Position numbers and translations under genes: made by a program. DNA of 57,075 nucleotides from the NCBI GenBank assembly GCA_902764705.1, contig CACWWZ010000043.1, positions 1 to 57,075 of the forward strand, in the 5' to 3' direction. Source of the DNA: an uncultured Prevotellaceae bacterium. Lineage in GTDB: Bacteria; Bacteroidota; Bacteroidia; Bacteroidales; Bacteroidaceae. The notes beneath the pieces were generated by a model. It was not told the origin of the DNA. It searched no databases and worked only from the letters and a program-made list of their open reading frames with translations. Positions 1 through 57,075 of the stretch are shown piece by piece. Position 1 is the stretch's first letter; every line of letters starts with the position of its first letter.

Positions 1-78
1 TGCAGAGCGTCCACCACAAGCTGCCAGAATCGCGCTTGTAAAAAGGAATGCGGCAATCATCAAAATGGTTTTTCTCAT
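1..78 (-). CDS. Lipoprotein, N-terminal fragment (runs off window)
   Basis: Reading leftward from the ATG at 78, the 26 visible codons give a Lys/Arg start (MRKT), a hydrophobic stretch and the lipobox LAAC followed by Gly-Gly, a lipoprotein signal peptide cleaved before Cys. An in-frame ATG at 93 (MSQIV) is an alternative start. The 78 start is preferred because it gives a normal short basic n-region. The mature protein lies outside the window, so the function cannot be named. Confidence 0.7.
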   Translation of the reverse strand, partial: MRKTILMIAAFLFTSAILAACGGRSA

Positions 79-111
79 AACAATTTGGCTCATAGTTTAT
101 TATTACGGCTG

Positions 112-119
112 CAAAGATA
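112..119 (-). promoter_or_regulatory. Bacteroidota -7 box for the lipoprotein
   Basis: TATCTTTG on the minus strand, about 35 bp upstream of the lipoprotein start, fits the TAnnTTTG consensus. Confidence 0.6.
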
Positions 120-240
120 AGAAAAAAACGTGAAAAAAAGAACAAAAAACACATTCTTGTTTTTCGACATGCTCTGCCGCAAGATGTCGCTCTCAATATG
201 ATGCACACGTTTAAAAAAGAAGATGGTAGGGAGAAAGCAA

Positions 241-272
241 CAAAAAATCCGCTAACTTATTGTAAGTCAGCG
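241..272 (-). terminator. Intrinsic terminator after tRNA-Pro
   Basis: On the minus strand CCGCTGACTT, a short loop and AAGTTAGCGG form a stem, followed by a T-run. It lies 20 bp past the tRNA 3' end. Confidence 0.75.
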
Positions 273-289
273 GACTCTTTCCACATAGG

Positions 290-365
290 TGGTCGAGGTG
301 ACAGGACTCGAACCTGCGACAGCCTGGTCCCAAACCAGGAACGCTACCAACTGCGCTACACCTCG
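290..365 (-). tRNA. tRNA-Pro (anticodon TGG)
   Basis: The 7-bp acceptor stem CGAGGTG/CACCTCG, anticodon loop TTTGGGA (anticodon TGG), T-arm GGTTCGAGTCC and an encoded CCA end are all visible. It is a single-gene transcript with its own promoter and terminator. Confidence 0.95.
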
Positions 366-384
366 TTGCCTTGAAAAGCGGGTG

Positions 385-392
385 CAAAGGTA
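385..392 (-). promoter_or_regulatory. -7 box of tRNA-Pro
   Basis: TACCTTTG on the minus strand, about 20 bp before the mature tRNA 5' end. Confidence 0.65.
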
Positions 393-396
393 CAAA

Positions 397-431
397 ATAA
401 ATTAAACATTAAACATTAAACATTAAATTTT
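397..431. repeat. Tandem 8-bp phrase repeat (TTAAACAT)
   Basis: At least three tandem copies of ATTAAACA lie between tRNA-Pro and the serine palmitoyltransferase gene. Related phrases (TTTAATGTTTAATC) recur at about 523-545. The same phrase family recurs around 34.4, 35.7 and 36.1 kb. Confidence 0.6.
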
Positions 432-551
432 TAGCTGCAAATTAAAATATATTAACAATAATGTGAGCCAACTCTTTATGTCAGCTCACATCATTTATCT
501 TCAACATCTTCTGAGCGAAGCAAAATTAATGTTTAATCTTTAATGATTAAC

Positions 552-1739
552 CTACTTAATGATTCCCTGTTCGACGAAGATCTTCTTCAGTGCGACGACG
601 GAACGGTCGACCTGCTCCTTGGTATGGGTGGCCATCAGGGCATAGCGCACGAGTGTGTCCTGAGGGGCACAAGCGGGCGGAATGACGGGGTTGATGAACA
701 CGCCGGCCTTGAAGGCGAGAGCGGTGACGAGGAACGTCTTGTCGACATCGCGCACATAAAGAGGAATGATGGGGCTCTCGGTGTCGCCAATCTCGAAACC
801 TTCCTCGCGAAAACGCTTCAGTGCATAGTGGGTGACATCCCAAAGGGCCTGGATGCGCTCGGGCTCCTTCTGCAGGATGTGCAGAGCCTCCATAGCGGCA
901 GCCGTTGCTGCAGGAGTGTTCGAAGCCGAGAAGATGTAGGTGCGGCAGGTGTGACGCAGGAAGTTGATGGTGTCCCAGTCGGAGGCAATGAAACCACCGA
1001 TGGATGCCAGCGACTTCGAGAAGGTACCCATGATGAGGTCGACCTCGTCGGTGAGTCCGAAGTGGTCGCACACGCCCCTACCCTGCTTGCCGAAGACGCC
1101 AATACCGTGGGCCTCGTCGACCATGATGGAGCAGTTGTATTTGTGCTTCAGCTCGACAATCTCGGGCAGTTTGCAGAGGTCACCCTCCATCGAGAACACA
1201 CCGTCGACGACGATGAGCTTGATGGCTTCGTAGGGCAGCTTCTGGAGCACGCGCTCCAAGTCGGCCATGTCGTTGTGCTTGTAGTGCAGCTGGCGGGCAA
1301 ACGAAAGACGACGACCGTCCACAATACTGGCGTGGTCACGATCGTCGCAGATGATGTAGTCGTCCTTGCCGACTACCATTGCCAAAACGCCTTGGTTTAC
1401 TGAAAATCCGGTAGAGAAGCACAGGCAATCGTCCTTGCCGATGAACTCTGAGATTTCTTTTTCCAACTGCACGTGCAGGTCGAGCGTTCCGTTCAGGAAA
1501 CGGCTTCCTGCGCAGCCTGAGCCATACTTGTCGAGAGCCGCCTTGGCAGCATCGATGATGCGCTGGTCACCCGTCAGGCCCGTGTAGGCGTTAGAACCGA
1601 ACATCAGCACCTTGTGGCCGCCCATCTCTACCTCAGTTCCCTGCTTGCCCTCAATGGCGCGGAAATAAGGATATACGTCAGCCTCCATAAACTTCTGGGG
1701 CTCACGATAAAGCTTGTATTTTTCTTGTAATTGTCCCAT
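552..1739 (-). CDS. spt: Serine palmitoyltransferase (AOS-family PLP enzyme)
   Basis: Alpha-oxoamine synthase fold type I PLP enzyme of 395 aa. In Bacteroidota the closest family member condenses serine with palmitoyl-CoA or a branched acyl-CoA to 3-ketosphinganine, the first step of sphingolipid synthesis. Visible motifs are the glycine-rich GSGCAGSRFLNGT, the HASIVDGRRLS region, the PLP-binding DEAHGIGVFG and the Schiff-base lysine in TFSKSLASIGG near residue 240. The start at 1739 (MGQLQEKY) matches the usual N-terminus; the longer open frame upstream crosses the promoter and is not used. The alternatives KBL and BioF share the fold. The specific assignment rests on sequence resemblance to Bacteroides SPT and on genus context; no neighbouring sphingolipid genes are present, although a lipid kinase is divergent. 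Confidence 0.8.
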   Translation of the reverse strand: MGQLQEKYKLYREPQKFMEADVYPYFRAIEGKQGTEVEMGGHKVLMFGSNAYTGLTGDQRIIDAAKAALDKYGSGCAGSRFLNGTLDLHVQLEKEISEFIGKDDCLCFSTGFSVNQGVLAMVVGKDDYIICDDRDHASIVDGRRLSFARQLHYKHNDMADLERVLQKLPYEAIKLIVVDGVFSMEGDLCKLPEIVELKHKYNCSIMVDEAHGIGVFGKQGRGVCDHFGLTDEVDLIMGTFSKSLASIGGFIASDWDTINFLRHTCRTYIFSASNTPAATAAAMEALHILQKEPERIQALWDVTHYALKRFREEGFEIGDTESPIIPLYVRDVDKTFLVTALAFKAGVFINPVIPPACAPQDTLVRYALMATHTKEQVDRSVVALKKIFVEQGIIK

Positions 1740-1781
1740 AAAAATAGGTGCGACCGAAGTCACAAATTTGTTTTCAGACTG

Positions 1782-1814
1782 CAAAGGTACACATTTTTTT
1801 AGAAATAGTGCAAA
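1782..1814 (-). promoter_or_regulatory. Promoter of spt (-33 TTTG, -7 TACCTTTG)
   Basis: On the minus strand TACCTTTG (1782-1789) is preceded by TTTG (1811-1814) with a 21-bp spacer, the classic Bacteroidota sigma-ABfr layout. Confidence 0.75.
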
Positions 1815-1832
1815 AAAATGAGAAATATTTCG

Positions 1833-1840
1833 TATTTTTG
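1833..1840 (+). promoter_or_regulatory. -7 box of the lipid kinase gene
   Basis: TATTTTTG lies 8 bp before the start codon at 1849, so the transcript leader would be extremely short. The -33 element is not clear. It is divergent from the spt promoter. Confidence 0.5.
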
Positions 1841-1848
1841 CAGTCAGA

Positions 1849-2895
1849 ATGAATAAAAAGCAGAAAATAACGTTCATCGTGAACCCTATTTCGGGTACCA
1901 GCAGCAAGGAACACATCCCCGAGCTGATTGAGGAAATGCTGGACCACGAGCGCTTCGACTACGAGGTGCGGCAGACGGCTTATCGCGGTAATGCAGCCGA
2001 GATAGCCCGCGAGTCGGCAGAGGCTGGCGTGGACGTCGTGGTGGCGGTAGGCGGTGACGGAACGGTGAACGAGGTGGCTCGCTCGCTGGTGCATACGCAG
2101 ACGGCGCTGGGCATCATTCCCACGGGTTCCGGCAACGGTTTGGCGCGCCATCTGTGCATTCCCATGAACAGCAGCAAGGCGCTGGAAATCATCAACCAAT
2201 GCCAGATTGAGGCCTTCGACTACGGCGTCATCAACGGTCTGCCGTTCTTCTGCACCTGCGGCATGGGGTTCGACGCGTTCATCTCGCTGAAATTCGCCGA
2301 AGCCGGCAAGCGCGGACCCATCACCTACGTGGAAAACGTGCTGAAAGAGGGGCTGAAATACAAGCCCGAAACGTACGAGATAGAGGACGAGACGGGCACG
2401 AAGCACTACAAGGCGTTCCTCATTGCCTGTGCCAATGCGTCGCAATACGGCAACAACGCCTATATTGCACCGGGTGCGACGATGAAGGACGGTGAATTGG
2501 ACGTCATCGTGATGGAGCCCTTCGACGTGCTGGACGCACCGCAGATTGCCGCCGACCTGTTTATGAAGACGCTGGGCAACAATTCGAAGATCAAGACGTT
2601 CCGCACTCAGAAGCTGCACATTCACCGCAAGGAGGCCGGTGCCATCCATTACGACGGCGACCCCATCATGACGGATAACGACATTGACGTGCATGTGGAG
2701 CATCTGGGCATCCGCATCGTGGCTAATCCGGACATGCCGGAGGACGAAGCGCAACCCAACCAGTTGTTGAACGCCTTCAGCGACTTCTTTAATAATATTA
2801 ATAATGTACGCGAGGACATCACGCAGGACCTGGAGAAGAGCAGCCGCCGAATACAGGCGATTAACAAGGTACTTTTGCGCAAATTAAGGAATTAA
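1849..2895 (+). CDS. Diacylglycerol kinase-family lipid kinase (YegS/BmrU-like)
   Basis: 348 aa. N-terminal DAGK catalytic domain: a phosphate-binding NPISGTSS near the start, the signature GGDGTVNEVARSL and GSGNGLARHL. The YegS-type C-terminal beta-sandwich follows (GDPIMTDNDIDVHVEH). It phosphorylates a lipid alcohol such as diacylglycerol or a sphingoid base at the inner membrane. The substrate cannot be read from sequence, but the divergent neighbour makes the sphingolipid precursor, so a sphingoid-base kinase role is a fair inference. The C-terminal basic tail (about 40 residues) extends beyond the core family length. Confidence 0.85.
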   Translation: MNKKQKITFIVNPISGTSSKEHIPELIEEMLDHERFDYEVRQTAYRGNAAEIARESAEAGVDVVVAVGGDGTVNEVARSLVHTQTALGIIPTGSGNGLARHLCIPMNSSKALEIINQCQIEAFDYGVINGLPFFCTCGMGFDAFISLKFAEAGKRGPITYVENVLKEGLKYKPETYEIEDETGTKHYKAFLIACANASQYGNNAYIAPGATMKDGELDVIVMEPFDVLDAPQIAADLFMKTLGNNSKIKTFRTQKLHIHRKEAGAIHYDGDPIMTDNDIDVHVEHLGIRIVANPDMPEDEAQPNQLLNAFSDFFNNINNVREDITQDLEKSSRRIQAINKVLLRKLRN

Positions 2896-2913
2896 ATAAT
2901 GGGTCGGCCCATA

Positions 2914-3090
2914 ATGGATTGGCAGGTTATATTGACAGGGGTGATTATTGTGGGGGCTGTGGGGTATGCCGCATGGCGATGCTACGATAACTTACGCGAG
3001 GGCGGCGACCCGTGTCGCGACTGCGAACTGAAAGAAAAATGCCAGAAAAAATGCGAGAAAAGCAGCCAGAACACGTGTCATTGTAAATAA
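2914..3090 (+). CDS. FeoB-associated Cys-rich small membrane protein
   Basis: 58 aa from ATG 2914 (MDWQVIL); an in-frame ATG at 2899 would add MGRPI. The 2914 start is chosen because this family begins MDWQ. One transmembrane helix (residues 4-22) is followed by a Cys cluster: CRDCELKEKCQKKCEKSS and CHC at the end. The layout fits the FeoB-associated Cys-rich family (PF12669). No feoB is nearby, so a link to iron uptake is only by family. It is 18 bp behind the lipid kinase and probably cotranscribed. Confidence 0.65.
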   Translation: MDWQVILTGVIIVGAVGYAAWRCYDNLREGGDPCRDCELKEKCQKKCEKSSQNTCHCK

Positions 3091-3113
3091 TTAGCAAAAA
3101 ATTCGCGATTTTG

Positions 3114-3145
3114 TTTGGTGATTTGCTCATTTATTCGTACCTTTG
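3114..3145 (+). promoter_or_regulatory. Promoter of tRNA-Cys
   Basis: TTTG (3114-3117), a 20-bp spacer and TACCTTTG (3138-3145). The sequence TTTGGTNNTTTGCTCNTTTATTCG leading into the box closely resembles the twin promoters at 31759-31866. The predicted transcript has a leader of about 85 nt before the tRNA. Confidence 0.75.
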
Positions 3146-3162
3146 CATCCGCTTTCCACATC

Positions 3163-3220
3163 GGTGCCTTGACTCTTGGTCAGACACCTACGTTCGAAAA
3201 AGCTGAAGCGAGCTTCGCTT
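3163..3220 (+). other. Two hairpins in the tRNA-Cys leader
   Basis: GGTG...CACC with inner TGAC/GTCA (3163-3188) begins with GGTGCCTTG, identical to the first nine bases of the mature tRNA-Cys. A second inverted repeat AAAAAGC...GCTTTTT (about 3198-3222) follows. They may guide 5' processing or be a remnant of a duplicated tRNA start. Confidence 0.4.
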
Positions 3221-3235
3221 TTTACTCGCTGAAAC

Positions 3236-3310
3236 GGTGCCTTGGATGAGTGGCTTAGTCAACGGTCTGCAAAACCGTCTACGGCGGTTCGAATCCGCCA
3301 GGCACCTCCA
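3236..3310 (+). tRNA. tRNA-Cys (anticodon GCA)
   Basis: Acceptor GGTGCCT/AGGCACC, anticodon stem ACGGT/ACCGT with loop CTGCAAA (anticodon GCA), T-arm GCGGTTCGAATCCGC and an encoded CCA are all visible. Confidence 0.93.
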
Positions 3311-3316
3311 GAAAAA

Positions 3317-3352
3317 AAACCTCCCGAGCTCATTGCCCGAGAGGTTTTTTTG
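3317..3352 (+). terminator. Intrinsic terminator after tRNA-Cys
   Basis: AACCTC...GAGGTT stem with an internal CGAG/CCCGAG part and a T7 run. It may also serve galE from the other side (A-run on the left). Confidence 0.65.
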
Positions 3353-3377
3353 TATCTATCAGTTGGCGAGAGTCGGC

Positions 3378-4418
3378 TTACTGTATGCCGTCCTCACGCA
3401 GTTTCTGCTGCCATTTCCAAGCCGACCTCAGCACTTCCTCAGTAGGCGTCTCAGCCTTCCAGCCCAGCACCTTGTTGGCTTTGTCGACATTGCCCCACAC
3501 CTGTTCGATGTCACCTTCGCGACGCGGAGCGTAGGTCCAGTTCACCTTTACGCCAGTAGCCTTCTCAAAGCCCTCTACAACTTCGAGGGTAGAAAGTCCC
3601 TTGCCAGTACCCACATTGAACACCTCGACGGGGTCGGTCTCAGGCTTGTCGAGCACACGCTCCATGGCCTTGACGTGAGCCTTGGCCAAGTCGACCACAT
3701 AGATGTAGTCGCGGATGCAGGTCTTGTCGGGGGTATTGTAGTCGTTGCCGAAAATCTTCAGCTGTTCGCGGATACCAATGGCCGTCTGCGTGACGAAGGG
3801 AATCAGGTTCATGGGCACGCCGTTGGGCAACTCACCGATGAGTGCAGAGGGATGTGCACCAATGGGATTGAAGTAGCGCAGAAGGATGGCCTTGATGGGT
3901 GCACCGGAGTGTACATAGTCATGAATGATCTCCTCGTTGATCTGCTTGGTGTTGCCGTAGGGCGACATCGCCTTCTGCACGGGGGCGTCCTCAGTAACGG
4001 GCAGATACTCTGGCGCGGGCTGTCCGTAGACGGTGCACGAGCTGGAGAAGATGATGCCCTTGACATCGTATTTCGGCATGAGCTCCAACAGGTTTATCAG
4101 GCTCACGAGGTTATTGCGATAGTACTTCAGCGGTTTCTCGACACTCTCGCCGACAGCCTTCGAGGCAGCGAAGTGGATGATGCCCTCGATATCGGGATAC
4201 TTGCGGAAGATGTTCTCCATAGCATCGAAATCGCAGCAGTCGGCCTGGATAAAGTCAGGACGGATGCCGGTAATCTTCTCAATGCCGTCAACCACGTTGG
4301 CATTGGAATTCGAGAGGTTATCGACGATGACTACTTTGTAGCCTGCATTTTGCAGCTCTACGGTGGTGTGGCTTCCGATGAAACCAGTACCACCAGTGAC
4401 AAGAATGGTTTGCTTCAT
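3378..4418 (-). CDS. galE: UDP-glucose 4-epimerase
   Basis: 346 aa, full length for GalE. It interconverts UDP-glucose and UDP-galactose in the cytoplasm (Leloir pathway and polysaccharide precursors). The N-terminal Rossmann motif GGTGFIGSH and NAD-binding VDNLSNSN are present, as are the catalytic SSSCTVYG serine/threonine region and the YGNTK motif (Tyr/Lys). The start is placed at 4418 (MKQTILVTGG) because the motif lies about 7 residues in, as usual; the ten codons upstream look non-coding. It is monocistronic between tRNA genes. Confidence 0.95.
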   Translation of the reverse strand: MKQTILVTGGTGFIGSHTTVELQNAGYKVVIVDNLSNSNANVVDGIEKITGIRPDFIQADCCDFDAMENIFRKYPDIEGIIHFAASKAVGESVEKPLKYYRNNLVSLINLLELMPKYDVKGIIFSSSCTVYGQPAPEYLPVTEDAPVQKAMSPYGNTKQINEEIIHDYVHSGAPIKAILLRYFNPIGAHPSALIGELPNGVPMNLIPFVTQTAIGIREQLKIFGNDYNTPDKTCIRDYIYVVDLAKAHVKAMERVLDKPETDPVEVFNVGTGKGLSTLEVVEGFEKATGVKVNWTYAPRREGDIEQVWGNVDKANKVLGWKAETPTEEVLRSAWKWQQKLREDGIQ

Positions 4419-4487
4419 ATTCTTCGTATAGTTATAAAAAAAACTCACCGAACGACTGAGGTCCAGTGAGCTGCTTACTTTTCGTTG

Positions 4488-4561
4488 CGGTGCGTACGAG
4501 ACTCGAACTCGTGACCTCCTGCGTGACAGGCAGGCATTCTAACCTACTGAACTAACGCACC
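4488..4561 (-). tRNA. tRNA-Asp (anticodon GTC), copy without encoded CCA
   Basis: Acceptor GGTGCGT/ACGCACC, anticodon stem CCTGC/GCAGG with loop CTGTCAC (anticodon GTC) and T-arm CGAGTTCGAGTCTCG. The base after the discriminator is not CCA, so CCA must be added by nucleotidyltransferase. It is the distal member of a tandem pair. Confidence 0.92.
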
Positions 4562-4591
4562 TTGCTTTGCGACTCGTTTTGACTTGTGTTC

Positions 4592-4668
4592 TGGCGGTGC
4601 GTACGAGACTCGAACTCGTGACCTCCTGCGTGACAGGCAGGCATTCTAACCTACTGAACTAACGCACC
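4592..4668 (-). tRNA. tRNA-Asp (anticodon GTC), copy with encoded CCA
   Basis: Same mature sequence as the copy at 4488-4561, but followed by an encoded CCA (4592-4594). It is the promoter-proximal copy of the tandem pair; the spacer is about 30 bp. Confidence 0.92.
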
Positions 4669-4698
4669 AGAAAAGTCGCTTTTGTCGTTTAGCGGGTG

Positions 4699-4706
4699 CA
4701 AAGGTA
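4699..4706 (-). promoter_or_regulatory. -7 box of the tRNA-Asp pair
   Basis: TACCTTTG on the minus strand, about 30 bp upstream of the proximal tRNA-Asp. Confidence 0.65.
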
Positions 4707-4746
4707 CATAGAATTTTCGAATCGGCAAAACTTTTTTGCGAAAACT

Positions 4747-5259
4747 TTATAAAAAACTTTGCAAAAGGTGGGCATCGTGGTATTTTCTGCCGTCGAAGAG
4801 CCACTCTTTCAGCACCGTTTGCTCCGTAAAGCCCGCATTTTGGAATACCTTGAGGGCTTCCTGATTGTCGTTTTTCACGACGGCATAGAGCTGGTGCAGA
4901 TGCAATACGCGCAGTGCATAGGATCGGAGTTCCGACAAGGCAGCGGTGGCATAGCCCTGCCGGCGGCACGCCTTGAGGATGACGATGCCCGCCTCAGCCC
5001 GCTGATGCTGCGGGTCGAAACGCACGAGGTCGACCATTCCCACCGTCTGGCCAGCTTCGTTGTCGATGACGAGTCGCACCTGCCGATCGGCATAGATATC
5101 ATCAGCCGAGGTGGCGATGTAGTCGTGCAAGGTGTAGCGTGAATAAGGCACGTTGGTGGTGCCTACATCCCAGAGACTGGAGTCGTTCTCAATCTGATAG
5201 AGCAAATCGAGGTCTTCGGGTTCGATGGCGCGCAGCCGGATGGTGGGCAAGGTGTTCAT
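4747..5259 (-). CDS. GNAT-family N-acetyltransferase
   Basis: 170 aa, RimJ/RimL/SpeG-like GNAT fold. Visible are the N-terminal LRAIEPEDLDLLYQIEND, strand VGMVDLVRFDPQHQRAEAGIVI and the acetyl-CoA pyrophosphate loop ACRRQGYATAAL (R/QxxGxG/A variant). The later NDNQEALKVFQNAGF motif is also clear. It transfers acetyl from acetyl-CoA to an amine. Similarity to SpeG around VDLVxFxxxHxRAE makes a polyamine or peptide N-terminus plausible, but the substrate is not established. Its ATG overlaps the stop of the upstream glycosyltransferase by 4 bp, so translation is probably coupled. Confidence 0.8.
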   Translation of the reverse strand: MNTLPTIRLRAIEPEDLDLLYQIENDSSLWDVGTTNVPYSRYTLHDYIATSADDIYADRQVRLVIDNEAGQTVGMVDLVRFDPQHQRAEAGIVILKACRRQGYATAALSELRSYALRVLHLHQLYAVVKNDNQEALKVFQNAGFTEQTVLKEWLFDGRKYHDAHLLQSFL

Positions 5260-6128
5260 GAGCGGTTGTCTTTACGTGGGTTGAGGAATTGTTGCAGGCG
5301 GTCCATCTGTATGTGGATCAGTGCCAGGAAAGCACGGAAATAGATGGCGGTCTTGATAGGCAGCGAGAGCAGAATGCTGAGGTGGCCGTAATGTTTTCGG
5401 AAGAAGATGAGCATGGCCTGATAGAACACGTGGACGTAGCGGAAGCTGGACTTCTGCGTCGACTCACCCTTGTAATGGACGATGTCGTAGGGCAGGAACC
5501 AGTTTTGCCAACCGCCCTTCAGCAAACGATACGAGAGATCGATATCCTCGCCGTACATGAAGAAGTCCTCGTCGAGCAGGCCCACCTGGTTGAGCGCCTT
5601 GCGACGCAACAGACAATAGGCTCCGCTGATGACCTCAATCTGCGAGGGTTGGTCCCACGGCAGATGACTCATATAGTAGCGCTTGGTGAATCCCAGCATT
5701 TTCAGCATCGACACCCACGGTGTAGGCAGTGCACGACGCGATTCTGGGGCTACGGTACCCTCGCGCGTCAACATGCGCACTCCTGCCCCACCCGCTTCCG
5801 GATGGGCATCCATGAAATCGAGACAGCCCTTGATGGTCGGTTCGTAGACCAACGTATCAGGATTCAGCAGCAGCACGTATTCCGATTCGGACTGACGAAT
5901 GGCTTGGTTGTTGGCACGGGCGAAGCCGACGTTTTCCTGATTGGCAATGAAGTGCACCTGCGGATACTTCGGACGCAGCGTTTCCACCGTACCGTCGCTC
6001 GAGCAGTTGTCGACGACGTAGACGTCACCGTCGATACCGTCGAGGGCTTTTTTCACACTCTCGAGGCATTCGTCCAGAATCTGGCAGACGTTATAGCTAA
6101 CGATGACTATGCTGATTTTCTTGGCCAT
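5256..6128 (-). CDS. Family 2 glycosyltransferase
   Basis: 290 aa. GT-A fold: ISIVIVSYN at the start, VDNCSSDGT, the metal-binding-type LLNPDT (DxD variant) and a later MYGEDIDLSYRL acceptor/catalytic motif. A hydrophobic C-terminus suggests membrane association. It likely adds a sugar (often rhamnose in this WbbL-like subgroup) to a lipid-linked glycan; the sugar cannot be read here. The start at 6128 (MAKKISIV) is chosen because the upstream open frame is low-complexity and lies inside the preceding gene. It overlaps the 79-aa membrane protein by 22 bp and the GNAT by 4 bp. Confidence 0.88.
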   Translation of the reverse strand: MAKKISIVIVSYNVCQILDECLESVKKALDGIDGDVYVVDNCSSDGTVETLRPKYPQVHFIANQENVGFARANNQAIRQSESEYVLLLNPDTLVYEPTIKGCLDFMDAHPEAGGAGVRMLTREGTVAPESRRALPTPWVSMLKMLGFTKRYYMSHLPWDQPSQIEVISGAYCLLRRKALNQVGLLDEDFFMYGEDIDLSYRLLKGGWQNWFLPYDIVHYKGESTQKSSFRYVHVFYQAMLIFFRKHYGHLSILLSLPIKTAIYFRAFLALIHIQMDRLQQFLNPRKDNRS

Positions 6129-6346
6129 ACGAAGGGAATGCAGATCAAGAGCACGACGCCCAGATAAAAGAAGGGTGTGGTGCGGTAAATGATGTAGAGA
6201 ATGATGTTTGCCAGCAGGGGCAGTCCGATGAGCAACATGCGCCGCTGCCAGCTCCACTTGATGAGACGCACCCCCAGATAGGCACACGCCAGCGTAGCCA
6301 GTTCCATGAAGGTCGTCAGTATAAATTGCAATGTTTCGTCGTTCAT
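6107..6346 (-). CDS. Small membrane protein, function unknown
   Basis: 79 aa from MNDETLQF. Two to three hydrophobic segments (FMELATLACAYLGV, LLIGLPLLANIILYIIY, FFYLGVVLLICIPFV) and a basic end (WPRKSA). It overlaps the start of the glycosyltransferase by 22 bp, suggesting joint expression. Upstream of the chosen start is a phrase repeat (TTTCGATGTTTCG) that would translate as a repetitive N-terminus, so that extension is rejected. I recognise no family with confidence. Confidence 0.65.
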   Translation of the reverse strand: MNDETLQFILTTFMELATLACAYLGVRLIKWSWQRRMLLIGLPLLANIILYIIYRTTPFFYLGVVLLICIPFVWPRKSA

Positions 6347-6408
6347 TTTTATTTCGTTATTTCGATATTTCAGGGTTTCGAGATTTCGATGTTTCGATGT
6401 TTCGAAAA
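6347..6408. repeat. TTTCGAT/TTTCGTT phrase repeat
   Basis: About eight imperfect copies of a 7-8-bp phrase (TTTCGATA, TTTCGATG, TTTCGAAA) fill the gap between recR and the small membrane protein. Confidence 0.55.
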
Positions 6409-7029
6409 TCATTTTCCCTCGAAGGGTGTGCGGTTGATGATGGAGCGTCCCAGCGTCACCTCGTCCGTATATTCCAATTCGTCGCCCACGCTGATGCCAC
6501 GGGCAATGATGCTCAGTTTGACATCGGTGAAGGGAGCCAGCTTGCGGAAGATGTAGAAGTTGGTGGTGTCGCCCTCCATTGTCGAGCTCAGCGCCAGGAT
6601 GACCTCGCGCACCCCACCTTCGCTGACACGCTGCACCAACGACTCGATTTCAAGGTCGCTGGGGCCGATACCGTCCATCGGTGAGATGACGCCGCCCAAT
6701 ACGTGGTAGAGTCCCGTGAACTGCTGGGTATTCTCGACCGCCATCACGTCCTGAATGTTCTCGACGACACAGATGACCGACGTGTCGCGATGAGGATCGC
6801 TGCAGATTGGGCACGTGTCGCTGTCGCTGATGTTGTGGCAGACGTGACAATATTGCACCTCCTGACGCATACGTGCGATGGTCTCAGTAAAGCGTTCCAC
6901 ATCTTCGCCGTCCTGACGCAACAGGTGAAGCACCAGGCGCAAGGCCGTCTTGCGACCGATGCCCGGAAGCTTGGAGAACTCTTGTACCGCCCGCTCCAGC
7001 AGTTGGGATGGATATTGTTGTTGTATCAT
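6409..7029 (-). CDS. recR: Recombination mediator RecR
   Basis: 206 aa, normal length. With RecFO it loads RecA onto SSB-coated gaps. In order: N-terminal helix-hairpin-helix ([20 protein letters not shown]), the four-Cys zinc finger ([19 protein letters not shown]), and the Toprim domain ([14 protein letters not shown], then [14 protein letters not shown]). The C-terminal Walker-B-like [16 protein letters not shown] completes it. The start at 7029 (MIQQQYPS) is chosen; the longer frame runs into a CTCTAAA phrase repeat. It is cotranscribed with the ABC-F gene 19 bp upstream. Confidence 0.96.
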
Positions 7030-7060
7030 AACTCTAAACTCTAAACTTTCAACTCTCAAC
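7030..7060. repeat. ACTCTAAA phrase repeat
   Basis: Repeated AACTCTAAACTCTAAAC/CTCTCAAC phrase between recR and the ABC-F stop. Confidence 0.5.
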
Positions 7061-8881
7061 TTCACTCAGTTCCAGCCAGCGCATCGATTTCTCGTCGAGC
7101 TCGTCGTTCAACAGCGGCAGACGCTTGCTCATAGCGGTAATCTCATCCACCGACGTGGTACCTCCACAGAGCGCCTCTTCAATCTGCGCCTTCTCAGCCT
7201 CCAGGGCGGCAATGTCTTTCTCCAGCTGCTCCATCTCGCGTTTCTCCTTATACGACAGGCGTCGGCGGTCGTCGTGGCGATAAGAAGTTTTGCCAGTCGG
7301 ACTAGTAGTACTAGTCTTACTATCCGAACTAGTTGCACTAGACGCACTAGAATTGCTGGCTTCCATCTTTTCCCACTCGCGATACTGCGTGTAGTTGCCT
7401 GGGAAATCCTTGATTTCGCCCTGCCCCTTGAACACCAGCAAGTGATCCACGACCTTGTCCATGAAATAGCGGTCGTGCGACACGACGATGACGCAACCGG
7501 GGAAGTCCTGCAGGTATTCCTCCAAAATCTGCAGCGTCACGATGTCGAGGTCGTTAGTAGGCTCGTCGAGTACCAGGAAGTTGGGGTTCTGCATCAGTAC
7601 GGTGCATAGATACAGCTTACGGCGCTCGCCACCGCTCAGCTTATATACATAATTATATTGCTGTTCTGGCGTAAAGAGGAAATATTGCAGCAGTTGCGAT
7701 GCAGAGAGTTTCTTGCCGCTGCCCAAATCCACATAGTCAGCAATCTTCGTGATGACATCGATGACCTTCTCCTGTTCATTGAACTGCAAACCCTCCTGCG
7801 AGAAATAGCCGAACTTGACCGTCTCGCCAATCACGATGCGTCCTTCATCGACAGGCACCTGTCCCAACAGCATCTTGATGAATGTCGACTTGCCCGTGCC
7901 GTTGTTGCCCACAATGCCCATCTTCTCGAACCGCGAGAAATTGTAGTAGAAGTCCTTCAGAATGACGACAGGTTCATTTCTCATTTCTCCTTTATCATTT
8001 CTCATTTGGCCGAAGGCCTTACTGATGTATTGGCACTCGAAGATTTTCGAGCCGATGTAGACATTCGACGCCTTCAGTCGCAACTGGCGCTCTTCCAATC
8101 GCTGCTTGGCTACCTTTTCCAGTTCGTAGAACGCCTCCTCGCGATAGCGTGCCTTATGGCCTCGCGCCTGCGGCATGCGACGCATCCATTCCAACTCCGT
8201 GCGATACAGATTGTTGGCGCGAGCCACCTCAGCGCGTCGGTTATCGATGCGCTCCTGACGCTTCTCCAGATAGTAGGCATAGTTGCCGCGATAGGTATAG
8301 ATGGTCTGGTCGTCGAGTTCCAGAATGACGCTGCACACCCGGTCCAGGAAGAAACGGTCGTGCGTCACCATCAACAACGTGCGGTTGCCGCGTCCCAGAT
8401 AGCCTTCCAGCCATTCAATCATCTCGAGGTCGAGGTGGTTCGTGGGCTCGTCCAGTATCAGCAGGTCGGGTTCCGTCAACAGCACGTTTGCCAGTGCCAC
8501 ACGTTTCTGCTGGCCACCGCTCAGTTCCCCCATGCGCTGGTTCAAGTCGCGAATCTTCAGCTGCGTCAACACCTGTTTGGCTTTCAGCACCTTTTCTTCC
8601 TCGCCTTGGTGATTGAAGCACGCGTCGAGCACGCTCTCGTCCGGGTCGAACACGGGCGACTGTTCCAGCATACCCACCTTCAGATCACGACGAAACACGA
8701 TGCTGCCCGAGTCGTAGCCCTCCTTACCACAGAGTATGGAGAGCAGCGTCGACTTACCTGTACCGTTCTTGGCTATCAGTCCCACCCGCTGGCCTTCGCC
8801 AATAGAGAAACTGATGTCGTGGAACAGCGTCAGCGCGCCAAACGACTTCGAGAGGTGTTGTACGTCAAGATAGGGAACCAT
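7049..8881 (-). CDS. ABC-F family ATPase (Uup/EttA-like)
   Basis: 610 aa, two ABC domains in one chain without membrane segments. Walker [13 protein letters not shown] and [12 protein letters not shown]; signatures [12 protein letters not shown] and [11 protein letters not shown]; Walker [13 protein letters not shown] and [14 protein letters not shown]-terminal coiled coil ([23 protein letters not shown]) is typical of Uup. ABC-F proteins act on the ribosomal E site or on DNA, not as transporters. Two in-frame low-complexity inserts stand out: [11 protein letters not shown] between the domains (DNA phrase TCATTTCTC, 7980-8010) and a Ser/Thr linker coded by repeated ACTAGT-like DNA (7300-7350). 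The start at 8881 (MVPYLDV) overlaps engB by 17 bp. Confidence 0.9.
7299..7351. repeat. ACTAG-rich repeat inside the ABC-F gene
   Basis: Six copies of ACTAG within about 50 bp (three as ACTAGT) encode the Ser/Thr-rich linker between the second ABC domain and the coiled coil. The composition is unlike the rest of the gene and the insert keeps the frame. Confidence 0.6.
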
Positions 8882-9464
8882 TAATCTGCTCAATATAATT
8901 TAGCACGTCGTCGCGACCGTCCTTCTTCTCGGCCGAGGTGAGGAACATCGGCGGCATCTCGTCCCATGTCTCCGACAGCTTCTTCTTATAGGCCTCCATC
9001 GCCTGACGGCACTTGTTGGGCGTCAGCTTGTCGGCTTTAGTGAATACGATGCTGAAAGGAATGCTCGACACGCCCAGCCACTCGATGAAATCAAGGTCAA
9101 TCTTCTGCGGTTCCAGACGAATGTCAACCAGCACGAAGACATTCACCAACTGTTCGCGTTGCAGAATATACCCGCGAATCATTTGGTCCAGTCTGTCCAC
9201 CTCCTTCTTCGAGCGTTTGGCATAGCCGTAGCCGGGCAGGTCGACCAGATACCACTCCTTATTAATAATAAAATGGTTGATGAGCAACGTCTTACCCGGA
9301 GTCGACGACGTCTTCGCCAACTTCTTGTTGTTCGTCAACATATTAATCAGACTCGACTTGCCCACATTCGAACGTCCGATGAAGGCGTACTCGGGTTTTG
9401 TATCCTTCGGGCACATCGACACCATCGGAGCGGAAAGCGTGAATTCTGCTTGTTTAATTTCCAT
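8865..9464 (-). CDS. engB: Ribosome-biogenesis GTPase EngB (YsxC/YihA)
   Basis: 199 aa. TRAFAC GTPase needed for 50S assembly. G1 [11 protein letters not shown], the G2-region threonine in TSSTPGKT, G3 [11 protein letters not shown]4 FTKADKL and G5-like TSAEKKDG are all present. The start at 9464 (MEIKQAEF) follows directly after the promoter; the upstream frame overlaps the -7 box. It is first in the engB-ABC-F-recR run. Confidence 0.95.
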
Positions 9465-9484
9465 TGCAATGTTGATTTTGGGTG

Positions 9485-9492
9485 CAAAGATA
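9485..9492 (-). promoter_or_regulatory. -7 box of engB operon
   Basis: TATCTTTG on the minus strand, 20 bp upstream of the engB start. It is divergent from the rho promoter. Confidence 0.65.
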
Positions 9493-9531
9493 CGAAAAGT
9501 CGAGCGCAGAACAAAAAAATAACTAAAAAAA

Positions 9532-9562
9532 TTGGTCATTTCAGAATTATTACGTACCTTTG
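9532..9562 (+). promoter_or_regulatory. rho promoter
   Basis: TTGG (9532-9535), a 19-bp spacer and TACCTTTG (9555-9562). The transcript has a leader of about 100 nt before the rho ATG, room for autoregulation as known for rho in other bacteria. Confidence 0.65.
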
Positions 9563-9667
9563 CAGACGAATTTCAGAAAAAAGCGTGTTTCCTTCCGCGA
9601 AGCACGATTGTTCCAAACGATTTTCAAAATCCACTATTTAGCGTTTAACGAATTACTGTATATAGAT

Positions 9668-11638
9668 ATGTACACGAAAGAAGAATTAGAAAAGCTTCCT
9701 ATCCCCGAATTGATGGAGATAGCCAGCGAACTGGGTATCAAAGTATCGCAGAACGACGAGCTGGAGAGCGTGATTTACGCCATACTCGACAAGGCCGCCG
9801 AGAATTCTGCCGCCGGTGTCAGCGCACCGAAGCGCAAGCGTACCCGTATTGCCAAAGACAACAACAAGGTATATGCCGTCAATGGTTCTGATGGCGAGAC
9901 CTACGACAAAGAAGCCACCAAGGTGGAAAAGAAGAAAAAGAAGTCGCTCGATGCCCTGATTGCCGAGCAAGCTGCCGCAGAACAAGCCGAGAAAGCCGAA
10001 AAGGAAGAACAGGCTGCTAAGGCCGAGTCTGCTGAGAATACAGAAGAAGCTGCTCCCAAAAAGCGCGGCCGTAAGAAGAAGGATGCCGAGGAAGTTGCTG
10101 CTCCTGAAGCTGCTGCGGCAGAACCCGAGAAGAAAACCCGGAAGAAGGCAACGAAAAAAGCCGAGCAGGATTTATTTGCTGAAGAAGCCCCTGTCGCTGA
10201 ATCTACAGAAATCATCCCTGAAAATGAACCCGTAGCCAGTGACGAGAGCATCTCACCCGAGATGATTGGTCAGTTGCAGGAAAAGATGGCAAAGACCAAC
10301 GAGGGTGAGCCACAAGAGACTGCCGCATCCGACGGAAGCGCTGTCTGGGAGGGTGATCCCGGTGACGGCACAGACTTCATCACCATCGTCGACCTGCCCA
10401 TCGAGGACCAGGCTGCCATTCCTTCCGTCGACATCTTCGATCGTCCGATAGTCCAGCAGACCCAGGACGAGCCCATGATGCGCGACTATAACAACATACC
10501 GCGTCAGGATTTCGATTTCGGCGACCTGATTACCGGCAACGGCGTATTGGAAATCATCCAGGACGGCTACGGATTCCTCCGTTCCAGCGACTACAACTAT
10601 CTGTCGTCACCCGATGACATCTACGTCAATCCCCAGCAAATCAAGCGCTGGAGCCTGAAGACAGGCGATGTCGTAGAATGCACCGTTCGTCCGCCGCACG
10701 ACAACGAGAAGTATTTTGCACTCTCGAACGTCATCAGCATCAACGGACGTGATCCCCAGGAGGTTCGCGACCGTGTAGCCTTCGAGCACCTCACCCCACT
10801 CTTCCCCGACGAGAAGTTCACCCTCTGCGGTGACCGGGCCACCACGAACCCCAGCGTTCGCGTCGTCGACCTCTTCTCGCCCATCGGTAAGGGCCAGCGC
10901 GCACTCATCGTGGCACAGCCCAAGACCGGTAAGACCATCCTGATGAAGGATATTGCCAATGCCATCGCCGCCAACCATCCTGAGGCATACATCATGATGC
11001 TGCTCATCGACGAGCGTCCTGAGGAGGTCACCGACATGGCCCGCACCGTCAATGCCGAGGTTATCGCCTCGACCTTCGACGAGCCCGCCGACCGCCACGT
11101 CAAGATTGCCGGCATCGTTCTCGAGAAGGCAAAGCGTATGGTAGAGTGCGGCCACGATGTCGTCATCTTCCTCGACTCCATCACCCGTCTGGCCCGTGCC
11201 TACAACACGGTAGCCCCTGCCAGCGGAAAGGTGCTCACCGGTGGTGTCGACGCCAACGCCCTGCAGAAGCCTAAGCGCTTCTTCGGTGCTGCACGTAACA
11301 TCGAGAACGGCGGTTCGCTGACCATCATCGCCACCGCTCTGACAGATACAGGTTCGAAGATGGACGAGGTAATCTTCGAGGAGTTCAAGGGAACGGGTAA
11401 CTCCGAATTGCAGCTCGACCGCATGCTGGCCAACAAGCGCGTCTTCCCGGCTATCAACCTCGTGCTCTCCAGCACCCGTCGCGACGACCTGTTGCAGGAT
11501 CAGACCACGCTCAACCGCATGTGGATTATCCGCAAGTTCATTGCCGAGATGAACCCCATCGAAGCCATGAACACCATTCGCGACCGACTGATGCAGACAC
11601 ACTCCAACGAGGAGTTCCTGCTGTCAATGAACGGATGA
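9668..11638 (+). CDS. rho: Transcription termination factor Rho, with long acidic/Lys insert
   Basis: 656 aa, far longer than the 420 aa of E. coli Rho. Order: N-terminal Rho_N helix domain ([23 protein letters not shown]), then a disordered Ala/Glu/Lys-rich insert of roughly residues 50-275. The cold-shock-like RNA-binding domain ([21 protein letters not shown]) follows, then the RecA-type ATPase with Walker [13 protein letters not shown] and Walker [12 protein letters not shown]- and R-loop regions are intact. Such inserts are common in Bacteroidota Rho. The start at 9668 (MYTKEEL) is preferred over the in-frame open stretch from 9560, which overlaps the promoter. Confidence 0.96.
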
Positions 11639-11642
11639 TTTA

Positions 11643-11684
11643 TCAGAAGTTAAGGAGTTAAGAAGTTAAAGAAGTTAAGGAGTG
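11643..11684. repeat. AAGTTAAG phrase repeat before ansA
   Basis: Five imperfect copies of GAAGTTAA/GGAGTTAA between rho and ansA. The last copy supplies an AAGGAG ribosome-binding site 5 bp before the ansA ATG. Confidence 0.6.
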
Positions 11685-12719
11685 ATGCAAAGTAAAGTAT
11701 TGCTCATCTATACAGGCGGTACTATTGGAATGAACCGCAACCCGCAAACAGGTGCCTTGGAGCCACTCGACTTCGAGCACCTGTTGCTGTTTGTGCCCGA
11801 ACTCCGTCAGTTCGACATGCAGATTGACGTCCATCAGTTCAATCCACCCATCGACTCCAGCGACATGTCGCCACAGCTGTGGACGGATCTTTCGCACGTC
11901 ATTGCCGACAACTACGACCAGTATGACGGCTTCGTCGTGCTCCACGGCACCGACACGATGGCCTACACCGCATCAGCCCTCTCCTACATGCTGGAGAACC
12001 TCACCAAGCCCGTCATCTTCACCGGTTCACAACTGCCCATCCAGCAGTTGCGCACCGATGGCAAGGAAAATCTCATCACCAGCATCGAGATTGCTGCCGC
12101 CAAGGACGACCAAGGGCACGCCCGCGTTCCCGAGGTAGGCATCTACTTCAACGGTTCGCTGCTTCGCGGCAATCGCACCACGAAGCAGAGTGCCGACGAA
12201 TTCAAAGCCTTCGAATCGTTCAACTATCCCCATCTGGCCGATGCCGGCGTCAACATCACCTTTCATCAGGAGCGCATCCTGAAGCCCGACTGGGACAAAC
12301 CCATGACGCCCCACTTCCGGCTCGACAATAACGTCATCATCTTCTCGCTGTTTCCGGGCATTCGCGAGGACCTCATCCGCCACATCATCCACACGCCCAA
12401 CCTCAAGGCCATCGTCATGCGAACCTTCGGCTCGGGCAATGCCCCCCAGCGAACATGGTTGCTCAATGCGCTAAGAGAAGGCACCCGCAACGGCAAGGTC
12501 ATTGTCAACATCAGCCAATGCATGCAGGGAATGGTCGAGATGGGACGTTACGATACAGGCTTCCATCTGAAGGAAGCCGGCGTGGTCAGCGGCTACGACT
12601 CCACCGTCGAGAGTGCCGTCACGAAACTCATGTTCCTGCAGTCGCACTACGACGACCCACAAAAGGTTCGCGAAATGATGAACCGCAGCATCCGCGGAGA
12701 AATCAGCGAAATCCGGTAA
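11685..12719 (+). CDS. ansA: Type I (cytoplasmic) L-asparaginase
   Basis: 344 aa. Hydrolyses asparagine to aspartate and ammonia. The first catalytic threonine is in YTGGTIGM near the N-terminus and the second in HGTDTMAYTASALSYML, with the conserved Lys later (TDGKENLI). There is no signal peptide, so type I. The ATG at 11685 is used; a GTG one codon earlier is possible. It is probably cotranscribed with rho (46-bp gap). Its 3' end overlaps the convergent methionine sulfoxide reductase gene by 17 bp. Confidence 0.92.
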   Translation: MQSKVLLIYTGGTIGMNRNPQTGALEPLDFEHLLLFVPELRQFDMQIDVHQFNPPIDSSDMSPQLWTDLSHVIADNYDQYDGFVVLHGTDTMAYTASALSYMLENLTKPVIFTGSQLPIQQLRTDGKENLITSIEIAAAKDDQGHARVPEVGIYFNGSLLRGNRTTKQSADEFKAFESFNYPHLADAGVNITFHQERILKPDWDKPMTPHFRLDNNVIIFSLFPGIREDLIRHIIHTPNLKAIVMRTFGSGNAPQRTWLLNALREGTRNGKVIVNISQCMQGMVEMGRYDTGFHLKEAGVVSGYDSTVESAVTKLMFLQSHYDDPQKVREMMNRSIRGEISEIR

Positions 12720-13152
12720 CTATACCCTCCAGATATTCACGGTCAATGTCGTCGAAGGTTGCCAGTTCCTTGCTGTCGATATCAAGCACGGCAACGACAT
12801 CACCATTCTTGGAGAACACGGGAACGACAATCTCAGAGCGCGAGAGACTGCTACATGCTATATGGCCGGGGAACTGCTCGACATCGGGCACCACGATTGT
12901 TTTGCGTTGTTCCCATGCCGTGCCACACACGCCACGTCCGAAACCGATATGCATACAAGCCACAGGGCCTTGGAATGGTCCCAGTATCAACTCACCATCT
13001 TGTACCCGATAGAATCCTGTCCAAAAAAATCCCATCGTCTCGTGGATGGCAGCACACACGTTGGCCATCTTTGCAATAATATCTGTTTCGCCTTCTATCA
13101 GCGCCCGAATCTGCGCCGTCAGCAAACGGTACTTTTCTATTTTTTCTTCCAT
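12703..13152 (-). CDS. msrC: Free methionine-(R)-sulfoxide reductase (GAF domain)
   Basis: 149 aa single GAF domain. It reduces free Met-R-SO using thioredoxin. The diagnostic block is complete: GPFQGPVAC, GRGVCGTAW and FPGHIACSSLSRSEIVVP, including the three family cysteines. The start at 13152 (MEEKIEKY) is placed after the promoter; the longer frame crosses a hairpin and the -7 box. It ends inside the last codons of ansA (convergent overlap). Confidence 0.92.
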   Translation of the reverse strand: MEEKIEKYRLLTAQIRALIEGETDIIAKMANVCAAIHETMGFFWTGFYRVQDGELILGPFQGPVACMHIGFGRGVCGTAWEQRKTIVVPDVEQFPGHIACSSLSRSEIVVPVFSKNGDVVAVLDIDSKELATFDDIDREYLEGIVTGFR

Positions 13153-13158
13153 GAGCCG

Positions 13159-13166
13159 CAAAAATA
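13159..13166 (-). promoter_or_regulatory. -7 box of msrC
   Basis: TATTTTTG on the minus strand, 6 bp before the start codon. It directly follows the T-run of the hairpin at 13172-13200. Confidence 0.5.
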
Positions 13167-13200
13167 CAAAAATTCTCGCAGATGGAGACCATCTGCGAGA
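13167..13200 (-). terminator. Terminator of the primase-lysozyme operon
   Basis: A perfect 13-bp inverted repeat TTCTCGCAGATGG with a 3-nt loop, followed on the minus strand by TTTTTG. It lies about 100 bp past the primase stop and abuts the msrC promoter. Confidence 0.75.
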
Positions 13201-13277
13201 AATATTTAGCATTATTTAGGGCAAACGACCTTCTTGTTTCTACAGTCGCACTACGACCGCGTGCCGGGAGAGCCTTA

Positions 13278-13313
13278 ATGACACCTATGACATGTATGAC
13301 ACTCATGACACAT
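13278..13313 (+). repeat. 9-bp iteron array A (4 units)
   Basis: Four head-to-tail 9-mers: ATGACACCT, ATGACATGT, ATGACACTC, ATGACACAT. The array overlaps the stop codon of the primase gene. It is an inverted near-copy of array B (24997-25032), matching 34 of 36 bases, and both are preceded by CCTTA. Confidence 0.8.
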
Positions 13314-15789
13314 CGGCTTGCACTTTCCGGTAACGTCCTCTTTCCGTCTGCACGATGAGCCCTTGGATTTTCCAGTTCTTCAACATCTGCTGAACCTGAT
13401 TCCTCGTGACTCCACTACCCTTGACGCTGATACTATGCTGCAAGGCGGCATCGAAACCGAAGTCTACATCCAGACGCTCATAGATAGAGTCGTTCATACC
13501 CAAGCGCTGGCGTGGTTTGCTCCCACCAACATAGTCGCGGCTGTTGAAGGCCATCTCGATGCGGTCGCGGAAGAAATACAGCGCACAATCCAGCAGGTAG
13601 TCGGCAATGACGTCGTACGCCTCCAGCAGCTGCGGGGTCTGCAACTTCAGCAGCATGGCCTTCCACACGTCGGGGTGCGTCTTCAGCTCCTTCTCGGCAC
13701 CGCTGTAGCCGTGCTTCGCGATGAGCTGTTCGGCCACCTTGCAGAGCAGGATGCAGCACACCATGCGCTGGGCCGTCACGCAGACGCGGAAGCGCTGGCG
13801 GGCGCGGACCTTGTCGTCGCTCTTGATGCACTCTATGCGCACCTGTTCCAGCCATTCGCGACCTTTCTGTTCCAGTTTCGGCAGCACCACCTCGCCCTGC
13901 ATCAGCGGCAGCAGATGGGCCACCTGGCGGATGCGCTCGGCCTGTCGGTCGGTCAGCACGTGGGGCTTGTCCTCGAGCCGTGCAAAGGTGTTGTCGGGCG
14001 TGCGGGCTACGGCGATGCGGCTCTGGAAACCGTCGGTATAATTATTCACCACACGATAGAGGGCATCGGGCGTGCCACACATCAGCACATTCCACAGCAG
14101 GTGGTCGATGTGTACGTTCACCGCCTCTGCCGAACGCGCCTCGCGGTCGTACGGACTGCCGTCGTAGCTCTGACGCAGCATCACCGAAAAGTCGTTGATC
14201 GTCGACTTCCATTTCTGTGCCACCGTGTCGGCCTCGGGGGTAAACGAGAAGGCATGCTTGCCGTCGGTATTCGCCAGTCGCTCGGCCAGGTTGGCCACCG
14301 TGTTGTTCAGCGTCAACAGGCGCACGGGCAGCTTCGGCTCCTCGGGCTGTTCCTTCTTGTTCTTCGCGGCACGCTTCCTGGCGCGCCACTCGTCCTCCTG
14401 CTGCTGGTACACCTTCTCCAGCGCCCGCAACTCTGAGGTCCACGCGGCCACGATGGGGTCTATCGAACCCTTTCCGCTGGCGAAGTCACCGGCCACGTAG
14501 GCTATCAGGTTCAGCGTGTTCTTCACGCCGTGAACGTCCAGCCGGACACCCGTTGCCAGCATACCGATGACCGGCGCGACGGCCACCAGTGCGGGCATCG
14601 CCAACTGAGGCCCCACTGCCTCTATCGAGTCCCTGACACCCTGCGGCATCTTTTTTAATGAAGAATGAAGAGTGAAGAATGAAGAATCGTCGTCCTCAAT
14701 CAGTTGAGCGTTCTCTCTTTGAGAGTGTGGCGTTGCGAAGAGCGTTGAGAGTTGAGAGTCGTCGCTGGTGTAATTTTCCGCCCTCAACGACTTTAGGAAG
14801 ATCTCCTTCTGCTTCATGTTCATCGGACGGTTCTGGTCGACGTACTTCTCGTAGAAGTTCTTGACCAGCGTCCGGCAGTCCTGCTCCTGCGAGTACTCGG
14901 GCATCTTCTGCGCCAGCACGCCCATCAGTTCCTCCTGCGCCATCATCTGGCACAGTGTCGGCAACAACAGCTTCAGCGTGTTATGACGCACCCCGTCCCG
15001 GTTCAGCGTCACCAAGTCCAACCCCGTCATCGCCAGCGTCTCGTCGAAGGCCGCCAACGTCCGAGCCGAAGGCTCGACGATGTTTGATGGCTGATGTTCG
15101 ATGTCTGACGAATTTTCTGTTTCTGAACACATTACTCCCCTCGCCCTTTGGAGAGGGGGCGGGGGTGAGGCTTTCCGCCCATCCACGTCCAGTCCGCGCT
15201 GCAGGTACGCCTCGCGCCTTTCTTCCAGTTCCGCTTCAGACAGCGCCTCCAGCCAGTGCGGTGAACGGTACACCTCCTCGTCCTTGCCCGTCACGTAGAT
15301 AAACCTTTCGGGCGTGATGCAACTCTCGTCGTAGGGTACCCCGATCTCCTTGCAGAACGCCTGCTGGGCCTCCTCGATGGTCTTGCCCTTCGGTATGCGG
15401 ATATAGATATGTACCTTCCGTCGCGCCGAATACTCTATCCTGAGCACCTGATCCTGCCAGTCCGAATACTCGTCCTCGTTCACCTCCAGCGCACGCTGGA
15501 CGGCCTGCTCCACCAGCGACTTGTCGTCCACATCGACGCACGTCATGTGGGTAAAAGCCTCGGGGATGATGTCCTTCTGGGCGCGGTGGTTGTCCTTGAA
15601 CTGCGCATAGTGCGGACAGATGTACGGCAGCAGGTCTTTCTTCTTCTCGTCGCCGGCTCGTATCGCCGTCACCATTTCCTTCAGCCAGGCTTCGGAGAGC
15701 AGCCCGTCCAGCTGCTCCCGAGTCCAACTTTCTGCATACCCGCGGTTCTTACCCCCGCCATGCTGTGTATTTCCTGATATAATTCCCAT
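13303..15789 (-). CDS. VirE_N / DUF3987 primase-like protein
   Basis: 828 aa. The N-terminal VirE_N (BT4734-like) domain covers about residues 20-200 (TCVDVDDKSLVEQAVQ, RKVHIYIRIPKGKT, ERFIYVTGKDEEVYRS). A DUF3987 P-loop-like domain follows (IAYVAGDFASGKGSID) with a Lys/Glu-rich coiled part, and a winged-helix-like C-terminus (SGVTRNQVQQMLKNWKIQGLIVQTERGRYRKV). In phages and mobile elements this architecture accompanies DNA replication; a primase/helicase role is inferred. Between the two domains are in-frame inserts: a GC palindrome (SPPPPLQRARG), a GATGTTTGATG phrase (SSDIEHQPSN) and a GAAGAAT phrase (SSFFTLHSSL). The start at 15789 (MGIISGN) is chosen. It is last in a run from the Rha gene. 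Confidence 0.8.
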   Translation of the reverse strand: MGIISGNTQHGGGKNRGYAESWTREQLDGLLSEAWLKEMVTAIRAGDEKKKDLLPYICPHYAQFKDNHRAQKDIIPEAFTHMTCVDVDDKSLVEQAVQRALEVNEDEYSDWQDQVLRIEYSARRKVHIYIRIPKGKTIEEAQQAFCKEIGVPYDESCITPERFIYVTGKDEEVYRSPHWLEALSEAELEERREAYLQRGLDVDGRKASPPPPLQRARGVMCSETENSSDIEHQPSNIVEPSARTLAAFDETLAMTGLDLVTLNRDGVRHNTLKLLLPTLCQMMAQEELMGVLAQKMPEYSQEQDCRTLVKNFYEKYVDQNRPMNMKQKEIFLKSLRAENYTSDDSQLSTLFATPHSQRENAQLIEDDDSSFFTLHSSLKKMPQGVRDSIEAVGPQLAMPALVAVAPVIGMLATGVRLDVHGVKNTLNLIAYVAGDFASGKGSIDPIVAAWTSELRALEKVYQQQEDEWRARKRAAKNKKEQPEEPKLPVRLLTLNNTVANLAERLANTDGKHAFSFTPEADTVAQKWKSTINDFSVMLRQSYDGSPYDREARSAEAVNVHIDHLLWNVLMCGTPDALYRVVNNYTDGFQSRIAVARTPDNTFARLEDKPHVLTDRQAERIRQVAHLLPLMQGEVVLPKLEQKGREWLEQVRIECIKSDDKVRARQRFRVCVTAQRMVCCILLCKVAEQLIAKHGYSGAEKELKTHPDVWKAMLLKLQTPQLLEAYDVIADYLLDCALYFFRDRIEMAFNSRDYVGGSKPRQRLGMNDSIYERLDVDFGFDAALQHSISVKGSGVTRNQVQQMLKNWKIQGLIVQTERGRYRKVQADVS
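14654..14690. repeat. GAAGAATGAAGAGT phrase inside the primase gene
   Basis: Four copies of a TGAAGAAT-like phrase lie in frame in the primase gene. The same phrase occurs intergenically at 47465-47485. Confidence 0.6.
15131..15172. repeat. GC-rich palindromic element copy 1, inside primase
   Basis: CTCCCCTCGCCC, TTTGG, AGAGGGGG and a GGGGGTGAGGCT tail. It is the same element as at 16865-16903 and, inverted, 25748-25786. Here it is read in the frame giving SPPPPLQRARG. Confidence 0.75.
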
Positions 15790-15853
15790 AATTTTTTGTT
15801 TGGTCGCTATGCCCCGCAAGGGGCACTCCTTCTCTTAATTCGATTTTTTTGAC

Positions 15854-16279
15854 TTATTCAAAAAAACGCTTTGCTTCCCATTCGCGGCGCAGTTCCAGGC
15901 CTCTCAGGCGCTTGCCGCCGGCATACACCCAGCGCTTGAATTCGCGTGTGATGGCCGTTTTCGACCCTCCTTCGCGGATCACCTTCAGCAGCGTCGAGCC
16001 CTTCAGTCGCCCGATGCCCAGATTGAACGCAAACGACGTCAGTGCATCCAGCTGTCCTTCCGTCCGCGCCACCTGCAGTTCCTTCACCGCCCGTTCGCAT
16101 TCCTCGATGTCCTTCTGCAGCAGCTCCTGCGCCCAGAATGGCGAGATCTTGTCACCCTCGCGCACGCCCTTGGTATGTCCGTAGCCGATGGTCAACACCC
16201 CTGCGGCATCCCTATAGGCCGTCAACCGCAGTCCCTCCATCATCATCAATTGTGTCAATAATCTATCACTTGTCTTCAT
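15854..16279 (-). CDS. Phage-type lysozyme (GH24, T4-like)
   Basis: 141 aa endolysin-type muramidase. The catalytic Glu lies in LMMMEGLRLTAYRDAAG (E about residue 15), followed by the Asp/Thr region in VLTIGYGHTKGV and the conserved structural block QLDALTSFAFNLGIG. No signal peptide is visible, so export would need a holin or lysis of the cell; none is seen nearby. It lies 64 bp upstream of the primase gene and 33 bp after the small basic ORF. In related Bacteroidales loci this position is usually taken by a muramoyl-alanine amidase, so this is a functional swap (inference). Confidence 0.88.
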   Translation of the reverse strand: MKTSDRLLTQLMMMEGLRLTAYRDAAGVLTIGYGHTKGVREGDKISPFWAQELLQKDIEECERAVKELQVARTEGQLDALTSFAFNLGIGRLKGSTLLKVIREGGSKTAITREFKRWVYAGGKRLRGLELRREWEAKRFFE

Positions 16280-16312
16280 ATCTTCTCTAAACTCTAATCT
16301 CTAAACTCTAAA
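16280..16312. repeat. CTCTAAACTCTAA phrase repeat
   Basis: Four copies of CTCTAA(A/T)CT in the gap between the lysozyme gene and the 55-aa ORF, the same phrase as at 7030-7060. Confidence 0.5.
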
Positions 16313-16480
16313 CTAAAACTCCATATAAATACTTCCGTGATGCGCTTCGAATTCCGCCCGGATTTCCCGCAGCCTCTTCTTCCTGACATGCAGGTTCATC
16401 TCTCGGGCCCGATGCTCCTGTTCGCGTACCGCCACCAGGTACATCAGATATTCGCGCCGCTTAATTCGTCCTTGACTCAT
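16313..16480 (-). CDS. Small basic protein of the island (55 aa)
   Basis: Reads MSQGRIKRREYLMYLVAVRE at the start and ends in SIYMEF. It is strongly charged and helical (KRR, RAREMN, RKKRLREIRAEFE), with no membrane segment. It fits between lysozyme and the Rha gene on the same strand, with a GGAGTT(AA) site upstream. Codon use (many CGG/CTG) resembles its neighbours. No family is recognised; a small DNA- or protein-binding role is possible but unproven. Confidence 0.55.
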   Translation of the reverse strand: MSQGRIKRREYLMYLVAVREQEHRAREMNLHVRKKRLREIRAEFEAHHGSIYMEF

Positions 16481-16511
16481 ACTAACGTCTTAACTCCTTA
16501 ACTCCAAGAAA

Positions 16512-17234
16512 TCAAAAATTGGGATATCCCAGTTTGGCGTTCAGGTAGTGCAGTCCGGCGATGGTCCACGTCATGTACGTGCGGATTTTCTTCTCGCCCT
16601 TCAATGAATAGCTGACATGCGTGCGCAGGGCGGTGAAGCCGCGGCCCTCGAGGTCGTCGCTCAGGTTCCAGCGGCCGCCGCGACGGTACTGGATGCCCAT
16701 GTCGCTGAGCACCTGGTTGAAGTCCCACACCGTCATGTTGAACGTCTTCGCCACCTGCGTCGCCGTCAGCGTGTCCTCGGCACCCTCGTTCAGCAGGCGC
16801 AGACCCTCGCCGATGATGTTGTCCGCCAGCCTGAGAATCTCCTTTGGCTCCGGCAGACAGTATCTACTCCCCTCGCCCGTTGGAGAGGGGTTGGGGGTGA
16901 GGCTCCGCTCCAGCTCTTCCCAGCGCAGCACTAGCTTGGCACGTGCCTCGTCGTTGAACTTCGTGGCGATGTACAGGCACTCGGTCTTGGTGAGCTGGTA
17001 GCAGGGAACCTCGCGCGTTCCACCGTTCGGCTGTTCGATGATTCGGGATGTCAATCGAAAATTTGATTTACATACTTTCACCCATGCTGGTTCCATCTTT
17101 CGGATGGCCTCCATGACATGAAAATGTTGTTTACCTGTCAGCTCGGCAATTTCGAGCGACGTCATCATTTGTGGTTGGTTGTTGTTGTCGTTGCCGACGT
17201 GTTTTGTCTGTAAAGAAATAATTGTTGTTTTCAT
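16512..17234 (-). CDS. Rha / KilAC-type phage antirepressor
   Basis: 240 aa. Residues about 22-112 match the Rha regulatory domain (MTSLEIAELTGKQHFHVMEA, then YQLTKTECLYIATKFNDEAR, RWEELE). The C-terminal half matches the phage antirepressor KilAC domain (LTATQVAKTFNMTVWDFNQVL, YRRGGRWNL, TWTIAGLHYLNAK). Such proteins counter a phage repressor. Precisely at the linker between the domains sits an in-frame palindromic element (LTPNPSPTGEGS). It is followed on the same strand by the 55-aa ORF, lysozyme and primase. Confidence 0.85.
   Translation of the reverse strand: MKTTIISLQTKHVGNDNNNQPQMMTSLEIAELTGKQHFHVMEAIRKMEPAWVKVCKSNFRLTSRIIEQPNGGTREVPCYQLTKTECLYIATKFNDEARAKLVLRWEELERSLTPNPSPTGEGSRYCLPEPKEILRLADNIIGEGLRLLNEGAEDTLTATQVAKTFNMTVWDFNQVLSDMGIQYRRGGRWNLSDDLEGRGFTALRTHVSYSLKGEKKIRTYMTWTIAGLHYLNAKLGYPNF
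16865..16903. repeat. GC-rich palindromic element copy 2, inside the antirepressor
   Basis: CTCCCCTCGCCCGTTGG, AGAGGGGTTGGGGGTGAGG. It encodes LTPNPSPTGEG on the minus strand between two folded domains. Confidence 0.8.
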
Positions 17235-17411
17235 TTTGTTTGAGTTGATTTACATCGTATTTTTCTCGCCATGCCAAAGCTCAAACAAGTTTGGATTTGG
17301 TCATTTTGGCTTATCGAAAAAATTGATTTAGTGAGAGAAGCTTTGAGAAAGGGCCCTACACCTCGCGGTGCTCAATTGATTCCCTCACTTCAACTCAGGG
17401 TTTTGTTACTT

Positions 17412-17693
17412 TTAATTGATTTTCACGATGTCAGTGGCAAGCACTTCCTGGAACACCTGTCCCTGATACTCGTGCGTAGAGAAACGGAGCGTCGCCGCAA
17501 CGACATCGCCCTCGTAGAACCTGCACCCCGCCAGATTGCCCAGCATGGTGCACACATATTCGTTTTCAAACTTCGAGCCGCCCAGCTCCTTCAGCACTAT
17601 CGTGCACTTCTGGATCTGTCCCGACTCCTGCTTCTGACTTTGTACGCTGAAGGCCTCGCCCTGGCGTACGACTTTTAAGATTTTTGTTTTCAT
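17412..17693 (-). CDS. OB-fold-like (DUF3127-type) small protein
   Basis: 93 aa, mostly beta. The C-terminal pattern YEGDVVAATLRFSTHEYQGQVFQEVLATDIVKI resembles the last strands of DUF3127/SSB-like OB folds (GDxVxVxFxxxxREYNGxxYTDxxAxxI). Binding of single-stranded DNA near a primase gene would make sense, but the match is by eye. It has its own promoter (17846-17853). A 177-bp gap separates it from the antirepressor gene; that gap holds no convincing gene or hairpin. Confidence 0.55.
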   Translation of the reverse strand: MKTKILKVVRQGEAFSVQSQKQESGQIQKCTIVLKELGGSKFENEYVCTMLGNLAGCRFYEGDVVAATLRFSTHEYQGQVFQEVLATDIVKIN

Positions 17694-17845
17694 AATAATA
17701 AGGTTTATTCAAGTTTCGCATTCACTCAACTTCTTTGTAGTTAAGAAGTTAAGTAGTCATCGCTTCGCTCGTCCTTCGTCCGGGCCTTCCCGTCGTGTCC
17801 TTTGTGTCAGTAAGTTAAAGATCGCTTTGTCGTTCGTTGACGCTG

Positions 17846-17853
17846 CAAAATTA
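17846..17853 (-). promoter_or_regulatory. -7 box of the OB-fold gene
   Basis: TAATTTTG on the minus strand, just after the T-run of the hairpin at 17861-17893; the leader is about 150 nt. The leader (17694-17845) contains an AAGTTAAG phrase and nothing else obvious. Confidence 0.5.
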
Positions 17854-17893
17854 CGCACAAAAAAAGGGTACATGAAACAACGTCATGCACCCC
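17854..17893 (-). terminator. Terminator after the 149-aa gene
   Basis: On the minus strand GGGTGCATGA, 7-nt loop, TCATGTACCC, then T7. It ends the transcript of the two NHFE-motif genes and abuts the next promoter. Confidence 0.8.
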
Positions 17894-17935
17894 TGTAGGT
17901 ATTCCTGTAAGTTCTGTAGGTTTATCTGTAGCTAT
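17893..17935. repeat. Four CTGTA(G/A) direct repeats
   Basis: CTGTAGGT, CTGTAAGT, CTGTAGGT and CTGTAGCT start at 17893, 17905, 17914 and 17926, right after the stop of the 149-aa gene. Confidence 0.5.
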
Positions 17936-18384
17936 TATATTCTCAACCGCTCCTCGACGGCCATTTTGTATGCTTCCACCAGTCGCAGCACACGCCCCTT
18001 GGCACCGTTCTGCGCCCACTTATCGATGTGCAGACGCATATAGGGATTGTTTCTGAACGTGTTCGACAGCAGACCCTCCTGACAACCGAAGTCGCGCTCG
18101 AACTGCGCCATGTTGTTGGCATAGCCGTAGCAGTCGCGGCTTGTGCAGAAGATAACGGCCATGGCACTGTCGCCCCAAAAATACTCACGCACCTCGACCA
18201 CACACGCCGCCAGCATCTGTACGCTAGGCTGCTTCTCGCTCTGTGGCGCGGGGGCTGCCGCCTGCTGGGTGACTGTCGAGCCGGGCATGGCGAATGTGCA
18301 GCCCGTGATGCTACCGTTAAACACCTGGCAGTTCGAGCCTGCCTCGAAGTGGTTTACAACATTTTTCTGACTATCTTTTTCCAT
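17935..18384 (-). CDS. Island protein with NHFExGSNxQVFN motif and helical C-terminus
   Basis: 149 aa, no recognised family. The N-terminus NVVNHFEAGSNCQVFNGSITG is shared with the C-terminal part of the upstream protein. A Gln/Ala/Pro linker follows (VTQQAAAPAPQSEK). The C-terminal domain has alternating aromatic motifs (EYFWGDSAMAVIFCTSRDC, NTFRNNPYMRLHIDKWAQNG) and looks like a compact helical fold. It overlaps the upstream gene by 31 bp in another frame, so the two are coupled. Confidence 0.7.
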   Translation of the reverse strand: MEKDSQKNVVNHFEAGSNCQVFNGSITGCTFAMPGSTVTQQAAAPAPQSEKQPSVQMLAACVVEVREYFWGDSAMAVIFCTSRDCYGYANNMAQFERDFGCQEGLLSNTFRNNPYMRLHIDKWAQNGAKGRVLRLVEAYKMAVEERLRI

Positions 18385-18878
18385 CGTTTATTCTTTTTAT
18401 CCTTTTTGTCTTTCTTGTCCTTTTTTTTCTTCTCAAAGTGACCATTCACCCTGTCGTTAAACACCTGCGAGTTGCTGCCCGGCTCGAAGTGGTTGTGAAT
18501 CTCCATGGGCTTCGCCTTGACCTCAGCCACCAGCTGCTGCTTCTCCGACTCCAAGTGCTGCTTCTCCGACTCCAGATGATTGTTCTGCGCTTCCAACAGT
18601 TGCTTTTGCAGGGCGTCAATCTCAGCCTGGTGTTGCAGGCGCATATTGGCCATCTCGGCATCCTTCTGCTCCAGCTGCTCGTTCAGATCGTCAATCTCCT
18701 GCTGCTGGCGCTCCACCTGCTCTCTCAGCTCATCCGCCTGATAGAACGCTTCGCGTCCTGCATCCAACACAATCCTGTGGGCCTTCTTCCGCCTACACTT
18801 TTCCTGCAGGCACTCCATGTCGTCGTCCACATCGCGGCTCGCCTCGCCGTAGTAGACCTCATATTCTTCTTTCTTCAT
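18354..18878 (-). CDS. Coiled-coil island protein with NHFExGSNxQVFN motif and Lys tail
   Basis: 174 aa. A long coiled coil (about residues 50-115: EQVERQQQEIDDLNEQLEQK, LESEKQHLESEKQQLVAE) is followed by IHNHFEPGSNSQVFNDRVNG. It ends in a strongly basic tail of repeated KKDKKD. The motif matches the N-terminus of the next gene, suggesting both bind the same partner or each other. The Lys tail could contact nucleic acid. Function unknown. Confidence 0.7.
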   Translation of the reverse strand: MKKEEYEVYYGEASRDVDDDMECLQEKCRRKKAHRIVLDAGREAFYQADELREQVERQQQEIDDLNEQLEQKDAEMANMRLQHQAEIDALQKQLLEAQNNHLESEKQHLESEKQQLVAEVKAKPMEIHNHFEPGSNSQVFNDRVNGHFEKKKKDKKDKKDKKNKRWKKIVRKML

Positions 18879-18912
18879 AATTCTAAAATTTTAAGTTATC
18901 GTAAATTTTTTG

Positions 18913-18957
18913 CAAATATACAACGAGGAGTGTACCACAAGTCGGTACACCCCTCGG
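18913..18957 (-). promoter_or_regulatory. Promoter with overlapping palindrome for the two-gene operon
   Basis: -7 box TATATTTG (18913-18920). Directly upstream lies GAGGGGTGTACC, 7-nt loop, GGTACACTCCTC (18925-18956), which covers the expected -33 position. There is no T-run, so it could be an operator as well as a terminator for the WYL gene. Confidence 0.55.
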
Positions 18958-19003
18958 GATTAACATTTCTTTAACATATCAGCACCCCATCAGGGGCGCG
19001 CGA

Positions 19004-19903
19004 CTACCTGTCATATAATCGAAGCGTCTCGGTTATGATGTCCTTCATTTTCTGCCTGACATCAGCAGGTTCAAGCACTTCGATACCATTGCGGAACGAT
19101 AACAATTTGTTTAGGAAATCGCCGGTGGGACGGATGTCGAACGAGAAGTCGGTATAATTGTCGCCCGACTGCAGTTCGCACTGCGAGTGGTGCAGCGGCA
19201 GTGTGCGCAGATAGTGGGGCGTACGGTCGTAGGCACGTACCACGACATGAGCCATAGGAACATCGATGGTCAGCACGCCGAAATAATCCGCAAAATAATC
19301 CTCTGGCGAGAAGTCCTCGGGCATCTCGAAGGTATCGTCTGTGGGCTCCATCATGTTCATGCGGTCATCCAGTGCGTAGCACCGCAGCTGATCCTCGTCA
19401 TTCCGCGCCAGCAGATACCAACGCTGCTGCGACCGTTTTAGAACGTAAGGACAAACGGTTTTCACGTAACCCTCATCCTCAAACTTCTGGTACCCCATAC
19501 GCAGCCGATGGTCAGTCTTCATGGCACGGATGATAGGCTCCAGAAACTCCTCGCCAGCAGGCGCGTACTCCATGAGGATGCGGTCGCGAATCGAGGCACT
19601 GTCAGCCAGCATGCCATGAACGGCGAGTGTTGAGAACAGATGTCGTTCGATGCTGTCGTTGTTCAGCACCTCGGGGTTGCTGATGTAATATTTGTGCGTT
19701 TTGGGTTCGCAGTCGATGATGACGCCAAACATGTCGAGGATAGCGTCACGATGCCGGTTAAACGACGTCCGGGGCAACGGATTGCCCTCGGCCACCTTAG
19801 CCTCCCGCCACTTCTGATCGAGTTGCGCGAGGGTTAGTTTACCATACGTCTTGAACGTGTTGATAATCCAGATATACTGGTTGAAAATCAGTGCCGGTTT
19901 CAT
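19004..19903 (-). CDS. WYL-domain transcriptional regulator
   Basis: 299 aa. N-terminal winged-helix region (YGKLTLAQLDQKWREA ... PRTSFNRHRDAILDMFG), a central WYL domain with the signature in QQRWYLLARNDEDQL, and the WCX-like C-terminal part (VVVRAYDRTPHYLRTLPL). WYL regulators sense ligands or nucleic acids and often control defence or mobile loci. It sits 27 bp after the 52-aa peptide gene and may be the last gene of the GLUG-peptide-WYL run. Confidence 0.88.
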   Translation of the reverse strand: MKPALIFNQYIWIINTFKTYGKLTLAQLDQKWREAKVAEGNPLPRTSFNRHRDAILDMFGVIIDCEPKTHKYYISNPEVLNNDSIERHLFSTLAVHGMLADSASIRDRILMEYAPAGEEFLEPIIRAMKTDHRLRMGYQKFEDEGYVKTVCPYVLKRSQQRWYLLARNDEDQLRCYALDDRMNMMEPTDDTFEMPEDFSPEDYFADYFGVLTIDVPMAHVVVRAYDRTPHYLRTLPLHHSQCELQSGDNYTDFSFDIRPTGDFLNKLLSFRNGIEVLEPADVRQKMKDIITETLRLYDR

Positions 19904-19930
19904 ATGCGTTTCGGAATATCTACATCCCCC

Positions 19931-20089
19931 TTAGAACCTGTCACAGGGTGACAGGCCTTCTTCGCTGTCGTCGAAGTCGAATGCGGGGGCACCTACTTCG
20001 CCGTTCCAGCCCGGAGGACTGGCAGCCAGCATGTGGTGAATCTCTAACTCAACGACCTCCATCTGAGGCTTCATATATTGCTTTTTCAT
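19931..20089 (-). CDS. 52-aa peptide of the KPxxxVVxLE family
   Basis: Starts MKKQYMKPQMEVVELEIHHM, then LAASPPGWNG, and ends acidic (FDFDDSEEGLSPCDRF). Very similar short proteins (M-K-K-x-Y-x-K-P-x-x-x-V-V-x-L) are common in Prevotella and Bacteroides. Many have a conserved leader-like N-terminus and a variable C-terminus, and no known function. The start at 20089 is chosen because the upstream frame is the intergenic gap. It sits 37 bp after the GLUG gene. Confidence 0.6.
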   Translation of the reverse strand: MKKQYMKPQMEVVELEIHHMLAASPPGWNGEVGAPAFDFDDSEEGLSPCDRF

Positions 20090-20126
20090 AATTTTCTTTG
20101 AACACGAATTACACGAATTATACAAA

Positions 20127-21578
20127 TTATTTGATAACCACTTTAAGTCCGTTATGGATGTAGAGTCCCTTGGCACTTGGTTTGCCATTGAGGCGGGTGC
20201 CGCTCAGCGTGTACCACGCACCATCAGAATCCGTTAAATCCGTGAAATCTGTGGTTGTTATCTTCGTGGTGCTGCCGTCGGCGCTGACCAGGACGACGCT
20301 GATGCTGGCGGGCATGTCGCCTGTCGAGGCACGGTGTGCAGGGGCGTTGGTCGTTGTCCACGGATTGTCGGTGCCCGTATAGGTCAGGTACGAGCGCAGG
20401 GGCTTGATATGGGCTCCCTCGGCCAGCATCACGAAGTCGCCGGCCTCGACGTCCGTGGCGCCGTCCGTGGCCTTGCCGCTGGTGGCTGCGAAGCCATAGT
20501 CACGGCCGCAGTCCGCTGCCGCCCACGTCTTCTCGGCATAGACGCCCTTGAACTGCCAGTCGCCGTTGGTGGTTGTTCCTGCGCTGATGCTGGCAGCTGC
20601 CTCGCCGTGGAACAGCACAGGCTTGTGAGCCTCAGTGCCTGCGGGTACGAAGAGATACGGCGTGTTGGCCGAGAGCGTCGTGCCGGTATATTCGTTCATG
20701 GTGGCTATCCACTTGCCTTTATTGCCGTCGTAGGTCACGCCGCCGAAGGTGTAGTATTTACCCTCTGTGGCGCTTGGTGTATAAGCAAACGGGAATACGA
20801 CGGTTGAAGCCTTGCCGCCCGTGAAATCGCGGTGGAACGCCACCTTGCCGCTCAGGTTTGTGGGCACGTTCGCTGCATCGCTCAAGATGGTGGCCTCCAC
20901 CGCGCCGTCGTTGTCGGTGATGTCTGCTCCATTGCAGCCGATGTCGCAGGGCCTACCGAGTGCAGTGCAGTCGCTATAGTAGTTATGGCTCAGCGTGCCG
21001 CCTGGGTTAAAACCCACAATGGCGCCAACAAAAAAATTATCGCCATAGATGGTGACGCCCACGGCGAGGCAGTTCTTAACATTATTATCGTTTTCGTTAC
21101 AGCCCACGATGCCGCCACACTCTTGTGCTTGGCTGAGGGTGGCGCTACTGGTGCAGCCATCGACGGTGCCATGGTTATAACCCGCGATGCCGCCGTGACG
21201 AGATGGATTGTTACCTGTGGCGCCGATAAGGACATTGGCGGTGACATGGCAGTTCTCGATAGTACCACCATTGGCCCCTGCTATGCCGGCAACATTATAT
21301 TTACCCGTGATGCGGGCATCAGCGAGGGTGACATTCCGGACACAGCCCTCGTTGATGCAGCCGAAGAGGCCCTGACATAGATCCGACGAATAGATTCGGA
21401 TGCCGCTGATGGTATGGCCCTGGCCGTCGAAGGTACCACTGAAAAACTCAGGCCCCGTTCCGATGCGAGTAAAATTGTTCTCCTGGCTGTCGGCGGCGTC
21501 CCAGTCGGTGGCGTAGGGGTAGGCAATGTCGTTCATCAGCTTGAAGTACGTGCCGTGGTAGCCCTCGCCGCCGTTCAC
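20127..21578 (-). CDS. GLUG protein part 3 (last repeat block and C-terminal cap)
   Basis: The true reading frame extends upstream of the first Met to the second junction near 21680. After one GLUG block there is a beta domain (GGKASTVVFPFAYTPSATEG, YLFVPAGTEAHKPVLF) typical of Prevotella secreted proteins. The terminal motif AWYTLSGTRLNGKPSAKGLY may be an anchoring or export signal. Confidence 0.5.
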   Translation of the reverse strand: MNGGEGYHGTYFKLMNDIAYPYATDWDAADSQENNFTRIGTGPEFFSGTFDGQGHTISGIRIYSSDLCQGLFGCINEGCVRNVTLADARITGKYNVAGIAGANGGTIENCHVTANVLIGATGNNPSRHGGIAGYNHGTVDGCTSSATLSQAQECGGIVGCNENDNNVKNCLAVGVTIYGDNFFVGAIVGFNPGGTLSHNYYSDCTALGRPCDIGCNGADITDNDGAVEATILSDAANVPTNLSGKVAFHRDFTGGKASTVVFPFAYTPSATEGKYYTFGGVTYDGNKGKWIATMNEYTGTTLSANTPYLFVPAGTEAHKPVLFHGEAAASISAGTTTNGDWQFKGVYAEKTWAAADCGRDYGFAATSGKATDGATDVEAGDFVMLAEGAHIKPLRSYLTYTGTDNPWTTTNAPAHRASTGDMPASISVVLVSADGSTTKITTTDFTDLTDSDGAWYTLSGTRLNGKPSAKGLYIHNGLKVVIK

Positions 21579-21654
21579 GCGCTGGGCCAGCAGGTCGAGG
21601 CCTGCGGCGTTAGTGATGACGTAGGGATGATCTGCGCTGCCGTCGGCGGCAGGA

Positions 21655-22650
21655 TCAGCGCTGACACCCCAGAGGTCCGGTTTCGGCAGGATCGGTGCCG
21701 TCCTTCGTCACAATATAGCCTTCATGGATGCAGCCCGTAGGCAAGGTGCCATTGTAGCTCAGGGTGACGGTGGTGCCATCGACGACGCTGATGGTGCCAC
21801 CCTGGTTGACCATGATACCCGTGGCGGTGATGTCGCTGGCGAGGGTCAGGGTGTAGAGGGTACCGGGTACCGCGCCGTCGTTGGCAGTGACATCACCATC
21901 ACTGCAGCCGATGCCGCTAGTATTACCGCCCACGGTGCAGCCGCTGTAGTAGTTATGGCTCAGCGTGCCGCCTGAGTTAAAACCCACAATGGCGCCAACC
22001 TCATCATCGCCATAGATGGTGACGCCCATGGCGAGGCAGTTCTTAACCACACTTTTATCGTATTCTTTACAGCCCACGATGCCGCCACACTCTTGTGCTT
22101 GGCTGAGGGTGGCGCTACTGGTGCAGCCATCGACGGTGCCATGGTTCTGACCCGCGATGCCGCCGTGATTATATGTATTGTCACCTGTGGCGCCGATAAG
22201 GACATTGGCGGTGACATGGCAGTTCTCGATAGTACCACCATTGGCCCCTGCTATGCCGCCAACATTCTCTTTTCCCGTGATGCGGGCATCAGCGAGGGTG
22301 ACATTCCGGACAGTGCCGTGAATGTTGCCGAAGAGACCCTGACATAGATCCGACGAATAGATTCGGATGCCGCTGATGGTATGGCCCTGGCCGTCGAAGG
22401 TACCACCGAAAGGCTCACCACCCGTTCCGATGCGCGTGAAGTTGTTTTCCTGGCTGTCGGCGGCGTTCCAGTCGGTGGCGTAGGGGTAGGCAATGTCGTT
22501 CATCAGCACAAAGTACTTGCCGTAGTAGCGCTCACCGCCGTTCATGCGCTGGGCCAGCAGGTCGAGGCCTGCGGCGTTAGTGATGACGTAGGGATGATCT
22601 GCGCTGCCGTCGGCGGCAGGATCAGCGCTGACACCCCAGAGGTCCGTCAC
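21655..22650 (-). CDS. GLUG protein part 2 (internal repeat block, frameshifted)
   Basis: 331 aa open frame with no signal peptide, beginning at a GTG within the junction (TDLWGVSADPAADGSADHPY). It carries one full GLUG block and also ends GPLGCQR. It is nearly identical to the block in part 3 over about 600 bp. It is better read as a piece of one long gene than as its own gene. Confidence 0.5.
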   Translation of the reverse strand: MTDLWGVSADPAADGSADHPYVITNAAGLDLLAQRMNGGERYYGKYFVLMNDIAYPYATDWNAADSQENNFTRIGTGGEPFGGTFDGQGHTISGIRIYSSDLCQGLFGNIHGTVRNVTLADARITGKENVGGIAGANGGTIENCHVTANVLIGATGDNTYNHGGIAGQNHGTVDGCTSSATLSQAQECGGIVGCKEYDKSVVKNCLAMGVTIYGDDEVGAIVGFNSGGTLSHNYYSGCTVGGNTSGIGCSDGDVTANDGAVPGTLYTLTLASDITATGIMVNQGGTISVVDGTTVTLSYNGTLPTGCIHEGYIVTKDGTDPAETGPLGCQR

Positions 22651-24799
22651 TGGTGCCGTCCTTCGTCATGGTATATACGGGGCCGTAGCCTTCGGGCAAG
22701 GTGCCGGTGTAGCTCAGAGCAACGGTGGTGCCAGGCCTGTAGTACGGCGTGCTGCCGACGGTAATAGTTGGTGTGGCTGTAGCTGTGATGCCGTCAGCCA
22801 CTGTCAGGGTATGGCACTGGATGATGTTTGAGGTGACGGTGACATTGCTGGCGGGCATAGTGAAGGAATAAACGCCGTTGCTCTCGGCGACCTCGACGGT
22901 TTCGGCAGGATCGGTGCCGTCCTTCGTCACAATGATGGTGGTGCCTGGACTGTAGTACGGCGTGCCACTGATGGTGAACACCGGTGTGGGCTCGGCAGTG
23001 ATGCCGTCGGCCAGTGTCAGGGTATGGATTGATACGGCACCGTCGTTGTCGGTGATGTCTGCTCCATTGCAGCCGATGCCAGTGGTTGCCGTGCGTACGG
23101 TGCAGTTGTAGTAATAGTTATGCGACAGACTGCTGTTATAGAAGACACTGCCGGCGATGACACCGAGCTGTCCATAACCTACAATGCGTGCGTCGGTCAC
23201 GATGACGTTGCTGACGACACCCGTTTTGCCAACATAGCCAAAGAGTCCCTGGCGGCTGGCGGCAGAGTTGCTGCCGCTCTTATAAATACGAATGCCGCTG
23301 ACGACGTGGTTCTGGCCAAGGAACGTGCCGTTGAAGGGGTGTGAAGAACTGATGTAGTTGCCAATGGCAGTATAGTTGTTCTCGGTGTCCGCACCCTCCT
23401 CGTTAGCAGCTTTGTGGGCATAGGCAATGTTGGCCCCCAGCTTGAAGAATTTACCGGCATAGTCCTCGCCATTGTTCACGCGCTGGGCCAGCAGGTCGAG
23501 TTGTTCGGGATTATAGATCATGTAGGCGTGGTCGGCATCGTCGCCAGTGCTCTCCATAGCCCAGTCGATGGGATAGCGGTTCGAGGCACTGACGGTGGCA
23601 TCGCCGTAGCCCATGGTCAGGATGAATCCGTCGGTGGCATTGCCGCTGACGGAGCCCGACGTAGTGGCATAGCCAGCGGTGTAGCCGGGGGCGAACGAAC
23701 CAACGTTGTCAAGTCCGCCGCTCAGGGTGATGGCCTTCCCGAAGACGTAGTACGAGGTGCCGCTGTAGGTGACGGTGGCATCTGTCGTTGTGGTGATGCC
23801 CGTGCCCATGGTGAGCGTAAAGACGGGCATGGCGCCGTCGTCGGCGGTGATATTGCTATTCTCGCAGCCTTTGTCGATGGCATTCGCCACGCCGGCTACG
23901 GTGCAGTCGCGGTAGTAGTTGCGCCGGACGGTGCCGGTACTGTTGGTATGGCCCATGATGGCTCCGTAATCATTACTGCTGGCTTCGCAAATGTTGGCAC
24001 CGATGACAAAGTTATCGGTCATGGTGCCCTTGTTGAAGCCCGCGATGCCGCCGCAGTATCTGCTCTTTTCGCTACCGATGTTACTGATTGTAACAGAACT
24101 GGTACAATTCTTGACTGTGCTGCCATCAGGGGTACTCGAACCGTTAATTCCGTTGCGACCCACGATGCCGCCAAGAAATTGGGTGATAACATTAGGCCGT
24201 GTGCCGACGACGGCGACCTTGGCCGTGGCTTGGCAGCCGTCAATGGTACCGCCTTCGTTCCAGCCCACAATACCGGCGCTGTAACCACCTCCGGCGATAC
24301 GGGCATCGTCGAGAACGACGTTCTTCACCTCAGCACCACTGCCTATCAAGCCGAAGAGACCGAAGCCCTTACTTGTTTCGGTGCTATAGATGCGGATGCC
24401 GCGGATGGTCATACCGTTGCCGTCGAAGTGACCGCAGAAGTAACGGCAATTGGCGGGAGTGCCAGAATAAAGGCCGATGGCGGTGTAGTTGTTCTCCTGG
24501 CTCGTGGCGTCGTCCCATGCGGTGGTGGGTCTCAAAGCTGTGTTCGTGGCCTCGTAGAAGTCGAGGTCGTTCATCAGCTTGAAGTACTTGCCTTCGTAGT
24601 TCGTGCCGCTGTTCACGTCGGCGGCCAGCTTGTTCAGGTCGTCGATGGTTTTGATCTGGTAGGGCTTTCCTGACGTGCCTTCATCGCCCGAATAAATCGG
24701 GAACTGAACCGTTGCCGCCCACGCCGTCGTGGCTGTGAGCATCATCAAGAGCAACATCATGGTTGCCTTGGTTAAGATTGATGTAAATCTTGTTTTCAT
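22622..24799 (-). CDS. GLUG protein part 1 (signal peptide and first repeats)
   Basis: 725 aa. The signal peptide (MKTRFTSILTKATMMLLLMM up to TTAWA) is cleaved before ATVQFP. Then come two blocks of the form YQIKTIDDLNKLAADVNSG and YMIYNPEQLDLLAQRVNNGE with GLUG repeats, separated by MBG/InlB-like linkers (FTLTMGTGITTTTDATVTYS). It ends out of frame in GPLGCQR. If translated alone it would be a shorter secreted protein lacking the C-terminal cap. Confidence 0.7.
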   Translation of the reverse strand: MKTRFTSILTKATMMLLLMMLTATTAWAATVQFPIYSGDEGTSGKPYQIKTIDDLNKLAADVNSGTNYEGKYFKLMNDLDFYEATNTALRPTTAWDDATSQENNYTAIGLYSGTPANCRYFCGHFDGNGMTIRGIRIYSTETSKGFGLFGLIGSGAEVKNVVLDDARIAGGGYSAGIVGWNEGGTIDGCQATAKVAVVGTRPNVITQFLGGIVGRNGINGSSTPDGSTVKNCTSSVTISNIGSEKSRYCGGIAGFNKGTMTDNFVIGANICEASSNDYGAIMGHTNSTGTVRRNYYRDCTVAGVANAIDKGCENSNITADDGAMPVFTLTMGTGITTTTDATVTYSGTSYYVFGKAITLSGGLDNVGSFAPGYTAGYATTSGSVSGNATDGFILTMGYGDATVSASNRYPIDWAMESTGDDADHAYMIYNPEQLDLLAQRVNNGEDYAGKFFKLGANIAYAHKAANEEGADTENNYTAIGNYISSSHPFNGTFLGQNHVVSGIRIYKSGSNSAASRQGLFGYVGKTGVVSNVIVTDARIVGYGQLGVIAGSVFYNSSLSHNYYYNCTVRTATTGIGCNGADITDNDGAVSIHTLTLADGITAEPTPVFTISGTPYYSPGTTIIVTKDGTDPAETVEVAESNGVYSFTMPASNVTVTSNIIQCHTLTVADGITATATPTITVGSTPYYRPGTTVALSYTGTLPEGYGPVYTMTKDGTSDGPLGCQR

Positions 24800-24865
24800 C
24801 GTTCCGTTAGGTTGTATTGATGTTAATGTTTATGTTCTCGCGCTGTCAAGGACGGTGCAAACCGA

Positions 24866-24893
24866 GTGCAATGGAACTCGTTCCGATTGCCGA
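24866..24893 (-). other. Hairpin in the GLUG mRNA leader
   Basis: GCAAT-GGAAC-TC-GTTCC-G-ATTGC forms a stem of ten pairs with one bulge about 70 nt before the GLUG start codon. A similar GGAAC-AA-GTTCC palindrome lies at about 28420. Confidence 0.45.
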
Positions 24894-24932
24894 GGTGCAG
24901 CCCGTTCTCGCCGACTTTATCTAAATCGTCGG

Positions 24933-24940
24933 CAAAGTTA
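24933..24940 (-). promoter_or_regulatory. -7 box of the GLUG gene
   Basis: TAACTTTG on the minus strand, with a leader of about 130 nt. Upstream is a GC-only stretch of alternating CG at 24959-24974. Confidence 0.6.
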
Positions 24941-24996
24941 CAGATTATTTTTGAAACTTCGCGCGCCGCGCGCGTTAAAAGTGGTAAAAGACCGGA

Positions 24997-25032
24997 ATGT
25001 GTCATAGGTGTCATACATGTCATAGGTGTCAT
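24997..25032 (-). repeat. 9-bp iteron array B (4 units)
   Basis: Read on the minus strand: ATGACACCT, ATGACATGT, ATGACACCT, ATGACACAT, preceded by CCTTA. It points away from array C. The whole non-coding span 24800-25416 holds the GLUG leader and promoter, arrays B and C, the palindrome and the HU promoter, with no credible gene. Confidence 0.85.
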
Positions 25033-25066
25033 TAAGGTTTTTGAATCGTGAGGGGGGATTTATATA

Positions 25067-25104
25067 CACTATTATAATAAATATATATATTTATTATAAT
25101 AGTG
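25067..25104. repeat. Perfect 38-bp AT-rich palindrome
   Basis: The half-site CACTATTATAATAAATATA is followed at once by its exact reverse complement. Only the outermost CACT/GTG bases are not A or T. It is centred between arrays B and C and could be a cruciform or a DNA-unwinding element. Confidence 0.85.
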
Positions 25105-25130
25105 AGTATTTTTCACACCAGAAATGCTTA

Positions 25131-25166
25131 ATGACATGTGTGACACATACGACATGTGTGACACAT
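25131..25166 (+). repeat. 9-bp iteron array C (4 units)
   Basis: ATGACATGT, GTGACACAT, ACGACATGT, GTGACACAT, preceded by CTTA. It is in the opposite orientation to array B, on the far side of the palindrome. Confidence 0.82.
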
Positions 25167-25245
25167 TTTTATTTGCAAATTATATCTAAACACTTTTTAA
25201 CTAAAAGTTCGCATGAAAATGCTTTTCTATATGCTGAAAAATTCG

Positions 25246-25253
25246 TACCTTTG
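25246..25253 (+). promoter_or_regulatory. -7 box of the HU-like gene
   Basis: TACCTTTG, leader of about 155 nt before the ATG at 25417. No conserved riboswitch is recognised in the leader. Confidence 0.65.
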
Positions 25254-25747
25254 CAGTGTCGATAATAAAGATGGAACGGCGCGCAAGGCAGCGAAATATT
25301 TGTCTCAGGCCTGCAAAAATTTTCTCCCTGCCCAGGGCGCAAAAAATCCCTCCGGAAATCGGCAAAACGAGTTAATCAACCACAAACTACAAATTTTCGA
25401 ATTATTTTAACAAACTATGGCAATGAAGGTAAAGGCAGTAGAGAAGCTGCTGAAGTTTGACAAGAATTCTGCGGGCGAGTACCGCTATGTGATGGCTCCC
25501 GAGCTGTATTCCAGCCTGAGTCAGAAGAAGGTCATCAAGGAGGCTGCCCTGCGCTCGGGCGTCAGTCAGGGTGTGATGCAGGCCTGCTGGGATGCTGCCG
25601 GCGAGGTGATCAAGGCGTGGGCAACGGAAGGCCACTCGGTGGCACTGCCCGGACTGGGTACCATGCGCTTCGGACTGCGCTCGAAGTCGGTGGACGACGT
25701 GAACAAGGTGAAGTCCTCGCTCACGCTGAGGTCGAGGATGATAACAG

Positions 25748-25786
25748 CCTCACCCCCGACCCCTCTCCAACGGGCGAGGGGAGTGG
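25748..25786. repeat. GC-rich palindromic element copy 3, in the HU tail
   Basis: CCTCACCCCCGACCCC, TCTCCAACGGGCGAGGGG, inverted relative to copies 1 and 2. In the ancestral tail frame it encodes LTPDPSPTGEGS. Confidence 0.8.
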
Positions 25787-25854
25787 TAACACTGGTGGCA
25801 GCACTGGTGGCGAAAGCAACGGCGGCGGATTCGAGTCGGGCGGAGATTAAAAGG

Positions 25855-25893
25855 GGTGGGCCCACCCCGACCCTCCCAAGGGGAGGGGGGGGC
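25855..25893. repeat. Second GC palindrome after the HU tail
   Basis: GGTGGGCCCACCCCGACCC, TCCCAAGGGGAGGGG. It is related in style to the copies above but with a different core (CCCAAGGGG), and lies just after the tail-frame stop. Confidence 0.6.
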
Positions 25894-25990
25894 AAACCTC
25901 ACGCAGAGGCGCAGAGTGCGATAACTACTTAACTTCATAACTACAAAGGAGTTGAGCAAATGCGAAACTTGAATAATAGGAGATAATACG

Positions 25991-26104
25991 ATGAAGAAAA
26001 ATAATTTTTGGGAGGTGGTGATTCGCGTGGCGATCGCGGCACTGACGGCGGCACTGACCGCACTGGGAACAACAAGCTGTATGGGAATGGGACCGCTTTT
26101 CTAA
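25991..26104 (+). CDS. Smalltalk protein
   Basis: 37 aa: a polar start MKKNNFWEVVIR, one hydrophobic segment VAIAALTAALTALGTTSC and the short end MGMGPLF. This matches the smalltalk family, tiny membrane or lipoprotein-like proteins found beside HU/VirE/amidase loci across Bacteroidales; function unknown. An AGGAG site precedes the ATG. The TSC could act as a lipobox. It is the last gene of the island before the terminator. Confidence 0.8.
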   Translation: MKKNNFWEVVIRVAIAALTAALTALGTTSCMGMGPLF

Positions 26105-26173
26105 GAAAGTGCACAAAGGGACTGTCCACCTGTGCAAGTCCCCCTGTACAATGAGAAATGAGAACAAAAAAAT

Positions 26174-26209
26174 GGAGGCTCGGGCGATGTGCTCGGGCCT
26201 CCGTTTTTG
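26174..26209 (+). terminator. Terminator at the island end
   Basis: GGAGGCTCGGGC, short loop, GCTCGGGCCTCC, then T5. A-rich sequence on the left means it can also stop transcripts coming from dcp. Confidence 0.8.
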
Positions 26210-26221
26210 ATGGGGGGAGAG

Positions 26222-28357
26222 TTATAATCCTCTGGCTTTGAGCAGGCTGGCAGCATCGGGTTGCTGCATGCCCGTGAAGTCGGTGAACATCTGCATGAGA
26301 TCGCCGGTATTGCCACGACTCAGTATTTTTTCGCGCATGGCCTGACCGGTTTCGGGCTTCAAGGCACCCAGACGGGCAAAGGTGTCGGCCACGTTGACGG
26401 CCAGCACCTCCGTCCACAGATAGCTGTAGTAGCCGGCAGCATAGCCCCCACCCCACACATGGTTGAAGTAGCTGGTCATGTAGCGCGGCGGAATCGGAAT
26501 GAAAGGATTCAGAAGTCCCACCTTACGCAACGACTCTGTCTCGAACTCCATAGCCTTGTCGGGCGTGGGAATATCCTTCGAGGCGAGCATGTGCCAAGCC
26601 ATGTCGAGCGAGGAGGCAGCAAGGTTTTCACCCAGCGCATAGCACGGCTGGAAATTGATGCTCTTCAGCATGCGTTCCTTCAGTTCGGCGGGCATGGGCT
26701 CGTTGGTCTCGCAGTGGCGTGCATAGTGGTCGAACACCTCAGGAATGGTGGCGAACGACTCGTTGAACTGCGAGGGCATTTCCACAAAGTCGCGGGCTAC
26801 GCTGGTGCCCGACAAGCTGTTGTACTCGCAGTTGGAGAGCATACCGTGCAGGGCGTGACCGAACTCGTGGAACATGGTGGTCACCTCGTCCCACGTCAAC
26901 AGCGACGGCTGGCCGTCAGGGGCTTTGGCCGAGTTGCAGACGTTGAAGATGATGGGTTTCTGGTTCCAGTGGCGGCTCTGCTCGGCAAAGGCATCCATCC
27001 AGGCTCCGCCGCGCTTCGACGGACGACGGTAGTAGTCGCCATAGAAGAGCGCCAGCGACGTGCCGTCTTTGTCGATGACCTCGAAGACGCGCATGTCAGG
27101 ATGATAGGTAGGAATGTCGGTACGCTCCTTGAAGGTCAGGCCGTAGGCACGACCGGCGGCATAGAACACGCCGTTGATGAGCACGCTGTCGACGTTGAAA
27201 TAAGGCTTCACCTCGTCCTCGGAGACATCAAGCAGTTCCTTCTTCATCTTGGCGGAATAGTAGAAATAGTCGTAGGGCTGCAACTGGAATTCGGGGCCCT
27301 GGGTCTTGCGGGCAAAGTCCTCGATGACCCTTGTCTCGGCATCAGCCTTGGGCAGATAGGCCTTAATCAGGTTTGCCAGGAAATCACGGACATTCTCGGG
27401 GGTCTTGGCCATCGTGTCGTCCAGCGAATAGGCAGCGTAGCAGGGATAACCCATGATTTCGGCCTGCTCGGCGCGCAACTTGGCAATCTCGCAGACAATA
27501 GCAAAGGTATTGTACTTCGGATTGGTACCGTCGGAGCGATGGATGGAGGCCTCGTAGACACGTTTGCGCAGCTCACGATTGTCGAGACTGGCCAGAGGAG
27601 CCTGTTGCGTGGTATTCACGATGACGATGGCATAGGGAGCCTTACCACCACGACTCTCGGCATCTTTCTTGCACTGGGTAATGTCGGCCTCGCTCATACC
27701 TGCGAGGTCTTCCTTCTTGTCGACCCACACGATGGCATCGTTGGTGGCATTCTGAAGCAAGTCGCCCCACTGCTGCTGAAGGTCGCTGATGCGCAAGTTG
27801 ATTTCCTTCATGCGGGCCATCTTATCGTCCGACAGGAGGGCACCTTTGCGCACGAAGTCCTTATAGATTTCCTCCAGCAGCTTCTGGTCTTCACCGGTCA
27901 GCGTATCGTGCTGACGATCATACACTTGCTTGATTCGCGCAAACAAATCCTTATTGAACGAAATCTCGTTCTGGAGGTCAGTCAACAAAGGGCGGACCGT
28001 CTTCTCGATTTCGCTGATTTCGTCGGACTTATCAGCCTCGGTCAGTGCAAAGAACACGCTGGCCACGCGAGCCAGCTGACGACCGCTGTCCTCGAAAGGC
28101 AGGATGGTGTTCTCGAACGTCGCCGAGTCCTGATTGTCGACTATGGCCTGAATGTTGTCGCGCGTCTGCTGCATGGCTGCCTCGAAGGCAGGCATATAGT
28201 CAGACGTCTGAATCTTGCTGAAATCAGGTGCGCCAAAAGGCAACGTGCTCTCTGCCAGCAGCGGGTTCTCGCGAGAGGTCTGCTGGCAGGCAGTGAATGT
28301 TAACATCATAGCGGAAGCCATTCCAAGGGCTACTATTTTACTTTGAACTTTAAACAT
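26222..28357 (-). CDS. dcp: Peptidyl-dipeptidase Dcp (M3 metallopeptidase), lipoprotein
   Basis: 711 aa. A zinc peptidase that removes C-terminal dipeptides. The zinc site HEFGHALHG is present with the downstream Glu region (FVEMPSQFNESFA); the substrate-loop GGYAAGYYSYLWTEVLA is near the C-terminus. The N-terminal MFKVQSKIVALGMASAMMLT ends in the lipobox FTAC, so the protein is membrane-anchored on the periplasmic or outer side. It lies 108 bp behind DUF4301 on the same strand; that gap holds an ACTCTTAATTCTTAAT phrase and a GGAACAAGTTCC palindrome. Confidence 0.93.
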   Translation of the reverse strand: MFKVQSKIVALGMASAMMLTFTACQQTSRENPLLAESTLPFGAPDFSKIQTSDYMPAFEAAMQQTRDNIQAIVDNQDSATFENTILPFEDSGRQLARVASVFFALTEADKSDEISEIEKTVRPLLTDLQNEISFNKDLFARIKQVYDRQHDTLTGEDQKLLEEIYKDFVRKGALLSDDKMARMKEINLRISDLQQQWGDLLQNATNDAIVWVDKKEDLAGMSEADITQCKKDAESRGGKAPYAIVIVNTTQQAPLASLDNRELRKRVYEASIHRSDGTNPKYNTFAIVCEIAKLRAEQAEIMGYPCYAAYSLDDTMAKTPENVRDFLANLIKAYLPKADAETRVIEDFARKTQGPEFQLQPYDYFYYSAKMKKELLDVSEDEVKPYFNVDSVLINGVFYAAGRAYGLTFKERTDIPTYHPDMRVFEVIDKDGTSLALFYGDYYRRPSKRGGAWMDAFAEQSRHWNQKPIIFNVCNSAKAPDGQPSLLTWDEVTTMFHEFGHALHGMLSNCEYNSLSGTSVARDFVEMPSQFNESFATIPEVFDHYARHCETNEPMPAELKERMLKSINFQPCYALGENLAASSLDMAWHMLASKDIPTPDKAMEFETESLRKVGLLNPFIPIPPRYMTSYFNHVWGGGYAAGYYSYLWTEVLAVNVADTFARLGALKPETGQAMREKILSRGNTGDLMQMFTDFTGMQQPDAASLLKARGL

Positions 28358-28465
28358 TGAACCAACTCTTAATTCTTAATTGAACTTCGTTCGAGCCTGC
28401 TCACGCTCGGAAAAACTGGAACAAGTTCCGTTCTTCTCTCGCTTAATCGCAGCCTTCTTAATTAT
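28358..28465. other. Intergenic gap with two small inverted repeats
   Basis: CGAGC...GCTCG (about 28393-28411) and GGAAC-AA-GTTCC (about 28419-28430) lie between DUF4301 and dcp, next to a CTTAATT phrase. No promoter box is obvious, so dcp may share the upstream transcript. Confidence 0.4.
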
Positions 28466-29983
28466 CTACTGGTGTTGGTCGCGAAGGAGGTCGTTGACGG
28501 TCTTCACAGGATTGAACGTAGCGAGGGGAACCTCGACGAAAACGGTCGACCAGTCGCTCATGGCACCGTTCCACAAGCCTGGCAGCTCCAGTGCCAGCAG
28601 TTCCTTGCCGCTCTTCGACTTCTGAGAGATGAAGCCCGTTGTCGGGTCAACATACTTAGGCAAATCGAAGGCATTGCCCTTGTAGTCCTTCACGGCACAA
28701 ACGAGGTCGACAGGATTGAAGTGCGTGCCCTTGGTGAACATTTCCATGTATTCCTTGTTCGACTTGTCGATCTGCGACGACTCCAGAATCTGAAGCGATA
28801 CGGTACCGTCCTGATTGTAAGTGAGGAACGGGCCACCGCCAGGCTCACCCACATTCTTCACGACGCCACACACGCGCATGGGACGGTTCAGCTTCTGGTG
28901 CAGATAGAGAACCAGATCGGCATCCTCCAACTCCTTAATGTCAGCCTTGCGACAGCAGAGGTCTTGCTGCACGAAACGAATCATCTCCTCAATCTGTTCG
29001 TGCGTGTACTTGCCGGAATCCAACAGGCGCAGATACTCGAAGGCCTTCTTCTGCAACGTCACCAGCACACCGGCTATGACCTGCTTCCACTCGACGGTGT
29101 CGTCCTTCAAACGGTCGGGCACGACATTGTCAATATTCTTCACAAAGATAACGTCAGCCTCAATCTCGTTCAGATTCTCAATCAGAGCACCGTGTCCACC
29201 AGGACGGAACAGCAAGGAACCGTCAGAGTTGCGGAACAGCGTGCCGTCAGGATTGGCAGCAACGGTGTCCGTCGACGGCTTCTGCTCGGAGAAGCTAATA
29301 TCGTACTTGATGCCGTACTTCTTGGCATAGAGGTCGGCCTTCTGAGCCACCTTGGCCTTGAACAGTTCCATGTGCTCGTGGCTGACGGTGAAGTGCACGT
29401 GGGCCTCGCCATTCGAGGCAGCATACAGGGCGCCCTCAACGAGGTGTTCCTCCATAGGCGTGCGAGGACCCTCTGCGTAGTTGTGGAACAGCAACAGACC
29501 CTTGGGCAGCTGTCCGTAGTTCAGTCCTTCGGCCTTCAGCATGTTGGCTGCAACGGCCTTGTAATTGCCCTCGGCCATGAGCGCCTTGATGCCCTTGCCC
29601 TGATTCTTCTGGCAGGCTGCATCGAGCTCGCCGTAGAAAGCAAACTTTTCGATATTGTCAAAATACTTCTTCTCGAAATCAGTTGTTGGCACGTCGTAAT
29701 CGGCATCGACAAAGGCAAACATGTCCTTGAACATACGGCTGGCGGCACCCGATGCGGGTACAAACTTCACCACCTTCTTGCCTCCGGCCTTGTACTGTTG
29801 CCAAGCCTCCACATACTGCTTGCGCTCAGCCTCAGAAGGTGCTACGATGCCTTTTCCTATGGCTGCTGCGGCCTCCAACTTCAAGAATGGGAAACCGGTT
29901 TTAAACTCACCTAACTGTCTCTCGATTTGTGCCTCAGAAATACCTTTCTGAGCCAACTGCTTCAGGTCTTGCTGTGTTAACAT
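28466..29983 (-). CDS. DUF4301 family protein
   Basis: 505 aa, cytosolic. A Bacteroidota family of unknown function (PF14134). Two features recall sugar-nucleotide transferases with a GT-A fold: FVPASGAASRMFKDM near the N-terminus (a glycine-rich loop) and FRPGGHGALIENLNEIEADVIFVKNIDNVVPD. A nucleotidyltransferase-like activity is therefore an inference only. The start at 29983 (MLTQQDLKQLAQKGIS) is chosen; the longer frame crosses the promoter. Confidence 0.82.
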   Translation of the reverse strand: MLTQQDLKQLAQKGISEAQIERQLGEFKTGFPFLKLEAAAAIGKGIVAPSEAERKQYVEAWQQYKAGGKKVVKFVPASGAASRMFKDMFAFVDADYDVPTTDFEKKYFDNIEKFAFYGELDAACQKNQGKGIKALMAEGNYKAVAANMLKAEGLNYGQLPKGLLLFHNYAEGPRTPMEEHLVEGALYAASNGEAHVHFTVSHEHMELFKAKVAQKADLYAKKYGIKYDISFSEQKPSTDTVAANPDGTLFRNSDGSLLFRPGGHGALIENLNEIEADVIFVKNIDNVVPDRLKDDTVEWKQVIAGVLVTLQKKAFEYLRLLDSGKYTHEQIEEMIRFVQQDLCCRKADIKELEDADLVLYLHQKLNRPMRVCGVVKNVGEPGGGPFLTYNQDGTVSLQILESSQIDKSNKEYMEMFTKGTHFNPVDLVCAVKDYKGNAFDLPKYVDPTTGFISQKSKSGKELLALELPGLWNGAMSDWSTVFVEVPLATFNPVKTVNDLLRDQHQ

Positions 29984-30020
29984 AATTCGTTCGTTTTGAT
30001 TAGTTTGTATATCTATCCTG

Positions 30021-30028
30021 CAAAGATA
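30021..30028 (-). promoter_or_regulatory. -7 box of DUF4301
   Basis: TATCTTTG on the minus strand, 37 bp before the start. The 30074-30109 gap contains a TTTAATC phrase repeat. Confidence 0.6.
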
Positions 30029-30109
30029 CGAAAAGCTTGCGAGATTTGCAAACTTTTCATTCTTTTTAACCACGAATTACACGATTTTTTAATCTTTAAT
30101 CTTTAATCT

Positions 30110-30877
30110 TTATAGAATATCTCTGTCGTCGAGCACGCGGAACTTGGTACGACGACGCTGCTGTTCTTGCAGGTCAAGGGTAAGCGTCAGACTTTCCACA
30201 GCATTCTTGTGACATTGAGCCTGCGCCTTGCCATAGGCATCGACAATCACAGAACATCCTGCATAATGGCAATGCTGGTCCTCGCCCACCCGATTGCAAG
30301 CCACCAGATAGCTCTGATTCTCCAACGCTCTGGCACGGGTCAGCAATTGCCAAGCAGACTGACGTGTTTCCGGCCAATTGGCCACCAGTACGATGACATC
30401 GTAGTTCAGGGCGTCGGAATAACGACTCCAACACGGAAAGCGCAAGTCGTAGCAGGTGAGCAACAACACACGCCATCCGGCATACTCGACAATGGTGTGT
30501 TCCTGACCAGGTGTGTAGAATTCGTCCTCGTGACCATAGGTGAACAGATGGTGTTTGTCATAGTAGACCACGCGGTTGTTCCGTCCGTCGACAAAATAAT
30601 GGCGGTTACGGAACGTACCGTCCTCCAGTTTTACTGCCAGACTGCCCGTAATGGCACAATGGTGATGCGCTGCTGTTTCTTTCATCCACAACAGTGCAGG
30701 ATTAGCGGCTTCGTCGGCAGCAATGCCATGAGGCTGCGTGGCAAAACCCGTGCTCCACATCTCGGGCAACACATACAGATCGCTGCGCTCTGCTTCAGAG
30801 AACAGTCGGCCAGCCTCACGGATATTCTCTTCAGGCTTTGCCCAGCGGATATCGGTCTGCAGAAGTGTAACTTTCAA
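30110..30877 (-). CDS. Omega-amidase / carbon-nitrogen hydrolase (YafV/Nit2-like)
   Basis: 255 aa. Nitrilase-superfamily triad: Glu in LPEMWSTGF, Lys in YYDKHHLFTYG and Cys in LLTCYDLRFPCWSR. It probably hydrolyses alpha-ketoglutaramate or ketosuccinamate to the keto acid and ammonia (metabolite repair), as in YafV. The start overlaps the stop of the DUF4738 gene by 4 bp (ATGA), so translation is coupled. Confidence 0.88.
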   Translation of the reverse strand: MKVTLLQTDIRWAKPEENIREAGRLFSEAERSDLYVLPEMWSTGFATQPHGIAADEAANPALLWMKETAAHHHCAITGSLAVKLEDGTFRNRHYFVDGRNNRVVYYDKHHLFTYGHEDEFYTPGQEHTIVEYAGWRVLLLTCYDLRFPCWSRYSDALNYDVIVLVANWPETRQSAWQLLTRARALENQSYLVACNRVGEDQHCHYAGCSVIVDAYGKAQAQCHKNAVESLTLTLDLQEQQRRRTKFRVLDDRDIL

Positions 30878-31671
30878 TATTCTAGCAATTTGACTGACGA
30901 TTTTCCACTAAACGACACGATCTGGTCAATGAGATAGCAACTGGCATCGTCTGGTACACAAACGGAAACATTGAAATGGAAGCCGTTGGCATCGACCTTG
31001 GAGAACTCCATATTGTTAAGGATTGACTGTCCCAGAATCTGTGCGGGAACCTTTTCTGCAAACTGCTGCTTGCGGAAATCGCGCGAGAACAGCTGAGTAC
31101 TACCCTGGAAAATACTTAGGTGGATGATGTTGTCGTAATACACGTTCTCCACCTCCATGCCATCGTCGTTAATAGTAGGACGCGACACCTTATACTTAGT
31201 AGGATTGATGGCAATATAGAGATGATAGCGCTGGCTGTCGTAAAACACCACCGTATCGCGTTTCAACACTTCGGTAATGCTTAGAATCTGAGGTTTCTGC
31301 TGCTCCATCTCAACCGTCATCTCCTCGTCGTCACTCTTCTCGAACTTCATCAGTTCACCATTCTGATTACGGAACCACAACAGATGCTCGGTTTGTTTTT
31401 CGATGAAATAGCGGTTTGCAGAACCGATATAGAGCGTATCGCCTACCACGCGGAAACGGGCGGGCATCGACGTAGAGTCTGCATAGAACACAGAATCACC
31501 TTTCATTTGGAACACAGGCAACTCACCACCTTCCTCCATCCAGACACCTTGCAACAATTGCTTGGCCTCACGGCTCTCCTCTTGCTCTGCAACGGGTTTC
31601 TGCTGTCCACAAGCTATCAAAAAAACGGCCAGCAAACCCCAAATAATAATATGGTATAATACCTTATTCAT
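30874..31671 (-). CDS. DUF4738 lipoprotein
   Basis: 265 aa. Signal peptide with lipobox (IIIWGLLAVFLIAC), then a two-part beta-rich protein: a lipocalin-like first half (QLLQGVWMEEGGELPVFQMK ... YFIEKQTEHLLWFRNQNG) and the DUF4738 second half (KRDTVVFYDSQRYHLYIAIN). A Bacteroidota envelope protein of unknown role. First gene of a two-gene operon with the omega-amidase. Confidence 0.75.
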   Translation of the reverse strand: MNKVLYHIIIWGLLAVFLIACGQQKPVAEQEESREAKQLLQGVWMEEGGELPVFQMKGDSVFYADSTSMPARFRVVGDTLYIGSANRYFIEKQTEHLLWFRNQNGELMKFEKSDDEEMTVEMEQQKPQILSITEVLKRDTVVFYDSQRYHLYIAINPTKYKVSRPTINDDGMEVENVYYDNIIHLSIFQGSTQLFSRDFRKQQFAEKVPAQILGQSILNNMEFSKVDANGFHFNVSVCVPDDASCYLIDQIVSFSGKSSVKLLEY

Positions 31672-31721
31672 AAATTCATCAAAAATATGCCTCTATTTCG
31701 GCTTAAAACTCTTTCTGCATG

Positions 31722-31729
31722 CAAAGGTA
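31722..31729 (-). promoter_or_regulatory. -7 box of the DUF4738 operon
   Basis: TACCTTTG on the minus strand, 50 bp before the start. It is divergent from the twin promoters to the right. Confidence 0.65.
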
Positions 31730-31758
31730 CAAAAAATAAAAGAAAAATCCAAAATAAA

Positions 31759-31790
31759 TTTGGTTTTTTGCTCGCTTATTCGTACCTTTG
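31759..31790 (+). promoter_or_regulatory. Promoter P1 of the HU-CCDC81/SPOR gene
   Basis: TTTG (31759-31762), 20-bp spacer, TACCTTTG (31783-31790). The block of about 38 bp is repeated 76 bp downstream. It would give a transcript with a leader of about 75 nt. Confidence 0.75.
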
Positions 31791-31834
31791 ACTATCGTCG
31801 AAAATACTTTCGCTCGAAAAAACTCCAAATAAAA

Positions 31835-31866
31835 TTTGGTTTTTTGCTCGCTTATTCGTACCTTTG
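31835..31866 (+). promoter_or_regulatory. Promoter P2, direct repeat of P1
   Basis: TTTG (31835-31838), 20-bp spacer, TACCTTTG (31859-31866). Its predicted start site falls at or next to the GTG at 31872, so this transcript would be leaderless. Confidence 0.75.
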
Positions 31867-31871
31867 CAGTC

Positions 31872-32948
31872 GTGATTGAATTACAGAGACATATTGAAAT
31901 ACTTCTTCTGGACAATGATTGCGTCATCGTTCCCGATTTTGGAGGTTTTGTAGCACATCAGGTTGCTTCTCGCTACGAACAGGAAGACCACATGTTGCTC
32001 CCCCCTATGCGCACATTGGGTTTTAATCCTCAGTTGCGCATCAACGATTCGTTGCTTGTCCAGTCGTATATCAATGCGCTGGACATCAGTTACCCCGAGG
32101 CATTGCGACGTATCGAAAGCGAAGTCGACGAGATGAAGCAGGTGCTCAGCGAAAAGGGTTACTATACTTTGGAGGACATCGGTACACTGCGCGTCAACAG
32201 CGATGGCAACATCGAGTTCGAGCCATGCGAGGCTGGTATCCTGACGCCAGATTATTATGGTCTCAGCGCCTGTGAATTCCCCACGCTGAAGGATGTCCGC
32301 ATAGCCAAACTTCAAAAGACCACGGCTGTGGTTCCCGTTGAGACCGAACAGCCAAAAGATCCTACATTGCTGGAATTCATCGATAGCGAAGAAGAGAAAG
32401 AAGAGCGCGCCATACAGATTAAACTGTCGTGGATACGCAATGCCGTTGCCGTAGCTGCTGCTGTGGTGGCATTCTTCCTGATGGCGACTCCCATAGCTAA
32501 CAGCGACCTCGGCACAACGGCTATGAGCAATCTGCAGGGCAACCTGCTGACGAAGCTGATGCCTAAGGACACCAACATGGCTCCCGCAAAACCTGTCGTG
32601 GAACGGCAAAAGGTTTCTGAAAACACAGAGAAATCAGAGAAATCAGAAAACCCAGAAAGTTCAGAAAACTCAGACGGTTCTCAGAAACTGAATGCCCAGC
32701 CTGCTACTCCGGCTGCTCCAGTCTATTGCATCGTTCTGGCCAGCCAAGTAAAACTCAGCAACGCTGAGCAATACGTCGAGCAGCTGAAGTCACGTGGCAT
32801 GCAGGACGCCGAAGTATATATCCACAACCATATCGTACGCGTTATCTACGGTTCTTACGAGTCCGAGTCTGAAGCTTACCGACATTTGAACAAGCTGAAT
32901 AAGCACGATGAATTTGCCGAAGCTTGGGTTTATAAGAAATCTGCATAG
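31872..32948 (+). CDS. HU-CCDC81 and SPOR domain protein
   Basis: 358 aa. Residues 1-60 match the HU-CCDC81 domain (VIELQRHIEILLLDNDCVIV, GGFVAHQ), and a second HU-like domain follows (MRTLGFNPQLRINDSLLVQS). One transmembrane helix is near residue 200 (NAVAVAAAVVAFFLMATPIA). A Glu/Ser-rich linker (KSEKSENPESSENS) leads to a C-terminal SPOR domain (YCIVLASQVKLSNAEQYVEQ). It links DNA or cytoplasm to septal peptidoglycan. The GTG at 31872 is chosen because the family starts MxELxxHIE; the ATG at 31836 lies inside promoter P2. Confidence 0.85.
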   Translation: MIELQRHIEILLLDNDCVIVPDFGGFVAHQVASRYEQEDHMLLPPMRTLGFNPQLRINDSLLVQSYINALDISYPEALRRIESEVDEMKQVLSEKGYYTLEDIGTLRVNSDGNIEFEPCEAGILTPDYYGLSACEFPTLKDVRIAKLQKTTAVVPVETEQPKDPTLLEFIDSEEEKEERAIQIKLSWIRNAVAVAAAVVAFFLMATPIANSDLGTTAMSNLQGNLLTKLMPKDTNMAPAKPVVERQKVSENTEKSEKSENPESSENSDGSQKLNAQPATPAAPVYCIVLASQVKLSNAEQYVEQLKSRGMQDAEVYIHNHIVRVIYGSYESESEAYRHLNKLNKHDEFAEAWVYKKSA

Positions 32949-32962
32949 AAACAATATAAGTC

Positions 32963-33517
32963 ATGAAGCGTGTAAGATGCCCCAAGTGCGACAACTACAT
33001 CACGTTCGACGAGACCAAGTATACTGCTGGTCAGTCGTTGGTGTTTAAGTGCGACCAGTGCGGAAAAGAGTTTGGAATCCGCATTGGTGTTTCCAAGTTG
33101 CGCAACACCCAGAAGGAAGAGAATGCCGAGCTGAACGCCGATTCCGGCGAGCGCAGTTCTGAGGAGGCACCATGTGGAAGCATTGTCGTCATCGAGAATG
33201 TGTTCCACTACAAACAGATTATCCCTCTGCACATGGGAAGCAACGTCATCGGGCGTTACCAGAAGGGCAACTCCATCAACACGCCTTTCGAGACCGTCGA
33301 CCCCAGCGTCGACCTGAACCACTGCACCATAACCGTCAGTCGCGACAAGCATGGGAAGCTGCGTTACACACTGTCCGACAACAACAGTAATACGGGAACC
33401 TTTGTGGATAATGTAGAGCTGATGCCCCGCGAACGCCGCATCATCGACGACGGAACCCTGTTTACCCTCGGTGCCACAAGCATTCTGTTGCGGACGGTAG
33501 AGAATGATGAAGAATAA
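32963..33517 (+). CDS. Zinc-ribbon and FHA domain protein
   Basis: 184 aa. An MJ0042-type zinc ribbon at the N-terminus (CPKCDNYITFD ... FKCDQCGKEFGIR) is followed by an FHA phosphothreonine-binding domain (MGSNVIGRYQKGNSI, VSRDKHGKLRYTLSD, NSNTGTFVDN). Likely a scaffold reading Thr phosphorylation; no kinase gene is visible. It lies 14 bp after the SPOR gene, so they are cotranscribed. Confidence 0.85.
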   Translation: MKRVRCPKCDNYITFDETKYTAGQSLVFKCDQCGKEFGIRIGVSKLRNTQKEENAELNADSGERSSEEAPCGSIVVIENVFHYKQIIPLHMGSNVIGRYQKGNSINTPFETVDPSVDLNHCTITVSRDKHGKLRYTLSDNNSNTGTFVDNVELMPRERRIIDDGTLFTLGATSILLRTVENDEE

Positions 33518-33550
33518 TAGTAATAATGGATTAGATAGGTTATCAAGATT

Positions 33551-34402
33551 ATGTTAAGAATTGCCGTACAATCGAAAGGTCGTCTGTTCGAAGACACCAT
33601 GAACCTGCTGGCTGAAGCAGACATTAAGATCAGTGCCTCGAAGCGTACCTTACTGGTACAATCGAGCAACTTTCCACTGGAAGTGCTTTACCTGCGTGAC
33701 GATGATATTCCACAGAGCGTAGCCAGCGGTGTTGCCGATATTGGTGTGGTAGGTGAAAACGAATTCGTAGAACGTGGCGAGGACGCCGAAGTCATCTCAC
33801 GTCTGGGTTTCTCGCAGTGCCGTCTGTCGCTGGCCATCCCCAAGGAGATTGAGTATCGTGGTGTGAACTGGTTCAACGGTAAGAAGATTGCCACCTCGTA
33901 TCCCAACATCCTGCGTGACTACATGAAAGAACAGGGCGTGGACTGCGAGATTCACGTCATCACGGGGTCTGTGGAAATCAGTCCGGGCATCGGACTGGCT
34001 GACGGTATTTTCGATATCGTTTCCAGCGGTTCGACACTGGTGAGCAATAATCTGCGCGAGGTAGAGGTGGTGATGAAGAGCGAGGCGCTGCTCATCGGCA
34101 ACAAGAACATGAGCAAGGACAAGCGTGCCACATTGGACGAGATGCTGTTCCGCTTCAAGGCCGTCAAGGACGCTGAGGACAAGAAATATGTACGTATGAA
34201 TGCACCCAAAGCCCGCCTGCAGGAAATTATCAACGTGCTGCCGGGCCTGAAGAGTCCGACGATTATTCCTCTGGCTGACGACGACTGGTGCTCCGTTCAC
34301 ACGGTACTGGACCAGAAGCGTTTCTGGGAGATTATCGGCAAGCTGAAGGAGATGGGTGCGCAGGGCATTCTGGTCACACCGATTGAGAAGATGATAATCT
34401 AA
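33551..34402 (+). CDS. hisG: ATP phosphoribosyltransferase, long form
   Basis: 283 aa. First step of histidine synthesis (ATP + PRPP to PR-ATP). The PRPP-binding loop is DGIFDIVSSGSTLVSNNL and the N-terminal block is LRIAVQSKGRLFEDTMNLL. The C-terminal ACT-like regulatory domain (VLPGLKSPTIIPLADDDW) marks the long form that works without HisZ and is inhibited by histidine. First gene of hisG-hisD-(S23)-hisC. Confidence 0.96.
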   Translation: MLRIAVQSKGRLFEDTMNLLAEADIKISASKRTLLVQSSNFPLEVLYLRDDDIPQSVASGVADIGVVGENEFVERGEDAEVISRLGFSQCRLSLAIPKEIEYRGVNWFNGKKIATSYPNILRDYMKEQGVDCEIHVITGSVEISPGIGLADGIFDIVSSGSTLVSNNLREVEVVMKSEALLIGNKNMSKDKRATLDEMLFRFKAVKDAEDKKYVRMNAPKARLQEIINVLPGLKSPTIIPLADDDWCSVHTVLDQKRFWEIIGKLKEMGAQGILVTPIEKMII

Positions 34403-34441
34403 GATTAAACATTAAAGATTAAACATTAAATTTCGAATTTA
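34403..34441. repeat. TTAAACATTAAAGA phrase in the hisG-hisD gap
   Basis: Four copies of (A)TTAAA(C/G)A phrases; the same sequence occurs after hisD (35716-35745) and, inverted, before hisC (36106-36136). Confidence 0.6.
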
Positions 34442-35734
34442 ATGAAGATATATAGATATCCGAAACGGGAAGTGTGGGGTGAGATTACGTCTCGCCCACG
34501 CTTGGACCTGACGAAGCTGAACGAAACGGTGAGTGCCGTGTTGGCAGACATCCGTCAGCGTGGTGACGAGGCCGTGCGCGAATATGAGCTGAAGTTCGAC
34601 AAGGCTGAACTCACGAGCCTTGCCGTCAGTGAGGCAGAGATGGACGAGGCAGAGAAGCTGGTTTCAAACGAGTTGCGCGACGCCATCATTCTGGCTCACC
34701 ACAATATCAAGGTATTCCATATTTCCCAGCGTTTCGTAGGCCAGAAGGTGAAGACGCAGGAAGGCGTCACTTGCTGGCAAAAGAGTGTCGCCATCGAGCG
34801 CGTAGGTCTTTACATCCCTGGAGGCACCGCCCCACTCTTCTCTACCGTACTCATGCTGGCCACGCCCGCCAAGATTGCCGGATGTAAGGAGATTGTGCTT
34901 TGCACGCCTCCTAACAAGGAAGGCAAGGTGAACCCCGCCATCCTTGTAGCCGCACGCATTGCCGGTGTCAGCAAAATCTACAAGATTGGTGGCGTACAGG
35001 CTATCGGTGCAATGGCTTACGGTACCGAGAGTGTACCTAAGGTCTTCAAGATTTTCGGTCCAGGCAACCAATACGTGATGGCTGCCAAACAGCATGTCTC
35101 GCTTGACGAGGTGGCTATCGACATGCCTGCCGGTCCCAGCGAGGTTTGTGTGTTGGCTGACGAAACGGCCAATGCAGAGTTCGTTGCTGCCGACCTGTTG
35201 TCGCAGGCTGAACACGGCATCGATTCGCAAGTGCTCTTCATCACGAATAGCGAACAGAAACTCAACGAAGTACAGGCTGAGGTTGACAAGCAATTGCAAC
35301 AGTTGCCGCGCAAGGAGATGGCCGCCAAGGCTCTCGAAAACAGCTGCTACGTGCTTGTTGATTCTGTCAACGAGATGATTGACCTCTCGAACCTCTATGC
35401 CCCAGAGCACCTGATTCTGCAGGTGAAGGATTACGAGCAGTTGGCCGAACGCGTTGTCAATGCCGGCAGCGTGTTCCTAGGCCCTTACGCTTGCGAGAGT
35501 GCCGGCGACTATGCCAGTGGCACCAACCACACCCTGCCTACACACGGCTATGCCACCGCATACAATGGTGTGAACCTCGACTCCTATTGCCGTAAGATTA
35601 CCTTCCAGCACTTGACGGAAGAGGGCATTCGCCACATTGGCCGTGCCGTAGAACTGATGGCAGAAGCTGAACAGCTCGATGCCCATAAGAATGCGATGAG
35701 CGTGAGAATACGTTCATTAAACATTAAAGATTAA
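34442..35734 (+). CDS. hisD: Histidinol dehydrogenase
   Basis: 430 aa. Oxidises histidinol to histidine in two NAD-dependent steps; zinc enzyme. Family blocks: VGLYIPGGTAPLFSTVLMLA, IYKIGGVQAIGAMAYGTESV, DKIFGPGN-type KIFGPGNQYV, MPAGPSEVCVLAD, AQAEHG-type SQAEHGIDSQ and the C-terminal GTNHTLPTHGYA. All are present, so it looks active. Confidence 0.97.
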   Translation: MKIYRYPKREVWGEITSRPRLDLTKLNETVSAVLADIRQRGDEAVREYELKFDKAELTSLAVSEAEMDEAEKLVSNELRDAIILAHHNIKVFHISQRFVGQKVKTQEGVTCWQKSVAIERVGLYIPGGTAPLFSTVLMLATPAKIAGCKEIVLCTPPNKEGKVNPAILVAARIAGVSKIYKIGGVQAIGAMAYGTESVPKVFKIFGPGNQYVMAAKQHVSLDEVAIDMPAGPSEVCVLADETANAEFVAADLLSQAEHGIDSQVLFITNSEQKLNEVQAEVDKQLQQLPRKEMAAKALENSCYVLVDSVNEMIDLSNLYAPEHLILQVKDYEQLAERVVNAGSVFLGPYACESAGDYASGTNHTLPTHGYATAYNGVNLDSYCRKITFQHLTEEGIRHIGRAVELMAEAEQLDAHKNAMSVRIRSLNIKD

Positions 35735-35754
35735 ACATTAAATTTCAGAAATTG

Positions 35755-36107
35755 ATGAAAGAAAACAATCAAATTGCATTAGAATCAAGAAGTTTTGCCA
35801 TTAGGATTGTCAATTTATATAAATTTCTGATTGATGTAAAAAAAAAATTGTAATGTCAAAACAAATTCTTAGATGTGGTACGAGTGTTGGAGCTAATATT
35901 AGTGAAAGTGTGTTTGCACAAAGCAGACAAGATTTTATAAGCAAATTGAGTATATCTCTGAAAGAAGCAAGTGAAACTAAATTCTGGTTGGATATTCTTC
36001 ACGAAACAGATTTTATCACAGACTCTCAATTTGAATCTCTGAACGAAGATAATAGTAAACTAATTGGTACATTAGTAAACATTATCAATTCAACGGAAAA
36101 AAAATAA
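35755..36107 (+). pseudogene. Four-helix bundle protein (S23/IVP family) with A10 frameshift
   Basis: Part 1 (35755-35853) reads MKENNQIALESRSFAIRIVN, then LYKFLIDVKKKL-stop. Part 2 (ATG at 35853) reads MSKQILRCGTSVGANISESV and on to NSTEKK at 36107. Together, through a run of ten A at 35838-35847, they make one complete S23-type protein of about 117 aa; eight or eleven A would restore the frame. The gene is AT-rich, unlike the his genes on both sides, suggesting later insertion. Slippage at the A-run could make some full-length product. Confidence 0.8.
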
Positions 36108-36137
36108 TGTTTAATGTTTAATGTTTAATGTTTAATC
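36108..36137. repeat. TTTAATG tandem repeat spanning the hisC start
   Basis: Four copies of GTTTAAT; the last one supplies the ATG of hisC (36128). Confidence 0.65.
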
Positions 36138-37162
36138 TACAACAACTTGTACGACCGAATATTTGGAAATTGGCTCCATATAGCAGTGCGCGTGACGAAT
36201 ACTCAGGCAAGGAGGCACATGTCTTCCTCGATGCCAACGAGAACCCGTATAACACCCCTTACAACCGTTATCCCGACCCCTTGCAGCGCGAGGTAAAGAG
36301 TGCGCTGAAGAAGGTGAAAGGCGTGCCCGAGGAGATGATCTTCCTGGGAAACGGCAGCGACGAGGCCATCGACTTGGCGTATCGTGTGTTCTGTAATCCC
36401 GGTCGTGACAATGTGGTTGCCATTGCACCCACTTACGGCATGTATCAGGTATGTGCAGACATCAACGACGTGGAATATCGCACCGTTCTGCTTGACGAGA
36501 ATTTCGACTTCCAAGCTGACACCCTGCTGGCAGCATGTGACGCGAACACCAAGATTATCTGGATTTGCTCGCCCAATAATCCCACGGGCAACTCGCTGAA
36601 TCGCGACGAGATACTGAAGGTTATCGAGCGTTTCGAAGGTATTGTGATTGTTGACGAGGCCTACATCGACTTTGCCCAACAGTTGTCTATGCGTCAGGAA
36701 CTGCCTGCACACCCCAACCTCATCATTCTTCAGACCATGTCGAAAGCGTGGGGTTCGGCAGCTATCCGTCTGGGCATGGCTTTCGCCTCAAAAGAGATTG
36801 TAACTATATATAATAAGGTGAAGTATCCTTATAACGTTAACCAACTCACCCAGCAACAGGCTTTGGAGATGCTGAAGGACCCCTTCGAAATCGACAAATA
36901 CGTTAAGATTCTGCTGACTGAACGCACACGACTCATGCAGTCGTTCCAGGAATTGCCTATTTGCGAAAAGATTTACAAGACCGATGCCAACTTCTTCTTG
37001 GCTAAGATGACTGATGCAAATGCCATCTATAATTATCTGGTAGACAAAGGGGTTATCGTTCGCAACCGCAACAAGATACAGCTTTGCCAGAACTGTCTGC
37101 GCATCACCATCGGCAACCGCACAGAAAACAACGAACTGTTAGCAGCCTTGCGACAATACTAA
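36128..37162 (+). CDS. hisC: Histidinol-phosphate aminotransferase
   Basis: 344 aa, PLP fold type I. Transfers an amino group from glutamate to imidazole-acetol phosphate. Visible: [39 protein letters not shown] and the PLP lysine in [18 protein letters not shown]. The C-terminal [14 protein letters not shown] binds phosphate. The start at 36128 ([13 protein letters not shown]) arises inside a TTTAATG repeat; a GTG or TTG later is less likely given the conserved [16 protein letters not shown]. hisB is not in the window. Confidence 0.95.
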
Positions 37163-37186
37163 CAGTCCGTTCTCCGATATCTTTTT

Positions 37187-37225
37187 CCACTCCCACACCT
37201 TCAAGGTATGAGAGTGGATTTTTTT
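37187..37225 (+). terminator. Terminator after hisC
   Basis: CCACTCCCACACC, TTCAA loop, GGTATGAGAGTGG, then T7. It also faces the 3' end of the beta-galactosidase gene. Confidence 0.85.
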
Positions 37226-37231
37226 ATCGCC

Positions 37232-40396
<3,165 letters not shown>

Positions 40397-40939
40397 TTAT
40401 TTCTGCTCGATAATCTTAGCACCTTCCTTCAGCGCCTCCATGTTCAGGGGAATCAGGGCGTGATGGCGCTCGGGCAGCGTTTTCTTCAAAGCCTTCTCCA
40501 CACCCTTGTCGCTGACGACGGGAGCCACCTTCAGCAGACCGCCCAAAACAATCATGTTGAACACCTTGCCATTCTTCATCTCGGCAGCCTTGTCCATGGC
40601 GTTGATCTCGTAGACGGTAATGTCTTTACGGGTTGGCTTGTTGATGATGCCGAAGCCGTCGTAGATAAGGATTCCGCCGGGCTTGATTTTCGGCTCGAAC
40701 TTCTCCAGCGAGGGCTGATTCAACACCACAGCAATGTCGTACTTCGAGAGAATGGGCGATGAGATGCGCTCGTCGCTGACAATTACCGTCACATTGGCGG
40801 TACCACCGCGCTGTTCCGGGCCGTAAGCAGGCATCCACGTCACTTCCTTATCCTCCATCAGTCCACTATAGGCCAGAATCTTACCCATCGAGAGCACACC
40901 CTGACCTCCGAAACCGGATATGATGATTTCTTTCTTCAT
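40397..40939 (-). CDS. vorC: 2-oxoacid:ferredoxin oxidoreductase gamma subunit
   Basis: 180 aa, complete gamma domain: IIISGFGGQGVLSMGKILAY, WMPAYGPEQRGGTANVTVIV and KPGGILIYDG are family hallmarks. With alpha, beta and a ferredoxin it makes an enzyme that oxidatively decarboxylates a 2-oxoacid (branched-chain or 2-oxoglutarate) to the acyl-CoA with reduction of ferredoxin; the reverse direction serves carboxylation. It lies 13 bp after the TPR gene. Confidence 0.9.
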   Translation of the reverse strand: MKKEIIISGFGGQGVLSMGKILAYSGLMEDKEVTWMPAYGPEQRGGTANVTVIVSDERISSPILSKYDIAVVLNQPSLEKFEPKIKPGGILIYDGFGIINKPTRKDITVYEINAMDKAAEMKNGKVFNMIVLGGLLKVAPVVSDKGVEKALKKTLPERHHALIPLNMEALKEGAKIIEQK

Positions 40940-40951
40940 ATTTTACTATTT

Positions 40952-42451
40952 TTACTTTTTACCTTTCTTATAAGCCTTCCACTGCTTGATGATATCTTTC
41001 TTCGTAGCAGCATCGACCCTCTTGACAATGAGCGAACAACCCAATTCTTCGTCTTCTTTCAGATCTATTACAATATGGTTGCCGTCTTTCTGAAACACAT
41101 AGTGGCCGTGTATGTTCCCAACGTCAATAGGTTTCTCCACCGTCCAGTTGTTCATTTCCACAACGTAGTATTCACCAAGGAGGTTGTAGTCGTTCTTCTT
41201 ATAGATCTCGCCAACGGGCAACTTGTCTTCCATGAATTGCTGCAAGGCCTTGACAACCTTCTTGTCCTTGGGGTTTTCGTCTATCATCATTACATAATAC
41301 TTGAATATCTGGGGATAAATTTCAGCCGTATTCTTCGGCAAAGCATTTCCCTGCTCGTCAATATTCAGGGGAACCGCTTTCTGAAGTATGTCAATGGCTT
41401 CCTGATATTTACCCATCTCACCCAACGTCATTCCTTTCAACATGTAAGCATCTGTCTTTTGCCTTACAAGAGTCTGAGGATCGTTTTCGTAGATTTCAAT
41501 GCATTGATTAAGATAATCCAAACATTTTTCCTGATTTTGCGATGCGCCCGCCAGGAATGCCAACGACATCAACCTGTTACCATCAGGTGCCGTAAACTGA
41601 CGTCCTGACATCTTTTGCAGTTCCAAGGCCTTTTCAAAGGCACTTTTGGATTTCTGAGCGTACTCAGGGTTGAAGGTAGCACCGTTGAGATACAGAAGTC
41701 CCACCCATGAGTAGGTATTGACAACCGTTGTGTCGGTAGGCGTCGGGGCCTGTTGCTCGGCCACCCGGATACTGCGAGCTGCATATTTGTCAGCACAGGC
41801 AGGAAGGATTTTCGCCTCCATGTAGAATAAGATCACATCACGCTGCCACGCCAGATTCATGGTGTCCAGTTCAGCACGCATCAGCAATGCCTCATTGGCA
41901 CGAACCTGATTATTCTGTGACTTATAGCGCTCGAAGTCCTTGTAGAGCGCGTCGGCATACTGCTCTACGGTCTGACCCTCCTTGGGCAGACGGTCGAACT
42001 CTACCAGCGACTTGCGGTGCAACGCCTCCCATTCGGCATCGGTGAATGTGGGCATCGTGCTGTCCATCTTCTTCCAGCGTTCCATGACGGGACTGCCGAG
42101 CGCACTATTCCTATTGTCAATGTACGATGTTACCAGCACGTTGTCGCTCTCCTTGTGGAAGGTAAAGAAATAGTCGCGCTGATAGAGGATATTCGAGTGA
42201 TAGAATTCATGATCGACAAACGACGAATCGTTCAGCATCTTGTAGTTCGACATGAACCACACGCTGCTCACGGTGAAGTCGTCGTTGAAGCACTGCCCCA
42301 GCAACTTGCCGTCAGGCATGAAAATCTTCACATTGGTGGTCGGGTTGCCGTTGTTGTCCAACTGCTGCCAGGTACCAACCAGGGCAGACTGCTGTGCCAT
42401 TGCCGTCAGCGACAACAGACCCGATACAATAAGAACAAACAGTTTCTTCAT
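40952..42451 (-). CDS. Secreted lipocalin-like and TPR protein inside the vor operon
   Basis: 499 aa. Signal peptide MKKLFVLIVSGLLSLTAMAQ. The first 130 residues form a lipocalin-like DUF4488-type beta domain (SALVGTWQQLDNNGNPTTNV). Then come a helical region and TPR-like repeats (FEKALELQKMSGRQ, CLDYLNQCIEIYEND, YQEAIDILQKAVPLN), and a last beta segment (HYVFQKDGNHIVIDLKEDEE). An envelope protein, so its place between cytoplasmic oxidoreductase subunits is odd. Function unknown. Confidence 0.75.
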   Translation of the reverse strand: MKKLFVLIVSGLLSLTAMAQQSALVGTWQQLDNNGNPTTNVKIFMPDGKLLGQCFNDDFTVSSVWFMSNYKMLNDSSFVDHEFYHSNILYQRDYFFTFHKESDNVLVTSYIDNRNSALGSPVMERWKKMDSTMPTFTDAEWEALHRKSLVEFDRLPKEGQTVEQYADALYKDFERYKSQNNQVRANEALLMRAELDTMNLAWQRDVILFYMEAKILPACADKYAARSIRVAEQQAPTPTDTTVVNTYSWVGLLYLNGATFNPEYAQKSKSAFEKALELQKMSGRQFTAPDGNRLMSLAFLAGASQNQEKCLDYLNQCIEIYENDPQTLVRQKTDAYMLKGMTLGEMGKYQEAIDILQKAVPLNIDEQGNALPKNTAEIYPQIFKYYVMMIDENPKDKKVVKALQQFMEDKLPVGEIYKKNDYNLLGEYYVVEMNNWTVEKPIDVGNIHGHYVFQKDGNHIVIDLKEDEELGCSLIVKRVDAATKKDIIKQWKAYKKGKK

Positions 42452-42482
42452 ATTCTCTTAACTCTTAATTCTTAACTCTTAA

Positions 42483-43253
42483 TTAAAAACCCGTCGTATC
42501 CTTGAGGTCGCCCTTGGGATAGAAGGGGAACATGTTCTCCTTCATCCACTCGTTAGCCTTGGCGGGAGTCAGTTTCCAACCGCTGTTACAAGTAGAGACG
42601 AACTCAACAAGAGAGGAGCCCTTACCGGCCATAGAAGCTTCGAAAGCCTTGCGCAGCGCCTTCTTGGCCTTGTTGATAGAGCCCACGCTCTCGACACTCT
42701 GACGAGTGACGTAGCAGGTGCCTTCCAGACCGGCGGCGATATCGGCCATCTTCAGGGGATAGCCATGCAGCTGCGGATCGCGGCCATAAGGACAAGTAGA
42801 GGTTTTCTGACCAATCAGCGTCGTAGGAGCCATCTGTCCGCCCGTCATGCCGTAGATGGCATTGTTGACGAAGATGATGACGATGTTCTCGCCACGGTTC
42901 AGGGCGTGGATGGTCTCGCACGTTCCGATACATGCCAAGTCACCGTCACCCTGATAGGTAAATACCAGACGGTCGGGCCAGCAGCGCTTGATACCCGTAG
43001 CCAGTGCGGGAGCACGACCATGGGCAGCTTCCTGCCAGTCTATATCTATATAATTGTACGCGAAGACGGCACAGCCTACGGGGCTCACACCCACGGCCTT
43101 GTCTTCCATTCCCATTTCCTCGATGACTTCGGCAATCAGCTTATGCACCACACCGTGACTACAGCCGGGGCAGTAGTGCATGTTATTGTCGTTCATCAGC
43201 GTCGGCTTCTTGCAGACGATATTCTCGGGTTGAACTATCTGATTTCTATCCAT
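42483..43253 (-). CDS. vorA: 2-oxoacid:ferredoxin oxidoreductase beta subunit
   Basis: 256 aa. Thiamine-diphosphate binding subunit: the CPGCSHGVVHKLIAEV start, GVSPVGCAVFAYNYID, the TPP motif TYQGDGDLACIGTCETIHAL and NNAIYGMTGGQMAPTT. The beta subunit is complete. It starts 3 bp after the alpha-subunit stop. The exact symbol is uncertain: Vor and Kor beta subunits are similar. Confidence 0.9.
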   Translation of the reverse strand: MDRNQIVQPENIVCKKPTLMNDNNMHYCPGCSHGVVHKLIAEVIEEMGMEDKAVGVSPVGCAVFAYNYIDIDWQEAAHGRAPALATGIKRCWPDRLVFTYQGDGDLACIGTCETIHALNRGENIVIIFVNNAIYGMTGGQMAPTTLIGQKTSTCPYGRDPQLHGYPLKMADIAAGLEGTCYVTRQSVESVGSINKAKKALRKAFEASMAGKGSSLVEFVSTCNSGWKLTPAKANEWMKENMFPFYPKGDLKDTTGF

Positions 43254-43256
43254 AGC

Positions 43257-44291
43257 TTACATGACCTTTTTAAGTGCTTCAACAATTTCTTCAGGATCGG
43301 GAACGATACCACCCAGACGACCGAACTGCTCAACGGGCACAGCACCGTTCACAGCGAGGCGGACGTCCTGTACCATCTGTCCGGCATTGATCTCGGCCAC
43401 GAGGATGCCCTTCACCTTCTTCGACAAAGCTGTAATCTCCTTGATAGGGAATGGGAACAGCGTAACCGGGCGGAACAAGCCCACCTTGATGCCCTGCTCA
43501 CGGGCAATCTCCACGCTCTTCTCAGCAATACGGGCAGCACTGCCGAAGGCGACGATAGCATACTCAGCATCGTCCATCAGCTGCTCCTCATAGCGCACCT
43601 CGTTCTCCTGAATCTTGGCATATTTCTCCTGCAGGGCAATGTTGCGCTGCTCCATGATTTCAGGCTTCAGTTCCAGCGAGGTAATCACCACGCGCTCTCT
43701 GTTCTTCGGCTTACCAGTCGAAGCCCACGGACACTGCTTGATCACCTCCTCATCGGTACGACGGGGCTTGAACGGCGGCAGCACCACCTTCTCCATCATC
43801 TGACCGATGACACCATCACTCAGAATCATGGCTGGGTTGCGATACTTGAATGCCAACTCAAAGGCGAGGTCAACAAAGTCGGCCATCTCCTGTACGGATG
43901 ACGGAGCCAGCACAATGACCTTATAGTCACCGTTACCACCACCACGGGTAGCCTGGAAATAGTCACCCTGCGAAGGCTGGATGGTTCCCAGACCGGGGCC
44001 GCCACGCTGCACGTTCACAAACACGCCCGGCACCTCGGCACCGGCCATATATGTGATACCCTCCTGCATCAGGGCGATACCGGGGCTCGACGACGACGTC
44101 ATGGCACGCTTACCGGCACCGGCAGCACCATAGACCATGTAAATCGAAGCCAGCTCACTCTCAGCCTGAACCACCTGCATACCGGTGGTCTCCCAAGGCT
44201 TCAGCTCAGCCAGCGTCTCAATCACTTCACTCTGCGGAGTAATAGGATAGCCGAAATAGCCGTCGCATCCGCAACGAATAGCAGCAAGCAC
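43257..44291 (-). CDS. vorB: 2-oxoacid:ferredoxin oxidoreductase alpha subunit (VorB-like), N-terminus lost
   Basis: 344 aa from a GTG at 44291. The core is normal: RCGCDGYFGYPITPQSEVIE, VVQAESELASIYMVYGAAGA, GPGLGTIQPSQGDYFQ and the C-terminal GLFRPVTLFPFPIKEI. Related subunits carry about 15-20 more residues (ending NEAIAHAAIRCG). Here the gene starts directly at LAAIRCG and overlaps the shortened ferredoxin gene by 65 bp in another frame. A deletion has removed the ferredoxin 3' end and the alpha 5' end. Whether the GTG still works is not known. Confidence 0.8.
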   Translation of the reverse strand: MLAAIRCGCDGYFGYPITPQSEVIETLAELKPWETTGMQVVQAESELASIYMVYGAAGAGKRAMTSSSSPGIALMQEGITYMAGAEVPGVFVNVQRGGPGLGTIQPSQGDYFQATRGGGNGDYKVIVLAPSSVQEMADFVDLAFELAFKYRNPAMILSDGVIGQMMEKVVLPPFKPRRTDEEVIKQCPWASTGKPKNRERVVITSLELKPEIMEQRNIALQEKYAKIQENEVRYEEQLMDDAEYAIVAFGSAARIAEKSVEIAREQGIKVGLFRPVTLFPFPIKEITALSKKVKGILVAEINAGQMVQDVRLAVNGAVPVEQFGRLGGIVPDPEEIVEALKKVM

Positions 44292-44454
44292 AGCCTACGC
44301 AGGCCTCTTCGTTGACAGCCTCCACATAGGGATAGCCGTGCAGATTCACTTTGTTGGCCAGGGCGATAACCTTCTGGGGGCAGGCAATGATGCACAACTG
44401 GCATCCCTTGCACCTCTCGGTATCCACCACAATGGCGCCTTTCATTTTAGCCAT
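44227..44454 (-). pseudogene. vorD: 4Fe-4S ferredoxin subunit, truncated in its second cluster
   Basis: 75 aa from MAKMKGAIVV. The first cluster is intact (CKGCQLCIIACPQKV). The second begins CVGCACC and then leaves the family sequence, which normally runs CxxCAxVCPD plus a short tail, and continues YSLRMRRLFRLSYYSAE in the frame opposite to alpha. So the second cluster cannot form normally. The start at 44454 follows the promoter. The junction GCTTGCTGCTATTCG suggests recombination at a short GCTGC match (inference). Confidence 0.75.
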
Positions 44455-44495
44455 AATATACTTGTTTAATGCATTAAAATCTCGATATCGGGATG

Positions 44496-44503
44496 CAAAT
44501 ATA
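44496..44503 (-). promoter_or_regulatory. -7 box of the vor operon
   Basis: TATATTTG on the minus strand, 41 bp before the ferredoxin start. The gap 44504-44610 has no further gene. Confidence 0.6.
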
Positions 44504-44610
44504 CGAATTTTCTGCGAAACCACCAAAGAAACCACCAAATAGTTTCTATTTCATAGTTATTCTTGACACTAATCACGAAAACCACTGCGCGGCAATATCA
44601 GATTGACGCC

Positions 44611-45555
44611 CTAATAGCCCGAATTGTACATGCCATAGCCGTTCAGTCGGTAAGGCTGGAAGATGAGCAGCCGGCGGAAGGGGTTGATGACCATAGCGCC
44701 ATACTGCAACAGCTGCGCCCCCATATGGGAATCGCCCTGCACGGTGGCACAACGGACATCCTGAAACGGGAAGGAGCCCCACATCAGCCGTTCCAGCCTG
44801 AGCAGCGTAATATGATGGTCATTCTCGGAGCCAAAATGCCCCATGACCCGCCTGCCGTAGGTGACGCCCTCTATTTGTTCCTCTGCATCGGGCACGGCAG
44901 CGAGCATCTGTTCCAGGCGCTCACCATTGGGGGCATAAAGCAGAGGACTGCCCGTATCGAAGAGCACTTCATCGTCGACGCCCTCGAAGGGACTTACCTT
45001 CACGTAAGGCACATGCCATTTCAGGCGGTATCTCAGCACCTCGCCCTCAGCCTTCTTAAAATAATTCCTCCGGTCGGTCAGCGTCATCTGCCCTACCCGC
45101 GTATCGATTCGCGCAGCCAGACCATAGTGAAAAAGGGCAAAGCCGATGATGCCGTCCTCGCCACGACGCACTACCCTACGATGCATGCGCTGCACCTTGA
45201 AATGGCTGATGGTAAGCGAGTCGAGCGTCATGGGGGGCAGTTCGACGGTTGTCACCTGGCGGCTGGTGCCAATGGCATCCTCGGACTTGATGTGTCCCAG
45301 TTCCTTCAGGTCGGGCATATCCACGTCGTCGTAGATAACGCCTTGGCTGGCTCCCGTGTCGAGCTTGAAACGATACTGACGCCCCCCGATAGTGACGGAC
45401 AGGAAAAGCTGGTTGCGCTCTACCTCGATAGGCATTGTCATCACGAAATGTCTTCGCGACAACAAAAAGTCGGTGTCGTAACGCTTGATCTGCGCTACGA
45501 CACTGCCACAAAACACTGGCAGCAATACTGCCAAAAGTATTCTCTTTATATTCAA
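44611..45555 (-). CDS. Secreted retropepsin-like aspartyl protease
   Basis: 314 aa. Signal peptide MNIKRILLAVLLPVFCGSVV. The first active-site-like motif is YRFKLDTGASQGVIYDD (DTGA) and a second is EVLFDTGSPLLYAPN (DTGS). Two DTG motifs in one chain resemble a double-lobed pepsin-type layout. The later HMGAQLLQYGAMVINPFRR matches the family end (LGxxxL..y..viD...). Probably periplasmic; substrate unknown. It lies 33 bp after the OmpA gene and may be cotranscribed. Confidence 0.78.
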   Translation of the reverse strand: MNIKRILLAVLLPVFCGSVVAQIKRYDTDFLLSRRHFVMTMPIEVERNQLFLSVTIGGRQYRFKLDTGASQGVIYDDVDMPDLKELGHIKSEDAIGTSRQVTTVELPPMTLDSLTISHFKVQRMHRRVVRRGEDGIIGFALFHYGLAARIDTRVGQMTLTDRRNYFKKAEGEVLRYRLKWHVPYVKVSPFEGVDDEVLFDTGSPLLYAPNGERLEQMLAAVPDAEEQIEGVTYGRRVMGHFGSENDHHITLLRLERLMWGSFPFQDVRCATVQGDSHMGAQLLQYGAMVINPFRRLLIFQPYRLNGYGMYNSGY

Positions 45556-45588
45556 GTTTCTCTAATACAGAGATTCTATTTTTAAACG

Positions 45589-46896
45589 TCACTTCTTCAC
45601 GAAAACAACGCGGCGGTTCTTGGCGCGGCCGGCTTCCGTCTTGTTGTCGGCAACGGGTTCGTGCGAGCCCTTACCAACGGCACGCATATTAAACGGATCG
45701 CAGCCTAAACCCTCGAGAGCCTTGACAACGGCCTCGGCACGCTGCTGCGACAGCGGGTCGTTAATCTTGTCGGAGCCCTGGTTGTCGGTATGGCCCTGAA
45801 CCTCGAAGCGAACGGTGGGGTTCTTCTTCATGTAGTCGGCCACCTTCTGGATTTCCTCCATCGACTCGGGCTTCAGCGTTGCCTTACCAGTTTCGAATAA
45901 GATGTTGTTAGTCACGAACTTACCCGTCTCGGCAATAGCCTTCTCAACAGCGCTCATGTCAGTAGCATTGCGCTCATAAAGTTCAACAGCACCCTTGGCA
46001 ATCACCACGTTCTTGACATAGGTAGGACGCTTGTCCATACCGCCCGACCACAATGTCAGCCAGCCAGCACCAGCCTTGGCATTGGGCACATTGATCACGC
46101 GCTTGCCATCGACATAGAACTTGATGGCACGCTTGTTGAACGACAGGGCGAAATGGTGCCAGCGACCATCGTTGATCACACAAACCTCATGGGCAGTAGA
46201 AGTTCCCTCCTTATGAGAATATCCCTCCTCTGTCGGACGAACATAGTCGCAATCGATCGTCTGCCTGTCGTATGCCATACTATAATGGATGGTAAACAAC
46301 TCATGGTCGTGCCTCTCGTTCTCGTTCATGATATCGATTTCAATGCTGGGTGCACCATCCTTGGGACGGTCGTCGAAGAGCATATCATACTCTACGGTGA
46401 ACACATCGCCCAGATAGTTCTTGATACCGCCCTTGACCAGCGGGGTAATCCAGCCGTCGCCATCCACAAGGGCAATACACTTCTGCCCCTGAATGGTAGC
46501 AATTTCGGCATTACCACGAACGAGATCCCACTTGGAAGGGAACTCACCCACCTGCTCACCCTGCATGTTGTCCTCGAACATGACGACACTGCCTCGAACG
46601 AAGTCGCTCTTGGCGGCTCCAGCCTGGGGATCGTAGTCGTCCTCTGCCTCGTCTTCGTCAGCATCGTTGTTCTTCTTGGACTTTTTGCTGGACTTGCTGC
46701 TCTTGTCGCTCTTTCCGTCGAGAACTTCGTCCATAGCTTTGTTGGTTTCTTCGTTTACCTTGCTATCCACCTTGTTCTCTACAGCGTTCTCGGCAGCATT
46801 AATAGCACGTTCTTTCAGTCTCTTCAAAAAACCCTGTGCATCGGCAGTAGCAGCAAATGCTACCATCACCAGCAACATTAAAATCAGTCTTTTCAT
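45589..46896 (-). CDS. OmpA-family protein with LamG-like domain
   Basis: 435 aa. Signal peptide MKRLILMLLVMVAFAATADA. A Lys/Ser/Asp-rich stretch follows (KSDKSSKSSKKSKKNNDADE), then a beta-sandwich LamG/concanavalin-like region (WHHFALSFNKRAIKFYVDGK). The C-terminal OmpA peptidoglycan-binding domain shows NNILFETGKATLKPESMEEI, VQGHTDNQGSDKINDPLSQQ and RRVVFVKK. Anchors the envelope to the cell wall. Confidence 0.88.
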   Translation of the reverse strand: MKRLILMLLVMVAFAATADAQGFLKRLKERAINAAENAVENKVDSKVNEETNKAMDEVLDGKSDKSSKSSKKSKKNNDADEDEAEDDYDPQAGAAKSDFVRGSVVMFEDNMQGEQVGEFPSKWDLVRGNAEIATIQGQKCIALVDGDGWITPLVKGGIKNYLGDVFTVEYDMLFDDRPKDGAPSIEIDIMNENERHDHELFTIHYSMAYDRQTIDCDYVRPTEEGYSHKEGTSTAHEVCVINDGRWHHFALSFNKRAIKFYVDGKRVINVPNAKAGAGWLTLWSGGMDKRPTYVKNVVIAKGAVELYERNATDMSAVEKAIAETGKFVTNNILFETGKATLKPESMEEIQKVADYMKKNPTVRFEVQGHTDNQGSDKINDPLSQQRAEAVVKALEGLGCDPFNMRAVGKGSHEPVADNKTEAGRAKNRRVVFVKK

Positions 46897-46936
46897 ACGT
46901 TTATAGTTTTAAATTCATATTAGCCAAATACGAGGG

Positions 46937-46944
46937 CAAAGATA
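46937..46944 (-). promoter_or_regulatory. -7 box of the OmpA gene
   Basis: TATCTTTG on the minus strand, 41 bp before the start; divergent from the DUF1573 promoter. Confidence 0.65.
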
Positions 46945-47031
46945 CGAAGAAATTCTGCAACCTTTTATCATTTTGTCTATAAATTTTGTTAAAAACCAGC
47001 ATGAAAGAGTACGAGTATAAATAAAAAGCCT

Positions 47032-47039
47032 TACTTTTG
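47032..47039 (+). promoter_or_regulatory. -7 box of the DUF1573 gene
   Basis: TACTTTTG, 31 bp before the start at 47071. Confidence 0.5.
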
Positions 47040-47070
47040 CAACGATTTATAAACTTAAACGTAAAGAACA

Positions 47071-47466
47071 ATGAAGAAACTGATATTGACAACCGTAATG
47101 CTGGCCTTTACCTTGACAGCCGTTATGGCGCAGAAGCCGGCACAAATTAAATTCGAAAAGACCACCCACGACTTTGGCTCTTTCTCGGAGAGTAGCCCCA
47201 AGGTGACGTGTGTGTTTACCTATACGAACGTTGGCGAACAGCCCCTGATAGTAAACCAGGCTATTGCTTCGTGCGGATGCACGGTTCCTGAGTACACCAA
47301 GGAAGCGGTGAAACCTGGCGAGAAGGGTGAAATCAAGGTGACATACAATGGTGCCGGCAAGTTCCCCGGACACTTCAAGAAGAGCATCACCGTTCGCACG
47401 AACGGCTCCGTGGAAATGACGCGACTCTATATTGAGGGCGACATGACGGAAGCCGAGAAGAAGTGA
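47071..47466 (+). CDS. Secreted DUF1573 protein
   Basis: 131 aa. Signal peptide MKKLILTTVMLAFTLTAVMA, then a single immunoglobulin-like DUF1573 domain (FEKTTHDFGSFSESSPKVTC, IASCGCTVPEYTKEAVKPGE, GHFKKSITVRTN). The conserved SCGCT is present. Common in Bacteroidota; exact role unknown. Followed by a GAAGAAT phrase and a terminator. Confidence 0.88.
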   Translation: MKKLILTTVMLAFTLTAVMAQKPAQIKFEKTTHDFGSFSESSPKVTCVFTYTNVGEQPLIVNQAIASCGCTVPEYTKEAVKPGEKGEIKVTYNGAGKFPGHFKKSITVRTNGSVEMTRLYIEGDMTEAEKK

Positions 47467-47485
47467 AGAATGAAGAATGAAGAAT

Positions 47486-47530
47486 TTGCTACCGCACGGT
47501 CATTAATCCTCAAGCGGTAGCAATTTTTTT
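47486..47530 (+). terminator. Terminator after DUF1573
   Basis: TTGCTACCGC ... GCGGTAGCAA then T7. The loop is about 18 nt. Confidence 0.8.
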
Positions 47531-47569
47531 GTATTTTCACTGGGCGCCAGCCGATTCTTCATTATTCAT

Positions 47570-48868
47570 TTAAAAGGTGTACGTGAGGCCGAGGGAGCTG
47601 TATTCCTGGAACTGGAAGTATCCCAAGTCGTTGTCGTAGGCGTTGGAATCGTCGAAGCGCGGATAAAGGAAGAGGTTGGCGGAGATGTATTTCGACACCT
47701 TCAGTTCGAACTGGTTCTCCCACTCTACCAGCGTGCGGTGATAGGACGTGTTGGCATAGAAACGCGTCTTCCACAGCACCTGCTCGGCAATCTGCCACTT
47801 CAGGTCGGCCGTGAACTGCGAACCGAAGTCCTCGGTGGAGTGATGGTCACCGGAAATGCCGTTGCGTGAAGTCAACGCGCTACGTCCGACATAGGTGAAG
47901 TTGAACGACAGGGGCAGGAAGTTGAGCGAACCCGTCAGCTTTTTATTCAAGGCCTCGACCTTGTACTCCATACCGATACCGACATTCAACTTGAAGGGCG
48001 ACATGAAGTCAGAATAAACAAACTCGTCGTTGGACTTGAAGCCGCGAGCAAACTGCGTATAGGCCAGGAGCTGCAAGGTGTAGTACCACTTCTTGTGAGC
48101 CTGAAGACCCAGTTTACTGGTGAGACGCAACAGGTCGTTGTTGGTCTTGAACTTATGGACGGTATCGGAACGCGACGTCTGGAAGCCCAGCTTTGTTTCG
48201 AGCTTGTTGTCGAACGTAACACGATCCTTGTCGTTATAGTTCAGTTCGAGCGTCACAGCACCCACGGCAGAGTAGTTGGACTCACCACCCTTGTGCCAGT
48301 TGTCGGACACATAGTTCTGAAGGAACTGCAACGAGCCGTCGAACTTGAATTTCCAGAAATTGGGTTTCTTCACCTCAACGGCAACAGGAGCCTCGATGAT
48401 GGGTTCCTCAGGAACGGGAGCAGCAATTTCAACCAGTTCCACCTGCTGTTTCACCTGTTGGTTGACATCCTCGCGGAGGGTTCCTGCCAGCAACAACTGG
48501 CTCTCGGAAACGCCAATGAGATCAGGACGGCGCATGTAGAGCGACAACAGGGCGGCATCGACGGCACTGGTTACATCGTCGCCCGTCGGAGGAGTCAGCG
48601 ACAGCACGCGCCGAGCTCCGGAATGGTAGAACGTGGTGGGAGCAAAGAGACGGAAGTAGCGTCCATCGTCGGACTCGCTGCGCAACGCTTCGTTGACGCG
48701 CTGCACGGAGTCGAGCTGTTGGCGCAACACGCGAAGCGAGTCGATATAGTTCCGAACCACCAAAGCCGTTTCGGACTTCGAAGCTTGTCTCTTATTACTA
48801 CGCTGAGCTGACGCGACAGTGGCTGTCAGCAACGCTACGAACACGATGAAAATGGTCTTGTATTTCAT
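47570..48868 (-). CDS. DUF3078 outer-membrane protein
   Basis: 432 aa. Signal peptide MKYKTIFIVFVALLTATVAS. A coiled-coil stretch (RNYIDSLRVLRQQLDSVQRV) and a Pro/Val/Glu spacer (VPEEPIIEAPVAVEV) precede a beta-barrel domain with repeated aromatic strands (SLQFLQNYVSDNWHKGGESN, FDNKLETKLGFQTSR) and a terminal LTYTF, typical of outer-membrane proteins. The start at 48868 is chosen; the longer frame covers the promoter. Confidence 0.82.
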   Translation of the reverse strand: MKYKTIFIVFVALLTATVASAQRSNKRQASKSETALVVRNYIDSLRVLRQQLDSVQRVNEALRSESDDGRYFRLFAPTTFYHSGARRVLSLTPPTGDDVTSAVDAALLSLYMRRPDLIGVSESQLLLAGTLREDVNQQVKQQVELVEIAAPVPEEPIIEAPVAVEVKKPNFWKFKFDGSLQFLQNYVSDNWHKGGESNYSAVGAVTLELNYNDKDRVTFDNKLETKLGFQTSRSDTVHKFKTNNDLLRLTSKLGLQAHKKWYYTLQLLAYTQFARGFKSNDEFVYSDFMSPFKLNVGIGMEYKVEALNKKLTGSLNFLPLSFNFTYVGRSALTSRNGISGDHHSTEDFGSQFTADLKWQIAEQVLWKTRFYANTSYHRTLVEWENQFELKVSKYISANLFLYPRFDDSNAYDNDLGYFQFQEYSSLGLTYTF

Positions 48869-48889
48869 ATCCGATAGATTATTCGTTGG

Positions 48890-48897
48890 CAAAGATA
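48890..48897 (-). promoter_or_regulatory. -7 box of the DUF3078 gene
   Basis: TATCTTTG on the minus strand, 22 bp before the start. Confidence 0.6.
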
Positions 48898-48940
48898 GCA
48901 AAAAAATAAGGAATAGGGAATGAAAAAGAAAAAAAATTCG

Positions 48941-48948
48941 TAACTTTG
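48941..48948 (+). promoter_or_regulatory. -7 box of yidC
   Basis: TAACTTTG. The leader contains a phrase repeat of AAAAAGTAAAAAGG (48970-49010) just before the start. Confidence 0.6.
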
Positions 48949-49012
48949 CATCCGATTGCGCCAAAAAAGACAAAAAAGTAAAAAGGTAAAAAAGTAAAAA
49001 GGTAAAAAAGAT

Positions 49013-50887
49013 ATGAATAGAGACACTATTATCGGCTTTGTGCTGATTGCTGTTGTACTGATTGGATTTAGCTGGTGGAACCAGCCCTCAGCAGAACAGA
49101 TCGAGGCCGCACGCCTGCAAGATAGCCTTCAGGCCGTCGCACAGGAACAGGCCGAAAAGGCCAAAAAGGAAGCAAAGAGAGCTGTGGTCGACAGTTCTGC
49201 TGTCGACACCACCGCTGTTGATACCACCACCCTCTTCCACGCTACCCTGAATGGCACTTCGGAGAAGGTGGTGCTGAAGAACAGCAAGTTGGAAGTGACA
49301 CTCGACACGAAGGGCGGTGTTGTCCGCAAGGCAGTCATCAAGGACTTTAAGAGTATTGACAACCAGCCGGACGTCACGCTGTTCGACGAAAAGGACCAGA
49401 ACATGACGTTCATGCTGGCGGGCAAACAGGAAAACATCGTAACCAGCGAGATGTTCTTTACCCCTACGGATGTCACTGACAGCACAGTAACCATGATGGC
49501 TAAGGCCAGCAACGGTGGCGAGATTGCACTGAAATACCGATTGGGCAAGGACTATCTGCTAAGCTTCTCGCTCGAGACTCGCGGACTGGCCAACATCTTC
49601 GCTCCGTCGTATAAGGAGATGGAGATTGAGTGGACGGACCACTGTCGCCAGCAGGAGAAAGGTTTTTCTTTCGAGAACCGCTATACCTCTATCTATTATA
49701 AGGAGAGCAAGAGCGGCAGTACCGACAAGCTGTCGGAAAGCAGCGACAAGGAAGAGCAGACAGAGGAGCAGACAGACTGGGTGGCATTCCGCAACCAGTT
49801 CTTCAGCGTAGCGCTGATTTCGAAGGACAACTTCGCTGCCGGTGCCCAGCTGACCAGTACAATGGAGGAAAAGGGCTCAGGATACTTGAAGCAGTTCGAT
49901 GCCAAGATGAAGACGGCGTTCGACCCCACAGGCAAGAAGGCCTCGGAGTTTGAGATGTATATCGGTCCCAACGACTTCCGACTCATCAAGGACGTAGAAC
50001 AGCAGAGCGCCTTCGGTAAGGATCTCGACCTGGAACAGCTGGTAGACTTGGGCTGGTGGCTGCTGCGCTGGATTAACCGTTGGTTCACGCTGTATGTGTT
50101 TGACTGGCTGACGGGCTTCGGATTCAATATGGGTATCGTGCTCATCTTGATTACCATCCTGCTGAAGGTCATCACCTTCCCGATGGTGAAGAAGAGCTAT
50201 ATGTCGAGTGCCAAGATGCGCGTGCTGAAACCCAAGTTCGAGGAGGCCACCAAGCAGTACGACAAGCCTGAGGACCAGATGAAGAAGCAGCAGGAGATGA
50301 TGTCGCTGTATTCGAAATACGGTGTGTCGCCCCTGTCGGGCTGTCTGCCCATGCTTATCCAGATGCCTATCTGGCTGGCCATGTTCTTCTTCGTTCCTAA
50401 CGCCATCCAGCTGCGCGGACAGTCGTTCCTGTGGATGAGCGACCTGTCGACTTACGACCCGATCATAGAATGGGGCAAGAATGTCTGGGGCATCGGTGAC
50501 CACCTGTCGCTGACGTGTATCCTGTTCTGCGGCGCACAGCTGTTGTACACCTGGTTCTCGATGCAGCAGCAGAAGGACCAGATGGTTGGACAGCAGGCTG
50601 AGCAGATGAAGGTGATGCAGTGGATGATGTACCTCATGCCGCTGATGTTCTTCTTCATCTTCAACGACTACAGCTCAGGTTTGAACTTCTACTACTTCGT
50701 TTCGCTGTTCATGTCGGCAGCTATCATGTACACGCTGCGCAAGACGACGGACGACGCCAAGCTGCTGGCCATTCTGGAGGCCAACTACCAGGCAAACAAG
50801 AATAATCCCAAGAAACAGTCGGGACTGGCCGCCCGCCTGGAAGCCATGCAGAAGCAGGCCGAGGAAATGAAGAAACAGAGAAGATAA
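49013..50887 (+). CDS. yidC: Membrane protein insertase YidC
   Basis: 624 aa, Gram-negative type. N-terminal anchor (TIIGFVLIAVVLIGFSWW), an Ala/Lys/Val linker, and a large periplasmic beta domain (VVLKNSKLEVTLDTKGGVVR) with a Ser/Glu-rich insert (DKLSESSDKEEQTEEQ). The conserved 60KD_IMP core has five helices, including MGIVLILITILLKVITFPMV with the hydrophilic-groove region following, and GVSPLSGCLPMLIQMPIWLA. The C-terminal tail is basic. It inserts proteins with or without SecYEG. Confidence 0.96.
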   Translation: MNRDTIIGFVLIAVVLIGFSWWNQPSAEQIEAARLQDSLQAVAQEQAEKAKKEAKRAVVDSSAVDTTAVDTTTLFHATLNGTSEKVVLKNSKLEVTLDTKGGVVRKAVIKDFKSIDNQPDVTLFDEKDQNMTFMLAGKQENIVTSEMFFTPTDVTDSTVTMMAKASNGGEIALKYRLGKDYLLSFSLETRGLANIFAPSYKEMEIEWTDHCRQQEKGFSFENRYTSIYYKESKSGSTDKLSESSDKEEQTEEQTDWVAFRNQFFSVALISKDNFAAGAQLTSTMEEKGSGYLKQFDAKMKTAFDPTGKKASEFEMYIGPNDFRLIKDVEQQSAFGKDLDLEQLVDLGWWLLRWINRWFTLYVFDWLTGFGFNMGIVLILITILLKVITFPMVKKSYMSSAKMRVLKPKFEEATKQYDKPEDQMKKQQEMMSLYSKYGVSPLSGCLPMLIQMPIWLAMFFFVPNAIQLRGQSFLWMSDLSTYDPIIEWGKNVWGIGDHLSLTCILFCGAQLLYTWFSMQQQKDQMVGQQAEQMKVMQWMMYLMPLMFFFIFNDYSSGLNFYYFVSLFMSAAIMYTLRKTTDDAKLLAILEANYQANKNNPKKQSGLAARLEAMQKQAEEMKKQRR

Positions 50888-50989
50888 TCTCCGGCCGGAA
50901 AAGAAATTCCGTCCGACAGAAATAAAATTCCGTCCGACAAAAAAAACATTCCGTCCGGAGAAATTTTAATTACGTCCGACAGAATAATA
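50885..50989. repeat. Five direct repeats spaced 21-22 bp after yidC
   Basis: ATCTCCGGCCGGA, ATTCCGTCCGACA, ATTCCGTCCGACA, ATTCCGTCCGGAG and ATTACGTCCGACA start near 50885, 50905, 50926, 50948 and 50969. The spacing of two helical turns puts all copies on one DNA face. Confidence 0.75.
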
Positions 50990-51023
50990 TTAGGGGTACT
51001 TCCGATGTGGAGGTACCCCTATT
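50990..51023. terminator. Bidirectional terminator between yidC and TMEM43 genes
   Basis: AGGGGTAC ... GTACCCCT with inner TTCC/GGAG; T-rich on the right, A-rich on the left. Confidence 0.7.
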
Positions 51024-51043
51024 ACTTTTATCACGGCTCGTGG

Positions 51044-52456
51044 TTATTCTGCTTCTGCAGGAGCAGGAACAGGCGCGACGTTCTTGTTCTTTGCCTTGGC
51101 AGCCAGTTCCTTCAGCTTGTCCTTGCCCTTGAAGGCAAATACCCATACGAGGAAGCCTGCCAGAACCAGGAGACCGATGCCCAGCAGCGGACGATAGAAC
51201 AGCCATGCAATGGCAATGACGATGAGCGACCAGGCAATACCGATAATGGTGCAAACAAGTCCCACACCCCAGCCGAAGATGCCGGCAATGAAAGGAACGA
51301 CCTTGAGAATGGTCTCGATGAAACCGAAGATACCCTTCAAACCGCCAATGACCATCAGCACACCAAGAATGCGCAGCATCCAAGTCCACATGGTGTTGGC
51401 ATCCTGAGCGTCCTCGATAATCTCGTCACCCGTCTTCTTACCCATCACGAGGGTCTGGAAGCGCTTGCCGTTCTTAGCCTTGAAAGGCTTGAAAGAGTCG
51501 CCGTCGACAACAGCCATCACAGTAACCTTGGCAGGAACAATCTTTTCGAAGGTGATGCGAACATCACCCACCTCAGGAGAACCGGGAACACGTCCGAAAT
51601 AGAGCACGTTGCTTGCCTGGTGAACATACTCTAAGTCCTTTTTGTTCTCAGCCTGGGCCATAGCCTCATTGATAGAGTCGTTGATAGCCTGCTGAGCGTC
51701 GAGGGCTGCCCTGACAGAATCGGGAAGCATGGCTTTGATGGAATCGGGAATAGCCGGTTGCTGAACGGGCTGCTGAGTAGGCTGCTGTGGTTTCTGAACA
51801 CCATAGAAACGCTCGTAGGCAGCCTGAGTGCTCTTGTCGAACTGCTTCAACAGGTCCTCGGCAACAGCCAGATCAATGTCCTCACGGGACGAGATGCTGT
51901 GAATGAGGCTTTCAGTGAGTTTATAGGCACCCCACGACACATTCTCGGCCCACTGCTCGTCGTTCTCGAAGGTAGCCAGCACCATGTTCTTTTTCTGATA
52001 GGCAGGGTCCTTGAACGAGGCAGACTCGATGGGACGGCTCACCCACTCCTTAGAATAGGTATAGGTCGTGGTGGTCACTTCCTTACCGCCAAGCTTGTCT
52101 TCCTTCTTCTCAGTAGCATGCTCCACCCACTGATAGTACTCTACCGTGCGACGCAGCGAGATGGCCTTGGCACCGATGCCGAACTGGGCATCCGTCAGAG
52201 AATCCTCGGTGGTAGCCAAAGCGGTACCACAAATCAGTTCACCCTCGAGAGAGGCATCCTTCTTATTAGGATTTTCCATCTCGACATAAGCACTGCCGGC
52301 CTCTTCGAGCATCTTCTCGGTCTTCACGGCACGACCTTCGTTCCACCAAAGCAGTGCAGTACCTGCAATGAACAGCAGAAATCCGCTGCCTATTGCCTTG
52401 AAAGAGTTTCCTACTCGGGTTCCATAACCCGTTGTCGTTGTTTCTGTATAAGCCAT
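51044..52456 (-). CDS. TMEM43-family membrane protein
   Basis: 470 aa. One N-terminal helix (GSGFLLFIAGTALLWWNEGR), then a large extracytoplasmic domain with the family blocks NEGRAVKTEKMLEEA and EYYQWVEHATEKKEDK. A Gln/Pro-rich insert (QKPQQPTQQPVQQPAIPD) precedes three to four C-terminal helices (ILGVLMVIGGLKGIFGFI, VGLVCTIIGIAWSLIVIAIA). Homologues in bacteria are uncharacterised. Confidence 0.85.
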   Translation of the reverse strand: MAYTETTTTGYGTRVGNSFKAIGSGFLLFIAGTALLWWNEGRAVKTEKMLEEAGSAYVEMENPNKKDASLEGELICGTALATTEDSLTDAQFGIGAKAISLRRTVEYYQWVEHATEKKEDKLGGKEVTTTTYTYSKEWVSRPIESASFKDPAYQKKNMVLATFENDEQWAENVSWGAYKLTESLIHSISSREDIDLAVAEDLLKQFDKSTQAAYERFYGVQKPQQPTQQPVQQPAIPDSIKAMLPDSVRAALDAQQAINDSINEAMAQAENKKDLEYVHQASNVLYFGRVPGSPEVGDVRITFEKIVPAKVTVMAVVDGDSFKPFKAKNGKRFQTLVMGKKTGDEIIEDAQDANTMWTWMLRILGVLMVIGGLKGIFGFIETILKVVPFIAGIFGWGVGLVCTIIGIAWSLIVIAIAWLFYRPLLGIGLLVLAGFLVWVFAFKGKDKLKELAAKAKNKNVAPVPAPAEAE

Positions 52457-52533
52457 AATTCTAATATTTATTGATTAATGTTTTTGGTTACAGTCTATAC
52501 TATGCTTTTCTTGATGAATAAGCTACCACGCCG

Positions 52534-52541
52534 CAAAGTTA
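52534..52541 (-). promoter_or_regulatory. -7 box of the TMEM43 gene
   Basis: TAACTTTG on the minus strand, 78 bp before the start. Confidence 0.55.
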
Positions 52542-52638
52542 CAAAAAAGAATTGAAATTGTACGGGCTTGCCAAAACTTTTTTCTATATGTGGCTCACTT
52601 TTTGTACGGAAAGATATCTAGAATTTAAGAAAAATATG

Positions 52639-52646
52639 TATCTTTG
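52639..52646 (+). promoter_or_regulatory. -7 box of the DUF1846 gene
   Basis: TATCTTTG, 28 bp before the ATG at 52674. Confidence 0.65.
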
Positions 52647-52673
52647 CAGTCAAAATTCAAAAAATACAAGGAA

Positions 52674-54137
52674 ATGAAGATTGGTTTTGACAACGAGAAG
52701 TATCTGAAGATACAGTCAGAGCACATTCGTGAGCGTATCGCCCAGTTTGACAGGAAACTTTACCTGGAATTGGGCGGAAAACTATTTGACGACCATCATG
52801 CATCACGCGTTTTACCCGGTTTCAAACCCGATTCGAAACTGCGTATGCTGGCCCAACTGAGAGACGAGTTGGAAATTGTTATTGTTGTCTCGGCAGAGGA
52901 TATCGAAAAAAATAAGATTCGTGCCGACCTCGGCATCACTTACGACGAGGACGTGCTCCGTCTGCGCGAGGAGTTTATGGATCGTAACTTTATGGTTGGT
53001 TCTGTGGTGATTACTCACTATAACGGACAACACACCGCAGACCAGTTCCGCCATCGTCTAGAGAGAATGGGCATCAAATCTTACGTGCATTATCTGATTG
53101 ACGGATATCCTCATAATGTGGAACTGATTGCATCGGACGAAGGTTTCGGCAAGAACGACTACGTAGAAACGTCGCGCCAATTGGTCATCATCACAGCTCC
53201 CGGCCCCGGCTCAGGCAAGATGGCAGTATGTCTTAGCCAGCTATATAACGAAAACAAGCGGGGCATTCGTGCGGGATATGCCAAATTCGAAACGTTCCCT
53301 GTATGGAATCTGCCGTTGAAACACCCTGTGAACATAGCTTACGAGGCTGCTACAGCAGACCTGAACGACGTCAACATGATTGACCCGTTCCATCTGGAGG
53401 CCTACGACAAGATTGCCGTCAACTATAATCGTGACATCGAGATTTTCCCTGTACTGACCGCACTCTTTGAGGGTATCTACGGTGAGAATCCCTATAAGAG
53501 TCCTACGGATATGGGTGTAAACATGGTAGGATTTTGCATCAGCGACGACGAAGTTTGCTGTAATGCCTCGCGTGACGAGATTATCCGCCGTTACTATGAT
53601 GCCACGAACAAGATGGCCGACGGCATTGACAACGAGCGTGAGGTGAACAAGATTCTGATGCTCTTCAACCAGGCAAAGATTTCTACGGCTTATCGTCGTG
53701 TGACAGTAGCGGCCCAAGCCAAACAGGAACTAACGGGGCACACTTCCTCAGCTATGGAACTGGAGGATGGCACCATCATCACAGCTAAATCATCGCCCTT
53801 GCTGGGTTGTTCGGCAGCACTGCTTCTCAATGCCACCAAACATCTAGCAGGTATAGATCACGAGGCCAAGCTCATTCCACAGAGGTTCATCGAACCCATA
53901 CAGAAGACCAAGATAGATTACCTGGGCGGACGGAATCCCCGTCTGCATACGGACGAAGTGCTGGTGGCTCTTTCAGTGTTGTCGAAGGACGACGAACAGT
54001 GCCAGCAGGCTCTGGCTCAGTTGCCTCGATTGCAGGGCTGCCAAGTACACTCGACGGTGATGCTATCGGAGGTAGACCGGAAAATCTTCAAGAAACTGGG
54101 CTGCGGACTGACTTGTGACCCCGTAAGGAAGAAATAA
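52674..54137 (+). CDS. DUF1846 family protein
   Basis: 487 aa, soluble. Matches the DUF1846 family throughout: KIGFDNEKYLKIQSEHIRER, LYLELGGKLFDDHHASRVLP, FKPDSKLRML, ITAPGPGSGKMAVCLSQLYN (a P-loop-like element) and LGGRNPRLHTDEVLVALSVL. Known structures exist but the activity is unsettled; a nucleotide-dependent role is inferred from the loop. The start at 52674 follows the promoter. Confidence 0.9.
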   Translation: MKIGFDNEKYLKIQSEHIRERIAQFDRKLYLELGGKLFDDHHASRVLPGFKPDSKLRMLAQLRDELEIVIVVSAEDIEKNKIRADLGITYDEDVLRLREEFMDRNFMVGSVVITHYNGQHTADQFRHRLERMGIKSYVHYLIDGYPHNVELIASDEGFGKNDYVETSRQLVIITAPGPGSGKMAVCLSQLYNENKRGIRAGYAKFETFPVWNLPLKHPVNIAYEAATADLNDVNMIDPFHLEAYDKIAVNYNRDIEIFPVLTALFEGIYGENPYKSPTDMGVNMVGFCISDDEVCCNASRDEIIRRYYDATNKMADGIDNEREVNKILMLFNQAKISTAYRRVTVAAQAKQELTGHTSSAMELEDGTIITAKSSPLLGCSAALLLNATKHLAGIDHEAKLIPQRFIEPIQKTKIDYLGGRNPRLHTDEVLVALSVLSKDDEQCQQALAQLPRLQGCQVHSTVMLSEVDRKIFKKLGCGLTCDPVRKK

Positions 54138-54172
54138 CGAAATATCGGTATAACGAAATAACGCCATTATAA

Positions 54173-54198
54173 AAGGGAACCTTGAGAGGGTTCCCTTC
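54173..54198. terminator. Bidirectional terminator between DUF1846 and DPP4 genes
   Basis: AAGGGAACC, short loop, GGTTCCCTT, with T-rich flank on the right and A-rich flank on the left. Confidence 0.75.
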
Positions 54199-54202
54199 TT
54201 TA

Positions 54203-56404
54203 TTACTTCAGTTCTTCTTTAAAGAATTTCACGCATTGGCGATACAAATGGTTACGTGTGTTTCCACCATAAATGCTATGATTGCGGTTGGTGTATACCA
54301 ACTGACGAAAATCCTTGTCAGCCTGTACCAACGCCTCCGTATACTCTGCCGTATTACGGAAGTGCACATTATCATCTGCCATTCCATGACAAAGCAATAA
54401 TGCTCCGTGCAGTTTTGCGACACGGCTTATCGGACAATCATCATAACCTGCAGCATTCTCCTTAGGAGTGCGCATAAAGCGTTCTGTATAAACAGTATCG
54501 TAGTAACGCCACGAGGTGGGAGGAGCAATGGCAATACCGGCACGGAACACTTCCCTACCCTCGGACATGGCCATCAGCGTGTTAAAGCCTCCGAAACTCC
54601 AGCCCCAGATGGCGATACGATCCTTATCGACATACGACTGCTGCCCCAACCAAAGGGCTGCCTCTACCTGGTCACGGGCTTCAAGCTGTCCGAGTTTCAG
54701 GTATGTACACTTCTCAAAATCTGCACCGCGTCCACCAGTACCGCGATTGTCAATACAAACACAGAGGAATCCCTGCTGACACAGGTATTGTTCCAGGATG
54801 GCTCCTTGACCGGACATTCCTATATTCCAGCGGTCAGCCACTTGTTGATTACCCGGACCACCATACTGGTACATGATGACGGGATAACGCTTCGACGCAT
54901 TGAAGTTAGCAGGCTTTATAAGCCAGCCATTCAGCTGAACACCCTCCGACGTTGTGAAGGTGAAGAGTTCGCGCTTTCCCAGCTGATACTCCGAAAGTTT
55001 CTGTTGAAGTGGTTTGTTGTCAATCAGCGTCGTCAGTTCCTTGCCGATATTATTGCAAACTGAATAAACGGGTGGTGTATCGATATTGCTCCACGTATGG
55101 ATGAAATATTTGAAATCGGTACTGAATATTGCCGCATTCCAGCCTGCCTTGGGAGTCAGGCATTCGCGTTTTCCGTTCTGATGGGCAACCCATACACGCT
55201 GGTCAGTAGCACCATTCTCGTGAGAAGAATAATAGACATTGCCTGTCTGCTCATCATAGCCGTAGACAGCACTGACCTCATAGTTGCCGTCATCCACTTG
55301 ACGAAGTAACTGACCATTATGGTTATAGAGATACAGGTGCATCCATCCTGAGCGATCACTGGGCAAAAGTATATGACGATCGGTAATCTGAATACCGTCC
55401 ATTGCTTCTTCCCTGACATATTTGCTGACTTTCTCCTCGATGACCTGCTTGCAAACCGTCGACAACGGATTGCACATAAAGATACGCAAACAGTCCTGAT
55501 GGCGGTTCAGCGTGTACACAGCCACCTGCTGGGGCTGAGTGGTCATCTTCAGACGAGGCACATAGTCGTCAGCATCAAGTGGCAACTGCAACTGACGGGT
55601 CTGACGGCTACTGATATCAAAACTCCAGACAGTCACCTTTGAATTCACTTCGCCAGCTATCGGATATTTATAGGTGTAGGCACCAGGATAGTCAGCATAC
55701 TCCTTTCGTTCAGGCTTCAGACCCTTGAACAAAGGCATAGAGTATTCCTTCACGGCCTTTTCGTCGTAACGAACCCAAACCAGTTGTTTGCTATCGGCAG
55801 TAAACACCATTGAACGGGCCAGTCCGAACTCCTCTTCGTTCACCCAGTCAGGGATGCCATTTATCACTTCATTACGCTTGCCGTCCTTCGTAATCTGCAC
55901 TTCCGCATTATCGTACAACAACTTGATTATGAAGATGTTATTGTCTCTTACGAAAGCAATCTGAAGACCGTCTGGAGAAAACAAAGGAGTCTGTTGTGGA
56001 CCATTCTCTGATAATGGAACCAAACGATTATTACGGACCGTATAGATGTAATAGTTGGCAGTAAACGAATGACGATAGATACGCTCCATCTGGGTCTGAA
56101 TGAGCAGTCGTTGACCGTCAGGACTGACAATATAATCTTCTACCTTGTCAATTGTCGCCCCCTTGGCAGTTTTAGCATCAAACAATACGCCAATCTGTTT
56201 GCCCGTCTTGAACGAATACTGCTCAATGCGCTGACCGTCACTACTCAACTGAGCATAAGACTCTCCGTCACTTAAGGGTTTCACCGCAGCCATCGACTCA
56301 CCACGAAATTCTCCCTTCGTAATATCCTTTAAATCTAAATTCTGAGCAGGAGCATATCCTGAACCCATTACTACCGTAACACAGAGTAAAAGTAGATTTT
56401 TCAT
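54203..56404 (-). CDS. Dipeptidyl peptidase IV-like S9 serine peptidase
   Basis: 733 aa. Signal peptide MKNLLLLCVTVVMGSGYAPA. An eight-bladed beta-propeller N-terminal domain (LSSDGQRIEQYSF, SPDGLQIAFVRDNNIFI) and a C-terminal alpha/beta hydrolase. The triad is Ser in IWGWSFGGFN, Asp in GMADDNVHF and His in NRNHSIYGGN. It cleaves X-Pro or X-Ala dipeptides from peptides in the periplasm or outside. It sits 19 bp after the next gene and is probably cotranscribed. Confidence 0.92.
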   Translation of the reverse strand: MKNLLLLCVTVVMGSGYAPAQNLDLKDITKGEFRGESMAAVKPLSDGESYAQLSSDGQRIEQYSFKTGKQIGVLFDAKTAKGATIDKVEDYIVSPDGQRLLIQTQMERIYRHSFTANYYIYTVRNNRLVPLSENGPQQTPLFSPDGLQIAFVRDNNIFIIKLLYDNAEVQITKDGKRNEVINGIPDWVNEEEFGLARSMVFTADSKQLVWVRYDEKAVKEYSMPLFKGLKPERKEYADYPGAYTYKYPIAGEVNSKVTVWSFDISSRQTRQLQLPLDADDYVPRLKMTTQPQQVAVYTLNRHQDCLRIFMCNPLSTVCKQVIEEKVSKYVREEAMDGIQITDRHILLPSDRSGWMHLYLYNHNGQLLRQVDDGNYEVSAVYGYDEQTGNVYYSSHENGATDQRVWVAHQNGKRECLTPKAGWNAAIFSTDFKYFIHTWSNIDTPPVYSVCNNIGKELTTLIDNKPLQQKLSEYQLGKRELFTFTTSEGVQLNGWLIKPANFNASKRYPVIMYQYGGPGNQQVADRWNIGMSGQGAILEQYLCQQGFLCVCIDNRGTGGRGADFEKCTYLKLGQLEARDQVEAALWLGQQSYVDKDRIAIWGWSFGGFNTLMAMSEGREVFRAGIAIAPPTSWRYYDTVYTERFMRTPKENAAGYDDCPISRVAKLHGALLLCHGMADDNVHFRNTAEYTEALVQADKDFRQLVYTNRNHSIYGGNTRNHLYRQCVKFFKEELK

Positions 56405-56423
56405 CATTATTCTTATCATATTA

Positions 56424-56852
56424 CTATCTATTTTTCATATATAATCTCACTGCTTCCTCAACGCTTTGAGATTTCATCATTTCTTTCATCTCAGGCATTC
56501 TCAGCGCTTCTTTCAGGTCATCCTCACCAACAGTCAGATGAACCTGTCCAAATACGCCAAAAGAAATAGGAAGAAACATCTCCTTATATCTCAATAAACC
56601 TATCGTATAGAAAGTGCGTTCTTGCACCACTAGGTTCTTCGAAAGGTAATCGTCCACTTTATCCAATGTCGACACCGTGCCTATCGTGGCATACTCGGCT
56701 GTAAGCGGATTCGCGTGCAACTCACGGTCTACAACCTTCGCCACCGCTCTCTTCACAGTATCGTAATGCTCAGACCTGTCAGGCTTTGTCGTCGTCAGAA
56801 CTACCAGTCCAACTAATATGACACACAAGATTATCAGCAGTATCTTCTTCAT
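56424..56852 (-). CDS. Small membrane-anchored protein (DUF4359-like)
   Basis: 142 aa. One N-terminal helix (MKKILLIILCVILVGLVVLT), then an extracytoplasmic part with TKPDRSEHYDTVKRAVAKVV and the C-terminal block FYTIGLLRYKEMFLPISFGV, FGQVHLTV. The last block resembles DUF4359-type proteins; the match is by eye. First gene before DPP4. Confidence 0.6.
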   Translation of the reverse strand: MKKILLIILCVILVGLVVLTTTKPDRSEHYDTVKRAVAKVVDRELHANPLTAEYATIGTVSTLDKVDDYLSKNLVVQERTFYTIGLLRYKEMFLPISFGVFGQVHLTVGEDDLKEALRMPEMKEMMKSQSVEEAVRLYMKNR

Positions 56853-56870
56853 ACTTTGCCAATTTACTGG

Positions 56871-56878
56871 CAAAGATA
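56871..56878 (-). promoter_or_regulatory. -7 box of the two-gene DPP4 operon
   Basis: TATCTTTG on the minus strand, 19 bp before the start at 56852. Confidence 0.65.
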
Positions 56879-56982
56879 CGAAAAAACGAAAGAAAAGCCA
56901 AATTAATTTGAATTTTTTCTGAATAATAGTAAGTTTCAGTGAAGTCTATGAGACGAAAGAAGCCCTCTAATCATTGAAGAGG

Positions 56983-57027
56983 AAAAAACGAAGGAAGCCC
57001 TCTCATCGTTGCTGATGAAAGGGCTTC
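56983..57027 (-). terminator. rRNA operon terminator
   Basis: On the minus strand GAAGCCCTTTCATC, 6-nt loop, GATGAGAGGGCTTC, then CTTCGTTTTTT. A second, weaker CCTCT...AGAGG hairpin follows (56962-56982). It lies just past the 5S 3' end. Confidence 0.85.
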
Positions 57028-57041
57028 TCTCTGAAAAAAAG

Positions 57042-57075
57042 TGGCGGCCTCCTACTCTCCCGCATTGCATTGCAG
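57042..57075 (-). rRNA. rrf: 5S rRNA, 3' end (partial)
   Basis: Reading the minus strand, the sequence ends ATGCGGGAGAGTAGGAGGCC GCCAC, the 3' tail typical of Bacteroidota 5S rRNA. The rest lies outside the window, so an rRNA operon reads leftward from beyond the right edge. Confidence 0.85.

Follow-up and report, generated by a model that had tools for sequence, protein, structure and literature searches.

A candidate replication origin built of opposed iteron arrays around an A/T palindrome in an integrated Prevotella island

Two arrays of short repeats that point away from each other across an A/T palindrome raise the question of which protein reads them, and what this protein does there. 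Such an element lies at 25000-25163 of the window, i.e., the whole 57,075-nucleotide stretch of an uncultured Prevotellaceae genome analysed here, beside a gene for an HU-HIG family protein and some 9 kb from a DUF3987 gene which we term REP (Table 1). Taken together, the findings make it likely that an integrated, REP-encoding island is replicated from this element by the mechanism proposed below.

Table 1. Features of the candidate origin and its island in the window.
Feature	Position	Strand	Remark
Iteron array A	13278..13310	+	Overlaps REP stop codon; array so placed in 63/76 related loci
REP, DUF3987 gene, proposed initiator	13303..15819	-	Primase-motif N-terminus, MCM-like helicase, putative C-terminal winged helix
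Lysozyme-like gene	15854..16279	-	Clusters with a member matching Pfam Phage_lysozyme
Rha/KilAC antirepressor-like gene	16512..17234	-	
WYL-domain regulator gene	19004..19903	-	
Iteron array B, four units	25000..25032	-	9-9-9 spacing; TTAAGG end faces palindrome
38-bp A/T palindrome, exact; proposed core for melting or hairpin extrusion	25067..25104	.	Relatives' palindromes use other letters
Iteron array C, four degenerate units, inverted to B	25131..25163	+	CTTA precedes
Promoter-like TAnnTTTG box and ~110-nt HU leader	25235..25416	+	Conserved
HU-HIG family DNA-binding protein gene	25417..25932	+	
37-aa ORF ("smalltalk" in the initial annotation)	25991..26104	+	

The initial annotation had described two opposed iteron arrays around an exact 38-bp palindrome, and the coordinates confirm this arrangement. 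Its further reading, four 9-mers of the ATGACANNT type on each side, holds for the number of units, but array C is the more degenerate one (25131, ATGACA; 25140, GTGACA; 25149, ACGACA; 25158, GTGACA), whereas array B is regular, with TGTCAT units at 25000, 25009, 25018 and 25027 (minus-sense ATGACANNT). The palindrome, A/T at 34 of its 38 bases, is exceeded in length by no other perfect one in the window, and when the 70 bp around it were shuffled 2,000 times, no arm was longer than 10, against 19 here. A three-unit array motif (up to three mismatches) finds six matches in the window, every one inside arrays A, B or C, against 0.01 on average in dinucleotide shuffles. An Rfam scan returned eight matches, including a miRNA model on the palindrome; all were under the gathering scores and were discarded.

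Since the iteron letters change between genomes, relatives were sought by structure and protein searches. Fetching loci solely by DUF3987 protein alignment in named genomes avoids the bias of fetching by similarity to the element DNA, and the best 80 of the 183 loci obtained in this way were kept. Their genome titles point mainly to Prevotella/Bacteroidales MAGs, with many from ruminants, and also name P. ruminicola KHT3 as well as Prevotella MA2016, tf2-5 and ne3005. These 80 loci hold 22 outward-facing pairs of GTCA arrays 60–150 bp apart and not a single inward or same-direction pair, and a reversed-sequence control gave none in 1.29 Mb. Palindrome arms of at least 10 (up to two mismatches) occur in 15 of the 22 pairs and perfect arms of at least 17 in nine, while seven have arms of only 8–9 by the mismatch-tolerant measure (up to two), which carries no shuffle control. 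All fetched loci together contain 51 distinct pairs. One of these (L080, gap 73) is a chance occurrence in a viral contig, a source that gave 29 iteron-pattern loci. In the remaining 50 elements, some of which are mutually close relatives and part of which were fetched by similarity to the window element, the gap between the arrays stays at 89–111 bp although the letters differ. Perfect palindrome arms of at least 17 are present in 22 of the 50, where shuffles reach at most 11, and the palindrome is imperfect in the other 28. The 9-bp period noted initially survives as the usual outer spacing, but the middle step varies among relatives, with 9-7-9 (21) and 9-6-9 (19) as the commonest spacings in the 100 arrays, and both inner flanks of the pairs read approximately TTAAGGATTTCGGA.

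A looser array-pair script run on 100 loci gave 16 outward pairs with arms of at least 10 and one inward arrangement. A search with the element DNA found some match in 143 of 299 same-genus genomes, a figure that is no count of elements, as many matches are weak or concern only the HU promoter/leader; several of the best loci follow the design of the window element with iterons and palindromes of their own. In 60 genomes (the own genome and 59 relatives), the iteron pattern occurs outside the own genome only as single two-mismatch sites in 10 genomes, and reversed-pattern controls match in five. The own genome (3.42 Mb, 85% complete) has 15 pattern matches, of which 13 lie in one place each on contigs C43 (which holds the window), C1 and C4, and the other two are single sites. 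Motif arrays are confined to three places, namely the window, a locus on C1 (L016) with an exact 40-bp palindrome of other letters, and a locus on C4 (L017), a shrunken copy that keeps the order REP end, Rha, WYL, element and leader. An even scatter of the motif over the genome, named at the outset as a finding that would speak against an origin, is therefore not what is seen.

The islands share a common order, in which HU reads away on one side of the element, and variable cargo, small conserved genes with the antirepressor and finally REP follow on the other, with array A, a conserved gene of ~134 aa and a lytic enzyme downstream of REP; the window departs from it by having its lysozyme-like gene upstream of REP. 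For 23 of the 50 elements, an HU-HIG-like gene is present at a distance of no more than 1.1 kb, and it reads away in all 23. In the window, it adjoins the arrays as first annotated, yet starts ~250 bp from array C rather than directly beside it. Among the 27 elements without a nearby HU, seven have less than 500 bp of sequence on one side, and the 20 with at least 500 bp on both sides have no HU. REP is found within the available sequence of 31 of the 50 elements and reads away in 30, the exception being L203, where the nearest REP is another one that reads towards the element. Element and REP are 1.6–11.5 kb apart, except in L017 with a REP remnant at 257 bp. For 19 elements, REP is absent from the available sequence (10 in 3-kb loci, nine in longer ones), and in three of the longer loci (L232, L242, L243) the contig ends 1.5–4.1 kb from the element. 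Both situations occur in the single-contig genome G069, where one locus (L225) runs HU-like gene, pair, ~8 kb, REP and array, and another (L228) is an element without REP in an intergenic place with ~9.4 kb on either side. The initially suggested check, whether the arrays always flank HU/VirE genes, is therefore passed only in part, considering the 19 REP-less elements and some HU-linked elements with quite different iterons. According to Pfam, the cargo (45 proteins from 15 islands, 45 of 59 ORFs) includes RhuM, WYL and others, while one island carries a type III restriction system and a second one a DpnII system; PADLOC results on the cargo refer to the matches listed, the first 25 of 179 families. 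GLUG-motif proteins occupy window positions 20127-24799, between the WYL gene and array B, which is the cargo position of other islands.

REP is the proposed initiator. Its putative AEP residues D96, D98, S131 and D164 are invariant and H137 nearly so in an alignment of 37 sequences, and the corresponding DxD, SxxxxxH and D residues, which we take to be AEP primase motifs, are present in 23 N-termini; a Foldseek search with the N-terminus gave no match at E ≤ 0.001. The middle part is a DUF3987/MCM-like AAA+ domain that resembles 5dgk (Cch; Foldseek rank 4, E 2.7e-3), and a helix-helix-strand-strand pattern at residues 789-832 of the structure model is a candidate winged helix, while the REP profile had no match at 0.1 among sequences of solved structures. 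The gene is under purifying selection. In 63 of the 76 loci with a complete REP 3' end, the 150 bp that follow the REP stop codon contain an array, counted as such from three GTCA in 40 bp upwards. It is never in the reverse sense, and 13 loci lack it under this rule; control windows contain such an array in the same sense in 53 and in the reverse sense in 97 of 7,172 cases. A second REP family, 24% identical to the window REP, is found in two genomes with one common, different iteron class (GTAACAA); its gene shares a contig with the element at a distance of ~18 kb and has no array in the 180 bp after the stop codon.

The C-terminus of REP is the part that most likely reads the arrays. Array A is most like the element of its own locus in 10 of 12 loci with both (permutation p ≤ 5e-5; four more loci were dropped because array A was unreadable). 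Over 63 loci, array distance still correlates with winged-helix distance once helicase distance is accounted for (partial r 0.32, p 2e-4), while 21 like-sized helicase windows reach a partial r of at most 0.10. Even a single recognition-helix residue goes along with the base before GTCA, which is mostly T/A with R (22 vs. 3, 10 mixed) and mostly G with H (17 vs. 3, 2 mixed), five loci having other residues. Mantel tests on the 18 islands that have HU, element and REP (from 48 elements, 23 with HU and 30 with REP) correlate the element arrays with the winged helix at r 0.54 (p 2e-4; 0.53 after control for the helicase), weakly with the helicase (r 0.23, p 0.015) and not with HU (r –0.02, p 0.54); such tests leave some effect of descent, which the HU and helicase controls share. 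As the arrays follow the winged helix and not HU, sequence covariation marks REP as their most likely reader. The case for the role first assigned to HU is accordingly weaker, as HU adjoins 23 of the 50 elements but the arrays do not track its divergence. In contrast, the idea of a protein-assembly site of a replicon is now well supported, namely by the recurrence of a fixed geometry, the adjoining primase-helicase gene and the covariation with the winged helix.

As its arrays co-vary with the DNA-reading end of REP, the element is probably where this primase-helicase starts copying the island. We infer the following course of events. The C-terminal winged helix of REP would bind the iterons of B and C, and REP rings loaded from both sides would meet at the A/T palindrome, which may melt or be extruded as a hairpin. 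The MCM-like ATPase would then unwind the DNA and the N-terminal primase-like domain would prime replication. Array A could be an additional site for REP, with a probable role in control or accessory binding, and the HU neighbour may bend the site but would not set its specificity. This reading as a candidate origin is weakened by the REP-less elements, the imperfect palindromes, the seven pairs with arms of only 8–9, the 13 REP loci lacking the array and locus L290, where the element iterons differ from the repeat after its REP (42% identical). Moreover, a third array predicted for three genomes of other iteron classes (G244, G272, G212) was not found with fixed-spacing patterns, and no free form came to light: viral contigs and plasmids gave no REP relative, phages gave a single unannotated 4-kb record, and a DNA search gave no plasmids or phages. 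The position between divergent genes, which would suit an operator, weakens it as well.

An operator is in fact the chief rival, although we consider it rather unlikely. REP, or a repressor using the same sites, would here act from the arrays on two divergent promoters, that of HU and that of the cargo/REP operon, the palindrome being a twin-promoter or insulating element, and no replication would start. Three features fit: all 23 elements with HU lie between this gene, which reads away, and the cargo side, a promoter-like TAnnTTTG box comes after array C, and array A is placed just ahead of the next gene. However, mostly four-unit opposed arrays, a gap of 89–111 bp and an often palindromic A/T core with changing letters seem elaborate for an operator, the co-varying protein is a primase-helicase, and some elements have no REP nearby.

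Elements of the latter kind in intergenic places, such as L228, and the shrunken copy L017 with its island pieces in the same order could also point to a mobility site, i.e., inverted arrays that bound a small mobile or recombination element, which is moved in trans and through which the islands spread. We regard this as improbable, because the window contig has no PF00589 tyrosine integrase (three are located elsewhere in the genome), there is no transposase among the annotated gene clusters, the co-varying protein is no recombinase and REP-less copies can be remnants, as L017 is. A centromere-like or nucleoprotein site bound by HU-HIG for segregation or chromosome folding would explain the gene's presence next to 23 of 50 elements, but is the least credible option, given arrays that diverge independently of HU in the 18 islands, the 20 elements lacking HU despite sufficient flanks and an array A that adjoins REP.

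The candidate origin also finds counterparts in known replicons. The alpha protein of phage P4 combines a Toprim primase, a helicase and a winged helix, and P4 has an integrase and two separate sets of ~8-bp iterons, ori1 and crr, but is not known to have a symmetric palindrome module. A primase-helicase protein with an established or, in REP, putative winged helix and two iteron sets are common to both systems, and array A is comparable to crr, whereas the Toprim primase and the integrase are features of P4 and the symmetric palindrome module is that of the Prevotella element.

As far as the cited passages describe them, PICI origins consist of two iteron sets flanking an AT-rich region 3' of rep (PMC6092414), and SaPI Rep reads iterons by its C-terminal domain (PMC7581432). 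Likenesses to these passages include a proposed primase-helicase initiator with a putative C-terminal DNA-binding domain, two iteron sets, iterons at the rep 3' end and accessory cargo (PMC6092414, PMC7581432). In the Prevotella islands, however, the pair lies ~1.6–11.5 kb from REP beyond the cargo, rep is followed by a single set, many cores form a palindrome and an HU gene often adjoins. Two tests, for an island-encoded integrase, which the window contig does not have, and for two sets immediately 3' of rep, which are present in organisation but at another place, led us to file the element under iteron origins and not under PICI. For the proposed origin of pRN1, the source passages describe a stem-loop kept in structure and not in sequence, together with ORF904, an AEP-helicase-winged-helix protein (PMC4234260). 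A helicase joined to archaeo-eukaryotic primase motifs and, in REP, a putative winged helix, and a structure kept despite low sequence conservation, are the likenesses; the 100-nt stem-loop of pRN1 lies 3' of the gene without iterons, whereas the Prevotella iterons flank an A/T palindrome elsewhere (PMC4234260). By analogy, the window element can be described as joining the PICI and pRN1 designs. Finally, Cch2 of SCCmec binds direct repeats downstream of its own gene, and Cch/Cch2 share the MCM-like helicase fold, but the passages on SCCmec describe other helicase families, a separate priming polymerase, recombinase genes and one repeat site (PMC7581432).

Whether the element represents an undescribed, widespread class of Prevotella replicon islands is an evenly balanced question. 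Such islands would consist of HU, origin, exchangeable cargo that sometimes includes restriction systems, and a PrimPol/MCM-like/winged-helix REP, with a composite origin of opposed PICI-like iteron sets around a pRN1-like palindrome that is kept more by symmetry than by letters. REP winged helices and iterons would co-diversify into specificity classes, so that several islands could coexist per genome, and the islands may spread without an integrase of their own. A literature search, with subscription papers mostly outside its reach, found no paper on these HU/DUF3987 Prevotella loci or arrays; such genes appear only as table entries in the part of PMC10434189 concerned. If the reading is true, these loci gain a cis-acting origin with its cognate initiator, and a natural series of matched iteron/winged-helix variants becomes available for recognition rules. 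The element further lends itself to a ready test of origin activity and could serve as a basis for vectors in Prevotella, and it suggests that restriction and other cargo is shuffled in replicating islands missed by integrase, capsid or plasmid searches.

Regarding the history of the islands, the WYL piece of L017 (9930-10033) is 98% identical to the window and the REP and Rha pieces 74–79%, a contrast in sequence identity that suggests recent exchange between islands. Just outside array A (~13238-13260) lies a short copy of part of the asparaginase gene end (~12633-12655), perhaps a trace of island insertion. An empty-site test via the neighbouring Dcp gene found no asparaginase/GAF gene beside Dcp in the loci of 29 relatives (~1.5 kb on each side), so that no empty site could be defined. 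The window HU had no match at 1e-7 in 246 other genomes from the order. In the own genome, contig C24 (L301) carries a second HU gene copy (91% identical) with its own 38-bp palindrome at 947-984, where the inverted arrays belong to a different iteron class (ATACAGA type), and on contig C89 (L134, ~5792-5830) another DUF3987 gene is followed by an array of yet another class (TTACATTC type). A TTACA-type pair was sought in this genome and matched exactly only at the array next to its REP; there were also four sites with three mismatches and eight control matches. Besides, a 4-kb human-stool contig labelled "Bacteriophage sp." and devoid of annotation (MT839699.1) holds a REP relative with 61% identity over 64% of the query.

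A structured HU leader RNA was considered and rejected, as none of four predicted pairs has changes on both sides and no conserved fold was found. The HU box/leader at 25235-25346 is kept in many genomes, even where no HU gene follows (L016), and tandem arrays with a period of ~77 bp on four contigs (G074:C38, G295:C143, G165:C57, G168:C3) have units that match its promoter-like part. A 22-bp G+C-rich near-palindrome (CCCCTC..GAGGGG) recurs in the window at 15137-15158, 16869-16890 and 25760-25781, inside the REP, Rha and HU frames, i.e., at three places where 0.09 are expected by shuffling.
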